Origin: an uncultured Sphingomonadaceae bacterium
GTDB lineage: Bacteria; Pseudomonadota; Alphaproteobacteria; Sphingomonadales; Sphingomonadaceae
Direction: 5' to 3'
Length of the DNA stretch: 64,000 nucleotides
Assembly (NCBI GenBank): GCA_947489315.1
Contig: CANLCX010000005.1
Span: forward strand, 124,001-188,000
Both the position numbers and the translations under genes were made by a program. The notes under the pieces were generated by a model that saw only the letters and a list, made by a program, of their open reading frames with translations, was not told where the DNA came from and made no database searches. Shown piece after piece: positions 1 to 64,000 of this stretch (its first letter is position 1; each line of letters opens with the position of its first letter).

Positions 1-283
1 CCACGCCGTCGCTTTGTTTCGGAATCACGCCGTCTTCACCGGGAAAGCGATTAAGGTCCGTCACAAGGCGGGACACTGTTCCCAAAATGCTCAGATAACC
101 AGGTGTTTCTGACATATAACGTGCGACGTTGGCGACGCCGATATCATAAGCAATATGTTCTTCAAGAAGCGCGGGATTAATACCAAGATCAATATCAGAC
201 GGGACATGATTGGATGCATGATCCACCACAATCAGAACTCCACGTTCCTGTGGTATTCCGCATATTGTATAGGGTTCGGTCAT
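1..283 (-). CDS. N-formylglutamate amidohydrolase family protein (3' part outside window)
   Basis: The reading frame starts at an ATG at 283 and stays open to the window edge, so about 94 N-terminal residues are visible and the C-terminus is missing. The fragment contains VDHASNHVP near residues 21-29 and TDLNRFPGED near residues 77-86. These match the conserved DHASNxVP and DLNR blocks of the N-formylglutamate amidohydrolase (FGase, HutG-like) family, zinc hydrolases that remove formate from formylglutamate or related N-acyl amino acids. Its ATG overlaps the ispE stop (ATGA), so it is probably the last visible gene of the minus-strand group that begins with the ETF oxidoreductase. The true substrate cannot be told from this fragment. 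Confidence 0.8.
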   Translation of the reverse strand, partial: MTEPYTICGIPQERGVLIVVDHASNHVPSDIDLGINPALLEEHIAYDIGVANVARYMSETPGYLSILGTVSRLVTDLNRFPGEDGVIPKQSDGV

Positions 284-1134
284 TTCAATTCTCCCACCAT
301 AGTCCAAAAACCGGGCAATGCTTGGGCAATGCGTTTCTTGGCTGAATAAGCCTGTTGCTTTGTTTGATAAAGCCCGAAGCAAGTCGCGCCCGATCCCGAC
401 ATTCTGGAAATAACCGCATCAGTTTTGTCCAGTTCGGATAACACATACCTTATGCTGGGCGCGATATTTTGTGCCGGCTTTTGCAAATCATTACGCCCGG
501 TCACGGCCGCTTCGATCAGATCCTGACCGAGCAAGCCCCCTCGGTCGACGCCGTCCCAATTCCCAAACACAGACGCAGTCGATATTTGAACCAGCGGATT
601 TACTAGCAAGACATGATGACCTTCCAGTGACCCATTGCCTATCTCCTCCAGATCCTGGCCAATGCCTTTCCCGCGAGATGTTTGGTTGATCACGCAAGCC
701 GGAATATCGGCGCCCAATGGTTCTGAAAGCTTTGCGAGTTCCGACAGCGAAAGTCCTGTGTCCCAAAAACGGTTTAACAAACGCAATGTGGCCGCAGCAT
801 CAGCAGAGCCGCCGCCAATGCCCGAAGCCACTGGCAGGCGTTTCTCCAGCGCTATTTTAGCACCTGCATCAACCTCGGCATGGGATGACAGCAAAAGCGC
901 AGCGTCCAGAATTAGATTATCGCTATTACTCAGGCCGTCGGAAAACTCTCCGTTGATTGAAAGTGTAATATCCTGCCCGGCGCTAACCGAAACAACATCC
1001 CCGCAATCCAGAAACGCAAATATAGTCTCAATTTCATGATAGCCATCTGACAAACGTCGTCGAACATGCAACGCCAGATTGATCTTTGCGCAGGCAATTT
1101 CACTATTTTCAATGGCTGGACTGTTTGCAGTCAT
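280..1134 (-). CDS. ispE: 4-diphosphocytidyl-2-C-methyl-D-erythritol kinase
   Basis: 284 residues, the normal length for IspE. This GHMP-family kinase phosphorylates CDP-methylerythritol with ATP in the non-mevalonate isoprenoid pathway in the cytoplasm. The N-terminal substrate motif AKINLALHV lies at 16-24, followed by DGYHEIET. The GHMP ATP-binding glycine loop PVASGIGGGSADAA lies at about 101-114, and the C-terminal GSGATCFGLY is the third GHMP motif. The start codon overlaps the stop of the TPR gene (TAATG) and its stop overlaps the next start (ATGA), so translation is probably coupled across the group. Confidence 0.95.
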   Translation of the reverse strand: MTANSPAIENSEIACAKINLALHVRRRLSDGYHEIETIFAFLDCGDVVSVSAGQDITLSINGEFSDGLSNSDNLILDAALLLSSHAEVDAGAKIALEKRLPVASGIGGGSADAAATLRLLNRFWDTGLSLSELAKLSEPLGADIPACVINQTSRGKGIGQDLEEIGNGSLEGHHVLLVNPLVQISTASVFGNWDGVDRGGLLGQDLIEAAVTGRNDLQKPAQNIAPSIRYVLSELDKTDAVISRMSGSGATCFGLYQTKQQAYSAKKRIAQALPGFWTMVGELK

Positions 1135-2819
1135 TAGGGAGAAACGAGTTCGGCTTGCAGTCCCAGATCAATTTTAGCGGCTAAGCGCTGCATATCCTCT
1201 ACATCAGCAAATAATTTCGCCGACTTCCAAGCATAGCGGGCCTCATATTTTCTGCCAACGGCCCAATAGGCATCCCCCAGATGTTCGTTAATCGTCGGAT
1301 CTTGGGGCTCACCTGCGCGTGCGCGCTCCAGATAGTTGACCGCCTTATCGTGCTCGCCAATAATGTAATAGGCCCATCCCAGCGAATCTGTAATGGCTGG
1401 AGAAGAGGACCGTATCTTATGTGCTTTTCGAATAGCATCTATAGCAGCAGCCGTATTCTCCCGCCGCTCCAATTGGGCATAGCCAAGATAATTTAATATG
1501 CTCGCCGAATTGGGCTGCAGGTCGTTTGCTTTCTTCAAAGATTCCAAACCCGCAGGCCAGAGCCCTGCTTGTTCTTGCGCAGCACCCAATGATAACCAAT
1601 AGTTTGCTAACAGGGGCTTGGCGAAATTGCGTTTCTCTGCCAAGTCTATAGCCTGTTCAATAATTGCAGCAGCGGACTTATGATCGCCGCTCAGTTGCAA
1701 CAATTGTCCCATCAACATCTTTAACTCAGGAGCACCGGGGTCCCGAGCAATAATCTCATCTAACCTATCCTTGCCACCGGCATAATCTTTGTCGTCAACA
1801 TAACTGGCAATTTCCATACTAATCGCCTGCAGCGCATAAGCACTGTCATATGGTATTTTTCGATATTCAAACCTAGCGGATATGTTGTTTTGACTATCAC
1901 CATAGGCTTCGCCCAAGATAAGGTGCCCATAGTCACTATCGGGATAAGCGCGTGTGGCTGCCTGTGCACTCACTAACGCAAGAAAATAGGCCCGCTGAGC
2001 TCTCAAATCTGATGCTAATCGCTGAAAGAGAAAGCCAACACCAACTTCTGCATCAACCTTCTGTGCTAGCTTTTTGATGTTACCCGACCGGATATCCTTA
2101 AGCATTTTGGCTTCTGGACCCGTTCGTTCTCGCGACAATATCTGGATCGCCCGCTCTATATCTCTTTTGGCAAGAAAATGACGTGCGGCAATGACACGTA
2201 CAGGTGCCATTCGCGCTTCGTTTTCTTCCACCAACGCATCAATCAGCTGGCTAACATCAGCATCTTTTCCACGCGCCAAGCTGTGCAATATCAATTGTTC
2301 CCGATGGTAATAGGAAGCCGTTTTACTTTTCTTGGCGATCGTCAGCTCAATCAATGGGCTTTTGCCTGCTGCCGTAGCGAGCCAAGCGTTGAATAATGGC
2401 GACAAAAAGCCAAAATTTCCTAAAGCTTCCAATTCGACAGTAGCTGTTGCGGCGGTCTTGAAATCATTCTCAGCAAAAGCGTCCGCAAAGAGCAATAGCG
2501 GCATTTCGGCGTCAATTTCGCCACGTAAGTCGAGACTGCGCACTGCTTTTAAAGCAAGATCAAAATCCCCTGCTTCAATGGCTTTCACGTAAGCTTTGCT
2601 AGCGACAAGAAGGTTGCCGGGCTGCTCTTTGAGCGTTTCTGCATAGATTGCTGCAGCGACAGCAGGTTCATAAACTGATTCCGCTAGCCGCGCCTCAACA
2701 TATTGGTTGAGTCCATCAGCGCCATTGCTGCGCTTCGCATGGGCCGTTCCGCCAAGCAATGCAGCAACAAGTAGGCCAAGAGCCGATATCTTACATATTG
2801 GGGTAATTGGGGCCTCCAC
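1134..2819 (-). CDS. secreted TPR-repeat protein
   Basis: 561 residues starting at a GTG. It has a hydrophobic N-terminal segment (about residues 10-27) ending in GTAHA, typical of a Sec signal peptide, so the protein is probably periplasmic. The rest is alpha-helical TPR-like sequence. The clearest repeats lie in the C-terminal third, for example blocks ending in ASILNYLGYAQLE, ITDSLGWAYYIIGEHDKA and INEHLGDAYWAVGRKYEA. It is a scaffold-type protein with no catalytic motif, and the specific role is unknown. The GTG lies 29 bases inside the end of the ETF oxidoreductase gene. No better in-frame start keeps the signal peptide. Its stop overlaps ispE. Confidence 0.8.
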   Translation of the reverse strand: MEAPITPICKISALGLLVAALLGGTAHAKRSNGADGLNQYVEARLAESVYEPAVAAAIYAETLKEQPGNLLVASKAYVKAIEAGDFDLALKAVRSLDLRGEIDAEMPLLLFADAFAENDFKTAATATVELEALGNFGFLSPLFNAWLATAAGKSPLIELTIAKKSKTASYYHREQLILHSLARGKDADVSQLIDALVEENEARMAPVRVIAARHFLAKRDIERAIQILSRERTGPEAKMLKDIRSGNIKKLAQKVDAEVGVGFLFQRLASDLRAQRAYFLALVSAQAATRAYPDSDYGHLILGEAYGDSQNNISARFEYRKIPYDSAYALQAISMEIASYVDDKDYAGGKDRLDEIIARDPGAPELKMLMGQLLQLSGDHKSAAAIIEQAIDLAEKRNFAKPLLANYWLSLGAAQEQAGLWPAGLESLKKANDLQPNSASILNYLGYAQLERRENTAAAIDAIRKAHKIRSSSPAITDSLGWAYYIIGEHDKAVNYLERARAGEPQDPTINEHLGDAYWAVGRKYEARYAWKSAKLFADVEDMQRLAAKIDLGLQAELVSP

Positions 2820-4446
2820 CGCCTTCTGGCACGACCCAGTTTATATTCTGGGTCGGGTCTTTGATATCACATGTCTTGCAATGGACACAGTTCTGCGCGT
2901 TGATTTGAAATTTCGGGTTGCCCGCATCGTCCTCTATAAACTCGTAAACACCCGCTGGGCAGTAACGCTGCGATGGCCCCGCAAAATCAGGCAGATTTAT
3001 ATCAACCGGTATTGAAGCATCTTTCAATTGCAGATGGACCGGTTGATCTTCTTCATGATTAGTATTGGAAAGAAACACCGATGACAGGCGATCGAAACTA
3101 ATGACACCGTCAGGTTTCGGATATTCAATTGGAATACAATGTTCTGCCCGTTTCAAGCGTGTATGATCGGGATGATGCTTCATTGTGAACGGCATTTTGA
3201 TTTTGAAATTCTCCGCCCACATATTGATGCCGGCGATTATGGAACCCAAGAAGTCACCATATTTTTCGGCGGCTGGAAGAACATTACGGACGACCCGCAA
3301 CTCTTCACGGACCCAACTATTCTCATAGGCGGTGCCATAAGCTGCCAATTCATCACTTTGTCGATCAGCAACAATTGCTTCAAAAGCCGCTTCAGCTGCC
3401 ATCATGCCGGTTTTCATGGCAGTATGTGTGCCCTTGATCCGCGGAACATTCACAAAGCCGGCAGAACAGCCGATCAACGCGCCACCGGGGAAGAATAGTT
3501 TCGGGACGGATTGGAAACCACCGTCATTAATGGCCCGAGCGCCATATGAAATGCGCTTTCCGCCTTCCAGAATCTTGCGAATTTCAGGATGCTGCTTCCA
3601 CCGTTGCATTTCCTCAAACGGAGACAGATAAGGGTTTTCATAGTTGAGCCAGGTCACAAAACCCAGAGCCACTTGATTGTCAGCCTGATGATAAAGAAAG
3701 CCACCGCCATTGGCGCCAGCAGTCAGCGGCCAACCTTGACTATGAATGACACGCCCTGGGACATGTTTGTCGGGCTCAATATCCCAGAGCTCCTTGATAC
3801 CAAGTCCGTAAATCTGCGGCTCACTATCTGTATCCAAAGCAAATTTATTCTTCAGAATCTTTGTCAGATGTCCACGAACACCCTCTGCAAAGAAGGTATA
3901 TTTTGCATGAAGTTCCAGGCCTGGTTGATAGTCAGGCTTGTGACTGCCATCGCGGGCTACGCCCATATCGCCTGTGGCAACACCTTTCACCGATCCATCG
4001 TCATTGTAGAGAATTTCGGCAGCTGCAAAACCCGGGAAGATTTCAACACCCATATTCTCGGCACGCTCACCCAGCCAACGGCACAGATTTCCAAGAGAGC
4101 CGGTATAGGTTCCCTTATTCTGCATGAATCCCGGGAACATGATGTGCGGTAGCGCATATTTCTTTTTCTTGGTCAAAACCCAGTGCTGATTATCTGTTAC
4201 CGGAACGGCTGCCATCGGGCAGTCTTCCTCACGCCAATTAGGAAGCAACTCATCGAGCGCTTTCGGGTCAACGACTGCACCCGACAATATGTGAGCGCCG
4301 ATCTCAGAACCTTTTTCCAAAATGCAAACGGAAAGTTCTTTGCCCGCTTCGTCAGCCATTTGCTTGAACCGGATAGCCGCGCTAAGTCCTGCTGGGCCAC
4401 CGCCAACAATGACCACGTCATAAGGCATAGATTCTCGTTCACTCAT
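2791..4446 (-). CDS. electron transfer flavoprotein-ubiquinone oxidoreductase
   Basis: 551 residues, full length for ETF-QO. The enzyme takes electrons from electron-transfer flavoprotein (fatty-acid and amino-acid oxidation) and passes them to ubiquinone at the inner membrane. The FAD-binding VIVGGGPAGLSAA is at about 12-24 and LEKGSEIGAHILSG follows. The C-terminus carries the [4Fe-4S] ligands: QRYCPAGVYEF, then NCVHCKTCDIKDP about 30 residues before the end. It is the first gene of the minus-strand group running to the window edge, and the TPR gene begins inside its last codons. The 128-base gap before the divergent plus-strand gene presumably holds both promoters. Confidence 0.95.
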   Translation of the reverse strand: MSERESMPYDVVIVGGGPAGLSAAIRFKQMADEAGKELSVCILEKGSEIGAHILSGAVVDPKALDELLPNWREEDCPMAAVPVTDNQHWVLTKKKKYALPHIMFPGFMQNKGTYTGSLGNLCRWLGERAENMGVEIFPGFAAAEILYNDDGSVKGVATGDMGVARDGSHKPDYQPGLELHAKYTFFAEGVRGHLTKILKNKFALDTDSEPQIYGLGIKELWDIEPDKHVPGRVIHSQGWPLTAGANGGGFLYHQADNQVALGFVTWLNYENPYLSPFEEMQRWKQHPEIRKILEGGKRISYGARAINDGGFQSVPKLFFPGGALIGCSAGFVNVPRIKGTHTAMKTGMMAAEAAFEAIVADRQSDELAAYGTAYENSWVREELRVVRNVLPAAEKYGDFLGSIIAGINMWAENFKIKMPFTMKHHPDHTRLKRAEHCIPIEYPKPDGVISFDRLSSVFLSNTNHEEDQPVHLQLKDASIPVDINLPDFAGPSQRYCPAGVYEFIEDDAGNPKFQINAQNCVHCKTCDIKDPTQNINWVVPEGGGGPNYPNM

Positions 4447-4574
4447 TGCATAATTCCTGTAATCGTCTGTATAAAGTTATCTTACAATCGCCCTGCCGCA
4501 AACGGCAACCCTTTGGACATAAACATGCTTGCCCGCCAATTGACCAATTCGTCAACTCATGACTCTATGCATAG

Positions 4575-5372
4575 ATGATTTTTTCTGCATCTGCACATCC
4601 TGAGAACACGTCTGTTGAACAGATAGAAAGCCTTCGCGACTGGTGGAGCCTGGCGGGTGTTGACTTGCATTATAATGACGAGCCAGCGTCGCTATTGGTC
4701 GATACTGCTCCAGCGCATAAGCCACCAGCGCCCCAGCCAGTTCGTATTGCTGCCCCTACGGAAAGTAAGCCCGATTTTGTAAATGAAGCCCCCTCGCCTC
4801 ATAATATCAGCGAAGATTTCCCAGCAAAGCATAACGATTATATCGCTTGGTTATCGAACTCAGAAAACTTGATTGAAGCGCAATGGTCGCAAAACCATGT
4901 CTTGCCATCCGGCGTCATTAAACCGGAAATCATGATCATTGTCGGAATGCCGGAACAAGGTGGGCTAGCCGAAGATTCTCTTTTTTCTTCCAAGAGTCAG
5001 GCTTTGTTGGCGAACATGCTGAAAGCAATAGGGTGCGATTCGGAAAGAACTTACCTGGCCTCGATATCTTTGGGACGCTCTTTTGATGGTCGTCTTGCGT
5101 CAGAGCATCATGATATTTTTAAAAAACGGATAATTCACCATATCGGATTGGTTCAGCCAAAGAAGATCATCATCTTTGGCGACACGCCATCCAACCTGTT
5201 TTTTAATCAAAATTTGCTGACAGCACGTAAAAATAAACAATTTGTTAACCACAAATCATCCAAAACGGACGCTATCGCGACTTTCCATCCTCGAATTTTG
5301 CTCGAAAGGCCAGAATTCAAGGCAGAAGCGTGGAAAGATTTGCAGTTGCTGACAAGGATCGAGAGTATATGA
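4575..5372 (+). CDS. uracil-DNA glycosylase superfamily protein, divergent active site
   Basis: 265 residues. The N-terminal half (about 1-110) is poorly conserved and proline/alanine rich. The C-terminal half has the layout of family-4/5-like uracil-DNA glycosylases: a strand ending in MIIVGMPEQGG, then SQALLANMLKAIG, CDSERTYLASIS and a later PKKIIIFGDTPSNLFF. The signature family-4 motif GEAPGxxED is replaced by GMPEQGGLAED. Only one cysteine is evident near this region, so a family-4 iron-sulfur cluster is unlikely. DNA-repair activity is therefore uncertain. The stop overlaps the ATG of the lytic transglycosylase gene (ATGA), so the two are co-translated. Confidence 0.65.
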   Translation: MIFSASAHPENTSVEQIESLRDWWSLAGVDLHYNDEPASLLVDTAPAHKPPAPQPVRIAAPTESKPDFVNEAPSPHNISEDFPAKHNDYIAWLSNSENLIEAQWSQNHVLPSGVIKPEIMIIVGMPEQGGLAEDSLFSSKSQALLANMLKAIGCDSERTYLASISLGRSFDGRLASEHHDIFKKRIIHHIGLVQPKKIIIFGDTPSNLFFNQNLLTARKNKQFVNHKSSKTDAIATFHPRILLERPEFKAEAWKDLQLLTRIESI

Positions 5373-7132
5373 ATAACGAGTTTTCCTTCAAGTTAAAGCT
5401 TGCGCTAACCGCAGCTGCCGTAGCTTTACCGATATCACCGGCCTTGGCCGAAGAGGGTGGAGCAGTATTGTTCAAAAGCTCGTCAATCGCCAAAGATATT
5501 CCGTCGCAATTGAAGCGCAGCCATTCAGAACAATATCGCGCAATCTTCAAAGCGATGAACGGCAAGCAATGGGATATTGCCCAAAACTTGCTGACCAAAG
5601 CGCCAAACGGGCCACTAAAATCTATAGCGCAGGCGGAATTTTTCCTCGATGCCAGTTCGCCTCGTGCGGAACTGGCGCCACTTCTAATATTGGTCAATGA
5701 AGCACCTCATATCCCGCAGGCCGCTCAACTTGGGCGCCTAGCAAAAAAGCGGGGCGCGCAATTGCTCCCCAACCTGCCGCAACGGCGCAGTCTGTCTTAT
5801 GTCCCTGGTTTGCCAATCCGGAAGAAACCCAATTCGATAAAGTCAGATAATGCGGCGAATGCCATACGCGGTCGTATCTTGGCTTTCATCAAGAATGACA
5901 GCCCGCAATCGGCTGAAGCACTTCTTTTTGAGTCGGATAGCGTCTTGTCCCCCGAAGCAAGGACCGAACTCGAACAGCGCGTTGCATGGTCTTACTATAT
6001 CGAAAATGACGACATATCCGCGCAACGCATGGCGCAAAAAGCACAGAAAGGCAGCGGCGCTTGGGTTGCGCATGCTGATTGGGTTGCTGGACTGTCTTCG
6101 TGGCGGTTGAACGACTGTAAAATAGCCAGCGCGGCCTTTGACAATGTCGGTCGACGCGCCGCAAATTCTGATTTGCAGGCTGCTGGACTTTATTGGGGGG
6201 CTCGCTCTGACATTGTTTGTGGTCAACCGCAAAAAGCGCAAGGTAAACTCCAGACAGCGGCTAAGCGCAGCGATAGTTTCTACGGCCTGCTCTCTGCACA
6301 GACTTTGGGCATGGATATCGCCAATATGAAATCCAGCGCAGGTTTTGCAAAAAATGACTGGAAGACGTTGAAACAGCATGACAATGTCAAAGCGGCAATC
6401 GCGCTGGTTGAAGTTGGCGAAGAAGGTCTTGCTGATGAAGTATTGCGGCATCAGGCCACTATCGGCAATTCAAATGATCATGCTGCATTGTTGAAATTGG
6501 CACGAGAGCTGAATTTGCCGCGCACGCAACTATGGCTGGCTCACCATGCACCGCGAGGGTTTAAACCCGATGCGCAGGCACGTTTTCCAGCCCCCAAATG
6601 GAAACCGGATGGCGGATGGCGCGTTGATCCTGCCTTAGTATACGCACACACTCTTCAGGAGTCTGCCTTTCGCAGCAAAGCCGTTAGCCCGGCCAACGCG
6701 ATCGGCCTGATGCAGGTTCGTCCCGGAACAGCTGGGGATATTGCACGCGCGAATGGACGAAAGTTTGAAAAGGCTCAATTGTTCAAGCCATCTACCAATT
6801 TGGAATATGGTCAGTCCTACCTTGAATATCTCAGCGATTCATCTGTTACAGGTGGTAAACTGCCAAAGGTTGCTGCGGCTTATAACGCGGGTCCGGGATC
6901 GGTTCAGCGCTGGAATAGCGAAATTAAAGATAATGACGATCCACTGCTCTATATGGAGAGCATTCCCTATGTCGAAACCCGTGGCTATGTTTCAATCATC
7001 CTGCGTAACTACTGGATGTACGAACAACAAGCTGGCATCAAATCGGCGAGCCTAGGTACATTGTCACAAAATAAATGGCCCAGCTTTCCGAAGAAGCCGG
7101 GCAAAAACAAAACGCGCTTTACCGCGCGCTAA
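5369..7132 (+). CDS. soluble lytic murein transglycosylase (Slt-type)
   Basis: 587 residues from the ATG at 5369. This start is chosen because it forms an ATGA overlap with the previous stop and opens directly into a signal peptide (residues 1-28, ending SPALA). The long middle part is helical and resembles the superhelical U/L domains of Slt70. The C-terminal catalytic domain has the lysozyme-like motifs HTLQESAFRSKAVS (catalytic Glu in QES), AIGLMQVRPGTA and AAYNAGPGSVQRW. The enzyme cleaves the MurNAc-GlcNAc bond of peptidoglycan with anhydro-ring formation and acts in the periplasm during wall remodelling. Confidence 0.92.
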   Translation: MNNEFSFKLKLALTAAAVALPISPALAEEGGAVLFKSSSIAKDIPSQLKRSHSEQYRAIFKAMNGKQWDIAQNLLTKAPNGPLKSIAQAEFFLDASSPRAELAPLLILVNEAPHIPQAAQLGRLAKKRGAQLLPNLPQRRSLSYVPGLPIRKKPNSIKSDNAANAIRGRILAFIKNDSPQSAEALLFESDSVLSPEARTELEQRVAWSYYIENDDISAQRMAQKAQKGSGAWVAHADWVAGLSSWRLNDCKIASAAFDNVGRRAANSDLQAAGLYWGARSDIVCGQPQKAQGKLQTAAKRSDSFYGLLSAQTLGMDIANMKSSAGFAKNDWKTLKQHDNVKAAIALVEVGEEGLADEVLRHQATIGNSNDHAALLKLARELNLPRTQLWLAHHAPRGFKPDAQARFPAPKWKPDGGWRVDPALVYAHTLQESAFRSKAVSPANAIGLMQVRPGTAGDIARANGRKFEKAQLFKPSTNLEYGQSYLEYLSDSSVTGGKLPKVAAAYNAGPGSVQRWNSEIKDNDDPLLYMESIPYVETRGYVSIILRNYWMYEQQAGIKSASLGTLSQNKWPSFPKKPGKNKTRFTAR

Positions 7133-7140
7133 GTTTGAGA

Positions 7141-7180
7141 AAATCCGGATGAGCCGATCAAGGCCCATCCGGTAATTTCA
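7141..7180. terminator. bidirectional terminator between transglycosylase and ahcY
   Basis: An inverted repeat CCGGATG (7145-7151) / CATCCGG (7166-7172), extended by an inner GCC/GGC pair, lies between two converging genes. It can form a stable hairpin in both transcripts. T-runs on either side are short, so strength is uncertain. Confidence 0.6.
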
Positions 7181-8599
7181 TTAATAACGATAGTGATCTG
7201 GTTTGAATGGGCCTTCTGTTCCCACACCAATGTAATCCGCTTGATCGTTCGTCAGTTTAGTGAGTTTAACGCCCAATTTCGCGAGATGCAGTTCAGCAAC
7301 CTTCTCGTCGAGATGCTTCGGCAACACGTAAACGTCGTTCTTATATTGATCAGGCCGCAACCAGAGTTCGATCTGCGCCATCACCTGATTGGTGAAACTC
7401 GCTGACATCACAAAACTTGGGTGGCCAGTGGCACAACCCAGATTGACCAAGCGTCCTTGCGCAAGAATGATCAATTTCTTGCCGTCTGCAAATTCGACTT
7501 CATCAACCTGCGGTTTGATTTCTGTCCATTTCATGTTCTTCAGCGCAGCGATCTGGATTTCGCTGTCAAAGTGGCCGATGTTACATACAATCGCGCGGTC
7601 TTTCATATCCCGCATGTGGTCGACCGTGATAACGTCCTTATTACCCGTTGTGGTCACGAAGATATCAGCGCGTTTTGTCGCTTCTTCCATCGTGACGACT
7701 TCAAAGCCTTCCATAGAAGCCTGCAAAGCACAGATTGGATCGATTTCCGTTACCAAAACACGAGCACCGCCGTTGCGAAGCGATTGTGCAGAACCTTTAC
7801 CAACATCGCCAAAACCAGCGACACAGGCGACTTTACCGGCCAGCATCACGTCGGTTGCGCGGCGGATGGCATCAACCAACGACTCTTTACAGCCATAGAG
7901 GTTATCAAATTTAGACTTGGTGACGCTGTCGTTTACGTTGATCGCAGGGAAAGGAAGCTTGCCCTGTTTCGCCAATTCATAAAGGCGATGAACGCCAGTC
8001 GTTGTTTCTTCTGACACACCCTTAATATTCTCAACGGTTTTGGTCAGATAGCCCGGACGTTCGGCGAGAAAGCGTGTCAGCGTAGCAACAAAGACTTCTT
8101 CTTCCTCATTGTCAGGTTTGAATAGTTCTTCACCTGCTTCAACCCGTGCGCCCCAAAGCGCAAACATGGTCGCATCGCCACCATCATCAAGAATCAGGTT
8201 GCAGGTTTCATCCTGACCCCAATCGAAGATACGCTCTACATAAGCCCAATATTCTTCCAGTGTTTCGCCCTTGATAGCGAATACGGGTGTTCCGCCAGCA
8301 GCAATTGCAGCTGCAGCATGATCTTGGGTCGAATAGATATTGCAAGAAGCCCAACGAACGGTCGCGCCGAGAGCCAAAAGTGTTTCGATCAACACGGCCG
8401 TTTGGATTGTCATATGCAACGAACCGGTAATCCGCGCGCCTTTAAGAGGCTTTTCAGCGCCAAATTCGTCGCGCAGTGCCATCAAACCAGGCATCTCGGT
8501 TTCGGCAATCTCAATTTCCTTACGACCAAAATCGGCAAGGGAGATATCCTTGATGATATAATCTTGGTTTGCTGTATCTGCTGCGGTAGCCACATTCAT
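7181..8599 (-). CDS. ahcY: adenosylhomocysteinase
   Basis: 472 residues, the length typical of proteobacterial S-adenosylhomocysteine hydrolase. It reversibly splits SAH into adenosine and homocysteine, relieving product inhibition of methyltransferases and feeding methionine recycling. Visible motifs are the N-terminal [16 protein letters not shown], the substrate-region [16 protein letters not shown], the NAD-binding [10 protein letters not shown] (about residues 260-270), [16 protein letters not shown] and the C-terminal PDHYRY that caps the neighbouring subunit. The Shine-Dalgarno sequence AAGGAGA precedes the ATG. A strong palindrome 81 bases upstream suggests repressor control (listed separately). 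Confidence 0.97.
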
Positions 8600-8679
8600 T
8601 CTCCTTGAAAGACGAATTGCCGCACCGGAAATCCAGTGCGACAGTTGGGCTATTCTCTAGCGATTCCCTGCTTTGGAAG

Positions 8680-8705
8680 CAAATATAAAGATGTCTTTAT
8701 ATTTG
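8680..8705 (-). promoter_or_regulatory. 26-bp palindrome upstream of ahcY, candidate SahR-type operator
   Basis: The sequence is a perfect inverted repeat: a 12-base arm CAAATATAAAGA, a 2-base centre TG, then the exact complement TCTTTATATTTG. The core resembles the ATAAAGA/TCTTTAT operators described for ArsR-family regulators of the S-adenosylhomocysteine cycle (SahR) upstream of ahcY and met genes in Proteobacteria. That match is from memory, not a search. It sits in AT-rich DNA about 80 bases before ahcY, where a promoter is expected. No regulator gene is visible in the window. Confidence 0.65.
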
Positions 8706-8761
8706 TAATATAATTATAATTTTTTGCCAGCGCTCATAAGAATACCAAAGCATCTCAATTT

Positions 8762-9325
8762 TTATGCACTACCAAACTGACCAGACAGCATATTTGGATC
8801 TATCCCCTGAGACTCCCAAGCCATTTCCCATTTGTCTTTCGCGCTGGTTTCATAGAGCCATTCTGGTTCACCTTGGGTGATCGACCATCCGTTCTGGGTC
8901 AGCTCATATTCCAACTGCCCTGCCCCCCAACCGGAATAACCCAGCGCAGCAATCCATTTTTTGGGCCCGCGATCTTTGGCTATCGCTCCCAATATGTCGA
9001 CAGAACTGCTTAAACCCCAACGATCAGCGACCTGCAGCGTATCTGACAGGTTGAAATCGAGGCTATGGAGAATGAAGCCGCGCTGCATCTCTACCGGTCC
9101 GCCAACGAAAACATTGCGATCCTTTAAATCCTCTGGTGCGATATCAAACTGCTCCAATATACCGTGGAAGCTTATATCGGTTGATGATTCTCCAATATTG
9201 ATACCCAATGCGCCATGTTCATCATGAGAACATATAGCAATGATCGAGCGAGCAAAGCGAGGGTCGGCCATACCTGGTGTGGCAAGCAAAAACTGGCCGG
9301 AAAAATATAAAGGAGCATCCATCAT
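8762..9325 (-). CDS. YqgE/AlgH family protein (UPF0301)
   Basis: 187 residues from the ATG at 9325. This start is chosen because family members begin with a short segment before the conserved YFSGQFLLATPGM, and 187 residues is the usual length. An upstream in-frame ATG at 9358 would add eleven residues and has no better ribosome site. Other family marks are DPRFARSIIAICSHDEHGALGI, VFVGGPVEMQRGFILHS and ALGYSGWGAGQLEYEL. The molecular function is not established. Relatives were linked to alginate regulation in Pseudomonas. It lies downstream of nothing obvious and may be transcribed alone, divergently from the peroxiredoxin. Confidence 0.9.
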   Translation of the reverse strand: MMDAPLYFSGQFLLATPGMADPRFARSIIAICSHDEHGALGINIGESSTDISFHGILEQFDIAPEDLKDRNVFVGGPVEMQRGFILHSLDFNLSDTLQVADRWGLSSSVDILGAIAKDRGPKKWIAALGYSGWGAGQLEYELTQNGWSITQGEPEWLYETSAKDKWEMAWESQGIDPNMLSGQFGSA

Positions 9326-9473
9326 GCTAACATAAGCACCTAATGTCCGGCTGCACATCGTAAATTCGATAAACGGAGCATTATCATTACATTGCTTGCA
9401 ATTTCATGATCCTGTCACCACAAATGCATAGGACATAAAGATATTCCAATAAAACCCGAAAAGGAACGATAGC

Positions 9474-9950
9474 ATGATCAACAAAGGCGATAAAATTCCA
9501 GAGGTAAACCTTGTAAAAGCAACAGAAAACGGACCTGAGCAAGTCAGCTCCTCCGATTATTTTGCCGGCAAGAAAGTAGCGCTCTTCTCCGTTCCCGGCG
9601 CCTACACACCAACCTGCTCGGCCAAACATCTGCCTGGCTATGTCGAGAAAGCGGCCGACCTAAAAGCCAAAGGCGTTGATGAAATCGCCTGTACCGCAGT
9701 CAATGATGCCTTCGTTCTGGGCGCCTGGAACAAAGATTCCGGCTCCGAAGATGTCACCATGCTCGCCGATGGCAATGGCGACTTTGCCAAAGCTTGCGGT
9801 CTTGAAATGGATGGCTCCGGCTTTGGCCTGGGTACCCGTGGTCAGCGTTTCTCCATGATCATCAATGATGGCGTGGTCGAAGAGTTGAATGTGGAAGCCC
9901 CTGGCGATTTCAAAGTCAGTGCTGCAGACTACATGCTCGATCAGCTTTAA
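9474..9950 (+). CDS. peroxiredoxin, Prx5-like (redoxin family)
   Basis: 158 residues. The active-site segment FSVPGAYTPTCSAKHLPGY carries the peroxidatic Cys at residue 48, in the Prx5-class arrangement PGxxTPxCSxxHLP. Further cysteines are at about 73 (IACTAV) and in KACGLEMDGSG. The conserved FGLGTRGQRFSMII gives the late strand and catalytic Arg region. The enzyme reduces H2O2 and organic hydroperoxides in the cytoplasm using glutaredoxin, thioredoxin or glutathione. Shine-Dalgarno AAAGGAA precedes the ATG. It is a single-gene unit closed by a strong terminator and divergent from the YqgE gene. Confidence 0.94.
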   Translation: MINKGDKIPEVNLVKATENGPEQVSSSDYFAGKKVALFSVPGAYTPTCSAKHLPGYVEKAADLKAKGVDEIACTAVNDAFVLGAWNKDSGSEDVTMLADGNGDFAKACGLEMDGSGFGLGTRGQRFSMIINDGVVEELNVEAPGDFKVSAADYMLDQL

Positions 9951-9967
9951 GCCTGCAAAAACAATCT

Positions 9968-10004
9968 AAAAACCGGCGGAGGATCAATCTTCCGCCGGTT
10001 TTTT
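9968..10004 (+). terminator. rho-independent terminator after peroxiredoxin
   Basis: AACCGGCGGA (9971-9980) pairs with TCCGCCGGTT (9991-10000) around a ten-base loop, followed by TTTT. The flanking A- and T-runs mean it may also serve the converging metallopeptidase gene. Confidence 0.85.
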
Positions 10005-10009
10005 AATGC

Positions 10010-11848
10010 CTACCAACCGCAGGATTTGCCTTTATTCTCTTCTTTCAACCAATCCATCAGCGGCTCGAAATAGCTGATCATCGCTGATCCATCCATTTCG
10101 CGCGTTCCGGTAAAGGCTTCCAGAGCGTCTGGCCAAGGCTTCGATGCACCGAGTTCCAGCATCGCGTTCAGCTTCGCGCCCACTTCTTTATTACCATAGA
10201 AAGAACAGCGGTGAAGCGGCCCTTCCCATCCAGCTGCATCACAGGCGGCTTTGTAGAATTGGAACTGCAAAATGCGCGCGAGGAAATAGCGCGAATAGGG
10301 CGTGTTACCCGGAATATGATATTTTGCGCCAGCATCAAAAGCCGCATCAGACCGATCCACTGGTGGCCTAATCCCTTGATATTGCTGTTTTAAACCATGC
10401 CACGCTGCGGTATAGTTATCCGGTTGAATATCGCCGGAGAAAACCTGCCAACGCCATTTGTCCACGAGCAGACCAAAAGGCAGAAACGCCACTTTGTCCA
10501 TCGCCTGACGCAAGAGCAAACCGACATCCTTGTCTGCACTTGGTACTTTGTCAGCATCCAGCAGTCCGACCTGCACAAGATATTCCGGTGTGATCGACAG
10601 TGCGATCATATCGCCAATCGCTTCATGGAAACCGTCATTGGCACCATCCAAGTGCAAATAGCTCTGTTTGTTATAAGCGCGCTGATAATAGTTATGCCCA
10701 AGCTCGTGATGGATGGTGACGAAATCATCACCATTCACCTTGATGCACATCTTGATACGGATATCATCAACATTGTCGATATCCCAAGCACTGGCATGGC
10801 ACACGACGTCACGGTCTGCTGGTTTGGTAAATTGCGACCTTGTGTAGAATGTGTCAGGCAGGGGTTCAAAGCCGAGGGATGAGAAAAACCCTTCTCCCGC
10901 TTTGACCATTTTCATCGCGTCATAGCCCTTGGAGGTCAGCAGCTCCGTCGTATCGAAACCGATATCACCTGCGCCTTCCGGAGCGACAACATCATAAATA
11001 TTGCCCCATTCCTGTGCCCACATATTGCCCAGCAAATCAGCGCGAATGGGCCCGGTTTTGGCCTGGACCTCATCACCATATTTTTCATTCAGCTTGTCAC
11101 GGGTGTAACAATGCAGCTCGTCATATAGCGGCTTCACTTGCCCCCAGAGTTTGTCCGTCAGTTTGGCGAAATCATCGGCAGGCATGTCATAGCCAGAGCG
11201 CCACATCGCGCCAACATCGGCAAAGCCCAATTCTTTCGCGCCTTCATTGGCAATCTCGACCATGCGCGCATAATCATCTTTCATCGGCCCGCCGACATTG
11301 CTGTGCCAGCTTGCCCACATTTCGGATAGTTCATCCGGGTTGCGGTTCGTGCCCATGGCGGCCTCGATATCGGAACCGTTAATTTCCTCGCCGTTCAGCG
11401 TGCCCTTTCCTTTGCCATAGGCGGAATTCAGCTTGGTCGCGATCGTGTTCAATTCCGTCGACGCGCCCTCTGTTGTCGGTGCGGGAAGCACAATGCCGCC
11501 GCGCAGCTTGTCGAGCTTGCGTGTCGTCACCGCATCCAGGCCCTGAACATCTTTATATTTCGCCGCATCAATGGCGGCTTGCACAGACATTGTCGTACCC
11601 TCGGCCCCAACTTTAGCTGCCAAAGCATCGGTATCTTCCGTGATATAAGTCGCGTTGATCCAATAAATCCGTCCCGCATCGACCGAAAAATCAAACATTT
11701 TCTTCTCGGTTTCATCGATAAACTTCTTCGCATCTTCAGCAGTTGGCGCGGACTTATCCTTCATTCCGCCTTCTTCGTGATGTTTGGCGTGGACAGGCGC
11801 GCTGACGGCAATGGCGGCCAGTGCAATGATCGAAGCGGCTGTTTTCAT
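10010..11848 (-). CDS. M2 family metallopeptidase (peptidyl-dipeptidase A / ACE-like)
   Basis: 612 residues with a Sec signal peptide (residues 1-22, ending PVHA) and a His-rich mature N-terminus. The zinc site is TIHHELGHNYY (HExxH, about residue 380), with the third ligand in GFHEAIGD about 25 residues later, the M2 family arrangement. TPYSRYFLARILQFQFY is another conserved block. Family members release C-terminal dipeptides. The bacterial versions are periplasmic and probably serve peptide nutrition. It is flanked by a terminator and a small membrane protein gene on the same strand, and no transporter is adjacent. Confidence 0.93.
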   Translation of the reverse strand: MKTAASIIALAAIAVSAPVHAKHHEEGGMKDKSAPTAEDAKKFIDETEKKMFDFSVDAGRIYWINATYITEDTDALAAKVGAEGTTMSVQAAIDAAKYKDVQGLDAVTTRKLDKLRGGIVLPAPTTEGASTELNTIATKLNSAYGKGKGTLNGEEINGSDIEAAMGTNRNPDELSEMWASWHSNVGGPMKDDYARMVEIANEGAKELGFADVGAMWRSGYDMPADDFAKLTDKLWGQVKPLYDELHCYTRDKLNEKYGDEVQAKTGPIRADLLGNMWAQEWGNIYDVVAPEGAGDIGFDTTELLTSKGYDAMKMVKAGEGFFSSLGFEPLPDTFYTRSQFTKPADRDVVCHASAWDIDNVDDIRIKMCIKVNGDDFVTIHHELGHNYYQRAYNKQSYLHLDGANDGFHEAIGDMIALSITPEYLVQVGLLDADKVPSADKDVGLLLRQAMDKVAFLPFGLLVDKWRWQVFSGDIQPDNYTAAWHGLKQQYQGIRPPVDRSDAAFDAGAKYHIPGNTPYSRYFLARILQFQFYKAACDAAGWEGPLHRCSFYGNKEVGAKLNAMLELGASKPWPDALEAFTGTREMDGSAMISYFEPLMDWLKEENKGKSCGW

Positions 11849-11904
11849 GATATATCCTCTGCGTATTTTTATTTGGTATGAATTGAAACTTTATTGCGGG
11901 ACCG

Positions 11905-12432
11905 TCAAGCGCGTCTTTCCCGCCATCGCCAGATCAGGGCAGCTATCATACCGATCGTCCCGATAATCCATGTCGCTATTTTCGGTGGTCTTGCAAAAGC
12001 GGCGACGCCCGCCAGCGTGTCGCTACCCTTTTCCTGAAGAACTTGTGTAATCTGGCTGATCGTTTCGACATAGTCGAACAGCCCGAAGAGAAAATAGATT
12101 AGGACCATGAATAGGCCGAGTTTTTTGAGCGATGGCGAACGCGCCTCCTGCCAAATCAGCCGTCCGCCCAATATACCGCCGATGCTGTAGAGCCCGATAA
12201 AGACGAGGTCCGTGATCATCGACCATTTGGCATAGTTCATCTGTCCCGCCGCTGCCCAGCTTTGCTGAATAGCATCAACACGCTCGGCCGTTCCGGCGCT
12301 TTGGTGATCCAATATGCCTGTGGGGGCGATGTCGGTCATCAATGGACCTATGGTCGCGACGTTGAACAGGAATATGGCGAGACCGCCGAGCCAGAAAATC
12401 CAGAAATTGCGCCAATTCATATATTTCGGCAT
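11905..12432 (-). CDS. four-helix membrane protein, unknown function
   Basis: 175 residues with four predicted membrane helices: about 9-32 (WIFWLGGLAIFLFNVATIG), 70-90 (LVFIGLYSIGGILGG), 104-122 and 150-168, ending in a positively charged WRWRERRA. I recognise no family motif. It lies 17 bases downstream of the alpha/beta hydrolase gene and 56 bases upstream of the metallopeptidase, so it could belong to the GFA-hydrolase transcript. Confidence 0.7.
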   Translation of the reverse strand: MPKYMNWRNFWIFWLGGLAIFLFNVATIGPLMTDIAPTGILDHQSAGTAERVDAIQQSWAAAGQMNYAKWSMITDLVFIGLYSIGGILGGRLIWQEARSPSLKKLGLFMVLIYFLFGLFDYVETISQITQVLQEKGSDTLAGVAAFARPPKIATWIIGTIGMIAALIWRWRERRA

Positions 12433-12448
12433 CGGCTTTCCCCTTATT

Positions 12449-13219
12449 TTATGCGTTCAGAAACCGCAGCATCCCTTGCCCCATTTCAGGCTTTGTAACG
12501 CTGCTCATATGCGTTCCCGGTACTGCCACATGATGACCGTCTGGCAACAGGTCCGCAAGCGCAACAGGATCACCGTTATCGCGATCTTCCGATCCGCATA
12601 GCACCAGTGTCGGCGTTATGATTGTTTGAATAGCATCTGGTTCCATATCGGAAAAAGTTTTGAGCAGATGCGCCGCTGCGACCGTATCAATTTTTTGGCT
12701 CTTCATGAACTGGATAGCCATCCAATGCGGGTCGCCTCTTTTCGCAGTGTCGCGAAGTTCAATCGCCTTCAGGAAGAAACCCTGACGCCGATCCCAGCCT
12801 GCCAGACCTTCCAGCCCCATACCGGCGAGTATCGCTTTTCCAGGGGTAATATTGGTAGTGAGCAGTTTTGCGGTTGTCCGTGCGCCGAGGGAGAAGCCAC
12901 CAAGGTTATAATCGGACAAGTCCAAATGGTCGATCAGTGCCAATGCATCTTTGATCAGCACATCTCGCGGATAGGCGTTCGCATCATGTGGCGCTTCGCT
13001 CTGACCATGCGCGCGCAGGTCCGGCATGATCACCCGATAACCCGCTTCGGCCAGAGTTGCCGCATGACCAAATTTTATCCAATTGGTTTGCGCATTGGAG
13101 AATAGACCGTGAAGAAGGATGATGGCGTGTCCGTGACTTTTGGCCTCACCCATTTCGTGAATTTTCAGTTTTACGCCATCAAACGAGGCTAAATCCCAAC
13201 TCTTTAATTCCACTCTCAT
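12449..13219 (-). CDS. alpha/beta hydrolase
   Basis: 256 residues. The oxyanion-side motif ILLHGLFSNAQTNW is near residues 33-46, and the nucleophile elbow GFSLGARTTAKLL carries Ser in GxSxG near residue 108. The acid is probably the Asp in LVLCGSEDRDNGDP, and the histidine lies near the end in PGTHMSS. The fold is clear but the substrate is not. Its ATG overlaps the stop of the preceding GFA-family gene (ATGA), so it is co-translated with the GFA pair. Confidence 0.88.
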   Translation of the reverse strand: MRVELKSWDLASFDGVKLKIHEMGEAKSHGHAIILLHGLFSNAQTNWIKFGHAATLAEAGYRVIMPDLRAHGQSEAPHDANAYPRDVLIKDALALIDHLDLSDYNLGGFSLGARTTAKLLTTNITPGKAILAGMGLEGLAGWDRRQGFFLKAIELRDTAKRGDPHWMAIQFMKSQKIDTVAAAHLLKTFSDMEPDAIQTIITPTLVLCGSEDRDNGDPVALADLLPDGHHVAVPGTHMSSVTKPEMGQGMLRFLNA

Positions 13220-13659
13220 TTTCCCAAATTATTGCGCCAAGCGACGACATCGTCTGGCTGCGTTTGATGCTGATCGCTTGCAGGATCAAGTGTGATCCCG
13301 GATTGTTTTTTCGAAACCCATAAATGACCGACCGGTGCGATATCCGCAGCATCGTCCAATGTGCCGACTTTCAGCGTGATGGCATCGGGAGGATTGCTCC
13401 CGCTGTGCCAAAGCCGTGTTCCGCAATTGCCGCAGAAATAGTTATATTTTCGCTTGCCGCTATGCGCGACAGTTTCAAAAACCGACGGCGTACCGGTCAC
13501 GGCCAAATCGGCATAAGCAAAGGGTATCGACATAGAAAAGGCGCTCGCGCTCTGTTTCTTGCACTCGCCGCAATGACAAGCATAAGCGGCGGGGATTGGG
13601 CCGGCAAATGCATAGCGCACCGCGCCGCATTGGCAGCCGCCTTCAACTGGCCCGCTCAT
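13216..13659 (-). CDS. GFA family protein (CENP-V/GFA domain), copy 2 of a tandem pair
   Basis: 147 residues from the ATG at 13659, chosen because it makes an ATGA overlap with the preceding GFA gene and begins directly before the conserved GGCQCGAVRYAF. Zinc-binding cysteines appear as CQCG, CHCGECKKQ and CGNCGTRLW, the pattern of the glutathione-dependent formaldehyde-activating enzyme family. Most GFA-domain proteins have no proven formaldehyde function. It is the middle gene of a three-gene coupled unit (GFA, GFA, hydrolase) and is a paralogue of its upstream neighbour. Confidence 0.88.
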   Translation of the reverse strand: MSGPVEGGCQCGAVRYAFAGPIPAAYACHCGECKKQSASAFSMSIPFAYADLAVTGTPSVFETVAHSGKRKYNYFCGNCGTRLWHSGSNPPDAITLKVGTLDDAADIAPVGHLWVSKKQSGITLDPASDQHQTQPDDVVAWRNNLGK

Positions 13660-14111
13660 TCCGGTCCCACATATTTTAGCCATTCTTCACTAGACTGCGG
13701 TTGTGTTTCCAATGTCGGTACGCCCTCTGGAATAGTGATCCAGGGTTGTTTGCTTGATACCCAGAAATGTGCCGCTGGGCTCATATCCTTACTATTATCC
13801 AGCGTCCCGACCCTGATGCTAGCCAGGCCCGGCCTCTGATCCTGTGCGGCATAAATTCGGCTCATGCATTTGGCGCAGCCTGTGATCGTGCTGATCGCGC
13901 CACTAGGCTGCACAAATTTACCCTCATTCAGTTCGCCTTCGATCGTCAGATCTTTCGCCATGATACCCATATGCAGGCTAAAAGCCGTGCCGGTTCGTCG
14001 CTGACAATCGGTGCAATGGCAAGCATAAGGACGCATCCGAAAACCGGGATTGAGTTGATAACGCACTGCGCCGCACAAACATCCGCCAGTAAGAGTCGCT
14101 GTCATGACCAA
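13656..14111 (-). CDS. GFA family protein (CENP-V/GFA domain), copy 1 of a tandem pair
   Basis: 151 residues. Conserved zinc cysteines occur in GGCLCGAVRYQL, ACHCTDCQRRTGTAF and TGCAKCMSRIY, matching the GFA/CENP-V domain. Both tandem copies share the PVGHLWVSKKQ-like / PAAHFWVSSKQPW segment, which supports a local duplication. The first motif here is CLC-G where copy 2 has CQC-G, and the third is CAKC where copy 2 has CGNC. It heads the coupled GFA-GFA-hydrolase unit. The biochemical role is unknown. Confidence 0.87.
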   Translation of the reverse strand: MVMTATLTGGCLCGAVRYQLNPGFRMRPYACHCTDCQRRTGTAFSLHMGIMAKDLTIEGELNEGKFVQPSGAISTITGCAKCMSRIYAAQDQRPGLASIRVGTLDNSKDMSPAAHFWVSSKQPWITIPEGVPTLETQPQSSEEWLKYVGPE

Positions 14112-14289
14112 ATGCCCTCCTCACATGTTCGCTATCACGATCCCGCAAAGTTTACAAAAGGGACGCAATTTGAGGGTGAAATTCTGTCGAACCGAATATC
14201 ATTGTCGATGAACCGTGTCGCAACGAGAAGGCTATTGTCTGCATTTTTCCAAACTAGGTTTTTTGGATAATGTAGGAAAGCAGAATATT

Positions 14290-14937
14290 TTAACGCTTCG
14301 CCAATCCCTTTTGCTGCATCCGCCATATGGCCAGATCAATCCGGTCCTGTCCGAAAAAGGGCTCGCCCTCGAAAACCAGCGTTGGAACGCCCCAATGGCC
14401 AGCAGTTTCTAAAGCTTTCTGGTTATCCGCGATCTCAGCGTCTAGCTGCTCAGGCTGTGCCTCTGCCTCTGCCTTGATCTCCGCCAGATCCAATCCGGCC
14501 CGGACAGCCGCCTGCTCAAGATGGTCGCCTTCATTCCAGCCTTGTACACCGCCCCAGATCAGGCGTGAGACTTCATCGGCAAATTCCAGTCCCTTCCCGC
14601 GCCGCGATGCCGCCTGCCCCATGCGGGTCAGCAGAAAGATATGCGGCTGATCATCGGCAATCTTGCGCGTAGCAATATCCTGCACGATCGGGTCAGGATT
14701 AGGCGGCGCCATGGGAATATCCATAAACTGCGCGACCCGGAAGATATCCTTGAACACATAGCCAAGCCAATTGGGATGGTTCTTCTCGAAGAAATCAGGT
14801 TCCCGTATCGCCAGCGGATAAACAAAGCGCTGATTGATTTGAAAATCATATTCCTGTGTCAACGCAACATAGCGGCGGGTCGCGAGATAGCTGTAGGGGG
14901 ATCGGAACGACCAATATACGTCTGCCTGCAATGTCAT
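14290..14937 (-). CDS. 2-hydroxychromene-2-carboxylate isomerase family protein (DsbA-like fold)
   Basis: 215 residues. The N-terminal VYWSFRSPYSYLATRR contains the SPYSY signature of the HCCA isomerase / kappa-class GST family, with the glutathione-contacting Ser at about residue 13. The late segment TAGHWGVPTLVFEGEPFFGQDR is the cis-proline thioredoxin-fold motif plus the family's GxDR. True HCCA isomerases act in naphthalene-type aromatic degradation. No aromatic dioxygenase genes are nearby, so a general glutathione-dependent role is equally likely. Confidence 0.85.
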   Translation of the reverse strand: MTLQADVYWSFRSPYSYLATRRYVALTQEYDFQINQRFVYPLAIREPDFFEKNHPNWLGYVFKDIFRVAQFMDIPMAPPNPDPIVQDIATRKIADDQPHIFLLTRMGQAASRRGKGLEFADEVSRLIWGGVQGWNEGDHLEQAAVRAGLDLAEIKAEAEAQPEQLDAEIADNQKALETAGHWGVPTLVFEGEPFFGQDRIDLAIWRMQQKGLAKR

Positions 14938-15011
14938 AATCCACTCCCCATATTGCGCCTATTTGACGTTCTTATGGTTGGCAGGATTACGGATAGCAAG
15001 CCAAGAACAGT

Positions 15012-15995
15012 TTAAGGCTTTTCCTTCAACCAAGACGATTCCGCCGTCCAGAAGATGATATCCACACCCAAATAATTTGCGGCATAGTCCTGAAACTCTG
15101 CGCGGGTAAATTTCTTGTCGGTCTTGGGATTGGTATAGGTGAGTGTCGGACCTTGCACGGCCATAGCGATCAACGGCAAATCGTCCTGATATTTGTTGAA
15201 AAACGGATAGGAGTTTTTCATCTGACCGCGGCGATAGGGCACGATATCTGGACCGCCCAATCCAATGCCGTTCTTTTTCGCGAAGTCGAACATACGCTCC
15301 ATATATTTGCGGTCATTATTCCACTCACATGGCCAGAAATTGACATATTGGACGACATGGGATGTTGGGAAGGCCTGTTTGGCGATCCCGAGGTTTTCTA
15401 TTTCGGCATCGAAATAGGAATCGCAGGTAAAGTCCTGATTATCCGGATTGTCCTGCACCTCAATCGCTGTTTCCGGCAGATTGATCCCAAAAACCTTGCC
15501 ATCATATTTCTTACCAAGTGCCATTAGAAGTTTCTGGAATCGCGCCCGTACATCAGGATCCCACTGGATAGTCACCCAGCCAGAGCCCTTTTCCTTACCT
15601 TCGCCAGCATTGTCATCCTGCCTCACAAGGCCGCCGCTATATATGGGGTCAGCCAAGACATAATCGGGAATATGGCGATGGGTTGGAAAGAAGAAGCGAT
15701 CCTGTATTTGCAGGAATAGCTTTTTGCCCAATGGTTCGAGCAGCGCCAAATCGCGATCAATGCGGGAAAAATCATAGCGATCCTTTTCCGGCTCGAGCGA
15801 CTTCCAGCTATGAATGACCTGTACGCCTGCAATATCGGAGCGCTTGATTAAATCGAGATGGTCAGCCGGATTATCACCGCCGAGGAATATCCAGTTTTCG
15901 GGGGCAGCTTTGTCAGAATTGGCGGCTATCGCGGGGTAGGACAAGCCGATGGCAAAGACGAAAAGGGTAGCAGCACGAATCAAAATTCGGATCAT
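15012..15995 (-). CDS. secreted TIM-barrel-like protein, possible glycoside hydrolase
   Basis: 327 residues with a signal peptide (residues 1-24, ending AIAA). The mature part suggests a (beta/alpha)8 barrel: IAGVQVIHSWKSLEPEKDRYDFS matches the strand-loop-helix opening seen in beta-galactosidase and cellulase-like glycosidases, followed by KKLFLQIQDRFFFP, KVFGINLPETAIEVQ and HVVQYVNFWPCEW. The Glu in NLPETA and one in the late TAESSW are candidate acids, which is inference. I do not recognise a specific family. A strong hairpin sits just upstream, so it needs its own promoter in the short gap after asd. Confidence 0.7.
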   Translation of the reverse strand: MIRILIRAATLFVFAIGLSYPAIAANSDKAAPENWIFLGGDNPADHLDLIKRSDIAGVQVIHSWKSLEPEKDRYDFSRIDRDLALLEPLGKKLFLQIQDRFFFPTHRHIPDYVLADPIYSGGLVRQDDNAGEGKEKGSGWVTIQWDPDVRARFQKLLMALGKKYDGKVFGINLPETAIEVQDNPDNQDFTCDSYFDAEIENLGIAKQAFPTSHVVQYVNFWPCEWNNDRKYMERMFDFAKKNGIGLGGPDIVPYRRGQMKNSYPFFNKYQDDLPLIAMAVQGPTLTYTNPKTDKKFTRAEFQDYAANYLGVDIIFWTAESSWLKEKP

Positions 15996-15996
15996 A

Positions 15997-16036
15997 TAAA
16001 AACTCCCTCAATCACAGCGCGATTGAAGGAGTTTTA
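15997..16036 (-). terminator. rho-independent terminator after asd
   Basis: Read on the minus strand, AAAACTCCTTCAATC pairs with GATTGAGGGAGTTTT around a short loop and runs into TTTTTTATA. It lies 46 bases past the asd stop and only a few bases before the start of the following gene. Confidence 0.85.
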
Positions 16037-16081
16037 TTACATTTTCAATATCGCTGCGACCAATAGAGTTGGTCGACTGGC

Positions 16082-17107
16082 TCAGCCCTTTTTCAGATGC
16101 TTCCGCCCCAACAACTCCGCAATCTGCACTGCGTTGAGCGCCGCGCCTTTGCGCAGGTTGTCCGACACGCACCAGATGATCAGACCGTTTTCAACCGTCG
16201 GGTCTTCGCGGACGCGGCTGACATAGGTCGCGCTGTCGCCGACGCATTCTACCGGCGTAATATAGCCTTCGTCCTCGCGCTTATCGACGAGCATGATGCC
16301 CGGCGCTTCGCGGAGAATTTCTTGCGCCTTCTTAGCGGAGATTTCATTTTCGAATTCGATATGGATCGCTTCGCTGTGCCCGACAAAAACCGGTACCCGC
16401 ACGCAGGTCGCAGTGAGCTTAATCTTGGGATCGAGAATTTTCTTGGTCTCAACGACCATTTTCCACTCTTCTTTGGTTGAACCATCGTCGAGGAACACGT
16501 CAATATGCGGGATCACGTTGAACGCGATCTGCTTGGTAAATATCTCGTTTGTCTTGGGGTCGCCGACGAAAATCGCGCGCGATTGTTCGAACAGCTCATC
16601 CATACCGCCTTTGCCGGCGCCGGATACGGACTGATAGGTGGACACGACAACGCGTTTGATTGTCGCAGCATCATGGAGCGGCTTTAGCGCCACCACCATC
16701 TGCGCCGTCGAACAATTGGGGTTGGCGATGATATTGCGTTTCGTATAGCCAGCGATTGCTTCAGGGTTCACTTCAGGCACGATCAGCGGCACATCCGGGT
16801 CCATGCGGTAGAGTGAGCTGTTGTCGATCACCACGCAGCCTGCAGCAGCCGCTTTAGGCGCATATTCCTTGGTCGGACCGGAACCAGCGGCAAATAAAGC
16901 CATGTCCCAGCCTGAAAAGTCAAAATGCTCGATATTCTGAACCTTGAGCATCTTGCCGGTATCACCCAACTCGACTTCGGTACCATGGGACCGCGATGAG
17001 GCCACGGCCGCAATTTCATCAATCGGAAATTCGCGCTCGGCAAGGATGGTCAGCATTTCGCGCCCGACATTTCCGGTCGCGCCAACAACTGCAACTTTGT
17101 AACCCAT
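16082..17107 (-). CDS. asd: aspartate-semialdehyde dehydrogenase
   Basis: 341 residues, full length. It converts aspartyl phosphate to aspartate semialdehyde with NADPH, the branch point for lysine/diaminopimelate, threonine and methionine. The N-terminal nucleotide loop VAVVGATGNVGREML is at 5-19, the catalytic cysteine is C132 in NPNCSTAQMV, and SGAGKGGMDEL and VFVGHSEAIHIEFE are further family blocks. It is flanked by terminators on both sides and appears monocistronic. Another lysine/wall precursor gene, dapF, lies at 23.7 kb in this window but in a separate unit. Confidence 0.96.
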   Translation of the reverse strand: MGYKVAVVGATGNVGREMLTILAEREFPIDEIAAVASSRSHGTEVELGDTGKMLKVQNIEHFDFSGWDMALFAAGSGPTKEYAPKAAAAGCVVIDNSSLYRMDPDVPLIVPEVNPEAIAGYTKRNIIANPNCSTAQMVVALKPLHDAATIKRVVVSTYQSVSGAGKGGMDELFEQSRAIFVGDPKTNEIFTKQIAFNVIPHIDVFLDDGSTKEEWKMVVETKKILDPKIKLTATCVRVPVFVGHSEAIHIEFENEISAKKAQEILREAPGIMLVDKREDEGYITPVECVGDSATYVSRVREDPTVENGLIIWCVSDNLRKGAALNAVQIAELLGRKHLKKG

Positions 17108-17131
17108 GAAACTTTTCCTGTACTGAATATG

Positions 17132-17168
17132 AAAACAGCCGGTAATCCTTTTGGGAAAACCGGCTGTC
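17132..17168 (-). terminator. terminator after rplS
   Basis: ACAGCCGGT and ACCGGCTGT form a nine-base stem around about fifteen bases, and the minus-strand transcript then enters a TTTT run. It closes the ffh/rpsP-rplS gene group before asd. Confidence 0.8.
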
Positions 17169-17191
17169 TGGAATTGGTTATGAAGCGTTTC

Positions 17192-17623
17192 TTATTTCGC
17201 TTCTGCTTCCTTTGCAGCTGGCTTTTCGGCTGGTTTGGTTGTCGCTACAGCATCTTTAGGCTGGTTCAAGCGGCGTTCCGCAATACGAGCCCGTTTACCT
17301 GTACGTCCGCGCAGATAGTAGAGCTTCGCACGACGAACGATACCGCGGCGAACCACTGTAATCGATTCAATATTCGGTGAGTAAAGCGGGAACACACGCT
17401 CAACGCCTTCGCCGAAGGAAATTTTCCGTACGGTGAAGTTGGAGCCCATGCCGCGATTGGTACGTGCGATGCACACACCTTCAAAATTCTGGGTACGAAC
17501 GCGCTCGCCTTCCACAACGCGCACACCAATACGCAATGTATCGCCTGCGCGAAATTCCGGTATTTCTTTAGAGGCTGCAAATGCGTCTACAGCTTCTTTC
17601 TCAAGTGTCTGGATCAGGTTCAT
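17192..17623 (-). CDS. rplS: 50S ribosomal protein L19
   Basis: 143 residues from the ATG at 17623. This start is chosen because [12 protein letters not shown] is the usual L19 N-terminus and the ATG overlaps the trmD stop (ATGA). A longer frame upstream would run through trmD. Core motifs are [55 protein letters not shown] and [21 protein letters not shown]. After the ordinary core a tail of about 25 Lys/Ala/Glu-rich residues follows ([12 protein letters not shown]), a common sphingomonad-type extension. L19 lies at the 30S/50S interface. Confidence 0.96.
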
Positions 17624-18366
17624 GACCGATCTTCCTTTTTCTGTCCTCGCGCACCAGAGGGCGACTGATCCGGAGCATCCCTGTGATGCTCCCATAAATC
17701 GGGCCGCCTTAGCCGTGTATCTTCCTCTGCCCTTTGTTTCCGCCAAGCAGCTATTTTCGCATGATCCCCCGATCGCAAGACTTCAGGGATAATACGCCCT
17801 TCCCATTTCTGAGGTCGGGTAAACTGCGGATATTCCAAAAGTCCGGTTTCGAAACTCTCGTCATCTCCGCTAGAAGACGCGCCCATTACCCCGGGAAGCA
17901 GGCGAATGCAAGCGTCTAAAAGCACCAAAGCGCCCATTTCTCCGCCGGAGAGTATATAGTCGCCAATGGATACTTGTTCAATCGGTCGCGCATCGAATAT
18001 CCGCTCGTCAAATCCTTCGAAACGACCGCAGAGTATGGTGACACCCGGACCAGCGGAAATATCCCGCACACGCGCCTGTGTCAGCGGTTTTCCGCGCGGT
18101 GTCATCGCTAGGATGGGGGCATCGGGTTGCTGTTCCAACGCATGATCTACCGCTGACGCCATGACGTCAGCCCGTAATACCATCCCCGCGCCGCCACCGG
18201 CTGGCGTGTCATCGACGGATTTATGCTTGTCTGTCGCGAAGTCGCGCATCTGAATAGGGTTGCAGGACCATTTGCCCTCTTCGAGCGCCCTGCCCGCCAG
18301 CGATGCGCCAAGCGGTCCCGGGAACATATCTGGGTAGAGTGTAAGGATTTGGGCGGTGAAGGTCAT
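17620..18366 (-). CDS. trmD: tRNA (guanine37-N1)-methyltransferase
   Basis: 248 residues from the ATG at 18366, chosen for its ATGA overlap with the preceding small membrane-protein gene and because TrmD normally begins with a few residues before [15 protein letters not shown]. TrmD is a SPOUT-class enzyme that methylates G37 of tRNAs reading CNN codons and prevents +1 frameshifting. Knot-region motifs are [13 protein letters not shown] and [29 protein letters not shown] and the RRPDLW segment near the C-terminus are also diagnostic. It is coupled to rplS. Confidence 0.96.
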
Positions 18367-18680
18367 TTCTTGATAAACCAATGATTCCATGAGACTGACA
18401 CGATCAAACAGACTACAAAACTAAACGCAGCGCCCATTAAGGTACTGAAAGACATTAACATCATACCAGGCGCATCACAGGTGTTCGGGTCAATACAGTA
18501 GTCCGACTGAATCCACCAAATTCCGTAAATCCACAATGTTATAAACAGAACTGGAATTGGTGAGCTAGCAAACATCTGAAATTTTACTGTGCCAACATCA
18601 TAACCAAAACGCTTTGCAATTTCGATAATGGCAATTGTTGTAGCTGCACAGACCACCAACAATATTATAGTACCCATCAT
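18363..18680 (-). CDS. small membrane protein inserted in rimM-trmD operon
   Basis: 105 residues from the ATG at 18680, chosen because GGAG lies eight bases upstream. The longer frame to 18734 would overlap the previous gene. It is predicted to have three membrane helices (about 3-22, 35-53 and 75-97), with Cys residues between them ([13 protein letters not shown]). I recognise no family. Its stop overlaps the trmD start (ATGA), so it is translated with the tRNA-modification and ribosomal-protein genes although it looks unrelated to them. Confidence 0.7.
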
Positions 18681-18702
18681 TCCGCAAACTCCGCATTCAC
18701 AG

Positions 18703-18993
18703 TCATTTATCCTGCCGCGTTTTCTTGATCTCAAGGATCACAAAAGTCATGATCGAGATCATCAGCGCCATAGCGGCGTATATTATCACAGTTTTTAATG
18801 GGTTCTCGCCAAAGTTGCGATCCTCCGAGAAGGCCAACAATGCTATTCCCGGTGTTAGGATAAGCTGTCCCGCCAATATTGTGCTGGCCATGCGGGCAAA
18901 TTGTTCATTTTTTTGGCTAAGCTTCCAACCAGCAATGGCCGGTAGTGCAACCACAACGACCATTATTGCGATAAAGAATATCGGGCCGGTCAC
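18703..18993 (-). CDS. small membrane protein inserted after rimM
   Basis: 96 residues starting at GTG. This GTG overlaps the rimM stop (GTGA), which fixes the start. It is predicted to have three membrane helices: 4-22 (FFIAIMVVVVALPAIAG), 36-55 and 68-87, ending in a charged EIKKTRQDK. The function is unknown. With the next gene it forms a two-gene insertion between rimM and trmD in an otherwise standard ribosome-maturation operon. Confidence 0.7.
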   Translation of the reverse strand: MTGPIFFIAIMVVVVALPAIAGWKLSQKNEQFARMASTILAGQLILTPGIALLAFSEDRNFGENPLKTVIIYAAMALMISIMTFVILEIKKTRQDK

Positions 18994-19469
18994 GGTTCCA
19001 CAAAATCAGACAACACAATGGCCGGATCATTGCGCATATCAATCGCGCTAACCGGCACCATGAATTTCTTGCCGCTGGCGCGCTCAATTTCGATTACATC
19101 GCCTGCGCCAAATTCGTAGATGGCGAATATTTTGCCTAGTTCTTCGCCATTGTCGGAGACGCAGCGCAGGCCAACAATATCGATGTGATAAAATTCGTCG
19201 TCATCGAGCGCGGGCAAGGCGGAGCGCGGAACGGTTAACTCGGTACCGCGAGCGGCATCTGCGCCATTGCGGTCGGTAATTTCGGCGATCCGCGCAATCG
19301 CGCCCATTTTATGGGGCTTTACCGATTTCAGCGTCAGTTTCCCGCTGTTGAAATTCTTGTGCCGCTTGAGGCTGTCCAGGCTCTCACAGAAAAGTTTGAG
19401 CCGGACCTCCCCGGTCACCCCATGCGCGCCAATGATAACGGCCAGCGACACTGGTTTATCTTCAGACAT
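18990..19469 (-). CDS. rimM: 16S rRNA processing protein RimM
   Basis: 159 residues from the ATG at 19469, chosen because GAGGAGGGG lies just upstream and the protein then begins like other RimM proteins (SLAVIIGAHGVTGEVRLK). The longer open frame reads through an intergenic hairpin element. The N-terminal RimM barrel covers about 1-80, and the PRC-barrel covers about 90-159, with FYHIDIVGLRCV and GAGDVIEIERASGKKFMVPV. RimM binds S19 and the 30S head during maturation. The ribosome site is supplied by the right-hand end of that hairpin element. Confidence 0.93.
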   Translation of the reverse strand: MSEDKPVSLAVIIGAHGVTGEVRLKLFCESLDSLKRHKNFNSGKLTLKSVKPHKMGAIARIAEITDRNGADAARGTELTVPRSALPALDDDEFYHIDIVGLRCVSDNGEELGKIFAIYEFGAGDVIEIERASGKKFMVPVSAIDMRNDPAIVLSDFVEP

Positions 19470-19590
19470 GAAGCCCCTCCTCTTCAGAGGAGGGGTTTGG
19501 GGTGGAGGAGTGGTGGGTGACACACTCGCTGCGCGAGCGATACTGGCGTATCGCACCCACCCCTGCCCCTCCCTTGAAAGGGAGGGGTTT
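19470..19590. repeat. multi-hairpin intergenic element between rpsP and rimM
   Basis: This 120-base stretch is almost all inverted repeat. CCCCTCCTC (19474-19482) pairs with GAGGAGGGG (19487-19495). CCCCTCCCTT (19566-19575) pairs with AAGGGAGGGG (19578-19587). Between them are TCGC/GCGA and GCGATAC/GTATCGC pairs. The two outer hairpins are near-copies of each other, as in dispersed REP-like palindromic units. The left hairpin overlaps the rimM Shine-Dalgarno sequence. It explains why the open frames on either strand here are spurious. Confidence 0.75.
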
Positions 19591-19597
19591 CATCAGG

Positions 19598-20158
19598 TTA
19601 ACCTTCAGCCTTTTCTTCATCTGCATCTTCAGATTTGGCTTCTTCTGCAGCGGGAGCCTCTTCTGCAGGTGCTTCTTCGGCTTTAACTTCTTCCGCTGGC
19701 GCTTCAGGAGCAGCTTCTTCAGCGGCCGGTGTTTCTTCTGCAGGTGTTTCTGCAACAGCTTCTTCAGCAGGAGCTTCTTCCGCAGGAGCGGCAGCCGCTT
19801 CTTTGGCAGCTTCTTCTGCAGCAGCCGCTTTTTCAGCTTTTTCTTCCAAACGCTCGGTGGCTTTTTCGCCTGGCTTGGCTTTGTTCGGGTTGTTACGCGC
19901 TTCGCGCTTCAAAACGCCGGCTGCGTCCAGAAAACGAGCAACACGGTCAGAAGGCTGTGCACCAACGCTCAACCAATGTTTCGCACGATCCAGATCCAGA
20001 ATAACGCGCTTTTCGTCATCTTTCGCGAGCAGCGGGTTGTAGCTGCCGATACGCTCAATAAACTTGCCGTCCCGTGGTGCGCGGATATCCGCGATTACGA
20101 TTTTATAATAAGGACGTTTCTTGGAGCCACCACGGGCCATTCTCATTGCTACTGACAT
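19598..20158 (-). CDS. rpsP: 30S ribosomal protein S16 with long acidic tail
   Basis: 186 residues, about twice the usual S16 length. The first 85 or so residues are an ordinary S16: [49 protein letters not shown]. From about residue 88 onward the chain becomes low-complexity Ala/Glu/Pro (repeats of the AEEAPAEE type) with a Lys-containing start, ending EKAEG. Many sphingomonads have extended S16 tails, but the role is unknown. It precedes rimM, separated by the multi-hairpin element, and follows ffh. Confidence 0.95.
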
Positions 20159-20201
20159 AATAAACCTTTCTAAAACAATATAATAAACTAAATTTCTAAA
20201 A

Positions 20202-21665
20202 CTATTTCTTCTTATTCAATAAATTTGCCAAATCCGGTGGCAATCCGCCGGGGGACATATCCGGCAGCCCAGGCATCCCGCCCATTCCGCCATTTTGACC
20301 GCCCATGCCCGCGCCAGCAGCGCCGCCGCCTCCGCCAAACATGGAAGCGAGCCCTTTCAGGCCGCCCATTTTCTTGATCTTCTTCATCGCCTTGGACATT
20401 TCCTGATGCATTTTCAGAAGTTTGTTGACGTCCTGCACTGTTGTGCCGGAGCCTTTTGCCACGCGCACCTTGCGTTTGGCGTTGAGCAAACCGGGACGAA
20501 CCCGCTCTTGCTTGGTCATCGAACCAATAATCGCATCCATGCGAACCAGAACCTTATCGTCCATTGCGCCGCCAGCCATCGCTGCCTTGGCTTTTTTCAT
20601 GCCCGGCATCATCGAAGCCAGCGCACCCAGACCACCCATTTTGGTCATCTGGCGCAATTGCGACCGCAAATCATTGAGATCAAACTGCCCTTTGGCCATT
20701 TTCTCGGCCAGCGCTTCGGATTCTTCCTTGTCGACAGACTCTGCGGCTTTTTCTACCAGGCTAACAACGTCGCCCATGCCAAGGATACGGCCCGCGACGC
20801 GCTCTGGGTGAAATTCTTCCAGCGCGTCAATTTTCTCGCCAACACCGACAAATTTAATCGGCTTGCCAGTGACAGCCCGCATGGAAAGGGCCGCACCGCC
20901 ACGGGCATCGCCGTCCATCCGGGTAAGGATCACACCGCTCAGATCAACCTGCTCGGAGAAGTTGGACGCGACATTGACGGCATCCTGACCAGTCAGAGCA
21001 TCGACCACCAGCAGGGTTTCCTGCGGCTTGGAGACATCGGCAACAGCCTTCATCTCGTCCATCAATTGTTGATCGACATGCAGGCGGCCTGCGGTATCGA
21101 GCATTAGAACATCGAAACCTTGCAGCTTTGCAGCCTGCAATGCGCGTTTGGCAATTTCAACTGGCTGCTGGCCTTCGACAATCGGTAGCGTTGCGGCATT
21201 GATCTGCTCACCAAGCACGGCCAATTGTTCTTGGGCTGCTGGACGATTGACATCGAGCGAGGCCATCATGACCTTCTTATTCTCTTTGTCTTTTAGTCGT
21301 TTGGCGATCTTCGCTGTGGTTGTCGTTTTACCGGAACCCTGCAAACCGACCATCATAATGATGGCAGGCGGTGTTACTGCCAGATTAAGGCCGCTAACTT
21401 CCGCGCCCAGCATATCTGCAATGCCGTCATTGACGATCTTTACGACCTGCTGGCCCGGCGTGATCGATTTGAGTACCGACTGACCAATGGCCTGTTCGGT
21501 CACTTTCTCGACGAAATCCTTTACGACGGGCAACGCCACGTCGGCTTCGAGCAGAGCAATCCGCACTTCGCGCATTGCGCCGCGAACATCTTCTTCTTTC
21601 AGCGCGCCGCGGCCACGCAATTTGTCAAAGACGCCGCCGAGCCGGTCGCTTAACTTGTCAAACAT
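20202..21665 (-). CDS. ffh: signal recognition particle protein Ffh
   Basis: 487 residues. Ffh binds 4.5S RNA and signal sequences and delivers ribosomes to FtsY. The N domain occupies about 1-95. The G domain contains [18 protein letters not shown] (G1, near residue 107), [20 protein letters not shown] (G3), [10 protein letters not shown] (TKxD-type G4 replaced by TRMD, as is common) and [10 protein letters not shown]. The C-terminal M domain ends in a Gly/Met-rich tail ([13 protein letters not shown]). Its receptor gene ftsY lies on the plus strand at 25.8 kb. Confidence 0.97.
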
Positions 21666-21943
21666 GGCGTCTTCCTTTCCATCACAACGGCTGAAATCAG
21701 CCTAAAAACAAACCCAAAACCGGGCAACGCAAAAAACGCCGGTGGGCGAAACCTCGCTAACCGACGTGTGAGTTTTTTGAACTCGAAACTGAAATACCAA
21801 CGCTATTTGCATCGGAATTGGCTGACCTTTAGTCGATCTAACATTTCCTCGCAACCCCATAAATCCCCTAAATCCAACAATCTTAACCAGAAATTGAGGA
21901 TTGTTAAGCCAATAGGAACGCTAATTTTTGTGGGATAACCGTC

Positions 21944-23611
21944 ATGGGGCAAATTATGTCGGAAGATATTAACGTAAAGTCGAACAACAAGCATGCGGTA
22001 TCCGCTCGGCGTGATGTCGTAACGAGCCTCATCGTGATCTTCGCCATTCTGATGTTCGTCGGAACCGGCAGCACCGTTATCACCGAAGCAATTGCCTCGC
22101 TATCCGGCTATGGTGGCGGCAGCGACAAGATGCTCGTTTCTGCATTTCTGCTCAACATTGCGCTCATATTATTCGGCTGGCGGCGCTATCGCGATTTATC
22201 CGAAGAAGTGACCGAACGGGCAGCCGCAGAAGAGCGCGCGCATTCGCTAGCCGTAACAGACCCTCTTACGGGTTTCCTGAATCGCCGTACATTAACCGAA
22301 AAAACATCGGATATGATTGCAACGGCTCAGCGCAAGAACAAGAGCACGGCGTTCCTGATGCTCGACCTCGACAATTTCAAGACGGTAAATGACGTACACG
22401 GCCATAGCGCTGGTGACATTGTGCTAAAAGAAGTCGCTGACCGAATTTCCAGGGTCATTCCGCCAAATAATCTGTTGGCGCGACTTGGCGGTGATGAATT
22501 TGCCTGTGCGTTTATCTTTGACCCGGACCAACCCGAAATGGTTGACCGCATTGCGGACGACCTTATTGACAGTATCGCCATGCCCATTGTCGAAAACGGC
22601 AATCATCTGGTGGTAACGACATCAATAGGCCTGTCGCGTTTTGATTTTGAGTCCGAAGGCGTCGATGTTCTCATGAAGAGGGCCGACATCGCTATGTATA
22701 GCGCGAAAAAGCAAGGTCGGAACCGGTTCTGCTGGTTTGATGTTTCGATGGAGCAAGAGCTTCAGACCCGTAACACCATAGAATCCGGTATGCGCAAAGG
22801 CATTCCAGCAGGTGAATTTGTGCCCTATTATGAGCAACAGATTGATCTTGCGACCGGAAAGCTGACTGGTTTTGAGATGCTCGCTCGCTGGGAGTCACCT
22901 ACGCAAGGCCTTGTCTCACCAGAAGTGTTCATTCCCATTGCAGAAGAAACCGGCATGATTGGCGACTTGTCGCTCAGCGTCATGCGCCAATGCTTTGAAG
23001 ATGCAAAACTTTGGGATACAAGCCTGTCCGTTTCGGTAAACATCTCTCCAGTGCAGTTGCTAGACCCTTGGCTTGCACAGAAAATTGTTAAACTGTTGGT
23101 AGAAACCGGCTTTCCGCCAAACCGCCTGGAAATTGAGATTACGGAAAGCTCGTTGTTCGAGAATCTTAGCCTCGCCCAGTCCATTGTTGGAAGCCTGAAA
23201 AACCAAGGTATCCGCATCGCACTTGATGATTTCGGTACCGGCTATAGTTCGCTGGCTCACCTTCGCGCCCTGCCATTCGATCGGATCAAGATTGACCGCA
23301 GCTTTGTGACGTCGATTTTAGAAAATTCCGAAAGCGCTGCCATTGTAAAAGCCATTACAGGACTTGGTGAGAGCCTTGGCATGCCTATCACTGCTGAGGG
23401 CATTGAAGATAAAGCGATTGAAGACGAGCTGCGCAATATCGGGTGTTCCAAGGGTCAGGGCTGGCATTATGGTCGTCCGCTGTCCACTCAGCAGGCTCGT
23501 AAATTATTGGCTGAGCGCAATTTGCTGCCTCAGCAACCTGAAGCTGGCGTTGAAAAAGTCGCTGAAGAAAAGATAGCACCACTGGTAGAAACGCAGCGAA
23601 AAGCCGGTTAA
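21944..23611 (+). CDS. membrane-anchored GGDEF-EAL cyclic-di-GMP protein
   Basis: 555 residues. Two membrane helices (about 25-46 and 65-85) with a short periplasmic loop are followed by a GGDEF domain (VTDPLTGFLNRR at about 104-115, then LARLGGDEFACAF with an intact GGDEF) and an EAL domain. The EAL part has FEMLARWESP (the EAL position reads EML), VNISPVQL, EIEITESSLF, ALDDFGTGYSSLAHL, KIDRSFV and TAEGIED, so phosphodiesterase residues look mostly kept. It could make or degrade c-di-GMP; both sites appear competent. No sensor domain other than the membrane part is evident. A second ATG four codons in is an alternative start. Confidence 0.93.
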   Translation: MGQIMSEDINVKSNNKHAVSARRDVVTSLIVIFAILMFVGTGSTVITEAIASLSGYGGGSDKMLVSAFLLNIALILFGWRRYRDLSEEVTERAAAEERAHSLAVTDPLTGFLNRRTLTEKTSDMIATAQRKNKSTAFLMLDLDNFKTVNDVHGHSAGDIVLKEVADRISRVIPPNNLLARLGGDEFACAFIFDPDQPEMVDRIADDLIDSIAMPIVENGNHLVVTTSIGLSRFDFESEGVDVLMKRADIAMYSAKKQGRNRFCWFDVSMEQELQTRNTIESGMRKGIPAGEFVPYYEQQIDLATGKLTGFEMLARWESPTQGLVSPEVFIPIAEETGMIGDLSLSVMRQCFEDAKLWDTSLSVSVNISPVQLLDPWLAQKIVKLLVETGFPPNRLEIEITESSLFENLSLAQSIVGSLKNQGIRIALDDFGTGYSSLAHLRALPFDRIKIDRSFVTSILENSESAAIVKAITGLGESLGMPITAEGIEDKAIEDELRNIGCSKGQGWHYGRPLSTQQARKLLAERNLLPQQPEAGVEKVAEEKIAPLVETQRKAG

Positions 23612-23702
23612 GCTTAGGAAAATCTGGTATCAGTAGTGGCTGATCTCCAACCAGCGTTCGAAATGCTGGACTTGCTAAGCCCGCACCCCTAAATCGCCCA
23701 AT

Positions 23703-24521
23703 ATGATACGTGGGCAATTTCACAAAATGCACGGATTGGGCAATGACTTTGTCATTATCGATGCGCGTGCGCCTGATATTTCTCAAAATTTGACGATGCC
23801 GAGCGCGAAAGCGGCAGCAATTGCCAATCGACATAACGGTATTGGTTGCGATCAACTGATCATTCTAAGGCCATCCGACAAAGCCGATGTCCGCATGCAA
23901 ATTTACAATGCCGATGGCGGCGAAGTGGAAGCCTGCGGCAACGCGACACGCTGTGTGGTGAAGTTGCTGGGCGACGGGACATCTATTGAAACCGATGGCG
24001 GTATGATTTCCGGTCAGGTGACGGATGAAGGTGCTATTGTTGATATGGGCAAACCCCGTTTTGAATGGGACGCCATCCCCCTTGCCTACGCTATGGATAG
24101 CCTTCATATGCCCGTAGGCTGGGAAGATTTGCAAGACCCAGCATCCGTCAATGTTGGCAATCCTCATGTGATTTTCTTTGTCGAGAATAGCGATAGCGTC
24201 GAATTGGATCGCTTGGGTCCGATGATAGAGGTTGATCCGCTTTTCCCGGCACGCGTGAATGTTAATGTCGCCCATATCAAAGATGGCCATATCCACCTCC
24301 GCGTTTGGGAGCGGGGCGTTGGCTTAACCCGCGCTTGCGGCACGGGTGCTTGCGCAACCGCTGTGGCGGCGATCAAGCGAGGATTGGTCCAGAGCCCGGT
24401 CAACGTTCATCTGCCCGGCGGCAAACTGATCCTGTCTTGGGAGGCAGGCGGTTCGATCATGATGCAAGGCCCGACAACCTATGTGTTTTCTGGTGAAGCA
24501 AACTGGGATGATTTTGGATGA
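23703..24521 (+). CDS. dapF: diaminopimelate epimerase
   Basis: 272 residues. It interconverts LL- and meso-diaminopimelate for lysine and peptidoglycan. The two catalytic cysteines are visible in EVEACGNATRC and TRACGTGACAT. The N-terminal FHKMHGLGNDFVIID, then NRHNGIGCDQLI and MQIYNADGGEVE, are family signatures. It is the first gene of dapF-mtaB-ftsY-yciB, and its stop overlaps the mtaB start (ATGA). Confidence 0.96.
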   Translation: MIRGQFHKMHGLGNDFVIIDARAPDISQNLTMPSAKAAAIANRHNGIGCDQLIILRPSDKADVRMQIYNADGGEVEACGNATRCVVKLLGDGTSIETDGGMISGQVTDEGAIVDMGKPRFEWDAIPLAYAMDSLHMPVGWEDLQDPASVNVGNPHVIFFVENSDSVELDRLGPMIEVDPLFPARVNVNVAHIKDGHIHLRVWERGVGLTRACGTGACATAVAAIKRGLVQSPVNVHLPGGKLILSWEAGGSIMMQGPTTYVFSGEANWDDFG

Positions 24522-25786
24522 GTGGTCCGGATATTGTCAGCATGGGTTGCCGCCTGAATATCGCAGAGAGTGAAGCGATCAGGCAAAGCATTGCGGCGTC
24601 AAAAGTGGACGCGGATCAACTGGTTATCGTGAATAGCTGTGCTGTGACCAATGAAGCTGTGCGCCAAACCCGTCAGGCGATCCGGCGCGTAAAGCGGGAA
24701 AACCCCGATAAGAAGGTCGTGGTTACCGGATGCGCAGCCCAAATTGATCCCGCCATGTTCGATAGCATGCCGGAAACGTCCGGGGTGGTTGGCAATTTCG
24801 ACAAATATGACGCCGATAATTTCAAATTCGGGCTGGAAACCAACAAGCCCGATATCCGCGTGTCTGACATCATGCAGGTCAGAGAAACCGCGCCGCATAT
24901 GGTCAGCGCCTTTGCCGAGCGTTCCCGGGCCTTTGTCGAGGTGCAAAATGGATGCGACCATCGCTGCACCTTCTGTATCATTCCCTATGGCCGCGGTAAC
25001 AGCCGTTCGGTTCCCGCCGGGCAAGTGGTGGAACAAGTCCAAGCCCTCGTCGATAAAGGCTTTAACGAGGTCGTTCTGACGGGCGTTGATGTCACCAGCT
25101 ATGGCCCGGATCTGCCCGGCAGTCCTAGTCTTGGGCAGCTGGTCGAACGCGTGTTGAAACATGTGCCCGATTTGAAACGATTGCGCCTGTCATCTGTCGA
25201 TGGCGTTGAGATTGATGAGCGGCTGTTTGATATCCTGACCGGCGAGCAACGGATGATGCCGCATGTGCATCTGTCATTGCAGTCTGGTGATAATATGATC
25301 CTGAAACGGATGAAGCGCCGGCACAGTCGCGAGCAAGCCATAGAGTTGGTCGCGCGGCTCAAGGAAAAACGTCCCGAAATCGTGATTGGCGCTGATATTA
25401 TTGCTGGCTTCCCTACGGAGACCGATGCCATGTTCGCCAATAGCATGGATATTATCGACCAGTGCGACATCATTCATGGTCATATATTCCCCTATTCGCC
25501 ACGAAAAGGCACACCAGCAGCCAATATGCCGCAGGTTAATGGCTCGGTTATCAAACAGCGCGCTAAGCTACTAAGACAGAAGCTAGTCGAAAAATCGCAG
25601 GTCTGGCGCGACAATCTGGTGGGCACCCATCAAAATATCTTGTGTGAGCTGAATGGCAAAGCTGGATATGCCGAGAATTTTGCCCATATTAGTTTTGAAG
25701 AAACCATGCCAGAAGGCCAGATTGTCCCTGTTGAAGTCATCTCCTCCGATGGCCAAAAACTGATCGGAAGAAAAAAATATGAGTGA
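24518..25786 (+). CDS. mtaB: tRNA t6A37 methylthiotransferase MtaB
   Basis: 422 residues. It is a radical-SAM enzyme that converts t6A37 to ms2t6A in tRNAs reading ANN codons. The N-terminal UPF0004 domain supplies cluster cysteines (MGCRLN, NSCAVTNEA, VTGCAAQIDP), and the radical SAM motif is GCDHRCTFCIIPYGRG (CxxxCxxC). SLQSGDNMILKRMKRRH and ADIIAGFPTETD are conserved barrel segments, with a TRAM-like tail. It is coupled to dapF upstream and overlaps ftsY by eight bases downstream. Confidence 0.94.
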   Translation: MSGPDIVSMGCRLNIAESEAIRQSIAASKVDADQLVIVNSCAVTNEAVRQTRQAIRRVKRENPDKKVVVTGCAAQIDPAMFDSMPETSGVVGNFDKYDADNFKFGLETNKPDIRVSDIMQVRETAPHMVSAFAERSRAFVEVQNGCDHRCTFCIIPYGRGNSRSVPAGQVVEQVQALVDKGFNEVVLTGVDVTSYGPDLPGSPSLGQLVERVLKHVPDLKRLRLSSVDGVEIDERLFDILTGEQRMMPHVHLSLQSGDNMILKRMKRRHSREQAIELVARLKEKRPEIVIGADIIAGFPTETDAMFANSMDIIDQCDIIHGHIFPYSPRKGTPAANMPQVNGSVIKQRAKLLRQKLVEKSQVWRDNLVGTHQNILCELNGKAGYAENFAHISFEETMPEGQIVPVEVISSDGQKLIGRKKYE

Positions 25787-26708
25787 AAAACCGGGCTGGA
25801 AGGATCGCCTTTTTGGCGGATTCAGCAAAACATCAGGGAAGCTAACCGAAAACCTGACAGGGCTCGTTACCAAGGCAAAACTCGACGACGCGACGCTCGA
25901 TGATATTGAAGATGCGTTGATCATGTCCGATCTCGGCCCATCAACAGCAGCCGCGATCCGTGAGAAGCTCGCTAAAGAAAGGTTTGAAAAAGGCCTTAGC
26001 GAGCATGCGGTGCGAGAAATCATCCAGTCAGAAATTGCTGGCATTTTGGAACCAGTGGCGGTGCCGCTGGAAATTGATGCCTTCCCTCGCCCACAGGTCA
26101 TTCTCGTGATCGGCGTCAATGGCTCGGGCAAAACCACGACCATCGCCAAGCTGGCGCATCTGTTTCTGGAACAGGATTATGGTGTAATGCTGGCCGCCGG
26201 CGATACGTTTCGCGCAGCGGCGATTGGGCAGCTGAAAGTCTGGGCCGAACGGCTTGGTGTTCCGATCATTAGCGGCAAAGAAGGCGGCGACAGCGCCAGT
26301 ATCGTCTACGAAGGCGTTAAGCAGGCCACAGCCACCGGCATTGATGTGTTAATTGTTGATACAGCGGGACGGCTGCAGAACCGCACCGAGCTTATGGATG
26401 AGCTCGACAAGATCCGGCGTGTGCTGGGACGGCTCAATCCAGAAGCGCCGCATAATGTGGTGCTGGTACTAGATGCTACGACAGGACAAAATGCTTTGTC
26501 TCAGATTGAAGTGTTTAAGGAAGTGGCAAAGGTTACCGGCTTAATCATGACCAAATTGGATGGCACAGCCCGTGGCGGCGTCCTTGTTGCAGCCGCCAAG
26601 CAATTTGAAATGCCGATCCACGCCATTGGTGTGGGAGAGACGATGGAAGATTTAAGGCCCTTTGACGCCAATGACCTGGCAGCGGCCATAGCAGGAATTG
26701 AAGAATGA
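25779..26708 (+). CDS. ftsY: signal recognition particle receptor FtsY
   Basis: 309 residues, consisting of the NG domain with only a short N-terminal extension; the acidic A domain seen in E. coli is absent, as in many alphaproteobacteria. GTPase motifs are GVNGSGKTTTIAKLA, AAGDTFRAAAIGQL, VDTAGRLQNRTELMDEL, MTKLDGTARGG and IGVGETMEDLRPFD. It docks Ffh-bound ribosomes at the membrane. It overlaps mtaB by eight bases and the next gene by four (ATGA). Confidence 0.96.
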   Translation: MSEKPGWKDRLFGGFSKTSGKLTENLTGLVTKAKLDDATLDDIEDALIMSDLGPSTAAAIREKLAKERFEKGLSEHAVREIIQSEIAGILEPVAVPLEIDAFPRPQVILVIGVNGSGKTTTIAKLAHLFLEQDYGVMLAAGDTFRAAAIGQLKVWAERLGVPIISGKEGGDSASIVYEGVKQATATGIDVLIVDTAGRLQNRTELMDELDKIRRVLGRLNPEAPHNVVLVLDATTGQNALSQIEVFKEVAKVTGLIMTKLDGTARGGVLVAAAKQFEMPIHAIGVGETMEDLRPFDANDLAAAIAGIEE

Positions 26709-27319
26709 GTGACGACGTCATCAATGTAGAGCCGAAAAAAGAAAATAAGGGCTTGGGCTTCGCGCTCGATTTCGGGCCGCTGTTGGTCTTTTTCCTGGTT
26801 TATAAATTCTCAAATATCATCTTTGGCACTGGTGCCTTTATGGCCGCCATCCTGATCGCCGTTATTATATCCAAATGGAAAATCGGTAAAATTTCGCCGA
26901 TGCTTTGGCTCTCGGCGGTACTTGTGATCGGCTTTGGAGCGCTCACCATCTATTTCAATGATCCCCGTTTTATCCAGATCAAGCCAACGATCATCTATAC
27001 CGGGTTCGCGGTGATATTGGGTGTCGGACTGCTACGCGGCAAGGCGATGCTAAAATACCTGTTGCAGGCTGCTTACGAAGGCTTGTCCGACGAAGGTTGG
27101 CTGAAGCTATCGCGTAACTGGGCTATCTTCTTTGTTGCCATGGCTGTGCTCAATGAAGCTATGCGGATGACTTTGACCTTTGATCTTTGGCTCACTCTCA
27201 AAGTCTGGGGCATCACAATCTTGTCTTTCATCTTCGCAATTGCCAATGTGCCTATGCTGATGCGGCATGGGCTGGACCTTGGACAAGACGAAGAAGCCGA
27301 AGAGGTCTCCCCCAAATAA
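26705..27319 (+). CDS. yciB: inner membrane-spanning protein YciB (septation protein A family)
   Basis: 204 residues with five or six membrane helices and the family hallmarks ALDFGPLLVFFLVYKF near the start, SPMLWLSAVLVIGFGALTIYFNDPRFIQIKPT in the middle, and GWLKLSRNWAIFFVAMAVLNEAMR. The family is also called IspZ/septation protein A and is tied to cell division and envelope integrity. The protein is last in the dapF-mtaB-ftsY group and is followed by a hairpin. Confidence 0.92.
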   Translation: MSDDVINVEPKKENKGLGFALDFGPLLVFFLVYKFSNIIFGTGAFMAAILIAVIISKWKIGKISPMLWLSAVLVIGFGALTIYFNDPRFIQIKPTIIYTGFAVILGVGLLRGKAMLKYLLQAAYEGLSDEGWLKLSRNWAIFFVAMAVLNEAMRMTLTFDLWLTLKVWGITILSFIFAIANVPMLMRHGLDLGQDEEAEEVSPK

Positions 27320-27322
27320 AAA

Positions 27323-27349
27323 CCGCGCCCCATCGGATATGGAGCGCGG
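27323..27349. terminator. hairpin between yciB and sodB
   Basis: CCGCGC-c-CCAT pairs with ATGG-a-GCGCGG around a short loop. It sits between two converging genes and probably ends both transcripts, though no long T-run follows. Confidence 0.55.
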
Positions 27350-27374
27350 CATTTAAATCTTAGGAGTAAGGCGC

Positions 27375-27980
27375 TTAGCCTTGGTCAGCGCGGCTTACGC
27401 CTTCGCCATCAAGGTTCTGTGCAACAAAGTCCCAATCAATCGCGCTATCAAGCAAAGCAGACACATAATCAGGACGCGCATTCTGATAATCGAGATAGTA
27501 AGCATGCTCCCAGACATCGATCGTCAGCAAAGGTTTCATGCCATGGGCGACCGGGCTGTCTGCATCATGCAGGGATGTAATTTCCAGCTTGTCGCCGTTC
27601 AGAACCAACCAAGCCCAACCGCTGGCAAAGTGACCAACTGCTTCAGCTTTGAATTTTTCTTTAAACTCTTCGACAGAGCCAAAGTCTGCTTCGATGCGGC
27701 TTTTCAGTTCAGCCGGCATCTCTTTCTTTTCAGGGCTTAGGCACAACCAGTAAAAGCTGTGGTTCCAAACCTGTGCAGCGTTGTTAAACAATCCGCCGTC
27801 AGATGCCTTGATGATCTCGGACAATTTTTTGCCCGCATGATCTGTACCGGCAATCGCATCGTTGGTTTTTGTTACATAGGCATTATGATGCTTGCCATGG
27901 TGAAAATTGAAAGTGGCTTCAGAGATCAGCTCTCCAAAAGCGGTTTTTGCATAAGGAAGCGGGGGGAGTTCAAAGGACAT
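27375..27980 (-). CDS. sodB: superoxide dismutase [Fe/Mn]
   Basis: 201 residues. Metal ligands are visible as His in NFHHGKHHNAYV (about residue 27), His in VWNHSFYW, and Asp and His in DVWEHAYYLDYQN. The Gln/Gly region GGLFNNAAQVWNH and AVGHFASGWAWLV suggests the iron-type class. It dismutates superoxide in the cytoplasm. It is a single gene, with the Shine-Dalgarno GGAGAAAA just before the ATG. Confidence 0.95.
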   Translation of the reverse strand: MSFELPPLPYAKTAFGELISEATFNFHHGKHHNAYVTKTNDAIAGTDHAGKKLSEIIKASDGGLFNNAAQVWNHSFYWLCLSPEKKEMPAELKSRIEADFGSVEEFKEKFKAEAVGHFASGWAWLVLNGDKLEITSLHDADSPVAHGMKPLLTIDVWEHAYYLDYQNARPDYVSALLDSAIDWDFVAQNLDGEGVSRADQG

Positions 27981-28156
27981 TAAGAATTTTCTCCATGGTT
28001 ATAATGACTTTCAGATAGCGCATATGGTGACAAATGGTTCCATCGGCAACTGCCCATTAGAGCGTATCTGATAGGACCAGCGTTTTTCCGTGACAAAAAA
28101 GGCTTGAAGGCATAATATTACGACACGTTACACATTGTTTTTGGGGGAAGATAAAA

Positions 28157-28723
28157 ATGGCGAAGCTTTTTGGTAATTTGAATTTGGTGATGTTGGTGGG
28201 CCTGTTGCTTGCCATATTGGTGATTGTTGGCATCGGGCCGCTCGGTGATCCGATTAATGGTATTTTCCGCTGGCTTCATACATTTTTCGGCGTTCTGTGG
28301 ATTGGCCTGCTCTATTATTTCAACTTTGTGCAAGTCCCGCAAATGCCGAATATTCCTGACGAAGCCAAACCGGCTGTGTCCAAACATATTGCACCTAGCG
28401 CTCTGTTCTATTTCCGCTGGTCCGCCTTATTCACGGTGATTACTGGTTTGGTTGTCGCGCATTTGACCGGCTATCTGCAACAGGCTTTGCTATTGCAGGA
28501 AGGTTACTTGCTGATTGGGATTGGTATGTGGATGGCGCTAGTCATGGCGTTTAACGTCTGGTTCCTGATCTGGCCTAATCAGAAAAAGGTACTGGGCATT
28601 GTCGAAGCAGATGCCGATGCAAAGGCGTCTGCAGGTAAAATCGCGCTGATGGCGTCGCGGACCAACACCTTGTTGTCCCTGCCGATGCTCTATTGCATGG
28701 TGAATGCTAATCTGGGCGGCTAG
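28157..28723 (+). CDS. PuuD-type membrane protein lacking cytochrome domain
   Basis: 188 residues with four or five membrane helices. RWLHTFFGVLWIGLLYYFNFVQVP and ALFYFRWSALFTVITGL match the N-terminal membrane domain found in urate hydroxylase PuuD. Full-length PuuD carries a C-terminal cytochrome c (CxxCH). Here the protein ends after the last helix and has no CxxCH, so urate oxidation is unproven. The His of RWLH may be a cofactor ligand. No purine-catabolism genes are adjacent. A strong terminator follows. Confidence 0.75.
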   Translation: MAKLFGNLNLVMLVGLLLAILVIVGIGPLGDPINGIFRWLHTFFGVLWIGLLYYFNFVQVPQMPNIPDEAKPAVSKHIAPSALFYFRWSALFTVITGLVVAHLTGYLQQALLLQEGYLLIGIGMWMALVMAFNVWFLIWPNQKKVLGIVEADADAKASAGKIALMASRTNTLLSLPMLYCMVNANLGG

Positions 28724-28744
28724 ATCTGCTGAAAAAGTGAACAG

Positions 28745-28772
28745 AAAGAGGGCTTTACGGCCCTCTTTTTTT
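28745..28772. terminator. rho-independent terminator, bidirectional
   Basis: AGAGGGC and GCCCTCT form the stem around a six-base loop, followed on the plus strand by seven T residues. The minus-strand reading also leads into TTTC. It lies between converging genes. Confidence 0.9.
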
Positions 28773-28784
28773 GAGCACGGCTCG

Positions 28785-30143
28785 TTAGCGAAGCCGTCGC
28801 GCAAGCTTATGGGCAGGTCCAAAACCGATAAAGGCTGCACCGATAAACGGCATAGCGACGACCCAAAGTCGTACACCTGTTACACCCAATGGGCTCGCAA
28901 TACTAATCGCGGCCGTTGCAGCCAGTCCAGCGCAAACGAAAAGCAAGCCGACAATCAATCGCCAGTGCGGAAGATCGGCTCGATCACCCTGCCCGCCGGT
29001 TCCGGCTTGCTCATATTTTGCGAAGATCATGATCAACGGCAATAGAGCGGCAATATAGAGCATGAACCAGATCGGACGCGCCAGCCACCATGATCCGCTT
29101 CCGGGCGCAACTTCCAAACCAATTCCACCGAGTAGCCAAGCGGCCACCATCACCAGAACAAAAGCCGTCAGATGCCAAAGATAGGTGGTCATGATCATGC
29201 CGTTGAGAAGGACCACGCCCGTCCAGATTTTGATATTGTCGAGCATGCGCCGAGCCGCTGGTTCCAGCGCCAAAGCAAAACCGGTTTGCGCGATGCCAAG
29301 CGCAAGCAAGGCTATGGTCGGCGGCATGCTATTGCTAACCGCTTCACCCGGCACCCCGATCATCGCAACCGGATAAGGGCCAAATCCGACCAAAAGGCCA
29401 AGTGCTAATAAACCGCCAACGCCCCAGGTCAGCGCACGCGCAGTGTCGGAAAAATAACCTTCGCTCCAAGCATATCCCAATTGGTGCACAGCGAGCCATA
29501 TGAAGGCAAAGTTCACAAAATTCACATGGGGTATTTTCAAGGCAAAGGTTGCCGCGTCAATGGCTACTGCACCCGCGACCAAAGCCCAGAATGACAACAT
29601 GCCAAAGCGTTTCCAAGCGGCATGGGTAAACGGAACGACGGCTCCCACCATTAAGTAGACCGCCAGAAACCAGACAGGAATCAATGCCAATTGCGTGGCA
29701 AGTTCAACAATTTTGCGATCAACGCCCATAGCGGTACCAAACAGAGCGAATAACGTCCATATCAAGAAGAGCGGTAAAACCGGATTGATGAGACGGCGCA
29801 GGCGGCCGGTAAACCAGCCAGAATAGCTTCCTTCATTCCGCTGGTTTGCCGACCATGAAAGCGCATGCGAAAAACCGCCGACGAGGAAGAAAATAGGCAT
29901 GACCTGAAAACCCCAGGTCAACCACTGTGTCCACGGCAATATACCAAGCAAATGGCCGCCTTGCACCGCACCGTCTTCGATATAAGGCGCCGCCACTAAC
30001 CAATGACCTATAACAACAGCGAGAATGGAAAAAGCGCGCAGAAAATCGACATAACGATTGCGTTCAGGCGGCGCTTTGAGGGCCATCTCCTCGGCCCGGG
30101 ACCAAAGGGTCCGTTTCGCCGCTTTCGCTCCACGTTCACTCAT
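28785..30143 (-). CDS. acyltransferase 3 family membrane protein
   Basis: 452 residues with about ten membrane helices. The start of the membrane domain, RNRYVDFLRAFSILAVVIGHWL, carries the R...D..R...I..V..H pattern of acyltransferase family 3 (OafA/OpgC-type). FQVMPIFFLVGGFSHALSW and the RLRRLINPVLPLFLIW block are also typical. Members acylate sugars on O-antigen, glucans or other exported glycans. The acceptor is unknown because no polysaccharide genes are adjacent. It is transcribed alone. Confidence 0.85.
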   Translation of the reverse strand: MSERGAKAAKRTLWSRAEEMALKAPPERNRYVDFLRAFSILAVVIGHWLVAAPYIEDGAVQGGHLLGILPWTQWLTWGFQVMPIFFLVGGFSHALSWSANQRNEGSYSGWFTGRLRRLINPVLPLFLIWTLFALFGTAMGVDRKIVELATQLALIPVWFLAVYLMVGAVVPFTHAAWKRFGMLSFWALVAGAVAIDAATFALKIPHVNFVNFAFIWLAVHQLGYAWSEGYFSDTARALTWGVGGLLALGLLVGFGPYPVAMIGVPGEAVSNSMPPTIALLALGIAQTGFALALEPAARRMLDNIKIWTGVVLLNGMIMTTYLWHLTAFVLVMVAAWLLGGIGLEVAPGSGSWWLARPIWFMLYIAALLPLIMIFAKYEQAGTGGQGDRADLPHWRLIVGLLFVCAGLAATAAISIASPLGVTGVRLWVVAMPFIGAAFIGFGPAHKLARRLR

Positions 30144-30246
30144 ATATCGCCCTCACATCCCAATATTATATTATTCAGGTAATCACCGCACAGTCCCGTT
30201 CAAGACAAGCCAAACCCATATGTTAGGGCGATAATACTAACAAAAG

Positions 30247-31296
30247 CTATCCCAAGAGATCATGACGCTTCAGCGAATGGCGCAACTGGTCATAGGTTAG
30301 GTTGAGCGCTTTGGCGGTTTGCCGCTGGTTATAGCGCGATTTTGCTAAAGCTGTCTCCAAAATACGCTTTTCGAACGTCTCTACCGCCTCTTTCATGTCA
30401 TCTACTGCCGCAAAGGCAGGTTCGGTCGCAACAGGCGCCGGTGTCGGACTAGCCGGCACTTGCTCGGTGGCATTTTGAGGTTCAACTGGTTGAGTTTGTT
30501 GCGATGGCGTTGCTTGTGGCTTCCAAGGCGATTCAAACGGATCAAATACGATATGATCCACAGGCCGCGAAAAGTCGCTCCACTGATAGACGGCGCGTTC
30601 GATCACATTGCGCAGCTCACGGACATTGCCCGGCCACTGATGTCGCCCCAGCGCTTCGGATGCCAGTTGCCCGAAGCCGGGCCATTGCTCCCACTCCAGC
30701 TCGGCGGCCATACGCCGTCCAAAATAATCTGCCAGAACCGGTATATCACCCTCACGATAACGTAGCGGCGGCAACGTAACGACTTCGAAAGAAAGCCGAT
30801 CGAGCAAGTCTGCCCGAAATGTGCCTTCATCTGCCATTTTGGGAAGATCTGCATTGGTCGCAGCAACAATCCGCACATCCACGCGCTGTGGTCGGGAGGA
30901 ACCAATACGCGTAATCTCTCCATATTCTACCGCACGAAGCAGGCGTTCTTGCGCTGCGGAGGACAAAGTTCCCAGTTCGTCCAAGAACAAGGTACCGCCA
31001 TCCGCTTCTTCAAACCGGCCTACCCGGTTCTTAGTAGCACCGGTAAAGGCGCCCGCTTCATGACCGAATAGCTCAGCCTCGATCAACGTCTCTGGCATGG
31101 CCGCACAGTTTAATGTGATCAAAGGCCCATCCCACCGAGGACTGAGACGATGGAGGCGTTCTGCGATCAACTCTTTACCTGTGCCCCGCTCCCCTATAAC
31201 AAGTACAGGACGGTCCAAGGCGGCTGCGCGGCTGGCCTTTTCTACAGCATCAAGAAAAGCCCCCGACTCCCCGATAAATTTATTTTCACGATCCAT
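30247..31296 (-). CDS. pspF: sigma-54 activator of the phage-shock operon
   Basis: 349 residues from the ATG at 31296; a longer frame begins at a TTG at 31332. Like other PspF proteins it has no N-terminal receiver domain and begins straight into the AAA+ module: FIGESGAFLDAVEKASRAA, Walker A LVIGERGTGKELIAERLH, the sigma-54 contact loop AGAFTGATKN, and Walker B GGTLFLDELG. A proline/glutamine-rich linker leads to a Fis-type HTH at the C-terminus (YNQRQTAKALNLTYDQLRHSLKRH). In known systems PspA holds PspF inactive until membrane stress. It is divergent from the psp operon and its sigma-54 promoter. Confidence 0.94.
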   Translation of the reverse strand: MDRENKFIGESGAFLDAVEKASRAAALDRPVLVIGERGTGKELIAERLHRLSPRWDGPLITLNCAAMPETLIEAELFGHEAGAFTGATKNRVGRFEEADGGTLFLDELGTLSSAAQERLLRAVEYGEITRIGSSRPQRVDVRIVAATNADLPKMADEGTFRADLLDRLSFEVVTLPPLRYREGDIPVLADYFGRRMAAELEWEQWPGFGQLASEALGRHQWPGNVRELRNVIERAVYQWSDFSRPVDHIVFDPFESPWKPQATPSQQTQPVEPQNATEQVPASPTPAPVATEPAFAAVDDMKEAVETFEKRILETALAKSRYNQRQTAKALNLTYDQLRHSLKRHDLLG

Positions 31297-31395
31297 GACC
31301 AATATATAGTGCAAATTCCTATTAAATAGCAATTAATACCATATTCATTTTTGCAGAATTATATATTATACATATATTTCAGTATCTTATAAAAC

Positions 31396-31411
31396 TGGCA
31401 CGCCTCCTGCA
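31396..31411 (+). promoter_or_regulatory. sigma-54 (-24/-12) promoter of the psp operon
   Basis: TGGCACGCCTCCTGCA matches the sigma-54 consensus TGGCACG-N4-TTGCA with a single mismatch, and the invariant GG and GC have the correct spacing. It lies 50 bases before the first small gene of the operon. The AT-rich 31333-31395 segment upstream is the place for PspF enhancer sites and is almost all A/T. Confidence 0.88.
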
Positions 31412-31463
31412 ATGTTAGTTTCGAACCCGCAAGGGACTAGAAATCGACCAAACGGAGGACAAA

Positions 31464-31646
31464 ATGTCAGCAACTACGAAAACAAGCAAATTCGCAAATT
31501 TGAGCAGAACCGATGTTTCTGCGATCATTTCGGTGCTGTTGTTCAGCCTGACAATTTTGATCAGCGCCGTTGGCCCTGCTGAAGCGCAAGGTCCGACCAT
31601 CTCAGAAGATGGTACAGTTTCCCCATCTGTCAGCTACAAAGCGTGA
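31464..31646 (+). CDS. small single-helix membrane protein, first gene of psp operon
   Basis: 60 residues with a strong Shine-Dalgarno sequence (CGGAGGA, five to ten bases before the ATG) directly after the sigma-54 promoter, which makes it very likely to be translated. It has a polar N-terminus, one hydrophobic helix at about 20-40 (AIISVLLFSLTILISAV) and a short tail beginning AEAQGPTISEDG. The helix could also be a signal peptide cleaved after AEA, leaving a peptide of about 18 residues. I know of no named Psp protein of this kind, so its place in the stress response is inferred from position only. Confidence 0.65.
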   Translation: MSATTKTSKFANLSRTDVSAIISVLLFSLTILISAVGPAEAQGPTISEDGTVSPSVSYKA

Positions 31647-31795
31647 CAGGCGAAATGGCCGGGACCCCTTCATTCCCCCTTGCCGAAGTTCGGTCCCGGC
31701 CACCTTTCCAGATTGACGACGTAGAATTTATTGAAGACCAGCCTGAACGTTCGAACCATTCCAGGCACAACGCTAGCAACTACCGGAGTTTAACC

Positions 31796-32467
31796 ATGGG
31801 TATTTTTTCAAGAACACGCGATATCATCGCAGCCAATGTCACAGACATGCTCGATAAGGCGGAGGATCCTTCCAAGCTGATCCGCATGATCATATTGGAA
31901 ATGGAAGAAACCCTTGTTGAGGTCCGCGCTTCTGCTGCCCGCACCATTGCGGATCAAAAGGAAATGCGTCGGCATATTGATAAGCTCAACCAGCTGACCG
32001 AGGACTGGAACGAAAAAGCGCAACTGGCACTGTCGAAAGATCGCGAAGATCTCGCCAAAGCCGCACTGGTTGAAAAACGGAAGGCCTCTGACATGGCTGA
32101 GCAACTATCGGTAGAAATACAGGTTCTTGATGACGCTTTGCGCGCATCGGAAGGCGACATTGCGAAACTGCAAAAGAAATTACAGGAAGCCCGCTCTCGC
32201 CAAAGTGGTTTGATCAATCGCCTAGAAAGCGCCGAGAACCGCTATAAAATCCGCGAAATGTATAATGGCGACAAAGTCCATGATGCATTTTCGAAATTTG
32301 AATATCTCGAACGTCAGGTTGATCATGCCGAAGGCCGCGCCGATGCCCTGAATATGGGTGGCGAGCCAGAAACGCTGGAAAACCAGATCGCTGCGCTGGA
32401 AAGCAATGACAAGGTTGATGATGAATTGGAGGCCATGAAGGCTGCCATGAAGAAAGGTGACAAATAA
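31796..32467 (+). CDS. pspA: phage shock protein A
   Basis: 223 residues from the ATG at 31796, chosen because CCGGAG precedes it and MGIFSRTRDIIAANVTDMLDKAEDP is the canonical PspA N-terminus. The longer open frame upstream is untranslated leader. Almost the entire chain is helical coiled coil, with the membrane-binding amphipathic helix at 1-20 and the PDP-like motif as AEDPSKLIRMI. PspA is an ESCRT-III/Vipp1-family protein that inhibits PspF and, when freed, polymerises on damaged inner membrane. Its stop overlaps pspB (TAATG). Confidence 0.96.
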   Translation: MGIFSRTRDIIAANVTDMLDKAEDPSKLIRMIILEMEETLVEVRASAARTIADQKEMRRHIDKLNQLTEDWNEKAQLALSKDREDLAKAALVEKRKASDMAEQLSVEIQVLDDALRASEGDIAKLQKKLQEARSRQSGLINRLESAENRYKIREMYNGDKVHDAFSKFEYLERQVDHAEGRADALNMGGEPETLENQIAALESNDKVDDELEAMKAAMKKGDK

Positions 32468-32766
32468 TGGAAAACATACTCGTACCTATCTTTGTGGTTG
32501 GCATGCTGTTTATCGGCCTGCCGTGGATCATCTTCCACTATGTCACCAAATGGAAGACTTCGGCCACTATTACCAATGAAGATGAGCAACTGCTCGATGA
32601 ATTGCACAGCATGGCGCGCAAACTGGATGACCGCATGGAAACGATCGAACGGATCATGGCGGCCGACAATCCCAACTGGCGGCAATCGGCCCTGACAGAT
32701 GTCAGCAACGATCCGAAGCCAACACTTGAGAATTTTGACAATCTTTTGAAAAAAGAAAGGCGCTAA
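32467..32766 (+). CDS. pspB: phage shock protein B
   Basis: 99 residues. One N-terminal membrane helix (about 4-26, ILVPIFVVGMLFIGLPWIIFH) is followed by a cytoplasmic coiled coil: DEQLLDELHSMARKLDDRMETIERIMAADNPNWR is the conserved PspB segment. A C-terminal extension of about 30 residues is present. PspB works with PspC to sense membrane stress and release PspA from PspF. The ERIMAAD element resembles the ERIVTD motif in the seven small proteins downstream. Confidence 0.92.
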   Translation: MENILVPIFVVGMLFIGLPWIIFHYVTKWKTSATITNEDEQLLDELHSMARKLDDRMETIERIMAADNPNWRQSALTDVSNDPKPTLENFDNLLKKERR

Positions 32767-32768
32767 CC

Positions 32769-33149
32769 ATGACTTCAACCCGAACGAAATTCTATCTTGA
32801 TAAAAAACGGGCCAAATGGAGTGGTGTTTGTGCAGGGATATCCGATTACACCGGCATTAATGTTATGTGGGTCAGAATTGCAGCAGTGGTTGCGACGGTA
32901 ACTTTCGCCTTCCCTTGGACTTTGGTCGCTTACTGGATCGCGGCAAAATCTGCTGATCCAAAACCCATTGAATTTTACGGCGACAAAGAAGAACGGGAAT
33001 TCTGGCAGGGCGTCCGCCAATCCCCTCGCCGCACGGCACGCGACGTTAAATCACGGTTCCGCGAAATTGACCGCCGACTGGCTGATATGGAACTATATTA
33101 TACAAGCAATAATAGCGCTCTATCCAAAGAAATTGAGCAACTGCGCTAG
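32769..33149 (+). CDS. pspC: phage shock protein C
   Basis: 126 residues. The PspC domain spans about 5-65: FYLDKKRAKWSGVCAGISDYTGINVMWVR is the signature, followed by the membrane helix VVATVTFAFPWTLVAYWIAA. The cytoplasmic C-terminal half ends in EIDRRLADMELYYTSNNSALSKEIEQLR, whose last residues closely match the end of the next gene product (SKEIAQLR). PspC is therefore built of a PspC domain plus the same tail module that the following small proteins carry. Confidence 0.92.
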   Translation: MTSTRTKFYLDKKRAKWSGVCAGISDYTGINVMWVRIAAVVATVTFAFPWTLVAYWIAAKSADPKPIEFYGDKEEREFWQGVRQSPRRTARDVKSRFREIDRRLADMELYYTSNNSALSKEIEQLR

Positions 33150-33182
33150 GTCTTAACAACATCTTCTACTGGAGAAAAAATA

Positions 33183-33428
33183 ATGCCCGCAGAACCAGCG
33201 TTTATCATGGGTGTCATATTGGGAGTGATCGTCACTCTACTCGTACAGGCCTATGGTCGTCGCAAGGCCAAGAAATCTGACGATAATATCGAAAACAGCG
33301 TCCTGACACAGGTGAAAAGAGAGCATCAAGAAGAAATTGCTCATTTGAAAGACCGGATCGTGGTGATGGAGAGAATTGTTACCGATGAAGGGACAAGAGT
33401 TTCCAAAGAAATTGCACAACTGCGCTGA
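33183..33428 (+). CDS. PspB/PspC-tail family small membrane protein 1
   Basis: 81 residues. The N-terminal membrane helix is at about 6-23 (AFIMGVILGVIVTLLVQ), then a charged linker, then a coiled coil ending LKDRIVVMERIVTDEGTRVSKEIAQLR from residue 55. This tail is closest to the PspC C-terminus (NSALSKEIEQLR). Shine-Dalgarno GGAGAA precedes the ATG. It is the first of seven consecutive small genes with this architecture after pspC, and no individual function is known. Confidence 0.82.
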   Translation: MPAEPAFIMGVILGVIVTLLVQAYGRRKAKKSDDNIENSVLTQVKREHQEEIAHLKDRIVVMERIVTDEGTRVSKEIAQLR

Positions 33429-33455
33429 TTGTTTAAAAAATAAGAGGAGAATACT

Positions 33456-33755
33456 ATGAATTGGGGTGGACCGGGATTTGTTATCGCTATCATCGCAGTT
33501 TGCTATGCGGGATATATTATCAATAATTGGATCAGAGCGAAACATGGCTATCCGCTCGAGAATGAGTGGGGCGGAACAACTGACAAGGGCGATCCAAAAG
33601 CCGAACGCAAAATCGAACTTTTATCCCATGAAAACGAAGAACTGGTCGGTAAGATCGACCGTTTGCAGGAACGCTTGGCGGTTCTCGAGAGAATTGCGAC
33701 AGATCCGGCAAAGCGGACAGCGGATGAAATAGAAGCATTGCGGGAGAAGGGTTGA
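33456..33755 (+). CDS. PspB/PspC-tail family small membrane protein 2
   Basis: 99 residues. It has an N-terminal helix at about 7-25 (FVIAIIAVCYAGYIINNW), then RAKHGYPLENEWGG, then a coiled coil ending LQERLAVLERIATDPAKRTADEIEALREKG. The HGYPLE segment recurs in the next protein (NGYPLE), pointing to duplication of this pair. AAGAGGAGA precedes the ATG. The stop overlaps the next start (TGATG). Confidence 0.82.
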   Translation: MNWGGPGFVIAIIAVCYAGYIINNWIRAKHGYPLENEWGGTTDKGDPKAERKIELLSHENEELVGKIDRLQERLAVLERIATDPAKRTADEIEALREKG

Positions 33756-34081
33756 TGGAACCGGACAAAGCATCATTCATTCTCGAAATCCTGCCATATG
33801 CAGCGGTAATCGCCGCGGTTGGAGTTGGCGGCTGGGTGATCACGACCTGGATGCGGATCAAAAACGGATACCCGCTTGAGGGAAGTTGGGGCAACGCGCT
33901 TCATCCCAAAACAGATCAAGAAGCGGTCGAACGGGTCAAACTGTTGACACAAGAAAATGCCGAACTGCGGGCTGAGATCGGGTCCATGAAAGACCGTCTT
34001 GCCAATGTAGAGCGGATTGTGACCGATGACAGCCACCGGCTGACCAACGAAATCGAAGCGTTACGCGCACCAAAGAATTGA
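33755..34081 (+). CDS. PspB/PspC-tail family small membrane protein 3
   Basis: 108 residues from the ATG at 33755, preferred over a TTG one codon earlier because the ATG overlaps the previous TGA (TGATG). The membrane helix is at about 9-27 (ILPYAAVIAAVGVGGWVITTW), followed by RIKNGYPLEGSWGNA (paralogous to protein 2) and a coiled coil with LLTQENAELRAEIGSMKDRLANVERIVTDDSHRLTNEIEALR. Confidence 0.82.
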   Translation: MEPDKASFILEILPYAAVIAAVGVGGWVITTWMRIKNGYPLEGSWGNALHPKTDQEAVERVKLLTQENAELRAEIGSMKDRLANVERIVTDDSHRLTNEIEALRAPKN

Positions 34082-34091
34082 GGAGATTAAT

Positions 34092-34352
34092 ATGGTAGAG
34101 TATCTAGCCCTGATGATCCCCTTTGCCGGCATTGGTGTAGGCGTTTTCGCAATCTGGACCAGTCATCAGCAAAAGATGATGAAGATGCAATCCACTATCT
34201 CGGCCGAAAAAGCAGCGCAATATGCGGCCAATAATGAGAAACTGGAACAACGCGTCCGCGTGTTGGAACGGATTATTACCGACAAGGGCTTTGACTTGGC
34301 TGGCCAGATTGAAAGTCTTCGTGATCAACCTGAAATCAAGGAGCTAAACTAA
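34092..34352 (+). CDS. PspB/PspC-tail family small membrane protein 4
   Basis: 86 residues. The N-terminal helix (YLALMIPFAGIGVGVFAIWTSHQQKM) is clearly paralogous to protein 5 (WLALLIPLAPFGLGALWIWTRHQSKM). The coiled-coil tail reads EQRVRVLERIITDKGFDLAGQIESLRDQ. GAGGAGA sits upstream of the ATG. The stop overlaps the next start (TAATG), so the pair is co-translated. Confidence 0.82.
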   Translation: MVEYLALMIPFAGIGVGVFAIWTSHQQKMMKMQSTISAEKAAQYAANNEKLEQRVRVLERIITDKGFDLAGQIESLRDQPEIKELN

Positions 34353-34618
34353 TGGATTGGTTAGCCTTACTTATCCCCCTAGCACCTTTCGGTCTTGGCG
34401 CTCTTTGGATATGGACCCGTCACCAAAGCAAGATGGTCGACAAACAGAAAGAGCTGATGATGCTCGGTAAAAACGCACCAGAAAGTGACGATAGCCGGCG
34501 CATGAACGAAGATATGAAATATCTGAAAGATCGCGTGGCTGTATTGGAGAAGATAGTCACCGATGAGCGCGGCGCGCGGGAACTAGACCATGAAATAGCA
34601 AAGCTGAAAGATAGCTAG
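34352..34618 (+). CDS. PspB/PspC-tail family small membrane protein 5
   Basis: 88 residues. The first 26 residues form a membrane helix plus HQSKM, nearly repeating protein 4. The tail is MKYLKDRVAVLEKIVTDERGARELDHEIAKLKDS, closest to protein 6 (VKYLKERVAVLEKIATDDRGARDLGNEIEKLRDR). It therefore looks like a chimera or intermediate between the two sub-types of the array. Confidence 0.82.
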   Translation: MDWLALLIPLAPFGLGALWIWTRHQSKMVDKQKELMMLGKNAPESDDSRRMNEDMKYLKDRVAVLEKIVTDERGARELDHEIAKLKDS

Positions 34619-34648
34619 ACTGATTGAATTGAGAGGGAAGAAAAGAAT

Positions 34649-34909
34649 ATGAATCCATTTGAAATGGTTGTTGCCATCATCATCGTCATCACGGTTGGCA
34701 AAGTGGTCAACACCCGCGTTCAGGCCAAACATGGCATTGCGTCGGACGAAGACGGCAACCCTGTGACTTTGGTCGATCCCGACGCCGGACGCCTTCGTGA
34801 TGAAGTCAAATATCTAAAAGAACGCGTCGCCGTTCTGGAAAAAATCGCCACTGATGATCGCGGCGCTCGCGACCTCGGCAACGAAATTGAAAAATTACGG
34901 GACCGCTAA
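34649..34909 (+). CDS. PspB/PspC-tail family small membrane protein 6
   Basis: 86 residues with an N-terminal helix at 4-21 (FEMVVAIIIVITVGKVVN), RVQAKHGIASDEDGNP (related to the AKHGYPLE segment of protein 2) and a tail with LKERVAVLEKIATDDRGARDLGNEIEKLRDR. A purine-rich GAGAGGGAAGAAAAG ribosome site precedes the ATG. The adjacent proteins 5 and 6 share the RGAR element. Confidence 0.82.
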   Translation: MNPFEMVVAIIIVITVGKVVNTRVQAKHGIASDEDGNPVTLVDPDAGRLRDEVKYLKERVAVLEKIATDDRGARDLGNEIEKLRDR

Positions 34910-34951
34910 GCTGGTTACCCAAAAAAGCAGGAAGAGAAGAAGGATAGCATC

Positions 34952-35182
34952 ATGCCAGAACCCAGTTTTTACCTGATGACTGCTGCATTTACCCTGATTG
35001 GACTAACGGCGGTCTCCCTTATCGCCTTGCGCGGATGGCGCGACTGGATTGCGCTGAAGACCAAGGAATTGGACCATCAACGTGAAGAAAATCCCCCCAG
35101 TGCAACATCGCGTATTGAAGTAGCGGACCTGAAGGAACGTATTCGCAAGCTGGAAGCCATCGCCGCAGGCGTGGAACTCTAA
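34952..35182 (+). CDS. PspB/PspC-tail family small membrane protein 7 (shortest)
   Basis: 76 residues. The membrane helix is at about 7-27 (LMTAAFTLIGLTAVSLIALRGW), then a charged linker, then ADLKERIRKLEAIAAGVEL. The tail module is cut short after the LKERxxxLExIA part and lacks the distal EIExLR segment. This is the most divergent and last member of the array. Shine-Dalgarno AGGAAGAGAAGAAGGA is rich and somewhat distant. Confidence 0.78.
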   Translation: MPEPSFYLMTAAFTLIGLTAVSLIALRGWRDWIALKTKELDHQREENPPSATSRIEVADLKERIRKLEAIAAGVEL

Positions 35183-35186
35183 CTAC

Positions 35187-35204
35187 ACTGCCCGAAAGGG
35201 CAGG
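35187..35204 (+). terminator. short hairpin after the psp-type array
   Basis: TGCCC-GAAA-GGGCA is a small stable stem with a GNRA-like tetraloop, just past the stop of the last array gene and followed by purines rather than T residues. It may be an attenuator or transcript end, and is weak as a terminator. Confidence 0.4.
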
Positions 35205-35249
35205 TGAAAAAGGGATGACGCGAATCCCCTGTCCTGCTAGCGGGCGGGG

Positions 35250-35660
35250 ATGAGCAAACTAGATGATCTTGTAGAAGAATATGAATTTCTCGAAGCCGAC
35301 GACCGATACCGGCTTCTGATTGATTTGGGCAAAGAGCTAAAGCCGATGCCCGATGCCCTCAAAACCGATGCCACGTTGGTGCGCGGATGCTCTGCCTCCG
35401 TATGGGTCTACCCTACAAAACTAGACGATGGTCGTCTGCATTTCCTTGCAGACAGTAATGCGGCCATCACCAAAGGCATTATCGCCTTGGTGCTAGAGAC
35501 CGTGCAAGATCAAACGATCGATGCTGTATTGAAAACCAATATTGCGGAAAGACTCGCTCCATTTGATCTGAAAAACCAACTGAGCTCTAACCGGACGCAA
35601 GGCATCCCCAACATGATTGCGTTGATCAATCAAACGGCTGCGCGGTACCAAAAAGCCTAA
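35250..35660 (+). CDS. sufE: SufE family sulfur-acceptor protein
   Basis: 136 residues, normal SufE length. The acceptor cysteine is in LVRGCSASVWVYP (about residue 48), the conserved SufE/CsdE loop. LIDLGKELKPMP and LSSNRTQGIPNMIALI are other family blocks. SufE takes persulfide from a SufS-type cysteine desulfurase for iron-sulfur cluster assembly. No other suf genes are in the window, so this is a stand-alone copy. It converges on the J-domain gene. Confidence 0.93.
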   Translation: MSKLDDLVEEYEFLEADDRYRLLIDLGKELKPMPDALKTDATLVRGCSASVWVYPTKLDDGRLHFLADSNAAITKGIIALVLETVQDQTIDAVLKTNIAERLAPFDLKNQLSSNRTQGIPNMIALINQTAARYQKA

Positions 35661-36193
35661 ACAGGCTTCCAGACCCGGCGTTCTTCCGCGATTTTCAGTA
35701 CATCGAAAGCCGCTTGCGCCGCCTGAAACTTCTTCGCAGCTTCCGCATCGCCGGGATTGACATCGGGATGATATTCCTTTGCCATCGACCGCCATGCTTT
35801 TTTGACAGCCTCAAAATCGACATCCGGTGTCAGGTCAAATATCTCTAACGCCGTCATTTCATCACGGGATCGACTACCATCGCCAGACCCCATCCAGCTG
35901 TAATGCGCGGCTTCCTGATAGGCATTGGCATCGCGCTGCTCATCGGCTTCGCGTTTTTTTCGTTCTTCTTTGTCGAGGCCTTCGAAATAGTCCCAACCGC
36001 GATTATATTCGGCGGCATGAGTTTGACAGAAATGCCAACGCTCGGGACTATTGGGCGATTTTGGCGCCGGACAAATGCCCGCTTGATCACAGCCATGCCG
36101 ATCGCACATCTGCATCTGCTCCGTCTCGCGAGAGCTTTCGTAGCTTCCCCAGCGAGGAAAACCCCAATTATCGGATCGTTTTGCTTTTGGCAT
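35657..36193 (-). CDS. C-terminal J-domain protein with Cys/His-containing N-terminus
   Basis: 178 residues from the ATG at 36193, where the family-like MPKAKRSDNWGFPRWG begins. The N-terminal half has CDRHGCDQAGICPAP and WHFCQTHAAEYNRGWDYFEGL, a possible metal-binding Cys/His set. The C-terminal 60 residues are a J-domain with the essential HPD in KEYHPDVNPGD. It should stimulate DnaK ATPase, with the N-terminal part choosing the client. It resembles the DjlA-independent J-proteins common in alphaproteobacteria. Its 3' end overlaps that of sufE by four bases. Confidence 0.88.
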   Translation of the reverse strand: MPKAKRSDNWGFPRWGSYESSRETEQMQMCDRHGCDQAGICPAPKSPNSPERWHFCQTHAAEYNRGWDYFEGLDKEERKKREADEQRDANAYQEAAHYSWMGSGDGSRSRDEMTALEIFDLTPDVDFEAVKKAWRSMAKEYHPDVNPGDAEAAKKFQAAQAAFDVLKIAEERRVWKPV

Positions 36194-36240
36194 ATCACTC
36201 TCTAACAAAGGCCTTCCGCGAGTTCCAGCCAAATCTAAAT

Positions 36241-36630
36241 ACCAGAGGGTCTATAAGCCGGGTTCTGTCCATTCTCTTGCGAGAAATAGCCAGTCATTCA
36301 TCTTGGCGATGCATTGCTGCGCCGCTCTAGCAACCAACCCGGGCTGCAGGCCGAAATAGCCATATGCCGCCCCTATTTGGTTTTGCTCCAGGTGGGGTTT
36401 ACCGTGCCAAATCTGTTGCCAGATCCGCGGTGCGCTCTTACCGCACCCTTTCATTATCACGCTGCCTAAGCATTAGGCCGAAGCCGACGCGACCTACTTT
36501 CTGTTGCACTGTCCCTGAACAGGCGATCACTCCCCTGCCCGCCGGACGTTATCCGGCACCTTTAAATCGTGGAGCCCGGACTTTCCTCGCGAATATTTGC
36601 ATATTCCCGCGACTGGCCGACCCTCTGGTC
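36241..36630 (-). ncRNA. rnpB: RNase P RNA, bacterial class A
   Basis: About 390 nucleotides on the minus strand. The 5' end GACCAGAGGGTC pairs with the 3' GACCCTCTGGT to make helix P1. Diagnostic conserved segments follow in order: GAGGAAAGTCCGGGCTCC (CRI), an AGTGCAACAGAAAG block, GGCACGGTAAACCCC and the 3' ACAGAACCCGGCTTATAGACC. RNase P RNA is the catalytic part of the enzyme that trims the 5' ends of tRNA precursors. Open frames that cross this region are therefore not genes. Confidence 0.95.
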
Positions 36631-36634
36631 CGCT

Positions 36635-37333
36635 CTATTTAGAGATTCCGCGCTCTCTGTCGAGCATTAACGACAATAAAATCGCGCGGCTCTCACCGTC
36701 GATGACACCGTCGATGTTTTTGGGACGAAACCGTCGCTGAAAGGCAATCACGGCATCTTTCTCTGCGGTAATATCATAACCAAAACGCTCCAGCGCCAGC
36801 ATGAAGCCGCCATCGGTCCAAGGCGGATCGCCCAGATTTAATGGTGGTTTCTTAAGCGCTATGCCGAGCTTTGCGAGTCTGTCCCAATCAAATAGTTCGC
36901 CCGGGTCCTGCTTTCGTGCCGGAGCAAGGTCACTGTGACCAATAACATTAGATGGAACAATATTGTGCCGTTTGACGATATCATGCGCGAGCCGCGTGAC
37001 CGAATCCATCTGCTCTTCAGGGAATGGCACATAGCCCCATTCATGGCCCGGATTGACAATCTCTATGCCGATACTGGCACTATTCACATCGCCAATGCCG
37101 CGCCATTTACCGCGACCGGCATGCCAAGCGCGCTGTTCTTCCTTCACCATGCTCACGACTTGACCATCTTCGGTCACAACATAATGGGCAGAAACCTTTG
37201 CATCAGGATTGGCCAGCCAGTTAATCGCCGATGCGGCATCTTTCATACCGGTATAATGCATGACCAATATACTGACCGGCAGCTTGCGTTCGTCAAAATT
37301 GGGAGAAGGCGTCCAGATCATGTCCATGGTCAT
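36635..37333 (-). CDS. N-acetylmuramoyl-L-alanine amidase (AmpD/AmiD type) with peptidoglycan-binding domain
   Basis: 232 residues. The amidase_2 domain spans about 10-155: zinc ligands are the His in LVMHYTGM, the His in IGHSDLAPARKQDPG and the Asp of the same motif, with AWHAGRGKWRG and SIGIEIVNPG typical of the family. The C-terminal 60 residues (MLALERFGYDI, VIAFQRRFRPKNIDG) are a peptidoglycan-binding domain 1. There is no signal peptide, so it is probably cytoplasmic and recycles anhydro-muropeptides like AmpD. The stop codon is embedded in the rnpB promoter. Confidence 0.92.
   Translation of the reverse strand: MTMDMIWTPSPNFDERKLPVSILVMHYTGMKDAASAINWLANPDAKVSAHYVVTEDGQVVSMVKEEQRAWHAGRGKWRGIGDVNSASIGIEIVNPGHEWGYVPFPEEQMDSVTRLAHDIVKRHNIVPSNVIGHSDLAPARKQDPGELFDWDRLAKLGIALKKPPLNLGDPPWTDGGFMLALERFGYDITAEKDAVIAFQRRFRPKNIDGVIDGESRAILLSLMLDRERGISK
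36636..36663 (-). promoter_or_regulatory. rnpB promoter overlapping the end of the amidase gene
   Basis: On the minus strand TCGACA (36663-36658), a 16-base spacer and TAAATA (36641-36636) fit -35/-10 elements, placed about six bases before the RNase P RNA 5' end. The -10 box contains the amidase stop codon. Confidence 0.6.
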
Positions 37334-37355
37334 TGCCCTTCTTCCATATCAATTA

Positions 37356-37994
37356 TCAGACAACAATGGCGCCGAGCAAAAGCTCTGTGTCAGATGCTGG
37401 CGATATTCTCAAATCACCGCCATTTGAGCACGAGAGTTCGCGCGACATCCAGGCTGCAGCGGTACGAGCGGTGAGCTCAGACTGGGGCAAAGTCCCTTCG
37501 AGAGCCGCGCGAATACCATCATCCAAAGCGATTTTCGGACCTTCGGCGCGAATAACCACTTCTACACCATTATCGCCCTGCTCTGCTCCGACGTCCAGTT
37601 TCCCGCCGCGCACCAGCGCTTCTCTCGCAATCAGGGCGAGGTTGAGTAATATCTTAATGGCCTTTTTGGGCACTGTTCCGGTTTGCACTGCCCAACCCAA
37701 AATGATCTTGCCCTGATCACCAACGAGGCTTTCAACGAGCTGTTTCGCTTCGGCAGGGTCAACTTCATCGCCGAATCCGCCTGCAGCGCCAAAGGCCAAG
37801 CGGAAATATTTCAGCTTATCCGCTGATGCCCTGGCACTGTCAGCCAATAAGTCCATGCAGCGATCCCGCATTTCTGGATCAGTTTCATCCTCAAGCAGCT
37901 CAAGCCCATTATTAATCGCTCCAACCGGGCTCAACAAATCATGACATAATTTCGAACACAGCAAGGCAGCAAGATCGACACCGGATTGAGACAT
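37356..37994 (-). CDS. chpT: histidine phosphotransferase ChpT
   Basis: 212 residues. The phosphorylated His lies in ALLCSKLCHDLLSPVGAINNGLELL (about residue 18), exactly the ChpT DHp motif. The C-terminal part is the degenerate, ATP-free kinase-like domain. ChpT moves phosphate from the hybrid kinase CckA to CtrA and CpdR, the alphaproteobacterial cell-cycle relay. CtrA itself is not in the window. ChpT supports the alphaproteobacterial assignment. It lies 27 bases after the JAMM gene. Confidence 0.92.
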   Translation of the reverse strand: MSQSGVDLAALLCSKLCHDLLSPVGAINNGLELLEDETDPEMRDRCMDLLADSARASADKLKYFRLAFGAAGGFGDEVDPAEAKQLVESLVGDQGKIILGWAVQTGTVPKKAIKILLNLALIAREALVRGGKLDVGAEQGDNGVEVVIRAEGPKIALDDGIRAALEGTLPQSELTARTAAAWMSRELSCSNGGDLRISPASDTELLLGAIVV

Positions 37995-38021
37995 GGAAAT
38001 GGGCCCTTAACTTGTGAAAAA

Positions 38022-38453
38022 TCAATTGTCCGCTGTTTGGCCGTTTGTGCTTTGGCAATCAAGGGTGATTGAATCAAACCGCCCATATATTTTACCATTT
38101 TGTAGAGCCTGCCAAGCCGCCGCATCATCGCCGTTGATGATCAACCATATCCGGCCATCGGGCGCCGCCATTTCGGCATCGGTTTTCGAAGGCGACACGC
38201 TTCCGGAAGGATGGGAATGAAAATAGCCTGCAATATTTGGCCCACCATCTCGCATCGCGCGTTCGGCGGCTATCAAATCAGCCGGATCAATCTCAAAGTG
38301 GCGAAGCGGTTGTTCCGCAACATTCTTTGTCGCCAAAAAGCCTAAAACTGTCCCATTATCGCCAAATAGCAGCCCACAGGCTTCCTTTGGCGCAGCTTGC
38401 CGGGCCAGTTGTTGCAAATCATCCAATATCGCGCTTGATAAGACCAGTGTCAT
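38022..38453 (-). CDS. JAMM/Mov34-MPN family metalloprotease-like protein
   Basis: 143 residues from the ATG at 38453. The JAMM zinc motif is intact: Glu in PKEACGLLFG (about residue 26), then GYFHSHPSGSVSPSKTD (HxH...S..D). Bacterial relatives remove C-terminal residues from ubiquitin-like sulfur carriers or act on small conjugates. No ThiS/MoaD-like gene is adjacent, so the substrate is unknown. Its start lies against the divergent pseudouridine-synthase start (they share the CATG). A GTG-containing extension of three codons is also possible. Confidence 0.88.
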   Translation of the reverse strand: MTLVLSSAILDDLQQLARQAAPKEACGLLFGDNGTVLGFLATKNVAEQPLRHFEIDPADLIAAERAMRDGGPNIAGYFHSHPSGSVSPSKTDAEMAAPDGRIWLIINGDDAAAWQALQNGKIYGRFDSITLDCQSTNGQTADN

Positions 38454-39423
38454 GGCCCACATCTACGCCATGACAGCAGGGCAATCCATAAAATCCGGCA
38501 TAGTGCCCGAAACCGACAAAAAACAACGACTCGACGCCGCTTTATCCGGCTTTCTCGAAGACTTGTCTCGCGAGCGGATTAAAAACCTGATCACGGGCGG
38601 GAATCTGTTGATCGAAGGCGTCACTTGTACCGATCCCGCATCCAAAAAATGCGCAGGCAAGACTTTTGCTTTGACCGTACCCGCTCCCATAGAAGGCCCC
38701 GCACAGGCGCAAGATATCCCGCTGGATGTCGTTTATGAGGATCATCACCTGATCGTGATCAATAAACCCGCCGGCTTGGTAGTCCATCCCGCTGCTGGCC
38801 ATCCGGATGGGACATTGGTCAATGCCCTGTTGCATCACTGTAAAGGGCAGTTATCCGGGATTGGCGGCGTGACTCGGCCTGGCATCGTTCATCGAATCGA
38901 TAAAGATACTTCGGGCCTGATGGTCGCGGCCAAAACAGATGAAGCGCATCAGGGTTTAAGCGCGCTATTTGCCGCTCATGATATCGACAGACGCTATCTC
39001 GCTATCTGCAATGGTCGCCCGAATCCGCATTCCGCGACGATCGAGGGCAATATCGGGCGCAGCAACGCAGATCGCAAAAAAATGGCGGTGGTCGGTGATG
39101 ATAAGGGCAAGCCCGCAATGACCCATTATACGACCAAAGAAGCGCTAAATGGTGCCACTTTGGTCGAATGTACGCTGGAAACGGGACGCACCCATCAGGT
39201 ACGGGTCCATATGTCCCATATCGGGTATAGTCTTATCGGCGACCCGCTTTATGGTGTTCGCAGAAAATCATTGCTTTCCGGCAGAAAAGATATTCGATTT
39301 TGCCGTCAGGCGCTACATGCTGCTAGTCTTGGATTTGTTCACCCCATAACGGGAGAAAAATTGTTATTTAACTGTAACTTTCCACCCGATATGCAGGAAC
39401 TATTCAGTAAGTTGCGTGTATAG
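38452..39423 (+). CDS. RluA family pseudouridine synthase
   Basis: 323 residues (317 if the ATG at 38470 is used; neither start has a clear ribosome site). The N-terminal S4-like RNA-binding domain is at about 20-75, the catalytic motif is GIVHRIDKDTSGLMV with the nucleophilic Asp, and VVHPAAGHPDGTLVNAL and TGRTHQVRVHMSHIGYSLIGDPLYG are family blocks. It most resembles RluD, which modifies 23S rRNA helix 69, but RluC-type specificity cannot be excluded. It is followed closely by rpoH. Confidence 0.92.
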   Translation: MAHIYAMTAGQSIKSGIVPETDKKQRLDAALSGFLEDLSRERIKNLITGGNLLIEGVTCTDPASKKCAGKTFALTVPAPIEGPAQAQDIPLDVVYEDHHLIVINKPAGLVVHPAAGHPDGTLVNALLHHCKGQLSGIGGVTRPGIVHRIDKDTSGLMVAAKTDEAHQGLSALFAAHDIDRRYLAICNGRPNPHSATIEGNIGRSNADRKKMAVVGDDKGKPAMTHYTTKEALNGATLVECTLETGRTHQVRVHMSHIGYSLIGDPLYGVRRKSLLSGRKDIRFCRQALHAASLGFVHPITGEKLLFNCNFPPDMQELFSKLRV

Positions 39424-39497
39424 AATATAGACACTATATGGAAATAGACCAACGGGTGCTTGATGAGGCCCGGCGGCAAACCAGAGAAGGAACTAAA

Positions 39498-40406
39498 ATG
39501 GCTAATGGAAGCAATGTTCCGGCAAAAATCCCTGCTTTAGGGGGGGATGCAAGCCTGAACCGATATCTATCGGAAGTCCGTAAATTTCCGTTATTGAAAC
39601 CCGAACAAGAATATATGCTGGCAAAGCGCTATGCTGAACATAAAGATCAGGAAGCTGCTGCCCAGTTGGTAACGTCTCACCTGCGACTCGTGGCTAAAAT
39701 TGCCATGGGCTTTCGCGGTTATGGCCTGCCTGTCTCGGACTTAATTTCCGAAGGCAATGTCGGCCTGATGCAGGGCGTGAAGAAATTTGAACCCGATAGA
39801 GGCTTTCGCCTGGCGACTTACGCCATGTGGTGGATCCGCGCGTCGATACAGGAATATGTATTGCGCAGCTGGAGCCTCGTCAAAATGGGCACAACCGCCG
39901 CGCAGAAGAAGCTGTTCTTCAACCTGCGCCGGATGAAAAACAATCTCGAAGCCTTTGAAGACGGCGATCTGTCACCCGAAGACGTGAACAAGATTTCAAC
40001 CGACCTTGGTGTGGCCGAGCATGAAGTGGTCAACATGAACCGCCGCATGTCGATGGGTGGCGATGCCTCCTTGAACGTGCCACTGTCGGAAGACGGCGAT
40101 GGCGGCCAATGGCAGGACACGTTGGAAGATGACGGCCCGCTGCATGACCAGCAGATTGCTGATGCGCAGGAAGCCGATTTCCGCCACGACATGCTGACCG
40201 AAGCAATGGGTTCGCTCAACGAACGCGAACAGCATATTCTAGCTGAACGCCGTTTGTCCGAAGACCCCAAGACGCTGGAAGACCTAAGTAAGGTCTATGA
40301 AGTCAGCCGTGAACGGATTCGTCAAATTGAGGTCCGTGCATTTGAGAAACTACAAAAGGCGATGCTTCGCATTGCCGGAGAAAAACAACTGCTTACAGCA
40401 AGTTGA
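39498..40406 (+). CDS. rpoH: RNA polymerase heat-shock sigma factor RpoH
   Basis: 302 residues from the ATG at 39498, chosen for the GAAGGA ribosome site; a longer frame starts at 39438. Region 2 includes LRLVAKIAMGFRGYGLPVSDLISEGNVGLMQ and FRLATYAMWWIRASIQEYVL. The RpoH box is QKKLFFNLRRMKN. Region 4 ends with LSKVYEVSRERIRQIEVRAFEKLQ. It directs transcription of chaperone and protease genes. A possible target promoter precedes clpP at 45.2 kb. A strong terminator follows. Confidence 0.95.
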   Translation: MANGSNVPAKIPALGGDASLNRYLSEVRKFPLLKPEQEYMLAKRYAEHKDQEAAAQLVTSHLRLVAKIAMGFRGYGLPVSDLISEGNVGLMQGVKKFEPDRGFRLATYAMWWIRASIQEYVLRSWSLVKMGTTAAQKKLFFNLRRMKNNLEAFEDGDLSPEDVNKISTDLGVAEHEVVNMNRRMSMGGDASLNVPLSEDGDGGQWQDTLEDDGPLHDQQIADAQEADFRHDMLTEAMGSLNEREQHILAERRLSEDPKTLEDLSKVYEVSRERIRQIEVRAFEKLQKAMLRIAGEKQLLTAS

Positions 40407-40440
40407 TTCTTCAACTTCTCAAATCTTCTAAAGATTTTAG

Positions 40441-40476
40441 CGCCCCGAAACAGCATTTGTTTTCGGGGCGTTTTTT
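40441..40476 (+). terminator. rho-independent terminator after rpoH
   Basis: CGCCCCGAAA pairs perfectly with TTTCGGGGCG around a ten-base loop and is followed by six T residues. Confidence 0.93.
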
Positions 40477-40491
40477 CATTATCTGGTGACC

Positions 40492-41196
40492 ATGGCAACA
40501 AAATCCCGCCGAAAAACAAAAAGCCTGCCCTCGCGTTTGATCAAGCTGCTTTTCCGGCTGGTCATCTATTTTTTGTTGATCACCATCGCTTGGGTCGGAT
40601 TACTGGCCTTCGTGCCGCCGCCAATCACAGCAACGATGATCATGGACGAGAACAGTATCGCCAAGGATTGGGAGCCGCTTGAATCCATATCCCCTAATCT
40701 TGCCCGTGCCGTCATCGCCGCAGAAGACAGCAAGTTCTGCAGCCATGATGGCTTTGATCGCGAAGCAATACGATCAGCGATTAAGCGCAATGCCCAGGGT
40801 GGCCGCATCCGCGGTGGCTCAACAATATCCCAACAAACCGCGAAAAACGTCTTCCTTTGGCAAGGCGGCGGCTATTTCCGCAAAGGATTGGAGGCCTATT
40901 TCACCTTCCTGATCGAGAAAATCTGGGGCAAGAAGCGGATTATGGAAGTCTATCTCAATGTCGCGGAAACCGGCATTGGGACCTATGGAGCGCAGGCTGG
41001 TGCTCAGCGCTATTTCAAGAAAGACGCGGCGGACCTGACCAAGATTGAGGCCGCCCGCATTGCAGCAGCCCTACCTCTACCCAAGAAACGCGCTGTGACC
41101 GGTGCCAGCGGCTTTACCCGGCGCTATGGCAATACGATTGCAGCGCGTATTAATGTGGTGAAACGTGAAGGATTGGATAGTTGCGTATATAAGTAG
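40492..41196 (+). CDS. mtgA: monofunctional biosynthetic peptidoglycan transglycosylase
   Basis: 234 residues. One N-terminal membrane helix (about 18-40) anchors a GT51 domain: AAEDSKFCSHDGFDREAIRSA contains the catalytic Glu of the EDxxFxxHxG motif, and GRIRGGSTISQQTAKNVFLW, FLIEKIWGKKRIMEVYLNVAETG and GAQAGAQRYFKKDA are further signatures. It polymerises lipid II into glycan strands on the periplasmic face. It begins just after the rpoH terminator. Confidence 0.95.
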   Translation: MATKSRRKTKSLPSRLIKLLFRLVIYFLLITIAWVGLLAFVPPPITATMIMDENSIAKDWEPLESISPNLARAVIAAEDSKFCSHDGFDREAIRSAIKRNAQGGRIRGGSTISQQTAKNVFLWQGGGYFRKGLEAYFTFLIEKIWGKKRIMEVYLNVAETGIGTYGAQAGAQRYFKKDAADLTKIEAARIAAALPLPKKRAVTGASGFTRRYGNTIAARINVVKREGLDSCVYK

Positions 41197-41215
41197 ATTA
41201 TTTGATCTGAATTAG

Positions 41216-41242
41216 TGTCCGCTTTGGGCGCAAAAGCGGACA
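41216..41242. repeat. short palindromic repeat, copy 1
   Basis: TGTCCGCTTT and AAAGCGGACA form a perfect ten-base stem around GGGCGCA. A second copy of the same stem occurs at 42498-42521. It lies in the gap between the 3' ends of mtgA and the HxlR gene and could act as terminator for both. Confidence 0.75.
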
Positions 41243-41325
41243 TTAGATTTGGAAATTGCAATATTCTAGCGCCGCAAATAAACCGAGTAATTGCGGTCCC
41301 AAGGCGGATCAGAAGCCTTGTGTAT

Positions 41326-42033
41326 TTAGGGAACAGCGACATCGTCATCGATAATCCGTTTCGGACGCACTTTGGCATAGCGGGATTGGGGTATCCAACT
41401 GCTTATCGTGCGCATTAGATGTGATGAGCCTGTGATCATCACACCGTCCTCGTCCATCGCATCGCGAATACCGATGTCACCCATCCAAATTTCGGCCAGT
41501 GCAGCCAAGCTGCTTGAAATATAGAGGTCGACGTCCTTGCCAGGGTCATCTGTGCAAAGATCGACTGTATCGGCTTGAGCGATTAACCACCACCTATTGT
41601 GCGTTTCGATATCGCTGAAGTTGACGCTGATGACGGTTTCACCATCCGGTAGTTCTTCGGTTTTAAGGGAGCGATGAAAATCCCACATGAAGCTTCCTGC
41701 ATCGAGATCTTCGTCACGAATGCGTCGCCGCGCCCATCGCAGTCCCCATCGAGACATCTGGTCAATCAGCGGGGCCAATTCCCGCCCACATCGCGTAAGA
41801 TGATATTCGGTGGACTTCTCACTCGCATTTGATTTCTTGATGATCATGCCGTTCGTTTCCATCTGTTTGAGACGGTTACTGAGTACGGTGGGAGAAATAC
41901 GCGGCAACGCGCTCTGGAAATCCTTATAACGTGAAGCGCCCATAAAGAACTCCCTGAGAATTAGGAGAATCCATCGATCACCGATCATATCGGCGGCTTT
42001 TACAGCGGGGCATAAACTGCCGGAATTGTTCAT
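41326..42033 (-). CDS. HxlR family transcriptional regulator with C-terminal SCP2-like domain
   Basis: 235 residues from the ATG at 42033, chosen because AGAGGAAA lies six bases upstream. The N-terminal winged helix (about 1-100) has CPAVKAADMIGDRWILLILREFFMGASRYKDFQ and LPRISPTVLSNRLKQMETNGMI, the HxlR hallmark; a Cys at residue 8 fits redox- or electrophile-sensing members. The C-terminal 120 residues resemble the SCP2/sterol-carrier-like ligand domain found in longer HxlR proteins. It is divergent from the tautomerase gene and probably controls it through the half-site array between them. Confidence 0.88.
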   Translation of the reverse strand: MNNSGSLCPAVKAADMIGDRWILLILREFFMGASRYKDFQSALPRISPTVLSNRLKQMETNGMIIKKSNASEKSTEYHLTRCGRELAPLIDQMSRWGLRWARRRIRDEDLDAGSFMWDFHRSLKTEELPDGETVISVNFSDIETHNRWWLIAQADTVDLCTDDPGKDVDLYISSSLAALAEIWMGDIGIRDAMDEDGVMITGSSHLMRTISSWIPQSRYAKVRPKRIIDDDVAVP

Positions 42034-42102
42034 CGGGTTTCCTCTGCACACAACGTCACTACCAACACGATAGTGCAAAATCGCCAGTTTCCAACCCTAG
42101 CT

Positions 42103-42157
42103 GTAGTTACTACGCAATGTGTAGTGCGATCCTACGCCTTTCGTAGTGGCTTACTAC
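42103..42157. promoter_or_regulatory. 11-bp-phased GTAG/CTAC half-site array between HxlR gene and tautomerase
   Basis: Half-sites alternate in orientation: GTAG at 42103, CTAC at 42110, GTAG at 42121, CTAC at 42132, GTAG at 42143 and CTAC at 42154. The last five start exactly 11 bases apart, about one helical turn. They make overlapping palindromes such as GTAGTGGCTTACTAC and CCTACGCCTTTCGTAG. This is the natural binding place for the divergently encoded HxlR dimer. Confidence 0.65.
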
Positions 42158-42241
42158 ACTTGGCTAACTATCGCTAACCTTGGCTATCGGCGAATGTCAT
42201 CTCATCGTCGGATAGGTTCCGACAAACTTTGGAGATAATTC

Positions 42242-42457
42242 ATGCCACTCGTTACAATTGACGTTATCAAGGACGTGTTCACCCCCGGCCAGAAGGCCGA
42301 GATTATTGAAAATATCACGGAAACAATGGTCGCCATCGAAGGCGAAGGACTGCGCGGTGCTACCTGGGTTCGCATCAATGAGTTCGAGCAGGGCAACTGG
42401 GCGATTGGCGGACAGATGCTCGGCGCATCTGATGTGCATGCGATGGCCTCTGGTTAG
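42242..42457 (+). CDS. 4-oxalocrotonate tautomerase family protein
   Basis: 71 residues. After removal of Met the chain starts with the catalytic Pro ([21 protein letters not shown]), the hallmark of the tautomerase superfamily. The downstream part ([23 protein letters not shown]) matches the 4-OT beta-hairpin. Members catalyse keto-enol tautomerisation or dehalogenation. The substrate is not evident. GGAG lies nine bases before the ATG. It is divergent from the HxlR regulator, a pairing that suggests response to a small electrophilic or aromatic compound. Confidence 0.85.
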
Positions 42458-42497
42458 TGGATCTCAAAGCCGCCGGGAACCGATGGAAAGTCCCAAT

Positions 42498-42521
42498 GTC
42501 CGCTTTCGGGATAAAGCGGAC
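42498..42521. repeat. short palindromic repeat, copy 2
   Basis: GTCCGCTTT, loop CGGGAT, AAAGCGGAC: the same stem as the element at 41216-41242 with a different loop. It lies between the tautomerase and the GFA gene. The two copies bracket the HxlR-tautomerase pair. Confidence 0.75.
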
Positions 42522-42566
42522 TCTGCGATGAGCATTTGTTATTGCTAGCTTCAAAGGAGACCAGCA

Positions 42567-43001
42567 ATGGAACAATTGAAAAATATGAAACTGCCGATCC
42601 ATGGACGTTGCTTGTGTGGGAAGGTCGTTTATCAATGTTCCCAATCGCCAGTGTGGTCGGTCAATTGCCATTGTAGGTCATGTCAAAAGTTAAGCGGAGC
42701 ACCATTTGTTTCCGCCTTTTCTGTTCCGGCAGAAACCTTTGCAATTGTTACAGGGGACACTATCAGTTTTTCAAGACAAGCGGAGAGCGGCCACATAGTC
42801 TCGACGTTTCACTGCTCTGAATGCGGCACCAGATTGTTTGCTCAAAGCGATGGCAATGCATCACTGATGAATATATTTGCTCCAACACTCGATGACACGT
42901 CAGGCTACGAACCTGTATCCAACGCTTATTTGTCAGAAACAGCAAATTGGATTGCTCCCGACGACAAGCTTTTCAACTTCGAAAAAATGCCTTCTTTTTG
43001 A
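42567..43001 (+). CDS. GFA family protein (third copy in window)
   Basis: 144 residues with a strong AAAGGAGA ribosome site. Zinc-binding cysteines appear as HGRCLCGKVVYQC, NCHCRSCQKLSGAPF and FHCSECGTRLFA, the GFA/CENP-V pattern. It is a more distant relative of the tandem pair at 13.2-14.1 kb (the spacing between motifs is similar but flanks differ). It follows the tautomerase gene on the same strand after a palindrome, so co-regulation by the HxlR protein is possible but not shown. Confidence 0.87.
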   Translation: MEQLKNMKLPIHGRCLCGKVVYQCSQSPVWSVNCHCRSCQKLSGAPFVSAFSVPAETFAIVTGDTISFSRQAESGHIVSTFHCSECGTRLFAQSDGNASLMNIFAPTLDDTSGYEPVSNAYLSETANWIAPDDKLFNFEKMPSF

Positions 43002-43092
43002 TCGCCTGATAATATCCATTTTCGGTTTATTGCGGACGAGCGAACAGCGCCAGACAACGTCTAACCACTAAGCCGAAATGCACTGAAATAGC

Positions 43093-44364
43093 TTAAGCCG
43101 CGTCTTCTTTCTTGGCTTTGCTATTCTTTGCAATAACCTTGATCGGGTCTTTTGTCCCGGCGACGACATCCTTGTCGATAACAATCTCGTCAACGCCTTC
43201 CAGATCAGGAAGATCGAACATGGTGTCAAGCAAGATATTCTCAACGATAGACCGCAGACCGCGCGCACCGGTTTTCCGTTCAATCGCTTTTTTACCAATA
43301 GCAATCAAAGCGTCCTCTGTGAACGTCAGAGCGACATCCTCCAGTTCAAACAATTTCGCATATTGTTTGACCAACGCATTTTTTGGTTCCTGCAAAATCG
43401 TAACCAACGCGTCGATATCAAGGTCTTCGAGCGTCGCTATAACCGGTAAACGACCAACAAATTCAGGGATCAGCCCGAATTTCAGCAAATCTTCCGGCTC
43501 GCCCTGTTGAAGCGTTTTACCAATTCTGCGTTCTTCCGGCGCGGATACATGGGCACCAAAACCAATGGATTTCGCCTCAAGACGGTCGCCAATAATCTTT
43601 TCAAGGCCAGCAAATGCGCCGCCACAGATGAATAGGATATTGGTGGTATCGACTTGCAGAAATTCCTGCTGTGGATGCTTACGGCCGCCCTGTGGTGGAA
43701 CGCTGGCCGTTGTGCCTTCCATAAGCTTCAGCAACGCCTGCTGAACGCCCTCACCCGATACGTCACGGGTGATTGATGGGTTTTCTGCCTTACGGCTGAT
43801 TTTATCGATCTCATCGATATAAACGATGCCACGCTGCGCCTTCTCAACATTATAGTCTGAAGATTGTAGCAGCTTGAGGATGATATTCTCAACATCTTCG
43901 CCAACATAACCGGCTTCGGTCAGTGTCGTGGCGTCAGCCATTGTAAACGGCACGTCGAAGGTTTTCGCCAAAGTCTGCGCCAAAAGCGTCTTACCGCAAC
44001 CCGTAGGCCCGACCAGTAGGATATTCGACTTAGCCAGCTCAATATCACCGGATTTGGCGGCATGATTGAGGCGCTTATAGTGGTTGTGGACGGCAACCGA
44101 CAAAACACGTTTTGCCCGATCTTGACCGATTACATAATCGTTCAAAACGTCACAAATTTCCTTAGGCGTAGGCACTTCACCGTCTTTTTTACCAGTAATT
44201 GCGCCTTTGGTTTCTTCGCGGATAATGTCATTGCAAAGCTCAACACATTCATCACAAATGAACACGGTTGGTCCTGCAATCAACTTGCGGACTTCATGTT
44301 GGGATTTTCCGCAGAACGAGCAATAAAGCGTGCTCTTTGAATCGGATCCCGTCAATTTCGTCAT
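43093..44364 (-). CDS. clpX: ATP-dependent Clp protease ATP-binding subunit ClpX
   Basis: 423 residues. The N-terminal zinc-binding domain has [10 protein letters not shown] and [10 protein letters not shown] (four Cys). AAA+ motifs are [18 protein letters not shown] (Walker A), VYIDEIDKI (Walker B) and [13 protein letters not shown] (sensor 2). [15 protein letters not shown] and the pore-loop region FGAHV are as in other ClpX proteins. It unfolds substrates for ClpP and, in alphaproteobacteria, helps clear CtrA. It is last in the tig-clpP-clpX order on the minus strand. Confidence 0.97.
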
Positions 44365-44504
44365 ATAAAGTCCTTAAAACTAGGCTAGATACTGCAATCT
44401 AACCCTGAAAATACAAAATGCCACCGCTTTTTTTTGCGCCATCCGATGCGGCCGATAAGTGTATCAAAAGCGGCTTAATTTTCATTTAGGGTCGTGATAA
44501 CGTC

Positions 44505-45128
44505 TTATTTATCATCTTCAGCAGGTTTTGGCCGTTTGTCATAGACTTCGTCTACAAGGCCAAAGGCTTTGGCTTCATCCGCCTCAAGGAACGTATCGCG
44601 GTCCATTGCCTTTTCGATCTCTTTGAGCGGCTTACCGGTATATTTGGCGTAAAGCTCATTCATCCGGCTGCGGATGCGAAGAATTTCTTTGGCCTGAATT
44701 TCTATATCAGATGCCATGCCCTGTGCGCCGCCAGAAGGCTGATGCACCATGATACGCGCATTGGTGGTTGCCATACGCATGCCCGGCTCGCCCGATGCGA
44801 GCAGGAAGCTACCCATGGAAGCGGCTTGGCCAACACAGACCGTCCCAACGCGAGGGCGGATATATTGCATCGTATCATGAATCGCCATGCCAGCAGTCAC
44901 AACGCCGCCGGGCGAGTTAATGTAAAGATAGATATCTTTCTTTGGATTCTCCGACTCCAGAAACAGCAATTGCGCTGTAATGATCGAAGCCATATTATCT
45001 TCAACCTGACCGGTTACGAAAACGATACGCTCCCGCAGCAGCCGTGAGAAAATGTCAAAACTGCGCTCTCCGCGGTTGGATTGCTCAATAACGACAGGAA
45101 CAAGGGCGTCGACGATCGGATCATGCAT
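44505..45128 (-). CDS. clpP: ATP-dependent Clp protease proteolytic subunit
   Basis: 207 residues. The catalytic Ser is in [15 protein letters not shown], the His in [15 protein letters not shown] and the Asp near [35 protein letters not shown] is another signature. It forms the tetradecameric protease chamber used by ClpX. It has a 140-base gap to clpX and a 234-base gap to trigger factor upstream. The latter contains a sequence that could be read by RpoH. Confidence 0.97.
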
Positions 45129-45206
45129 GGTAATTTAGCGCCTTCTGTGAAAATCAAAATATGAAAATGGGGGCGCCACCAATTGGAGTCCCCATCCGTT
45201 GAGACC

Positions 45207-45236
45207 TACATCGGTGTATCTTAAGCAATGTTCAAG
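45207..45236 (-). promoter_or_regulatory. candidate heat-shock (RpoH) promoter upstream of clpP
   Basis: Minus strand: CTTGAA (45236-45231), a 16-base spacer and CCGATGTA (45214-45207), compared with the alphaproteobacterial RpoH consensus CTTGAA / CCCATNT. It lies about 80 bases before clpP. The -35 is perfect; the -10 is approximate. Confidence 0.45.
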
Positions 45237-45324
45237 TCGGTTAAGGATTTTTTCCAGCCCATATTGACAATCAACCTGCACTAAGCAGCCAAATTATACC
45301 CTCTAGGTGTAATATTTCTGTGAA

Positions 45325-45352
45325 CCGGCGCGAGATTTAGCGCCCGCGCCGG
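45325..45352 (-). terminator. hairpin after trigger factor gene
   Basis: CCGGCGCG and CGCGCCGG form a strong eight-base GC stem 11 bases past the tig stop. No T-run follows, so it may be a stabiliser or a factor-dependent stop rather than a classical terminator. Confidence 0.5.
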
Positions 45353-45362
45353 ACAAATCAGA

Positions 45363-46916
45363 TTATTTTTTAGCGGCAGGCTTTTTCGCTGCGGGCTTCT
45401 TGGCAGCAGGTTTCTTAGCCGCTGGCTTTGCTGCTGCTTTTTTGGCCGGAGCCTTTTTAGCGGGCGCTTTTTCGGCAGGAGCCGCTTTTGCCGCTGGCTT
45501 CTTCGCTGCCGGCTTTTTCGCGGCAGGCTTTTTAGCAGCTGCTTTTTTTGCGGGAGCCTGTTTCTTGGCTGGCTTGGTTTCGGCCTCGTCTTCCGCCTCA
45601 ATCGCAGCTTCTAGCTCGTCACGGGTTACCTTCTTGTCGGTAATATCCGCTTTGTCGAACAGGAAGTCGACGACCTTGTCTTCATACATAGGCGCACGAA
45701 GCTGGGCCGCAGCCATCTGGTCCTGTTGGATATATTCAACGAAACGCTGACGGTCCTCTTCGCGATATTGCTGAGCCGCCTGCTGGATCAGCATGGACAT
45801 TTCCTGCTGGCTAACTTCGACACCATTGGCTTGGCCAATTTCGGAAAGGAGCAAACCAAGGCGAACACGGCGGACGGCGATCTCGCGATACTCATCCTTC
45901 TCGTCTTCCATTTCTTTTTTGGCTTTGGCTGGATCTTCTTCCTGCGCCGCTTCCTGTTCCAGCTGTTGCCAGATCTGGTTAAATTCCGCTTCCACCATTG
46001 TCGGCGGAACTTCGAAATCATGAGAAGCAGCCAATTGATCAAGCAATTTGCGCTTCATGTGGGTACGGGTCAGACCGTTAAGCTCTTGCTCGATCTGGCC
46101 TTTCAATAGCTCGCGGAGCTGATCAATACCTTCGAGGCCCATGGATTTTGCCATTTCATCGTCGGCCTTAGCGACTTTAGCGGTCTGGACTTCACCGATG
46201 ACAACATCAAATGTCGCGTCTTTGCCCTTCAGGGTCTCAACATTATAATCTTCGGGGAAAGTCACTTTGACGAGGACTTCGTCATTTGCTTTCTTGCCTA
46301 CGAGCTGATCTTCAAAACCAGGGATCAGGCGGCCAGAGCCGAGCTCAATCGCCATGCCTTCGCCTTTGCCGCCTTCAAATGGCACGCCGTCTACTTTGCC
46401 TTCAAAGTCGATCAGGCACTGATCACCAATTTTTGCTTTGTGACTCTTTGCAGCCGTTTCGAACTGCTTCTGGCTCTCAGCAAATTTCTGTAGTGATTCA
46501 TCGACTGTTTTCTTGTCGGCTTCGACCTGGAGGCGTTCCAGTTTGATATCATCAACGGACGGCGTTGGAACTTCGGGAAGAATCTCAAGCTCAACTGTAA
46601 CCGCGGCATCTTTGCCGGCTTCATAACCGTCAGCTAGCGTAACGCTGGGCTGCATCGCAGGACGCAGCTTGTTGTCGGCGATGGTTTTTTCAACGCTTTC
46701 CTGAACGGTGCTGCTCAGAGCATCCTGCATCAAGGCATCATTATGCATCTTGCGAACCAGATTGACTGGAACCTTGCCTTTGCGGAAACCGGGCATATTG
46801 ACCTGCGGTGCCAGTTTCTTGACCTCATTATCAACGCGGGTTTCAATGTCCTTCGCGGAGATTTTGATGTCATAGGCCCGTTTCAGACCTTCGTTCAGCT
46901 TTTCAACAATCTGCAT
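45363..46916 (-). CDS. tig: trigger factor with histone-H1-like C-terminal tail
   Basis: 517 residues, about 80 longer than E. coli trigger factor. The ribosome-binding domain carries NMPGFRKGKVPVNLVRK (GFRxGKxP signature, about 40-55). The FKBP-like PPIase domain is around 155-235 (GDQCLIDFEGKVDGVPFEGGKG), followed by the helical chaperone arms. From about residue 446 the chain becomes a tail of some 70 residues, almost only Lys, Ala and Pro (AAKKPAAKKPAAKK repeats). The tail is encoded in frame with no stop or frameshift and resembles histone H1 or AlgP-type tails. It is first of tig-clpP-clpX. Confidence 0.95.
   Translation of the reverse strand: MQIVEKLNEGLKRAYDIKISAKDIETRVDNEVKKLAPQVNMPGFRKGKVPVNLVRKMHNDALMQDALSSTVQESVEKTIADNKLRPAMQPSVTLADGYEAGKDAAVTVELEILPEVPTPSVDDIKLERLQVEADKKTVDESLQKFAESQKQFETAAKSHKAKIGDQCLIDFEGKVDGVPFEGGKGEGMAIELGSGRLIPGFEDQLVGKKANDEVLVKVTFPEDYNVETLKGKDATFDVVIGEVQTAKVAKADDEMAKSMGLEGIDQLRELLKGQIEQELNGLTRTHMKRKLLDQLAASHDFEVPPTMVEAEFNQIWQQLEQEAAQEEDPAKAKKEMEDEKDEYREIAVRRVRLGLLLSEIGQANGVEVSQQEMSMLIQQAAQQYREEDRQRFVEYIQQDQMAAAQLRAPMYEDKVVDFLFDKADITDKKVTRDELEAAIEAEDEAETKPAKKQAPAKKAAAKKPAAKKPAAKKPAAKAAPAEKAPAKKAPAKKAAAKPAAKKPAAKKPAAKKPAAKK
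45366..45575 (-). repeat. repetitive AAKKP-coding tract in tig
   Basis: The 3' end of tig is built of irregular repeats of a 12-18-base unit encoding AAKKP/PAAKK, with variants AAPAEKAPAKK. The units differ at third codon positions, so the tract is old or under selection rather than a fresh expansion. Such tracts are prone to length change. Confidence 0.8.
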
Positions 46917-46969
46917 GATTACCCTTTAATGCCTTCATAATTTCTATTTCGACTTGTTTTTCGGCGTTT

Positions 46970-47054
46970 TGGTGCGGGCGAAGGGACTCGAACCCCCACA
47001 CCCTAAGATACCAGAACCTAAATCTGGCGCGTCTACCAATTCCGCCACGCCCGC
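46970..47054 (-). tRNA. tRNA-Leu (anticodon UAG)
   Basis: 85 nucleotides including an encoded CCA (46972-46970). The acceptor arms GCGGGCG / CGCCCGC pair fully. The anticodon stem CCAGA/TCTGG holds the loop TTTAGGT with anticodon TAG. A long variable arm and the GGTTCGAGTCC T-loop fit a class II leucine tRNA reading CUA/CUN codons. It lies between gatB and tig on the same strand. Confidence 0.95.
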
Positions 47055-47154
47055 ACGATTACACCGTCAAACTTTATCGAATTTTGATTGACGCGTGCGC
47101 CTAGCGGATCAATGCCCAAAGGGCAAGCCCGCTTTGCGCGTTCGCGCCGCTAAT

Positions 47155-48651
47155 TTACCCGGCCTCACCCAGCGTCTTTTTAAGCAGTTCATTGACCACT
47201 TGCGGATTGGCCTTGCCCTGCATCGCTTTCATCGTCTGTCCGACGAAGAAACCGAACAACTTATCCTTACCGCCACGATATTGAGCGACCTTGTCTTCAT
47301 TTGCCGCCATGACGTCAGCGATGACTTTCTCGATCGCGCCGGTATCGGATTCCTGTTTAAGGCCCTTTTCCTCAACGATTTTGGCGGCACCGTCGCCGGT
47401 TTCGAGCATGATCTCGAAGACCTGCTTGGCAATTTTACCGGAAATCGTACCATCTGCGATCAGGCCCAGAAGCTCAGCGGCCTGTTGTGGTGAGACAGGG
47501 CTTTTTTCGATCGACAATCCCATTCTATTGAGCGCACCAAATAGCTCGGACGTTAGCCAATTGGCTGCAGAACTCGCGATTTTTTCGGGTTCCTCGGTGG
47601 TTTCGAGCAATTCTTCGAACCAGATAGCAGTCTCATGCTCTGCGGTCAGAACAGCCGCATTATAGGCGCTTAGGCCCAATACATTTTTATAACGCGCCCG
47701 TTTTTCATCGGGAAGCTCTGGCAGGCTTGCTTTGCAATCGAAGATATAATCGTCTTCGAGTTCCAGTGGCAAGAGGTCCGGATCAGGGAAATAGCGGTAG
47801 TCATGCGCGTCTTCTTTTGACCGCATGGAACGGGTTTCATTCTTGTCCGGGTCAAATAGCCTGGTTTCCTGAACAATCTCGCCACCGCTTTCGATCACAT
47901 CAACCTGACGCTGGGCTTCATATTCGATCACCTGCTGAATGAAGCGCATGGAGTTGACGTTCTTGGTCTCTGTCCGAGTGCCCAGCTTTCCACCGGGCTT
48001 GCGGACCGAAACATTGACGTCCGCGCGCATGGAGCCCTGCTCCATATTGCCGTCACAGCTACCAACATAGCGCAGAATTGATCTGAGCTTACGGACATAA
48101 GCCGCTGCTTCCTTGGGCGATGTCATATCCGGCATGGATACGATTTCCATCAAGGCGACACCGCAGCGGTTGAGATCAACATAGCTCATTGTCGGATGCT
48201 GATCATGCATCAACTTACCGGCATCTTGCTCGATATGGATACGTTCGACCCCAATGGTCTTGCCGTGCGCATCGGGATCTTTCTCGTCGAGCGAGATTTC
48301 GATTTTCCCTTCACCAACGATCGGATGATACAGCTGAGAAATCTGATAGCCCTGCGGCAAATCGGCATAGAAATAGTTTTTGCGATCAAAACGCGAATAT
48401 TTGTTGATCTGCGCATTAATGGCCAAGCCGGTCCGCACGGCCTGCCGCACGCATTCCTTGTTCAACACCGGCAGCATTCCGGGCATGGCTGCGTCCACAA
48501 GACTAACCTGTGTATTCGGTTCTGCACCAAATTCTGTAGAGGCTCCGGAAAAGAGCTTCGCGTTGGTGGTGATCTGCGCATGGACCTCGAGGCCGATTAC
48601 AACCTCCCATTCGCCGGTTCCGCCCTGGATACGATATGTTGATTCTGTCAT
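47155..48651 (-). CDS. gatB: Asp/Glu-tRNA amidotransferase subunit B
   Basis: 498 residues from the ATG at 48651 (two bases after the gatA stop; a longer frame uses a GTG inside gatA). The catalytic cradle includes [50 protein letters not shown] and [14 protein letters not shown]. The C-terminal YqeY-like tail domain ends [19 protein letters not shown]. GatB phosphorylates Glu- or Asp-tRNA and completes transamidation with GatA-supplied ammonia. Last gene of gatC-gatA-gatB. Confidence 0.96.
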
Positions 48652-48653
48652 GC

Positions 48654-50138
48654 TCACCACCACTGCTCCGGCTTCGCGACAAAGCCGGCCCGTTCTTCCA
48701 AAGCCAGACCAGCGTTAAACACACTCTGTTCGTCCAGCGCCTTACCAATGATCTGCAATCCCAAGGGAAGCCCCTGCCCATCCAATCCTGCTGGCACCGA
48801 TATCGCTGGCAATCCGGCCAAGCTGCTCGGCACGGTGAACACATCATTCAAATACATAGCCAGCGGATCATCGCTTTTCTCGCCCAATCCAAAGGCTGCA
48901 CTTGGTGCCGTCGGCGTCAACAGAAGGTCACAGCTCTCCCAAGCCTTGTCGAAGTCCTGCGAAATCAGCGTCCGGACCTTTTGTGCCTGCGTATAATAGG
49001 CGTCATAATAGCCTGCAGACAGCACATAAGTGCCGATCATGATCCGGCGCTTAACCTCAGGCCCAAAGCCGGCTTCGCGGGTTGCGGCATACATATCCTG
49101 CAGCCCCGCCCCATCCGGCAGATCGCGCATTCCGTAACGCACACCATCATAGCGCGCGAGATTGGAAGATGCCTCTGCAGGTGCGATAATATAATAAGCG
49201 GGCAGCGCATATTTGGTGTGCGGCAACGACACTTCGACGATTTTCGCGCCAGCATCTTTGAGCCATTCTATGCCCTTCTGCCACAAGGCATCAATTTCTG
49301 GCGGCATGTTATCGACACGATATTCCTTTGGAATACCGATACGCTTGCCAGCAAGATCGCTTTTCAGGCCAGCTTCCCATTCCGGAACCGGCAGTTCAAG
49401 CGACGTTGAATCTTTAGGATCAAAGCCCGCCATAGATTCCAGCATGATCGCACAATCGCGCACATCATGAGCCATCGGGCCTGCTTGATCGAGCGAACTG
49501 GCAAAAGCAATTGTACCCCAGCGTGAGCAACGACCGTAAGTCGGCTTGAAACCGGTAATACCCACAAATGCTGCTGGCTGACGGATAGAGCCGCCAGTAT
49601 CTGTCCCCGTTGCTGCGGGACAAATACGGCCCGAAACAACCGCAGCGCTGCCGCCGGACGAACCTCCGGGCGCCAAATCCGTATTGCCGCCATCATTGCG
49701 CCGCCACGGTGAAATCACATTACCAAAAGCACTGGTTTCATTGGACGAGCCCATTGCAAACTGGTCCATGTTCAGTTTGCCAAGCATGCCAGCGCCAGCC
49801 TTGAATAAATTGGAAGACACGGTGGACTCATATTGCGGGGTGAAGCCTTCCAGAATCAGGCTACCCGCTGTTGTCGCCACGCCTTCGGTGCAGAAAAGGT
49901 CTTTCATGCCAATCGGCACACCGGCCATTTTACCGAGTGTCTTGCCCGCCGCTTTCGCTTTGTCGGTCGCTTCCGCCGCAGCCAATGCGTGATCCGGCGT
50001 TTCCACCAAAACAGCATTTAATGATTTTGCAGCGCTAACCCGCGCGATAAACGTCTCGGCCACTTCCTTGGCGGTAAAATCGCCAGATGCGATACCGCTG
50101 CGGATACCCGCTATGCCCAGTTCAAAAATTTCAGCCAT
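48654..50138 (-). CDS. gatA: Asp/Glu-tRNA amidotransferase subunit A
   Basis: 494 residues. The amidase signature triad is visible: Lys in [10 protein letters not shown] (about residue 77), cis-Ser in [12 protein letters not shown] and nucleophile Ser in [15 protein letters not shown]. It releases ammonia from glutamine and channels it to Gat[14 protein letters not shown] and [16 protein letters not shown] are further family blocks. Its ATG overlaps the gatC stop by one base (TAATG). Confidence 0.97.
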
Positions 50139-50425
50139 TATTCAATCACCTTCGGCACAGCAAAAAAGCCATGATCGGCCACCGGTGCATTAGCGAGCAC
50201 CTTGTCGCGGACATTGCCATCGCTGACCACATCGTCGCGGAGGCGCAGTTTGTTGGGGATCACCGCAGTCATCGGTTCGACCTTGGAGCAATCCACTTCG
50301 CCCAGTTGCTCGACCCATCCGAGGATGTTGTTGAGCTCTGGCACCAATGCGTCGGTTTCTGCCTCAGTTACGGCGATCCGAGACAGGCTTGCGATCTTTT
50401 TGACGGTTTCTTTATCGACTGACAT
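50138..50425 (-). CDS. gatC: Asp/Glu-tRNA amidotransferase subunit C
   Basis: 95 residues, the normal size. [16 protein letters not shown], then [11 protein letters not shown], then [30 protein letters not shown] is the standard GatC pattern. The last segment wraps around the GatA/GatB interface and stabilises the complex. It is first in the operon. The 130-base gap before the divergent DUF3089 gene holds the promoters. Confidence 0.95.
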
Positions 50426-50555
50426 GGTTCATTCTTTATCGGTTCATCTTTTTTAGGGTAATAGTGCAGAATATTGTGTACTTCGCGCCGCTAGCATTGG
50501 CGCGAGGCCGCTTCAAGTTGAATGAGCGGCTATCGACTAAATTGGAGCAAAATAA

Positions 50556-51680
50556 TTGGCGCGTAAGTTTCTCTATTTCGTAGCAGCGATGGTCGTATTG
50601 TTCATTGCGGGGGCATTTGTCCTGAACGTCTACGGCGAAGAATTGGCCGAAATCGTGTTTGTTCCGGACACCGAATTTCAGGCGCAGGAAGTGCTGGAAG
50701 ACAGCATATATGCTGATGTTTCCATGTGGTATGCACGGCCCGAGATTAAAAAAGGCAACCCGGCTCTGTGGTTGCCGCAAGGCTATGAGCCAACAGGCAC
50801 TGCCCCCAAAGACGACCAGCGCGCGGCGATTTTCTTTGTTCATCCGACGTCTTTCATCGACAAAGACAAATGGAACGCACCTCTGGGCCACAAAGAAACC
50901 GAGGATCGGACGAAAATCTTCCTGCGCGGACAGGCAAGCGCCTTTAACAAGGCTGGTGATGTTTGGGCTCCGCGCTACCGCCAAGCCACTCTCGGCGCCT
51001 TTCTGACGGAAAAGAAAGAAGGGCAGCAAGCGCTGGATGCCGCCTATCAGGATGTTCTTATCGCTTTTGATTATTTCATTCGTGAAGTACCGGATAGTCG
51101 CCCAATTATTTTGGCAGGCCATAGTCAGGGCAGCCTGCATCTGACCAATTTGCTCAAAGACCGTGTTGCAGGCACGCCATTGGCCAACCGGATTGTCGCA
51201 GCCTATGTCGTTGGCTGGCCGGTGTCGGTAGAAGCCGACGTTCCTGCCTTGGGCCTCGCTATCTGTGAAGCACCCGATCAATCTAACTGCCTCCTCAGCT
51301 GGGAAAGCTTTGCCGAGCCAGCAGATTATGGGCGCATCGTCGAGGTCTATGACACAACTATCGGATTTAATGGTGAGCCACGTAAAGGCACCCAATTGCT
51401 GTGCACTAACCCGATTAATGGCGACATTAACTCCGAATCGGCTGCTGAACTAAACCTCGGCACTTTGGTACCCAATGACGAACTGAGCGATGCGACGCTG
51501 GTGGCTGGCTCTGTACCCGCTCGCTGCGATGATCGCGGATTCCTGCTGATCGGTGATCCGCCAGATCTGGGCCCGTACACATTGCCTGGCAACAACTACC
51601 ACGTCTATGATTACAGCCTGTTCTGGCGTAACGTGCGCGAAGATGTGATGAAAAGGATGACCGCATTTCTCTCGCGTTAA
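50556..51680 (+). CDS. DUF3089 family alpha/beta-hydrolase-like protein
   Basis: 374 residues beginning at TTG, with GGAG eight bases upstream supporting that start. One N-terminal membrane/signal helix (about 4-24) is followed by [48 protein letters not shown] (GxSxG nucleophile) and a late [20 protein letters not shown] (probable catalytic His), the DUF3089 arrangement. It is probably an inner-membrane-tethered or periplasmic esterase of unknown substrate. Its stop overlaps ruvX (TAATG), making a coupled unit with a DNA-repair gene and pyrB-pyrC'. Confidence 0.85.
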
Positions 51681-52141
51681 TGACAGACGACCGGACAGCT
51701 TTCCGTGCCGCCCTGCCCGATGGCGGTCGCTTGCTCGGGCTAGATGTCGGCACCAAAACGGTCGGCATGGCACTGTGCGATGCGCAGTGGATGATCGCGA
51801 CGGCGGCAGAAACAATAGAGCGGCGCAAATTCTCCAAGGACCTTGAACGAATCAAGGCGGTTGTTGAGCAGCAATATGTTGCCGGCTTTGTTGTTGGCCT
51901 TCCGCTCAACCTGGATGGCAGCCAAAGCAAGCAGACTCAGGCGGCGAAATCTTTCGCCCAAAATTTGCGCCCGGTTGGCCTCCCCATATTGCTGTGGGAC
52001 GAACGCTGGAGCACACAGGCGGTTACCCGCGATCTGATCGCCGCCGATGTCAGCCGGAAACGCCGCAGCGAAGTGGTCGATCAAATGGCCGCTGCCTATA
52101 TCTTGCAAGGAGCAATTGACGGGCTTGCCGCCGTAGAATGA
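51680..52141 (+). CDS. ruvX: RuvX/YqgF family nuclease (putative Holliday junction resolvase)
   Basis: 153 residues. The RNase H-like fold is marked by [18 protein letters not shown] (first Asp), [16 protein letters not shown] and [16 protein letters not shown] (Glu), with the final Asp in [12 protein letters not shown]. In E. coli the homologue trims pre-16S rRNA ends; a resolvase role is by homology only. Coupled to the upstream DUF3089 gene. Confidence 0.93.
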
Positions 52142-52163
52142 TGCCTCTATAGGGCTGACTTTA

Positions 52164-53168
52164 ATGACAATTGATCAAACAGGTTCACCTTCGGCCGCCG
52201 GACATCAGTTTCCAGCAGGGTCGGACGCTTTTCCACATCGCCATCTATTGGGTATCGCAGGATTGCAGCCATGGGAGATATTATTTCTCCTGAAAGAGGC
52301 GGAGCAATGGGTTGATCTCAACCGTCAATCTAGCAAGCATGCAGATCGACTAGATGGCTTAACCGTCATCAACGCGTTTTTCGAAAATAGCACGCGCACG
52401 TTGCTGTCATTCGAAATTGCTGGAAAACGAATGGGCGCAGATGTCGTCAATATGCACGCCGCGCAATCTAGTGTTAAAAAAGGCGAAACGCTGATCGATA
52501 CCGCGGTCACACTTAACGCCATGCGCGCCGATGCCATTGTGATTCGCCATGGCAGTTCTGGCGCAGTCCAACTGATAGCAGACAAAGTCGATTGCCCTGT
52601 CTTGAATGCCGGTGACGGTAGCCATGAACATCCGACACAGGCCCTGCTAGATGCGTTGACAATACAGCGACGCAAAGGTGATATTAGCGGCCTGACCGTC
52701 ACCATTTGCGGCGATGTCATGCACAGCCGAGTCGCACGCTCCAACATCTATTGTCTGACCACATTAGGCGCAAAAGTGAGAGTCTGCGCGCCGACTGCGC
52801 TTTTGCCAGTAGCGCTCGACCGTATGAATGTTGAGGCTTTTTCAAATTTCGATGAAGCCCTTGATGGCGCAGATGTAGTGATGATGCTCCGGCTGCAAAA
52901 TGAACGCATGAATGGTGATTTCATTCCCAGCCCCAGAGAATTTCATCATCTTTATGGCTTGACCAGAGAACGTCTCGCTCTGGCGAAGCCTGATGCACTC
53001 GTGATGCATCCCGGTCCGATGAACCGCGGTGTAGAGATTAGCAGCGATGTCGCCGATGATGTTGAGCGGTCCGCAATCATTGAACAGGTGGAAATGGGCG
53101 TTGCTGTAAGGATGGCTTGCCTGGACATATTGACCCGACGATCACGCGGTGTGGAGGGATGGTCATGA
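52164..53168 (+). CDS. pyrB: aspartate carbamoyltransferase catalytic subunit
   Basis: 334 residues. It joins carbamoyl phosphate and aspartate in pyrimidine synthesis. The carbamoyl-phosphate site is [19 protein letters not shown] (STRT), with [21 protein letters not shown] (HPTQ), [12 protein letters not shown] and [15 protein letters not shown]. The N-terminal 35 residues before LGIAGL are an extension typical of the larger class of ATCases that pair with a PyrC' protein. The stop overlaps the start of the dihydroorotase homologue (ATGA), consistent with such a complex. Confidence 0.96.
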
Positions 53169-54385
53169 AACAGGTTTTCACCAACGCGCAGGTCCTAGTT
53201 CCCGGAGCAACGGCACCGCAACCGCTCAACGTGACGACGGACGGTGACCGCATTATCAATGTCAGCGAAAAAGCACCCTCACCGGATCGCGACAATATTG
53301 ATTGCAAGGGCGCCATATTGGCTCCCGGCATAATCGACCTTGGCGTCTTCGCGATCGACAAACCCGCTTTTCATTATGGCGGTGTTACGCGCGCAGCATT
53401 GATGCCGGATCAATCACCCGTGCTCGATCTGCCCGCCATGATCAAACATAATGCCTCAGAGGGCAAACCCGACCTGTGGTCTCATCCCCTTGCTGCTGCG
53501 ACAAAAGGGCTGCTTGGAGCTGAGTTGGCGGAAATTGGCCTGATGAAGCAGGCCGGCGCTCGCGCGGTTGCGACCGGACGAAGCTGGATCGCCAATAGCG
53601 GCATCATGCTCAAGCTGCTCCATTATTGCCGGTCTCTGGATATGCCCGTGATAGTGCACAGCGAGGATAGCGGCCTTACCGCAAACGCCGTTGCAACCGC
53701 AGGCGAAACAGCCACGCGGCTAGGACTATCTAGCGCACCGGCGTCGGCAGAATCCTTATCGATCGCCCGAGATATCGCATTGGTTCGGGAAAGCGGAGCG
53801 CATGTCCATTTTCGGCAGGTGACCACAGCGCAGGGGCTGGACTTGATTCGTCAGGCAAAAGCAGAAGGATTGCCGGTCACATGCGGTATCACCCCTGCCC
53901 ATCTTTTCCTGTCGGATATCGCAATTAGCGATTTTAGAACCTTTGCCAAACTGTCGCCGCCATTGCGGAGCGAAGAAGACAGACTGGCATGCCTTGAGAG
54001 CATAAGAGACAGCACGATTGATGTGATTTCTTCAGGCCATGATCCGCGCGGTCCGGAAGACAAGCGCCTGCCCTTTGCCGAAGCCGAATCGGGCATGGCC
54101 GGAGCAGAGACATTGCTCGCCCTGTCGCTGAACCTCGTTCGGGACGGTTATGTTGATCTATCTCGATTGTTTGAATTGCTGTCGACCGCGCCCGCAAAAA
54201 TATTGGGTGTGGAAGCAGGTCAAATCTCAAAAGGATTTGAAGCCGATCTAATATTGATAGATATTGATGCGCCTTGGCAGGTTGATACCCGCAGGATGGC
54301 AGCAGCAGCTGGCAACACGCCGTTTGACAAGCTACCCGTTCAAGGTCGGGTACGTGCCATATATAAGGGCGGAAAAGCCCTTTAG
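53165..54385 (+). CDS. dihydroorotase-like protein lacking metal ligands (PyrC' type)
   Basis: 406 residues from the ATG at 53165, chosen for the ATGA overlap with pyrB; a longer frame begins inside pyrB. It follows the amidohydrolase plan of dihydroorotase ([60 protein letters not shown]). However, the metal-binding PGxIDxHVHxR reads [12 protein letters not shown], so both His are absent. The catalytic-Asp region reads [13 protein letters not shown] instead of the usual TDHAPH. It is therefore probably inactive and serves, like PyrC' in Pseudomonas, as structural partner of PyrB. An active dihydroorotase should be elsewhere. Confidence 0.88.
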
Positions 54386-54398
54386 CTTTCCCGCCCCA
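54366..54398. terminator. hairpin between pyrC' and the SPOR/TPR lipoprotein
   Basis: GGGCGG-a-AAAGC pairs with GCTTT-c-CCGCCC around a six-base loop, between two converging genes. It has one internal mismatch and no long T-run. Confidence 0.5.
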
Positions 54399-54419
54399 AT
54401 GTCTTGTAATTGTATCGTT

Positions 54420-55844
54420 TTAGCGTGCAGCGAGTGTTCTTGTCGCTTTGGTGGCCATTTGCGTCGGACGTACTGCTTTGACGTTACGTACTATGCAGCT
54501 TCCGCCTTTCGCTTTAATGCCGGCACACATATCTTTGGCAGACACTTCATTGCCAAAGCCCATTGCGGCCAAACGATAAAGCGTTTTACCGTTCCGCTCG
54601 ATAGGGGAACTTGCATATTGGAACGAGGCCAAATCCGTATTCTGTGCTGACAATATGCCCCAAGCGCGCTTCACATTTTCTGGTGAAGAAAAGACACCAA
54701 GCTGGACCAAATGCTTGTCACTGGTGATGGACCGTGCCCGCGGCGTGAATGCAATTTTCTGCATCACTGGTTTTACAGCTGAAATCGCCTGAACCGCAGC
54801 GGTTTTTGCTGGAGCGGCTTTTACAGCCGGTGCTGGCACGTCAGAAGCTTCAACGATGAAGGTCTTCTTCGGTGCTTCAGGCGCAGGTTTCGCGGCTGAT
54901 GCTTTTGCGGCCGGTTTACTTGCCGGGATAGCGACCTTCGTCACCTTGACGTTGTTTTCTTTGGCCATGAAATCCACTTCGGATTCAGCAACTGGTGCAG
55001 GGCCAACAGCTGGAAGCGGTGTGTCGCGGTCAAAGCTAGCAACTTCACGGCTATAATCTTCCGCAGGACTTGCAACCGCTGGCATTGATGGAGCGGCGTT
55101 CAGCGCCAATCCAACAGGTTGGCCGGGGTCATTGGCGATTGGTTTTACGTTCAACAAAGATGCCACACGCACTTCATAAGCGCCCGGGCGCGCCATTTGT
55201 GCCCATTGCATGATGCGATTGTCGACAGTTGCTGGACTCATATCCTGCATCGCCATCAACTTCGCTTCTTTCCAGCGGCCATCCAAAGCATATGCCAGAC
55301 CCAGATTTTGGCGGGTGCGGCCAGATACACTGTTCGAACGGATAGCATTTTCCAACACATTGATAGCAGCCTTGGAATCGCCGGTCAGCGCCAATGCGAG
55401 GCCATAATCGGCGGTTGGAATAAACTGACGGTTAGCTTCAACCAGCTGCTTCGCTTTATTGGCTTTGCCCTGAGCCAATTGCGACAAGCTAAGGCTCAAT
55501 ATGGTGCGCGCATCGTTCTTGCCCAATTCCATGGCATCAAGAAAACTGCGTTCCGCTGAATAGAAACGACCCGCAGCCATGTAAGACTGACCAAGCAATG
55601 CCCGTGTTTCAGGATCATTACCGACACCGGCAACAGAACGCTCAGCATATACGATCGCGTTCTCGACCTGACCTTTAGAAAGCGCTTTTTCAGCTTTTTT
55701 AGCGTATTTTGCACCATCTTTCACCGTAGCTGGTTTGCTCGATGAGGAAGCGACTGAACCGCCGCCAAAAGGACCACAACCGGTTAGAGTTGCAGAGATG
55801 ACCATGGTCGATGCGGCCAGTTTCAGTATCATATCGCGTTTCAT
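54420..55844 (-). CDS. lipoprotein with TPR repeats and C-terminal SPOR domain
   Basis: 474 residues. A lipoprotein signal ends in the lipobox TLTGC (Cys 23). Residues about 40-200 are TPR-like (ETRALLGQSYMAAGRFYSAERSF, TRQNLGLAYALDGRWKEAK). An Ala/Pro/Lys-rich linker covers about 290-385, and the last 80 residues are a SPOR domain (KHLVQLGVFSSPENVKRAWGIL, then YRLAAMGFGN and MCAGIKAKGGSCIVRN), which binds denuded septal peptidoglycan. It is probably an envelope/division factor. A second SPOR protein is encoded 1.7 kb away across the ParA pair. Confidence 0.9.
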   Translation of the reverse strand: MKRDMILKLAASTMVISATLTGCGPFGGGSVASSSSKPATVKDGAKYAKKAEKALSKGQVENAIVYAERSVAGVGNDPETRALLGQSYMAAGRFYSAERSFLDAMELGKNDARTILSLSLSQLAQGKANKAKQLVEANRQFIPTADYGLALALTGDSKAAINVLENAIRSNSVSGRTRQNLGLAYALDGRWKEAKLMAMQDMSPATVDNRIMQWAQMARPGAYEVRVASLLNVKPIANDPGQPVGLALNAAPSMPAVASPAEDYSREVASFDRDTPLPAVGPAPVAESEVDFMAKENNVKVTKVAIPASKPAAKASAAKPAPEAPKKTFIVEASDVPAPAVKAAPAKTAAVQAISAVKPVMQKIAFTPRARSITSDKHLVQLGVFSSPENVKRAWGILSAQNTDLASFQYASSPIERNGKTLYRLAAMGFGNEVSAKDMCAGIKAKGGSCIVRNVKAVRPTQMATKATRTLAAR

Positions 55845-55880
55845 ATCAATGCCCTCGCAATTAAATTCAATATATTCGGT

Positions 55881-56585
55881 TTATGCAGCGCCGCGTGACG
55901 GAATGCGCTCTGCTAAGTCTTCTAGTTCGGGGATAGTCATCAAATATTCGTCCACAGCTTTGGTTACCAACTGCTGGGCCGAAACATTCTTCACAGCCGT
56001 CGCCAACCGCAGTTTCAGGTGCCTGTCAGCGTCCAAACGTAAGGTAAACGCAGCCTTTGCTTTGCGAGTTCGCGACTTTTGTGCCGGACGAGGCGTTTTA
56101 ACAGGTTGCTTGACCTCGACCGGCTTTTTGCGGCGCGGTGGCGCAACGCCAATACTCGAATTTTCAGCCATCGGTGCTACTTCGCGTGATATCGACAGCG
56201 GAACCGGAACAACGGGTTCAACATTTGCGACCGGAGCCTTTGGTTCTGGCGCAGGAGCAGGTTCTGCTTCGCGCTTCGGATGCTGACTCAATTTGGCAGC
56301 AATTTCCTCCTGCTGTTTCCGGACAGCCGGAACAGGTTCAGGAATTGCGCCTGCTAAAGGATTATAGTGATATTGATCAGCTTCTACTGGTCCGTGGTCA
56401 TCGGTTGACGCGGCTTCATGATCCGGGTTGGTATCATAACCCATATCGTTCCAGCCCAGATCTTCATTTTCATGATCCTGCTCAGTCGGAAATGCCATGC
56501 CCTGACGCCGCATAGCGGGTTTTGCGCCGCCTTTGCGCGCAAGAAGAGAGGATGACAGGGATGCTAATGGTTTAGGTTCGCTCAT
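55881..56585 (-). CDS. proline-rich protein with C-terminal ribbon-helix-helix-like domain, ParA partner
   Basis: 234 residues from the ATG at 56585, chosen because GGGAGGAG lies just upstream; the longer open frame would read back through parA. The N-terminal 150 residues are polar and Pro/Glu-rich without clear fold. The C-terminal 60 residues (KAAFTLRLDADRHLKLRLATAVKNVSAQQLVTKAVDEYLMTIPEL) look like a ribbon-helix-helix DNA- or partner-binding domain preceded by a basic RKAKAA stretch. It follows the ParA gene after 17 bases, the usual place of a ParB-type or adaptor partner. Confidence 0.7.
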   Translation of the reverse strand: MSEPKPLASLSSSLLARKGGAKPAMRRQGMAFPTEQDHENEDLGWNDMGYDTNPDHEAASTDDHGPVEADQYHYNPLAGAIPEPVPAVRKQQEEIAAKLSQHPKREAEPAPAPEPKAPVANVEPVVPVPLSISREVAPMAENSSIGVAPPRRKKPVEVKQPVKTPRPAQKSRTRKAKAAFTLRLDADRHLKLRLATAVKNVSAQQLVTKAVDEYLMTIPELEDLAERIPSRGAA

Positions 56586-56602
56586 AGTCTGTGCTCCTCC
56601 CA

Positions 56603-57325
56603 TTAAGATCCGATGACCCGACGACCGAAATTGCTTCCGGGCCGCGGGACCCCGACATTGGCAGTTGGTGCCATGCCAGGTGATGAAAATACGGTGCGGC
56701 GGAAATTTTTCTCCAACCGGTCGGAAATATAATCCCAAAGCTGCTGGATTTCCTGAGAAGATCGTCCCTGAGGATCAACTTCCATAACGGTACGGCCGTC
56801 AATCATTGACCCGGCGAAATCTGTCCGATGGTGGACCGTGATTGGGGCAACGGTGCCATGCTGTGACAATGCAACAGCAGCTTCCGAAGTGATTTTGGCT
56901 TTCGGCGTAGCGCCGTTAACAACGAATAAAAGCGGTTTACCGGCACGCTCGCACAGATCAACAGTTGCACCCACGGCACGCAAATCATGCGGACTGGGGC
57001 GTGTTGGAATAACAATGAGTTCGGCAACCGAAATAACCGATTGGATCGCCATTGTAATGGCAGGCGGTGTATCAATCACAGCCAGCTTAAAACCTTGTTG
57101 CCGCAAAATCGCTAAATCAGCGGCCAGGCGAGATACAGTTGTTTGCGCAAAAGCAGGCAATTCTGCTTCGCGTTCGTTCCACCAATCAGCCAAAGAGCCT
57201 TGGGGATCGATATCGATCAGAACAACTGGACCGGCACCGGCCAGTTGGGCTTGTACGGCCAAATGACCCGACAAAGTTGTTTTGCCGGAGCCACCTTTTT
57301 GGGATGCCATTGCTAGAACTCGCAC
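56603..57325 (-). CDS. orphan ParA/MinD-family ATPase
   Basis: 240 residues starting at GTG with AAGGGGA upstream. The deviant Walker A is ASQKGGSGKTTLSGHLA (both signature Lys present), the Walker A' Asp lies in LIDIDPQGSLADW, and Walker B is LAVIDTPPAITM. It is shorter than chromosomal ParA and has no N-terminal HTH, like ParA proteins that position chemoreceptors, carboxysomes or plasmids. The lack of a parB/parS or origin context argues against chromosome segregation. It is co-transcribed with the RHH-like protein; cargo unknown. Confidence 0.88.
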   Translation of the reverse strand: MRVLAMASQKGGSGKTTLSGHLAVQAQLAGAGPVVLIDIDPQGSLADWWNEREAELPAFAQTTVSRLAADLAILRQQGFKLAVIDTPPAITMAIQSVISVAELIVIPTRPSPHDLRAVGATVDLCERAGKPLLFVVNGATPKAKITSEAAVALSQHGTVAPITVHHRTDFAGSMIDGRTVMEVDPQGRSSQEIQQLWDYISDRLEKNFRRTVFSSPGMAPTANVGVPRPGSNFGRRVIGS

Positions 57326-57588
57326 TCTATTCCCCTTAGTCTCATCACGGGTTAATCAGGACGTCTGAATTTCTTTCACCGCCTTCTCTGACAGAACAGG
57401 GCTAAAATAGGGTTAACAAACATGTGATGTTTTTTGCCGGCGTGAATTTCATTTTACACGGCGTTAGAATTGAGTTCGGTCGATGCGCACAAATACCGAC
57501 TATAGTTACGAATAATTTGCAAATTGGCGTTAAGACGAAATTACGCATAAGATGCTTTTACCAATTTCAGCAGACTAAGGGCCTAACC

Positions 57589-58620
57589 ATGAGACATTCA
57601 AAAATAGCACGCCATCTTTTGTTGGTATCGGCGGTTTTCGGATTCGCATCTCCCGCGCTAGCCGATGTAAAGGCGGGCGTAGATGCTTGGGGACGTGGAG
57701 ATTATAAAACGGCTATCTCAGAATGGCGCGGACCTTCCGCAGCCGGAGATGCGGACGCCCAGTTTAACATGGGTCAAGCATACAAGCTTGGTCGCGGTGT
57801 CCCCGCGGATTTGGCGCAAGCGGAACGCTATTATAAAATGGCAGCCGATCAGGGACATTTGCAAGCCAGTGATAATTACGGTCTCATTCTCTTTCAGAAA
57901 AAACGGCAGCAGGAAGCTTTGCCCTATTTGCAAGCATCCGCAAATCGCGGGGAGCCGCGCGCGCAATATGTATTAGGTACAGGCCATTTTAACGGTGATT
58001 TTGTCGAAAAAGACTGGATCAAGGCCTATGCCTTGATGACACGTGCATCAGCCGCTGGCTTGCCGCAGGCGACATCCAATATGGCGCAGATGGATAAATA
58101 TATCCCGCTTGACCAGCGCCGCAGCGCCATTGCCCTAGCTGGCCAAATGGAACAGAATGAGAAACGCGTGCGTACAGCACAAGCCGGTGGTTTGCGCCCC
58201 GCTCCATCAAGCGGAGCGCTTCAAACAGCGCAATTGCCTGCCTCTAAGGCTGTTATGCCAGTTCCCGCGCCAGCCCCGACGCCAAAACCAGTCGCTCCAC
58301 CTGTCGTAAAGCCTGCGCCTGCAGTCGTTGCAGCACCCCCAGCGGCAAAACCTGCTCCCGCTCCAGCACCAGTCCGTACGGCAGCCTCGGGTAATTGGCG
58401 CGTTCAACTCGGTGCTTTTGGCGACCAGAACAAAGCCAAATCGCTTTGGAACAATCTGGAAAAACGGGTTCCAGCCTTGAACGGTATGCAACCTTATCTG
58501 GTCGCAGCCGGTTCCGTGACGCGTTTGCAAACCGGCCCATTCGCTACCAAAGCGCAGGCTAGCAAGATGTGCAGCACCGTCAAAGCTTCTGGCAATGACT
58601 GTATTGTGAAGTCTCGATAA
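57589..58620 (+). CDS. secreted SEL1-repeat protein with C-terminal SPOR domain
   Basis: 343 residues from the ATG at 57589, which opens into a signal peptide (residues 1-26, ending SPALA); the longer open frame upstream is leader. SEL1-like repeats follow (AQFNMGQAYKLGRGVPADLAQAERYYKMAADQG, AQYVLGTGHFNGDFVEKDWIKAYALMTRAS), then a Pro/Ala linker (about 215-260) and a SPOR domain (NWRVQLGAFGDQNKAKSLWNNL to MCSTVKASGNDCIVK). It is a periplasmic peptidoglycan-binding protein, probably septal. It is divergent from the ParA pair across a 263-base gap. Confidence 0.9.
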   Translation: MRHSKIARHLLLVSAVFGFASPALADVKAGVDAWGRGDYKTAISEWRGPSAAGDADAQFNMGQAYKLGRGVPADLAQAERYYKMAADQGHLQASDNYGLILFQKKRQQEALPYLQASANRGEPRAQYVLGTGHFNGDFVEKDWIKAYALMTRASAAGLPQATSNMAQMDKYIPLDQRRSAIALAGQMEQNEKRVRTAQAGGLRPAPSSGALQTAQLPASKAVMPVPAPAPTPKPVAPPVVKPAPAVVAAPPAAKPAPAPAPVRTAASGNWRVQLGAFGDQNKAKSLWNNLEKRVPALNGMQPYLVAAGSVTRLQTGPFATKAQASKMCSTVKASGNDCIVKSR

Positions 58621-58639
58621 TATCGATTTGTCTGGCGGC

Positions 58640-59521
58640 TTAGCTGGTTACCCAATCGTCAGATCCAATGCCCTGTATATATAGCAGGGCGGTCAGGTCA
58701 TTATATGCGATCGCCGCGTCAGCCGCAGCTGCGGCCTTTGGCTTTGCATGATAGGCAACGCCCATGCCTGCGAGTGCGATCATAGGAATATCGTTGGCAC
58801 CATCACCCACAGCCATACATTGGTCGAGTATGAGTCCAGACGATTGAGCGCTATGCCTAAGCAATTCCGCCTTACGTTGCGCATCCACAACCGGACCGTC
58901 TAAATTTCCGGTCAAACGTCCATCCGCTTCTGCCAATATATTGGCCTCTGCGCTGGCAAATCCAATTGCCTTTGCCACGGGATCGGCAAATCTGGTGAAA
59001 CCGCCAGACACTAAAATGGTCTTCGCGCCGCGCGCAGCCATGGTCTGAACCAGAGTTGTTGCGCCCGGCATGATTTCGACTTTTTCATTAAGACATTTAT
59101 CAATCGCGGAAAGGTCCAGCCCGGCGAGAAGAGCCACCCTGCCCCGCAATGCTTCTTCAAAATCAAGCTCTCCCAGCATTGCACGCTCGGTGATCTCTGC
59201 GATCTGGTCTTTGATACCCGCATATCCCGCTAGCTCATCGATGCACTCGACTGTGATCATCGTGCTGTCCATGTCGGAGATCAGCAGCTTCTTCTCGCGA
59301 TTCTCTGAGGATTGGACGATATAATCTATTTCAGCGCTATCAGGCTGCAATGCATATCGTGCCGCCGTCAGGTCACCATCAAAATAAATGTCAGCCGCTT
59401 TTTCATCGATAATTTCGCCAATGCGTTCGATCTGCCCACCAGCACTCACTAATCGATCGGTAGCAGAACTTAGCTCTCCCTTTTCCAGCTGATCTACTGC
59501 TATTAGCGTGGCAATGAGCAT
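58640..59521 (-). CDS. serB: phosphoserine phosphatase
   Basis: 293 residues from the ATG at 59521, chosen because CGGAGA lies six bases upstream and MLIATLIAVDQLEK is a natural SerB start. The N-terminal 70 residues are an ACT-like domain. The HAD motifs are LISDMDSTMI (DxDxT), VSGGFTRFAD (motif II) and VGDGANDIPMIALAG (motif IV), with Lys in VDAQRKAELL. It makes serine from phosphoserine. Its first codons overlap the start of divergent miaA. Confidence 0.95.
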   Translation of the reverse strand: MLIATLIAVDQLEKGELSSATDRLVSAGGQIERIGEIIDEKAADIYFDGDLTAARYALQPDSAEIDYIVQSSENREKKLLISDMDSTMITVECIDELAGYAGIKDQIAEITERAMLGELDFEEALRGRVALLAGLDLSAIDKCLNEKVEIMPGATTLVQTMAARGAKTILVSGGFTRFADPVAKAIGFASAEANILAEADGRLTGNLDGPVVDAQRKAELLRHSAQSSGLILDQCMAVGDGANDIPMIALAGMGVAYHAKPKAAAAADAAIAYNDLTALLYIQGIGSDDWVTS

Positions 59522-60446
59522 AAATTCTCCGAACGAAACAAAAGACGTAGCGTTGATCATTGGCCCTACGGCCAGTGGTAAATCCGCATTGGCACTGGAG
59601 CTCGCCAAAAAGCAACCCTCTGTTATCATCAATGCAGACAGTGCTCAGGTTTATGCGGATCTTCAATTATTAAGCGCCCGACCCAGCGAGATAGAAATGG
59701 AGGGCATAAGCCATCGTCTCTATGGTTACATAGACGGCGCAGAGCCATGCTCCGCAGCGCGTTGGGCCAGTGACGCCAAGGCGGAGATTGCCGCAGCCCA
59801 TGAGAATGATATCTTGCCGATATTAGTGGGTGGAACCGGTCTTTATGTCCGTACGCTGCTCGATGGTATTGCTCCGATACCCAAGATCGATCCCGCCATA
59901 CGCTCAGAAATTCGCGATATGGAAGTCGATGATGCTTATGAGGCTCTGCGCATAGAAGATCAGGTTTCTGCAGAGCGATTAAATGCGAGAGATTCGACCC
60001 GGATCAAGCGTGCTCTGGAAGTTGTCCGGTCGTCTGGCAAACCACTGGATCACTGGCATGCTCATATGGCGGGCGGCATCGTTGAGAACATTGTCCTGCA
60101 TCCATTGGTTTTGCTGCCACCCCGGGACTGGCTTTACGAACGTTGTGATCGTCGATTCCAGATCATGCTCGATAGCGGTGCAGGTGACGAGGTTTCGCGG
60201 CTTTTGGAAAGAAAACTGCCCGCAGATTGCCCCGTTATGCGGGCAATAGGTGTCCGGGAAATAAGCGCCTGGATACAAGGGGAGAAAACACTGGAGGACG
60301 CGCAGGTAGAAGCATCGGCGGCTACTCGCCAATATGCCAAGCGCCAATATACATGGTTTCGAAATCAGTGCCCCGATGATTGGCCGCGCCACGAAGAGAC
60401 TATAAATAACGATAATATCGCCAATATTGTTAGATTATTACAATAA
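59514..60446 (+). CDS. miaA: tRNA dimethylallyltransferase
   Basis: 310 residues from the ATG at 59514 (an ATG two codons earlier is also in frame). It adds a dimethylallyl group to A37 of tRNAs reading UNN codons. LIIGPTASGKSALALELAK is the P-loop, and INADSAQVYADL, LPILVGGTGLYVRTLL and ATRQYAKRQYTWFRNQ are family blocks. No in-frame start after the P-loop is possible and none lies between serB and the P-loop other than these, so miaA must begin inside serB's antisense 5' end. No clear ribosome site is seen. Confidence 0.93.
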   Translation: MSINSPNETKDVALIIGPTASGKSALALELAKKQPSVIINADSAQVYADLQLLSARPSEIEMEGISHRLYGYIDGAEPCSAARWASDAKAEIAAAHENDILPILVGGTGLYVRTLLDGIAPIPKIDPAIRSEIRDMEVDDAYEALRIEDQVSAERLNARDSTRIKRALEVVRSSGKPLDHWHAHMAGGIVENIVLHPLVLLPPRDWLYERCDRRFQIMLDSGAGDEVSRLLERKLPADCPVMRAIGVREISAWIQGEKTLEDAQVEASAATRQYAKRQYTWFRNQCPDDWPRHEETINNDNIANIVRLLQ

Positions 60447-60452
60447 TATAGC

Positions 60453-60554
60453 TTGACACAATATATTAAAATATGTAGCGCCGCCCAGTTCAGGCCGGTC
60501 TTACGCATTGCCTTGCAGTGCAGCATCGCCTATCAAACGCCCGCCCTTCGCGGG
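60453..60554 (+). promoter_or_regulatory. ilvB leader: TTGACA box and GC hairpin at the start codon
   Basis: TTGACA at 60453-60458 is a perfect -35 hexamer, but no good -10 at normal spacing follows. CCCGC (60540-60544) and GCGGG (60550-60554) form a hairpin ending eight bases before the ilvB ATG and covering its only purine-rich stretch. I see no leader peptide rich in branched-chain codons. Confidence 0.3.
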
Positions 60555-60561
60555 TTTAACT

Positions 60562-62325
60562 ATGATGATGGAGCTTAAAGTGGCCGAAAAAAGCGGTGCA
60601 GAAATATTGGTTCAAACCCTGCTTGATCTGGGTGTCGACACCGTATTCGGCTATCCTGGCGGTGCTGTGCTGCCAATTTACGATGCCCTTTATGATCATC
60701 CAAAGATTAAACATATTCTCGTCCGCCATGAACAGGCGGCCACTCATGCCGCTGAAGGCTATGCGCGCTCCACTGGTAAGCCCGGTGTTGTGCTTGTTAC
60801 ATCCGGCCCGGGCGCGACCAATGCTGTTACCGGGATTACCGATGCGCTGATGGATTCTATTCCCATGGTAGTCATCACCGGACAGGTAGCGACAAATTTG
60901 ATCGGATCTGACGCTTTTCAGGAAGCCGATACGGTTGGTATTACCCGCCACTGCACCAAACATAATTATCTGGTGAAGCAGCCATCTGAGCTTGCTGGCG
61001 TTCTGACCGAAGCCTTCCATATTGCCACCCAGGGTCGTCCAGGACCAGTTGTTGTCGATATCCCCAAAAATGTTCAGGTCGCTGCCGCTGAATTTAGCTC
61101 GCATAATGGTTTAAAAAACTCCCGCTATCAGCCGCAAGTTGATGGTGACTTCAAAGCCATCAACGAAGCCGCTGAGATGATCATGCAGGCCGAGGCTCCT
61201 ATTCTCTATACGGGTGGCGGCATCATCAATAGCGGTCCGAAAGCCAGTGAAACGTTAGGCCAGCTGGCGGAATTACTGGGCGCGCCGGTTACATCCACTC
61301 TCATGGGCTTGGGCGCTTTTCCGGCTTCTTCCGACCAATGGCTGGGTATGCTGGGCATGCATGGCACCTATGAGGCTAATATGGCTATGAACCGGGCAGA
61401 CTTGGTCGTTTGCCTTGGAGCGCGTTTTGACGACCGGATTACGGGCCGGCTTGATGCCTTTTCGCCCAACAGCAAGAAAATTCATGTCGATATCGATCGG
61501 TCTTCGGTCAATAAAACCGTCCGCGTCGATTTGCCCGTTATAGGTGATGTGGGCCGCGTAATGGAACAACTGCTTGCTGTCTTAAAAGGCCGCAAGTTCA
61601 ATGCTCCTGATTATGAAGAATGGTGGTCACGCATAAAAGGCTGGCGCGCGACCGATTGTCTTGCATTCCCGGAAAGTAAGACCGAGATCATGCCACAATT
61701 GGCCATTCGCAAGCTATGGGAAGCAACGCATGAACGCGACCCGATCATCACCACCGAGGTCGGCCAGCACCAGATGTGGGCGGCGCAGCATTTTGATTTT
61801 GAGAAACCCAATAAATGGCTGACCAGCGGCGGCCTTGGTACAATGGGCTATGGCCTGCCTGCCGCCATCGGAGCGCAACTGGGTGATCCCGATGCGCTAG
61901 TTATCGATATTGCTGGCGAAGCATCTATCCAGATGAATATTCAGGAACTGGCGACGGCCAGCCAATATCGCTTGCCCGTCAAGATTTTCATCGTCAACAA
62001 TGAATATATGGGCATGGTCCGGCAATGGCAGGAACTGACCTATGAAAGCCGTTATTCAAATAGTTATAGCGATAGTTTGCCAGATTTTATTAAACTTGCC
62101 GAAAGCTATGGCTGGACCGGTATATTGATCGATGACCCGGCAGATTTAGAAGCGGGCATTGCAAAAATGATCGAAACTGATGGTCCGGTATTGGTCGATT
62201 GCCGCGTGGCTAAACTCGCCAATTGCTTCCCAATGATCCCTTCCGGTGCGGCCCATACGGACATGCTGCTAGCCCCAGAGGATGTCAAAGGCACGATGGA
62301 TGATAACGCAAAGGCGCTTGTTTAA
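60562..62325 (+). CDS. ilvB: acetolactate synthase large subunit
   Basis: 587 residues from the ATG at 60562, the first of three consecutive ATGs (also 60565 and 60568); a longer frame starts at 60508 but reads through the leader hairpin. The thiamine diphosphate enzyme condenses pyruvate for valine/leucine or pyruvate plus 2-ketobutyrate for isoleucine. VDTVFGYPGGAVLPIYDAL and RHEQAATHAAEGYARSTG (catalytic Glu) are at the N-terminus, GARFDDRITGRLDAF lies in the FAD region, and ThDP binding is GEASIQMNIQEL to NNEYMGMVRQWQ. It overlaps ilvN by one base (TAATG). Confidence 0.97.
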   Translation: MMMELKVAEKSGAEILVQTLLDLGVDTVFGYPGGAVLPIYDALYDHPKIKHILVRHEQAATHAAEGYARSTGKPGVVLVTSGPGATNAVTGITDALMDSIPMVVITGQVATNLIGSDAFQEADTVGITRHCTKHNYLVKQPSELAGVLTEAFHIATQGRPGPVVVDIPKNVQVAAAEFSSHNGLKNSRYQPQVDGDFKAINEAAEMIMQAEAPILYTGGGIINSGPKASETLGQLAELLGAPVTSTLMGLGAFPASSDQWLGMLGMHGTYEANMAMNRADLVVCLGARFDDRITGRLDAFSPNSKKIHVDIDRSSVNKTVRVDLPVIGDVGRVMEQLLAVLKGRKFNAPDYEEWWSRIKGWRATDCLAFPESKTEIMPQLAIRKLWEATHERDPIITTEVGQHQMWAAQHFDFEKPNKWLTSGGLGTMGYGLPAAIGAQLGDPDALVIDIAGEASIQMNIQELATASQYRLPVKIFIVNNEYMGMVRQWQELTYESRYSNSYSDSLPDFIKLAESYGWTGILIDDPADLEAGIAKMIETDGPVLVDCRVAKLANCFPMIPSGAAHTDMLLAPEDVKGTMDDNAKALV

Positions 62326-62840
62326 TGCATATCAAGGAAGAACAAGTCGAACGCCACGTTCTCGCGGTATTAGTCGACAATGAAGCCGGTATTTTGGCAC
62401 GGATCGCGGGTATGTTTACCGCGCGCGGCTATAATATCGAAAGCCTGACTGTGGCTGATATCAGTGCCGATCATGCGATTAGCCGGATCACCATTGCCAC
62501 CAACGGCCCACCCCATGTGATTGAACAGATTATTGCGCAGCTCGACCGGCTGGTGCCCGTCCACAGCGTCCGTGATCTGACCGAAGCAGGCCCCCATGTG
62601 CAACGGGAATTGGCGCTAGTCAAAGTTGCTGGCAAGGGCGAGAATCGTATCGAAGCGATGCGCCTAGCCGATGTCTACCGCGCACGTGTTGTTGATGCGA
62701 CCACCGAAAGTTTTGTGTTTGAGATTACCGGCGCGCCAGACAAAATTCAGACATTTGTCGGCCTAATGCGCGAAGTTGGTTTGGTTGAAGTTGGCCGGAC
62801 CGGCGTTGTCGCCATTGGCCGGGGACCGGATTCGGCATGA
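62325..62840 (+). CDS. ilvN: acetolactate synthase small (regulatory) subunit
   Basis: 171 residues, typical length. The N-terminal ACT domain reads HVLAVLVDNEAGILARIAGMFTARGYNIESLTV, with the NEAGxLxRxxGLF-type ligand site for valine feedback. RELALVKVAG and the C-terminal half (VGLMREVGLVEVGRTGVVAIGRG) are the IlvH/IlvN second domain. It activates IlvB and confers valine inhibition. Confidence 0.96.
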   Translation: MHIKEEQVERHVLAVLVDNEAGILARIAGMFTARGYNIESLTVADISADHAISRITIATNGPPHVIEQIIAQLDRLVPVHSVRDLTEAGPHVQRELALVKVAGKGENRIEAMRLADVYRARVVDATTESFVFEITGAPDKIQTFVGLMREVGLVEVGRTGVVAIGRGPDSA

Positions 62841-62925
62841 GCGATATGCTGCTCTTCATCCCAACTGAATCATAGTGCCCCGCATCAAAAACACCACACT
62901 GACAGCTCTAATCATTTGAATATAA

Positions 62926-63954
<1,029 letters not shown>

Positions 63955-64000
63955 GTCTGCAGCCATCGTGGCCGCGCCTGTGTTAGCTTTTCAAAAGCTA

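Follow-up and report, generated by a model that had tools for sequence, protein, structure and literature searches.

Directly behind pspABC, the stretch of DNA analysed here (64,000 nucleotides of an uncultured Sphingomonadaceae bacterium, referred to as the window) carries a tandem array of seven small genes, g1 to g7, that is real and more than the product of chance. The anatomy of the array proteins, their conservation and gene order, the promoter site ahead of the operon and the kinship of the protein tails with PspC and PspB are established by computation. Their function is inferred: the array proteins would be membrane adaptors of the Psp system that add PspA-docking coiled coils under stress, a reading we regard as somewhat probable. 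The psp locus and the array are arranged as follows, with gene types A to G as described further below.

30247..31332, - strand: pspF-like sigma-54 activator gene (Pfam Sigma54_activat 5.9e-62, HTH_8 2.1e-7), divergent from the operon and adjoining pspA
31396..31411, + strand: sigma-54 (-24/-12) promoter-like site TGGCACGCCTCCTGCA, a strict pattern match upstream of the operon
31799..32467, + strand: pspA (PF04012 8.5e-39)
32467..32766, + strand: pspB (PF06667 4.4e-27, TIGR02976 1.5e-25, both above the curated cut-off)
32769..33149, + strand: pspC, with tail RRLADMELYYTSNNSALSKEIEQLR (PF04024 2.4e-13, TIGR02978 9.9e-35, both above the curated cut-off)
33183..33428, + strand: g1, type F, 81 aa, with a transmembrane helix at about 6-23 and a PspC-like tail
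33456..33755, + strand: g2, type A (KHGYPLE...tail), 99 aa, recognised by ORF, alignment and typing, under purifying selection
33755..34081, + strand: g3, type B (KNGYPLEGSWG...tail), 108 aa, its start overlapping the g2 stop, helices predicted by AlphaFold2
34092..34352, + strand: g4, type C, 86 aa, recognised by ORF and typing, with a PspB match at 0.004, below cut-off
34352..34618, + strand: g5, type G (the window's genus and close kin), 88 aa, its start overlapping the g4 stop
34649..34909, + strand: g6, type D, 86 aa
34952..35182, + strand: g7, type E, the last gene, with half a tail (SRIEVADLKERIRKLEAIAAGVEL), 76 aa, matched by its own type-E profile

The preliminary description had placed seven consecutive ORFs of 76-108 codons on the + strand at 33183-35182, and they lie exactly there, separated by -1 to 42 bp, with 33 bp between pspC and the array and a SufE gene directly 3′ of it. 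Each gene was also said to have its own ribosome site or a start-stop overlap; by eye, purine-rich ribosome-site-like stretches precede g1, g2, g4, g6 and g7, and the start codons of g3 and g5 sit within the stop codon of the preceding gene. A whole-genome search with a 40-sequence profile of the types other than that of g7 returned only g1-g6 at E<=0.001, and a profile of the g7 type returned g7 as its sole match. This uniqueness, together with the dN/dS values given below, rules out chance or spurious ORFs. Phage origin was considered and set aside, the PHROGs search having given one weak match (g3, 0.0024, function unknown). Across 29000-37500, RNase P RNA was the sole Rfam match.

Among relatives, the window's family was taken as Sphingomonadaceae as GTDB defines it (in the NCBI taxonomy Sphingobium belongs to Sphingobiaceae). 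PspA loci were drawn from the best 80 of 536 relatives, so that the set is biased to close relatives; the PspA of the window is 98% identical to that of L003 (an uncultured Sphingomonadaceae bacterium) and 90% to that of L016 (Parasphingorhabdus marina). Three loci (L010, L011 and L078) end within about 520 bp of pspA and are uninformative. Of the 77 informative loci that remain, 76 hold two to eight array genes. Absence of the array next to pspA in close relatives, which would have told against the preliminary description, was encountered just once, in Sphingobium vermicomposti (L036), where pspABC is present and pspC is followed by SufE. The array is thus dispensable, given that L036 has pspABC without it and that five arrays consist of two genes only.

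The profile search for copy number and psp linkage proposed earlier gave a concordant picture. In a sample of the order, 133 of 147 genomes match a profile of the non-E types, and all 86 sampled genomes of the window's family do so with two to seven matches each (median 5). In every one of the 66 family genomes compared, pspB and an array match are 0.7-2.2 kb apart; these genomes are the ones of the 86 that had a position among the matches listed and were among the 80 searched for pspB. The claim of a tandem family adjoining pspABC is thereby borne out by shared motif, profile matches and linkage in relatives. Of 80 family genomes that match the array, two (G045 and G124) lack a pspB match, which argues against strict dependence of the array on pspB.

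Array genes were typed with an iterative HMM seeded by motifs, giving seven types designated A to G across 77 arrays (those of 76 relatives plus the window, some cut by contig ends, for example L047). In all of the 77 arrays but that of L075 (76 of 77), the gene order is F-A-B-C-G-D-E, some types being omitted and others repeated in tandem. Type E is the terminal gene in 76 of 77 arrays and type D is found in 75 of 77. The commonest arrangements are ABCDE (17), ABDE (12), ABCGDE (8) and ACDE (8), and the minimal arrays, with D and E only, number five. Second copies of A, C or D occur in some loci, types F and G are of restricted distribution, and type F accounts for 7 of 342 array proteins. 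A short ORF that looks like a hybrid of A and C is found at L013.

The preliminary description saw a locally duplicated family; a recent local burst is not what the comparisons indicate, as types A-E are instead conserved in order between genera. For 248 of the 249 proteins of types A-E, the best BLAST match in the window is one of their own type, an agreement that is not wholly independent because the typing itself drew in part on motif and HMM. In a quick tree of 78 rows, built from few columns, B, C, F and G each fall on one side of a branch (SH-aLRT 95-100), and A and D need two changes each, still compatible with a single origin. By these comparisons types A-E appear to be old, with their order kept across genera, and types F and G and the second copies of A, C and D to be more restricted.

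By the method of Nei and Gojobori, dN/dS for g2-g7 is 0.01-0.18 in 24 of 30 comparisons with five relatives, dS being saturated in the other six; the values are rough because many dS values exceed 1. The range indicates that g2-g7 are under purifying selection. No orthologue of g1 was found in L003, L004, L005 or L007, where the best matches are 39-45% identical with dN/dS of 0.31-0.35 where defined, and the gene at the position of g1 in L016 is 43% identical to it. Were the tandem copies products of unequal recombination without separate roles, that is, selfish or neutral amplification, one might expect what is seen in array sizes of two to eight genes, in the second A, C and D copies, in the restricted types F and G and in the hybrid-looking ORF of L013. 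The low dN/dS of g2-g7 where computable and the retention of types, in order, across genera speak against it, and we hold it very improbable. For g2-g7, neutral amplification is largely refuted by the selection data.

By hydropathy and charge, each of the seven proteins has a single membrane helix, and K/R residues are more numerous in the 15 positions that follow it than in the 15 that precede it. The C-in charge pattern extends to 335 of 342 array proteins, those of the window included, with five reversed and two equal. AlphaFold2 models g3 as a helix at 3-37, a low-confidence linker and a helix at 54-104 (mean pLDDT 76.5, pTM 0.32); in a poor model of PspC (pLDDT 58.7) the C-terminus is one helix, and both models consist mostly of helices (pTM 0.32-0.33). 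The anatomy put forward earlier, a single N-terminal membrane helix followed by a cytoplasmic coiled coil as in the PspB family, is therefore upheld as a prediction by hydropathy, charge and the g3 model. Likeness to solved structures amounted to five weak profile matches, the best of them to a KcsA-type channel (3pjs, E 0.0026), and these were taken as chance.

The defining feature of the array proteins is the tail. In the seven-row alignment R58, E63 and I65 (g1 numbering) are invariant. A motif common to all seven had been proposed; the whole motif is present in six, and g7 has the first half alone (LKERIRKLEAIA), without the terminal L-x-x-E-I-x-x-L-R. Individually, the proteins are only weakly recognised by Psp models. 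None of g1-g7 passes the curated PspB cut-offs (PF06667 25.6 bits, TIGR02976 51.7 bits), the best array scores being 17.6 bits (g4) and 17.2 bits (g1), and none has a match to the PspC domain PF04024 at E<=1. For g2, g6 and g7, no PspB or PspC model of Pfam or NCBIfam gives a match at E<=1. TIGR02978 (PspC) is the top NCBIfam match of g1, g3 and g4, below cut-off at E 5e-4 to 6e-3, and these matches cover the last 50-69 positions of the model. Weak PspB matches were recorded for g5 in NCBIfam and for g4 and g5 in Pfam.

Profile-profile alignment makes the kinship clearer and supports the earlier claim that the tails resemble PspB and PspC. With hhalign, the 40-sequence array profile aligns with 79 PspC sequences at 93.9% (E 1.6e-7, single pair), the alignment reaching the last residue and the final LR, and with 80 PspB sequences at 95.3% (E 2.4e-8), from the first residue of PspB to about residue 65; both sets include the window's own copy twice. 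Reversed-profile controls gave 3.0 and 3.5% (against PspC and PspB, respectively), and tail-only scores of 34.3 (PspC) and 24.5 (PspB) compare with 22.8 and 19.7 for the best of 100 column shuffles. By eye, the conserved R-x4-E-x3-T[D/S]-x8-I-x2-LR has identical spacing in array and PspC tails. The C-terminal zipper tail that characterises the PspC family is accordingly present by controlled profile alignment, in g7 as the first half only, and the array proteins look like a PspB-type front joined to a PspC-type ending.

In E. coli, according to the available text of PMC3068692, the zipper region of PspC is required both to interact with PspA and to induce psp, and PspB touches PspC, not PspA directly. 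Docking of PspA is proposed here because the array tail is akin to the zipper that E. coli PspC needs for PspA contact. As E. coli PspB does without direct PspA contact, a similar coiled coil need not bind PspA.

Conservation is unevenly spread along the proteins. When different types from one genome are compared, type E excluded, median identity is 17% for the N-part and 48% for the tail. Within types A-E, where the window group (the window plus L003-L018) was compared with the rest, identities are 58-94% in the tail and 36-57% in the N-part; type F is lower (tail 44%, N-part 30%), and type-E tails have a median identity of 94% between the window group and other genera. Such a pattern could reflect divided sensing, in which the helix and linker of each paralogue recognise a different envelope lesion or client and the shared tail provides a common output to PspA. 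The main differences between types lie in the helix and the linker (such as GYPLE...W in A and B and AEKAAQYA in C), their N-parts diverge between types more than their tails do and are partly retained within types, and their order is kept nearly throughout, all of which would fit. Against this, the five arrays that hold D and E only imply that any extra senses are optional, and we consider divided sensing a rather doubtful account, if one with a real chance.

Homologues are also found beyond the window's family. In a class sample of 241 genomes, G297 is the only strong match outside the family, and 11 others match weakly (E 1e-6 to 1e-3). Counting G297, 45 genomes outside the family, the remainder from other families of the order, match the array profile at E 8e-20 to 6e-9 (threshold below 1e-8); 43 of them have a copy unlinked to pspB, six a psp-linked copy and four both. 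The unlinked copy lies directly 3′ of the primary sigma factor gene in L110, L112 and L115, with dnaG before it in L110; in L105 and L117 the primary sigma factor gene is about 2 kb from the homologue, and L119 is added by resemblance only. Of 348 genomes sampled from the phylum, 55 match, comprising 22 of the order and, outside it, 25 strong and 8 weak matches; the weak matches, 11 at class and 8 at phylum level, were not counted as positives. In the 25 strong-match genomes outside the order the best match is, by eye, separated from pspB by 79 kb or more or sits on a different contig. Twenty stretches viewed from 15 of these genomes (two of the same class, the remainder of other classes) contain single or paired homologue genes in mixed neighbourhoods.

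Tested singly, seven unlinked homologues (five from outside the order, two from within) all have PspB or PspC as top NCBIfam match, in every case below cut-off, and five of the seven have PspB among their weak Pfam matches. The array profile matches PspB itself at about 1e-4 to 1e-3 in some genomes, and the unlinked proteins far better. A recent duplication of pspB is not supported on these grounds, the PspB cut-offs being missed and the profile preferring the unlinked proteins over PspB. The notion of the array as copied PspB thus gives way: g1-g7 fall below PspB and PspC cut-offs, and their profile finds psp-unlinked proteins with the E values above. For the same two reasons the array looks like a separate, wider and unnamed family that was recruited to the psp operon and then expanded.

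The homologues keep company with pspB even where unlinked to it. Outside the order, pspB is present in each of the 25 genomes with a strong match and in 2 of 51 selected genomes lacking one, the latter picked by identifier from 22 families, one shared with the positives. By family the figures are 6/6 against 2/22 (one family in both, p 7e-5). Phylogeny confounds this comparison, two families supplying 18 of the 25 positives. Within the order and outside the window's family, pspB occurs in 44 of 44 tail-positive and 12 of 17 tail-negative genomes (p 0.001) when G002, G006 and G040, whose weak matches overlap or adjoin pspB, are scored as negative; scored as positives, and with G297 included, they change the figures to 48/48 against 9/14 (p 3.1e-4).

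These distributions bear on whether the array proteins are generic coiled-coil adaptors, assembling with themselves or with some other partner, for which the PspC-like tail would be convergence and the operon position a regulatory convenience. The outside homologues lie mostly away from psp, some beside the primary sigma factor gene, and nearly all without a sigma-54 site; the g3 model is just helices with a low pTM; and g2, g6 and g7 singly match no Psp model. Convergence would also have to account for tail spacing that is the same up to the exact C-terminus, under shuffle and reversal controls, and for a pspB co-occurrence that persists when the genes are unlinked. We judge generic adaptors improbable.

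Regulation of the array is suggested by its position. Of 81 loci (the window plus L003-L082), 74 have a strict sigma-54 pattern in the 750 bp upstream of pspA, with 0.0006 expected per 750 bp, and the site given above is the only strict one within window positions 30000-36000. The array is on the same strand and in the same locus as pspABC, behind this site, as expected of the Psp regulon. Outside the family, the strict site was found at 1 of 42 homologue genes (L145), four of the 42 being psp-linked, and a looser pattern at 4 of 42, with 0.05 expected per 300 bp. On this negative test these homologues are not obviously members of a PspF regulon, and we would guess that they may be constitutive. 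Sigma-70-like sites are at background (7 found, 5.8 expected) and terminator-like sites exceed it, with 12 found against 5.5 expected. Four of the latter are on the + strand, and a weak one among these four (33493-33510) lies inside the array and, if real, would argue against a single uninterrupted transcript. Zymomonas mobilis presumably belongs to the window's family. Its psp genes respond to ethanol, xylose or temperature, and those named in the available text of the reports are ZMO1061-ZMO1065, array genes not being among them (PMC3495753, PMC8645129, PMC8237431).

Taken together, the preferred reading of the array as a set of Psp adaptors may be outlined as follows. The array proteins would be small components of the Psp envelope-stress system that cross the inner membrane by a single helix, with the N-terminus outside; in each, a linker specific to its type would join this helix to an amphipathic helix in the cytoplasm, akin to the PspA-contacting zipper of PspC. 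Since the array, downstream of pspABC, apparently forms one transcription unit with it behind the PspF/sigma-54 promoter, stress should raise it along with PspA. Induction of the entire operon would place many tails at the membrane beside PspA, where they could engage PspA, PspB, PspC and one another in coiled coils, forming dense mixed docking arms. Such arms might tether PspA to the membrane or keep PspF free of it, or do both, the tails raising the local PspA concentration and competing with PspF, and the differing linkers may determine how far each arm extends or which fault it senses. That the genes are co-transcribed, and that the proteins have this topology in the cell, bind PspA and form hetero-oligomers, is what we infer for the array.

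PspA is a bacterial relative of ESCRT-III, and its recruitment to damaged membrane is known mainly from enterobacteria, with one PspB and one PspC. A presumed PspA-docking tail in two to eight distinct, selected versions would amount to a natural dissection of the PspA contact. Unlinked homologues in psp-bearing genomes of other classes suggest an overlooked adaptor, separable from the operon by knockout. It is conceivable, and put forward tentatively, that these proteins are an unnamed third class of PspBC-type membrane adaptor across psp-bearing Proteobacteria, with its gene outside the operon, and that in Sphingomonadaceae the class entered the psp operon and was amplified there into an ordered set, induced by stress, whose mixed subunits build a docking belt for the ESCRT-III-like PspA.

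Small accessory Psp proteins are known from enterobacteria as PspD and PspG, and the array proteins are like them in this respect. Neither family appears among the Pfam and NCBIfam matches of the array at E<=1. PspG contacts PspC, according to the available text of PMC3068692. In a search of open-licence papers, as far as their available text goes, no description of the array was found, the nearest being the PspB duplicates that Ravi et al. 2024 report from psp operons, with AOL22920.1 as an example (PMC11237479). These duplicates share with the array the presence of extra PspB-like genes in the operon, and the example may be the same array in another genus; array size, types, order, the PspC-like ending and the orphan family are not given in the available part of that account. 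Extra PspB-like genes in psp operons are thus already in print, and the ordered, typed array, its PspC-like ending and the unlinked family were not found described in the text available.

The closest known counterparts are PspC and PspB themselves. The array shares with the C-terminal zipper of PspC (about 72-121 of TIGR02978) the conserved positions, the spacing to the final LR, membrane anchoring and the operon, and it differs from PspC in that its proteins are single-helix and lack the PF04024 domain. With PspB (PF06667, TIGR02976) it shares the single N-terminal helix, the coiled coil with R-x4-E-R-I and a similar size; unlike PspB, the seven score below the cut-offs, six of them add a PspC-type ending, and several types occur per genome.

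The psp loci of relatives include several variants of the array, the run of small one-helix genes with PspB/PspC-like tails that lies between pspABC and sufE. In one relative (L027) an extra micro-ORF lies between array types C and D (between 10267 and 10431), and similar C-D micro-ORFs are present in L037, L046 and L058, that is, in all four loci inspected; each encodes about 35-40 aa with one hydrophobic stretch and a basic end. Another relative carries a short ORF (L013, 2403-2558) in which a type-A front is fused to a type-C tail, which looks as if two array genes had recombined, or else like an artefact of the MAG. Sphingobium vermicomposti has sufE directly 3′ of pspC (L036, 9320-9407) and is a natural case of a psp locus without the array.

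Outside the family, one psp locus (L120, 4671-5566, minus strand) has a PspC-like gene flanked on both sides by PspB-like genes, two in all. Array-family homologues located away from psp genes lie directly downstream of a primary sigma factor gene (Sigma70 domains) in L110, L112 and L115, preceded in L110 by dnaG.

Just 3′ of g7, the last array gene, the window holds a perfect hairpin (CTGCCC-GAAA-GGGCAG, 35188-35203) with no T-run after it, which may mark the operon end or attenuation ahead of sufE. Further along lies an RNA gene:

36238-36628, minus strand, RNase P RNA of class A (287.8 bits against Rfam RF00010)

Between the sigma-54 promoter-like site and pspA lies a leader ORF of 60 aa (31464-31646, plus strand) with one hydrophobic stretch and no match in Pfam. 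It shares 90-92% identity with its counterparts in L003-L008, and among the searched upstream regions 38 gave a tblastn match at E<=1, counting the window's own, 18 of them at <1e-5. At the equivalent position in Zymomonas, three papers describe ZMO1062 ('pspD') (PMC3495753, PMC8645129, PMC8237431).
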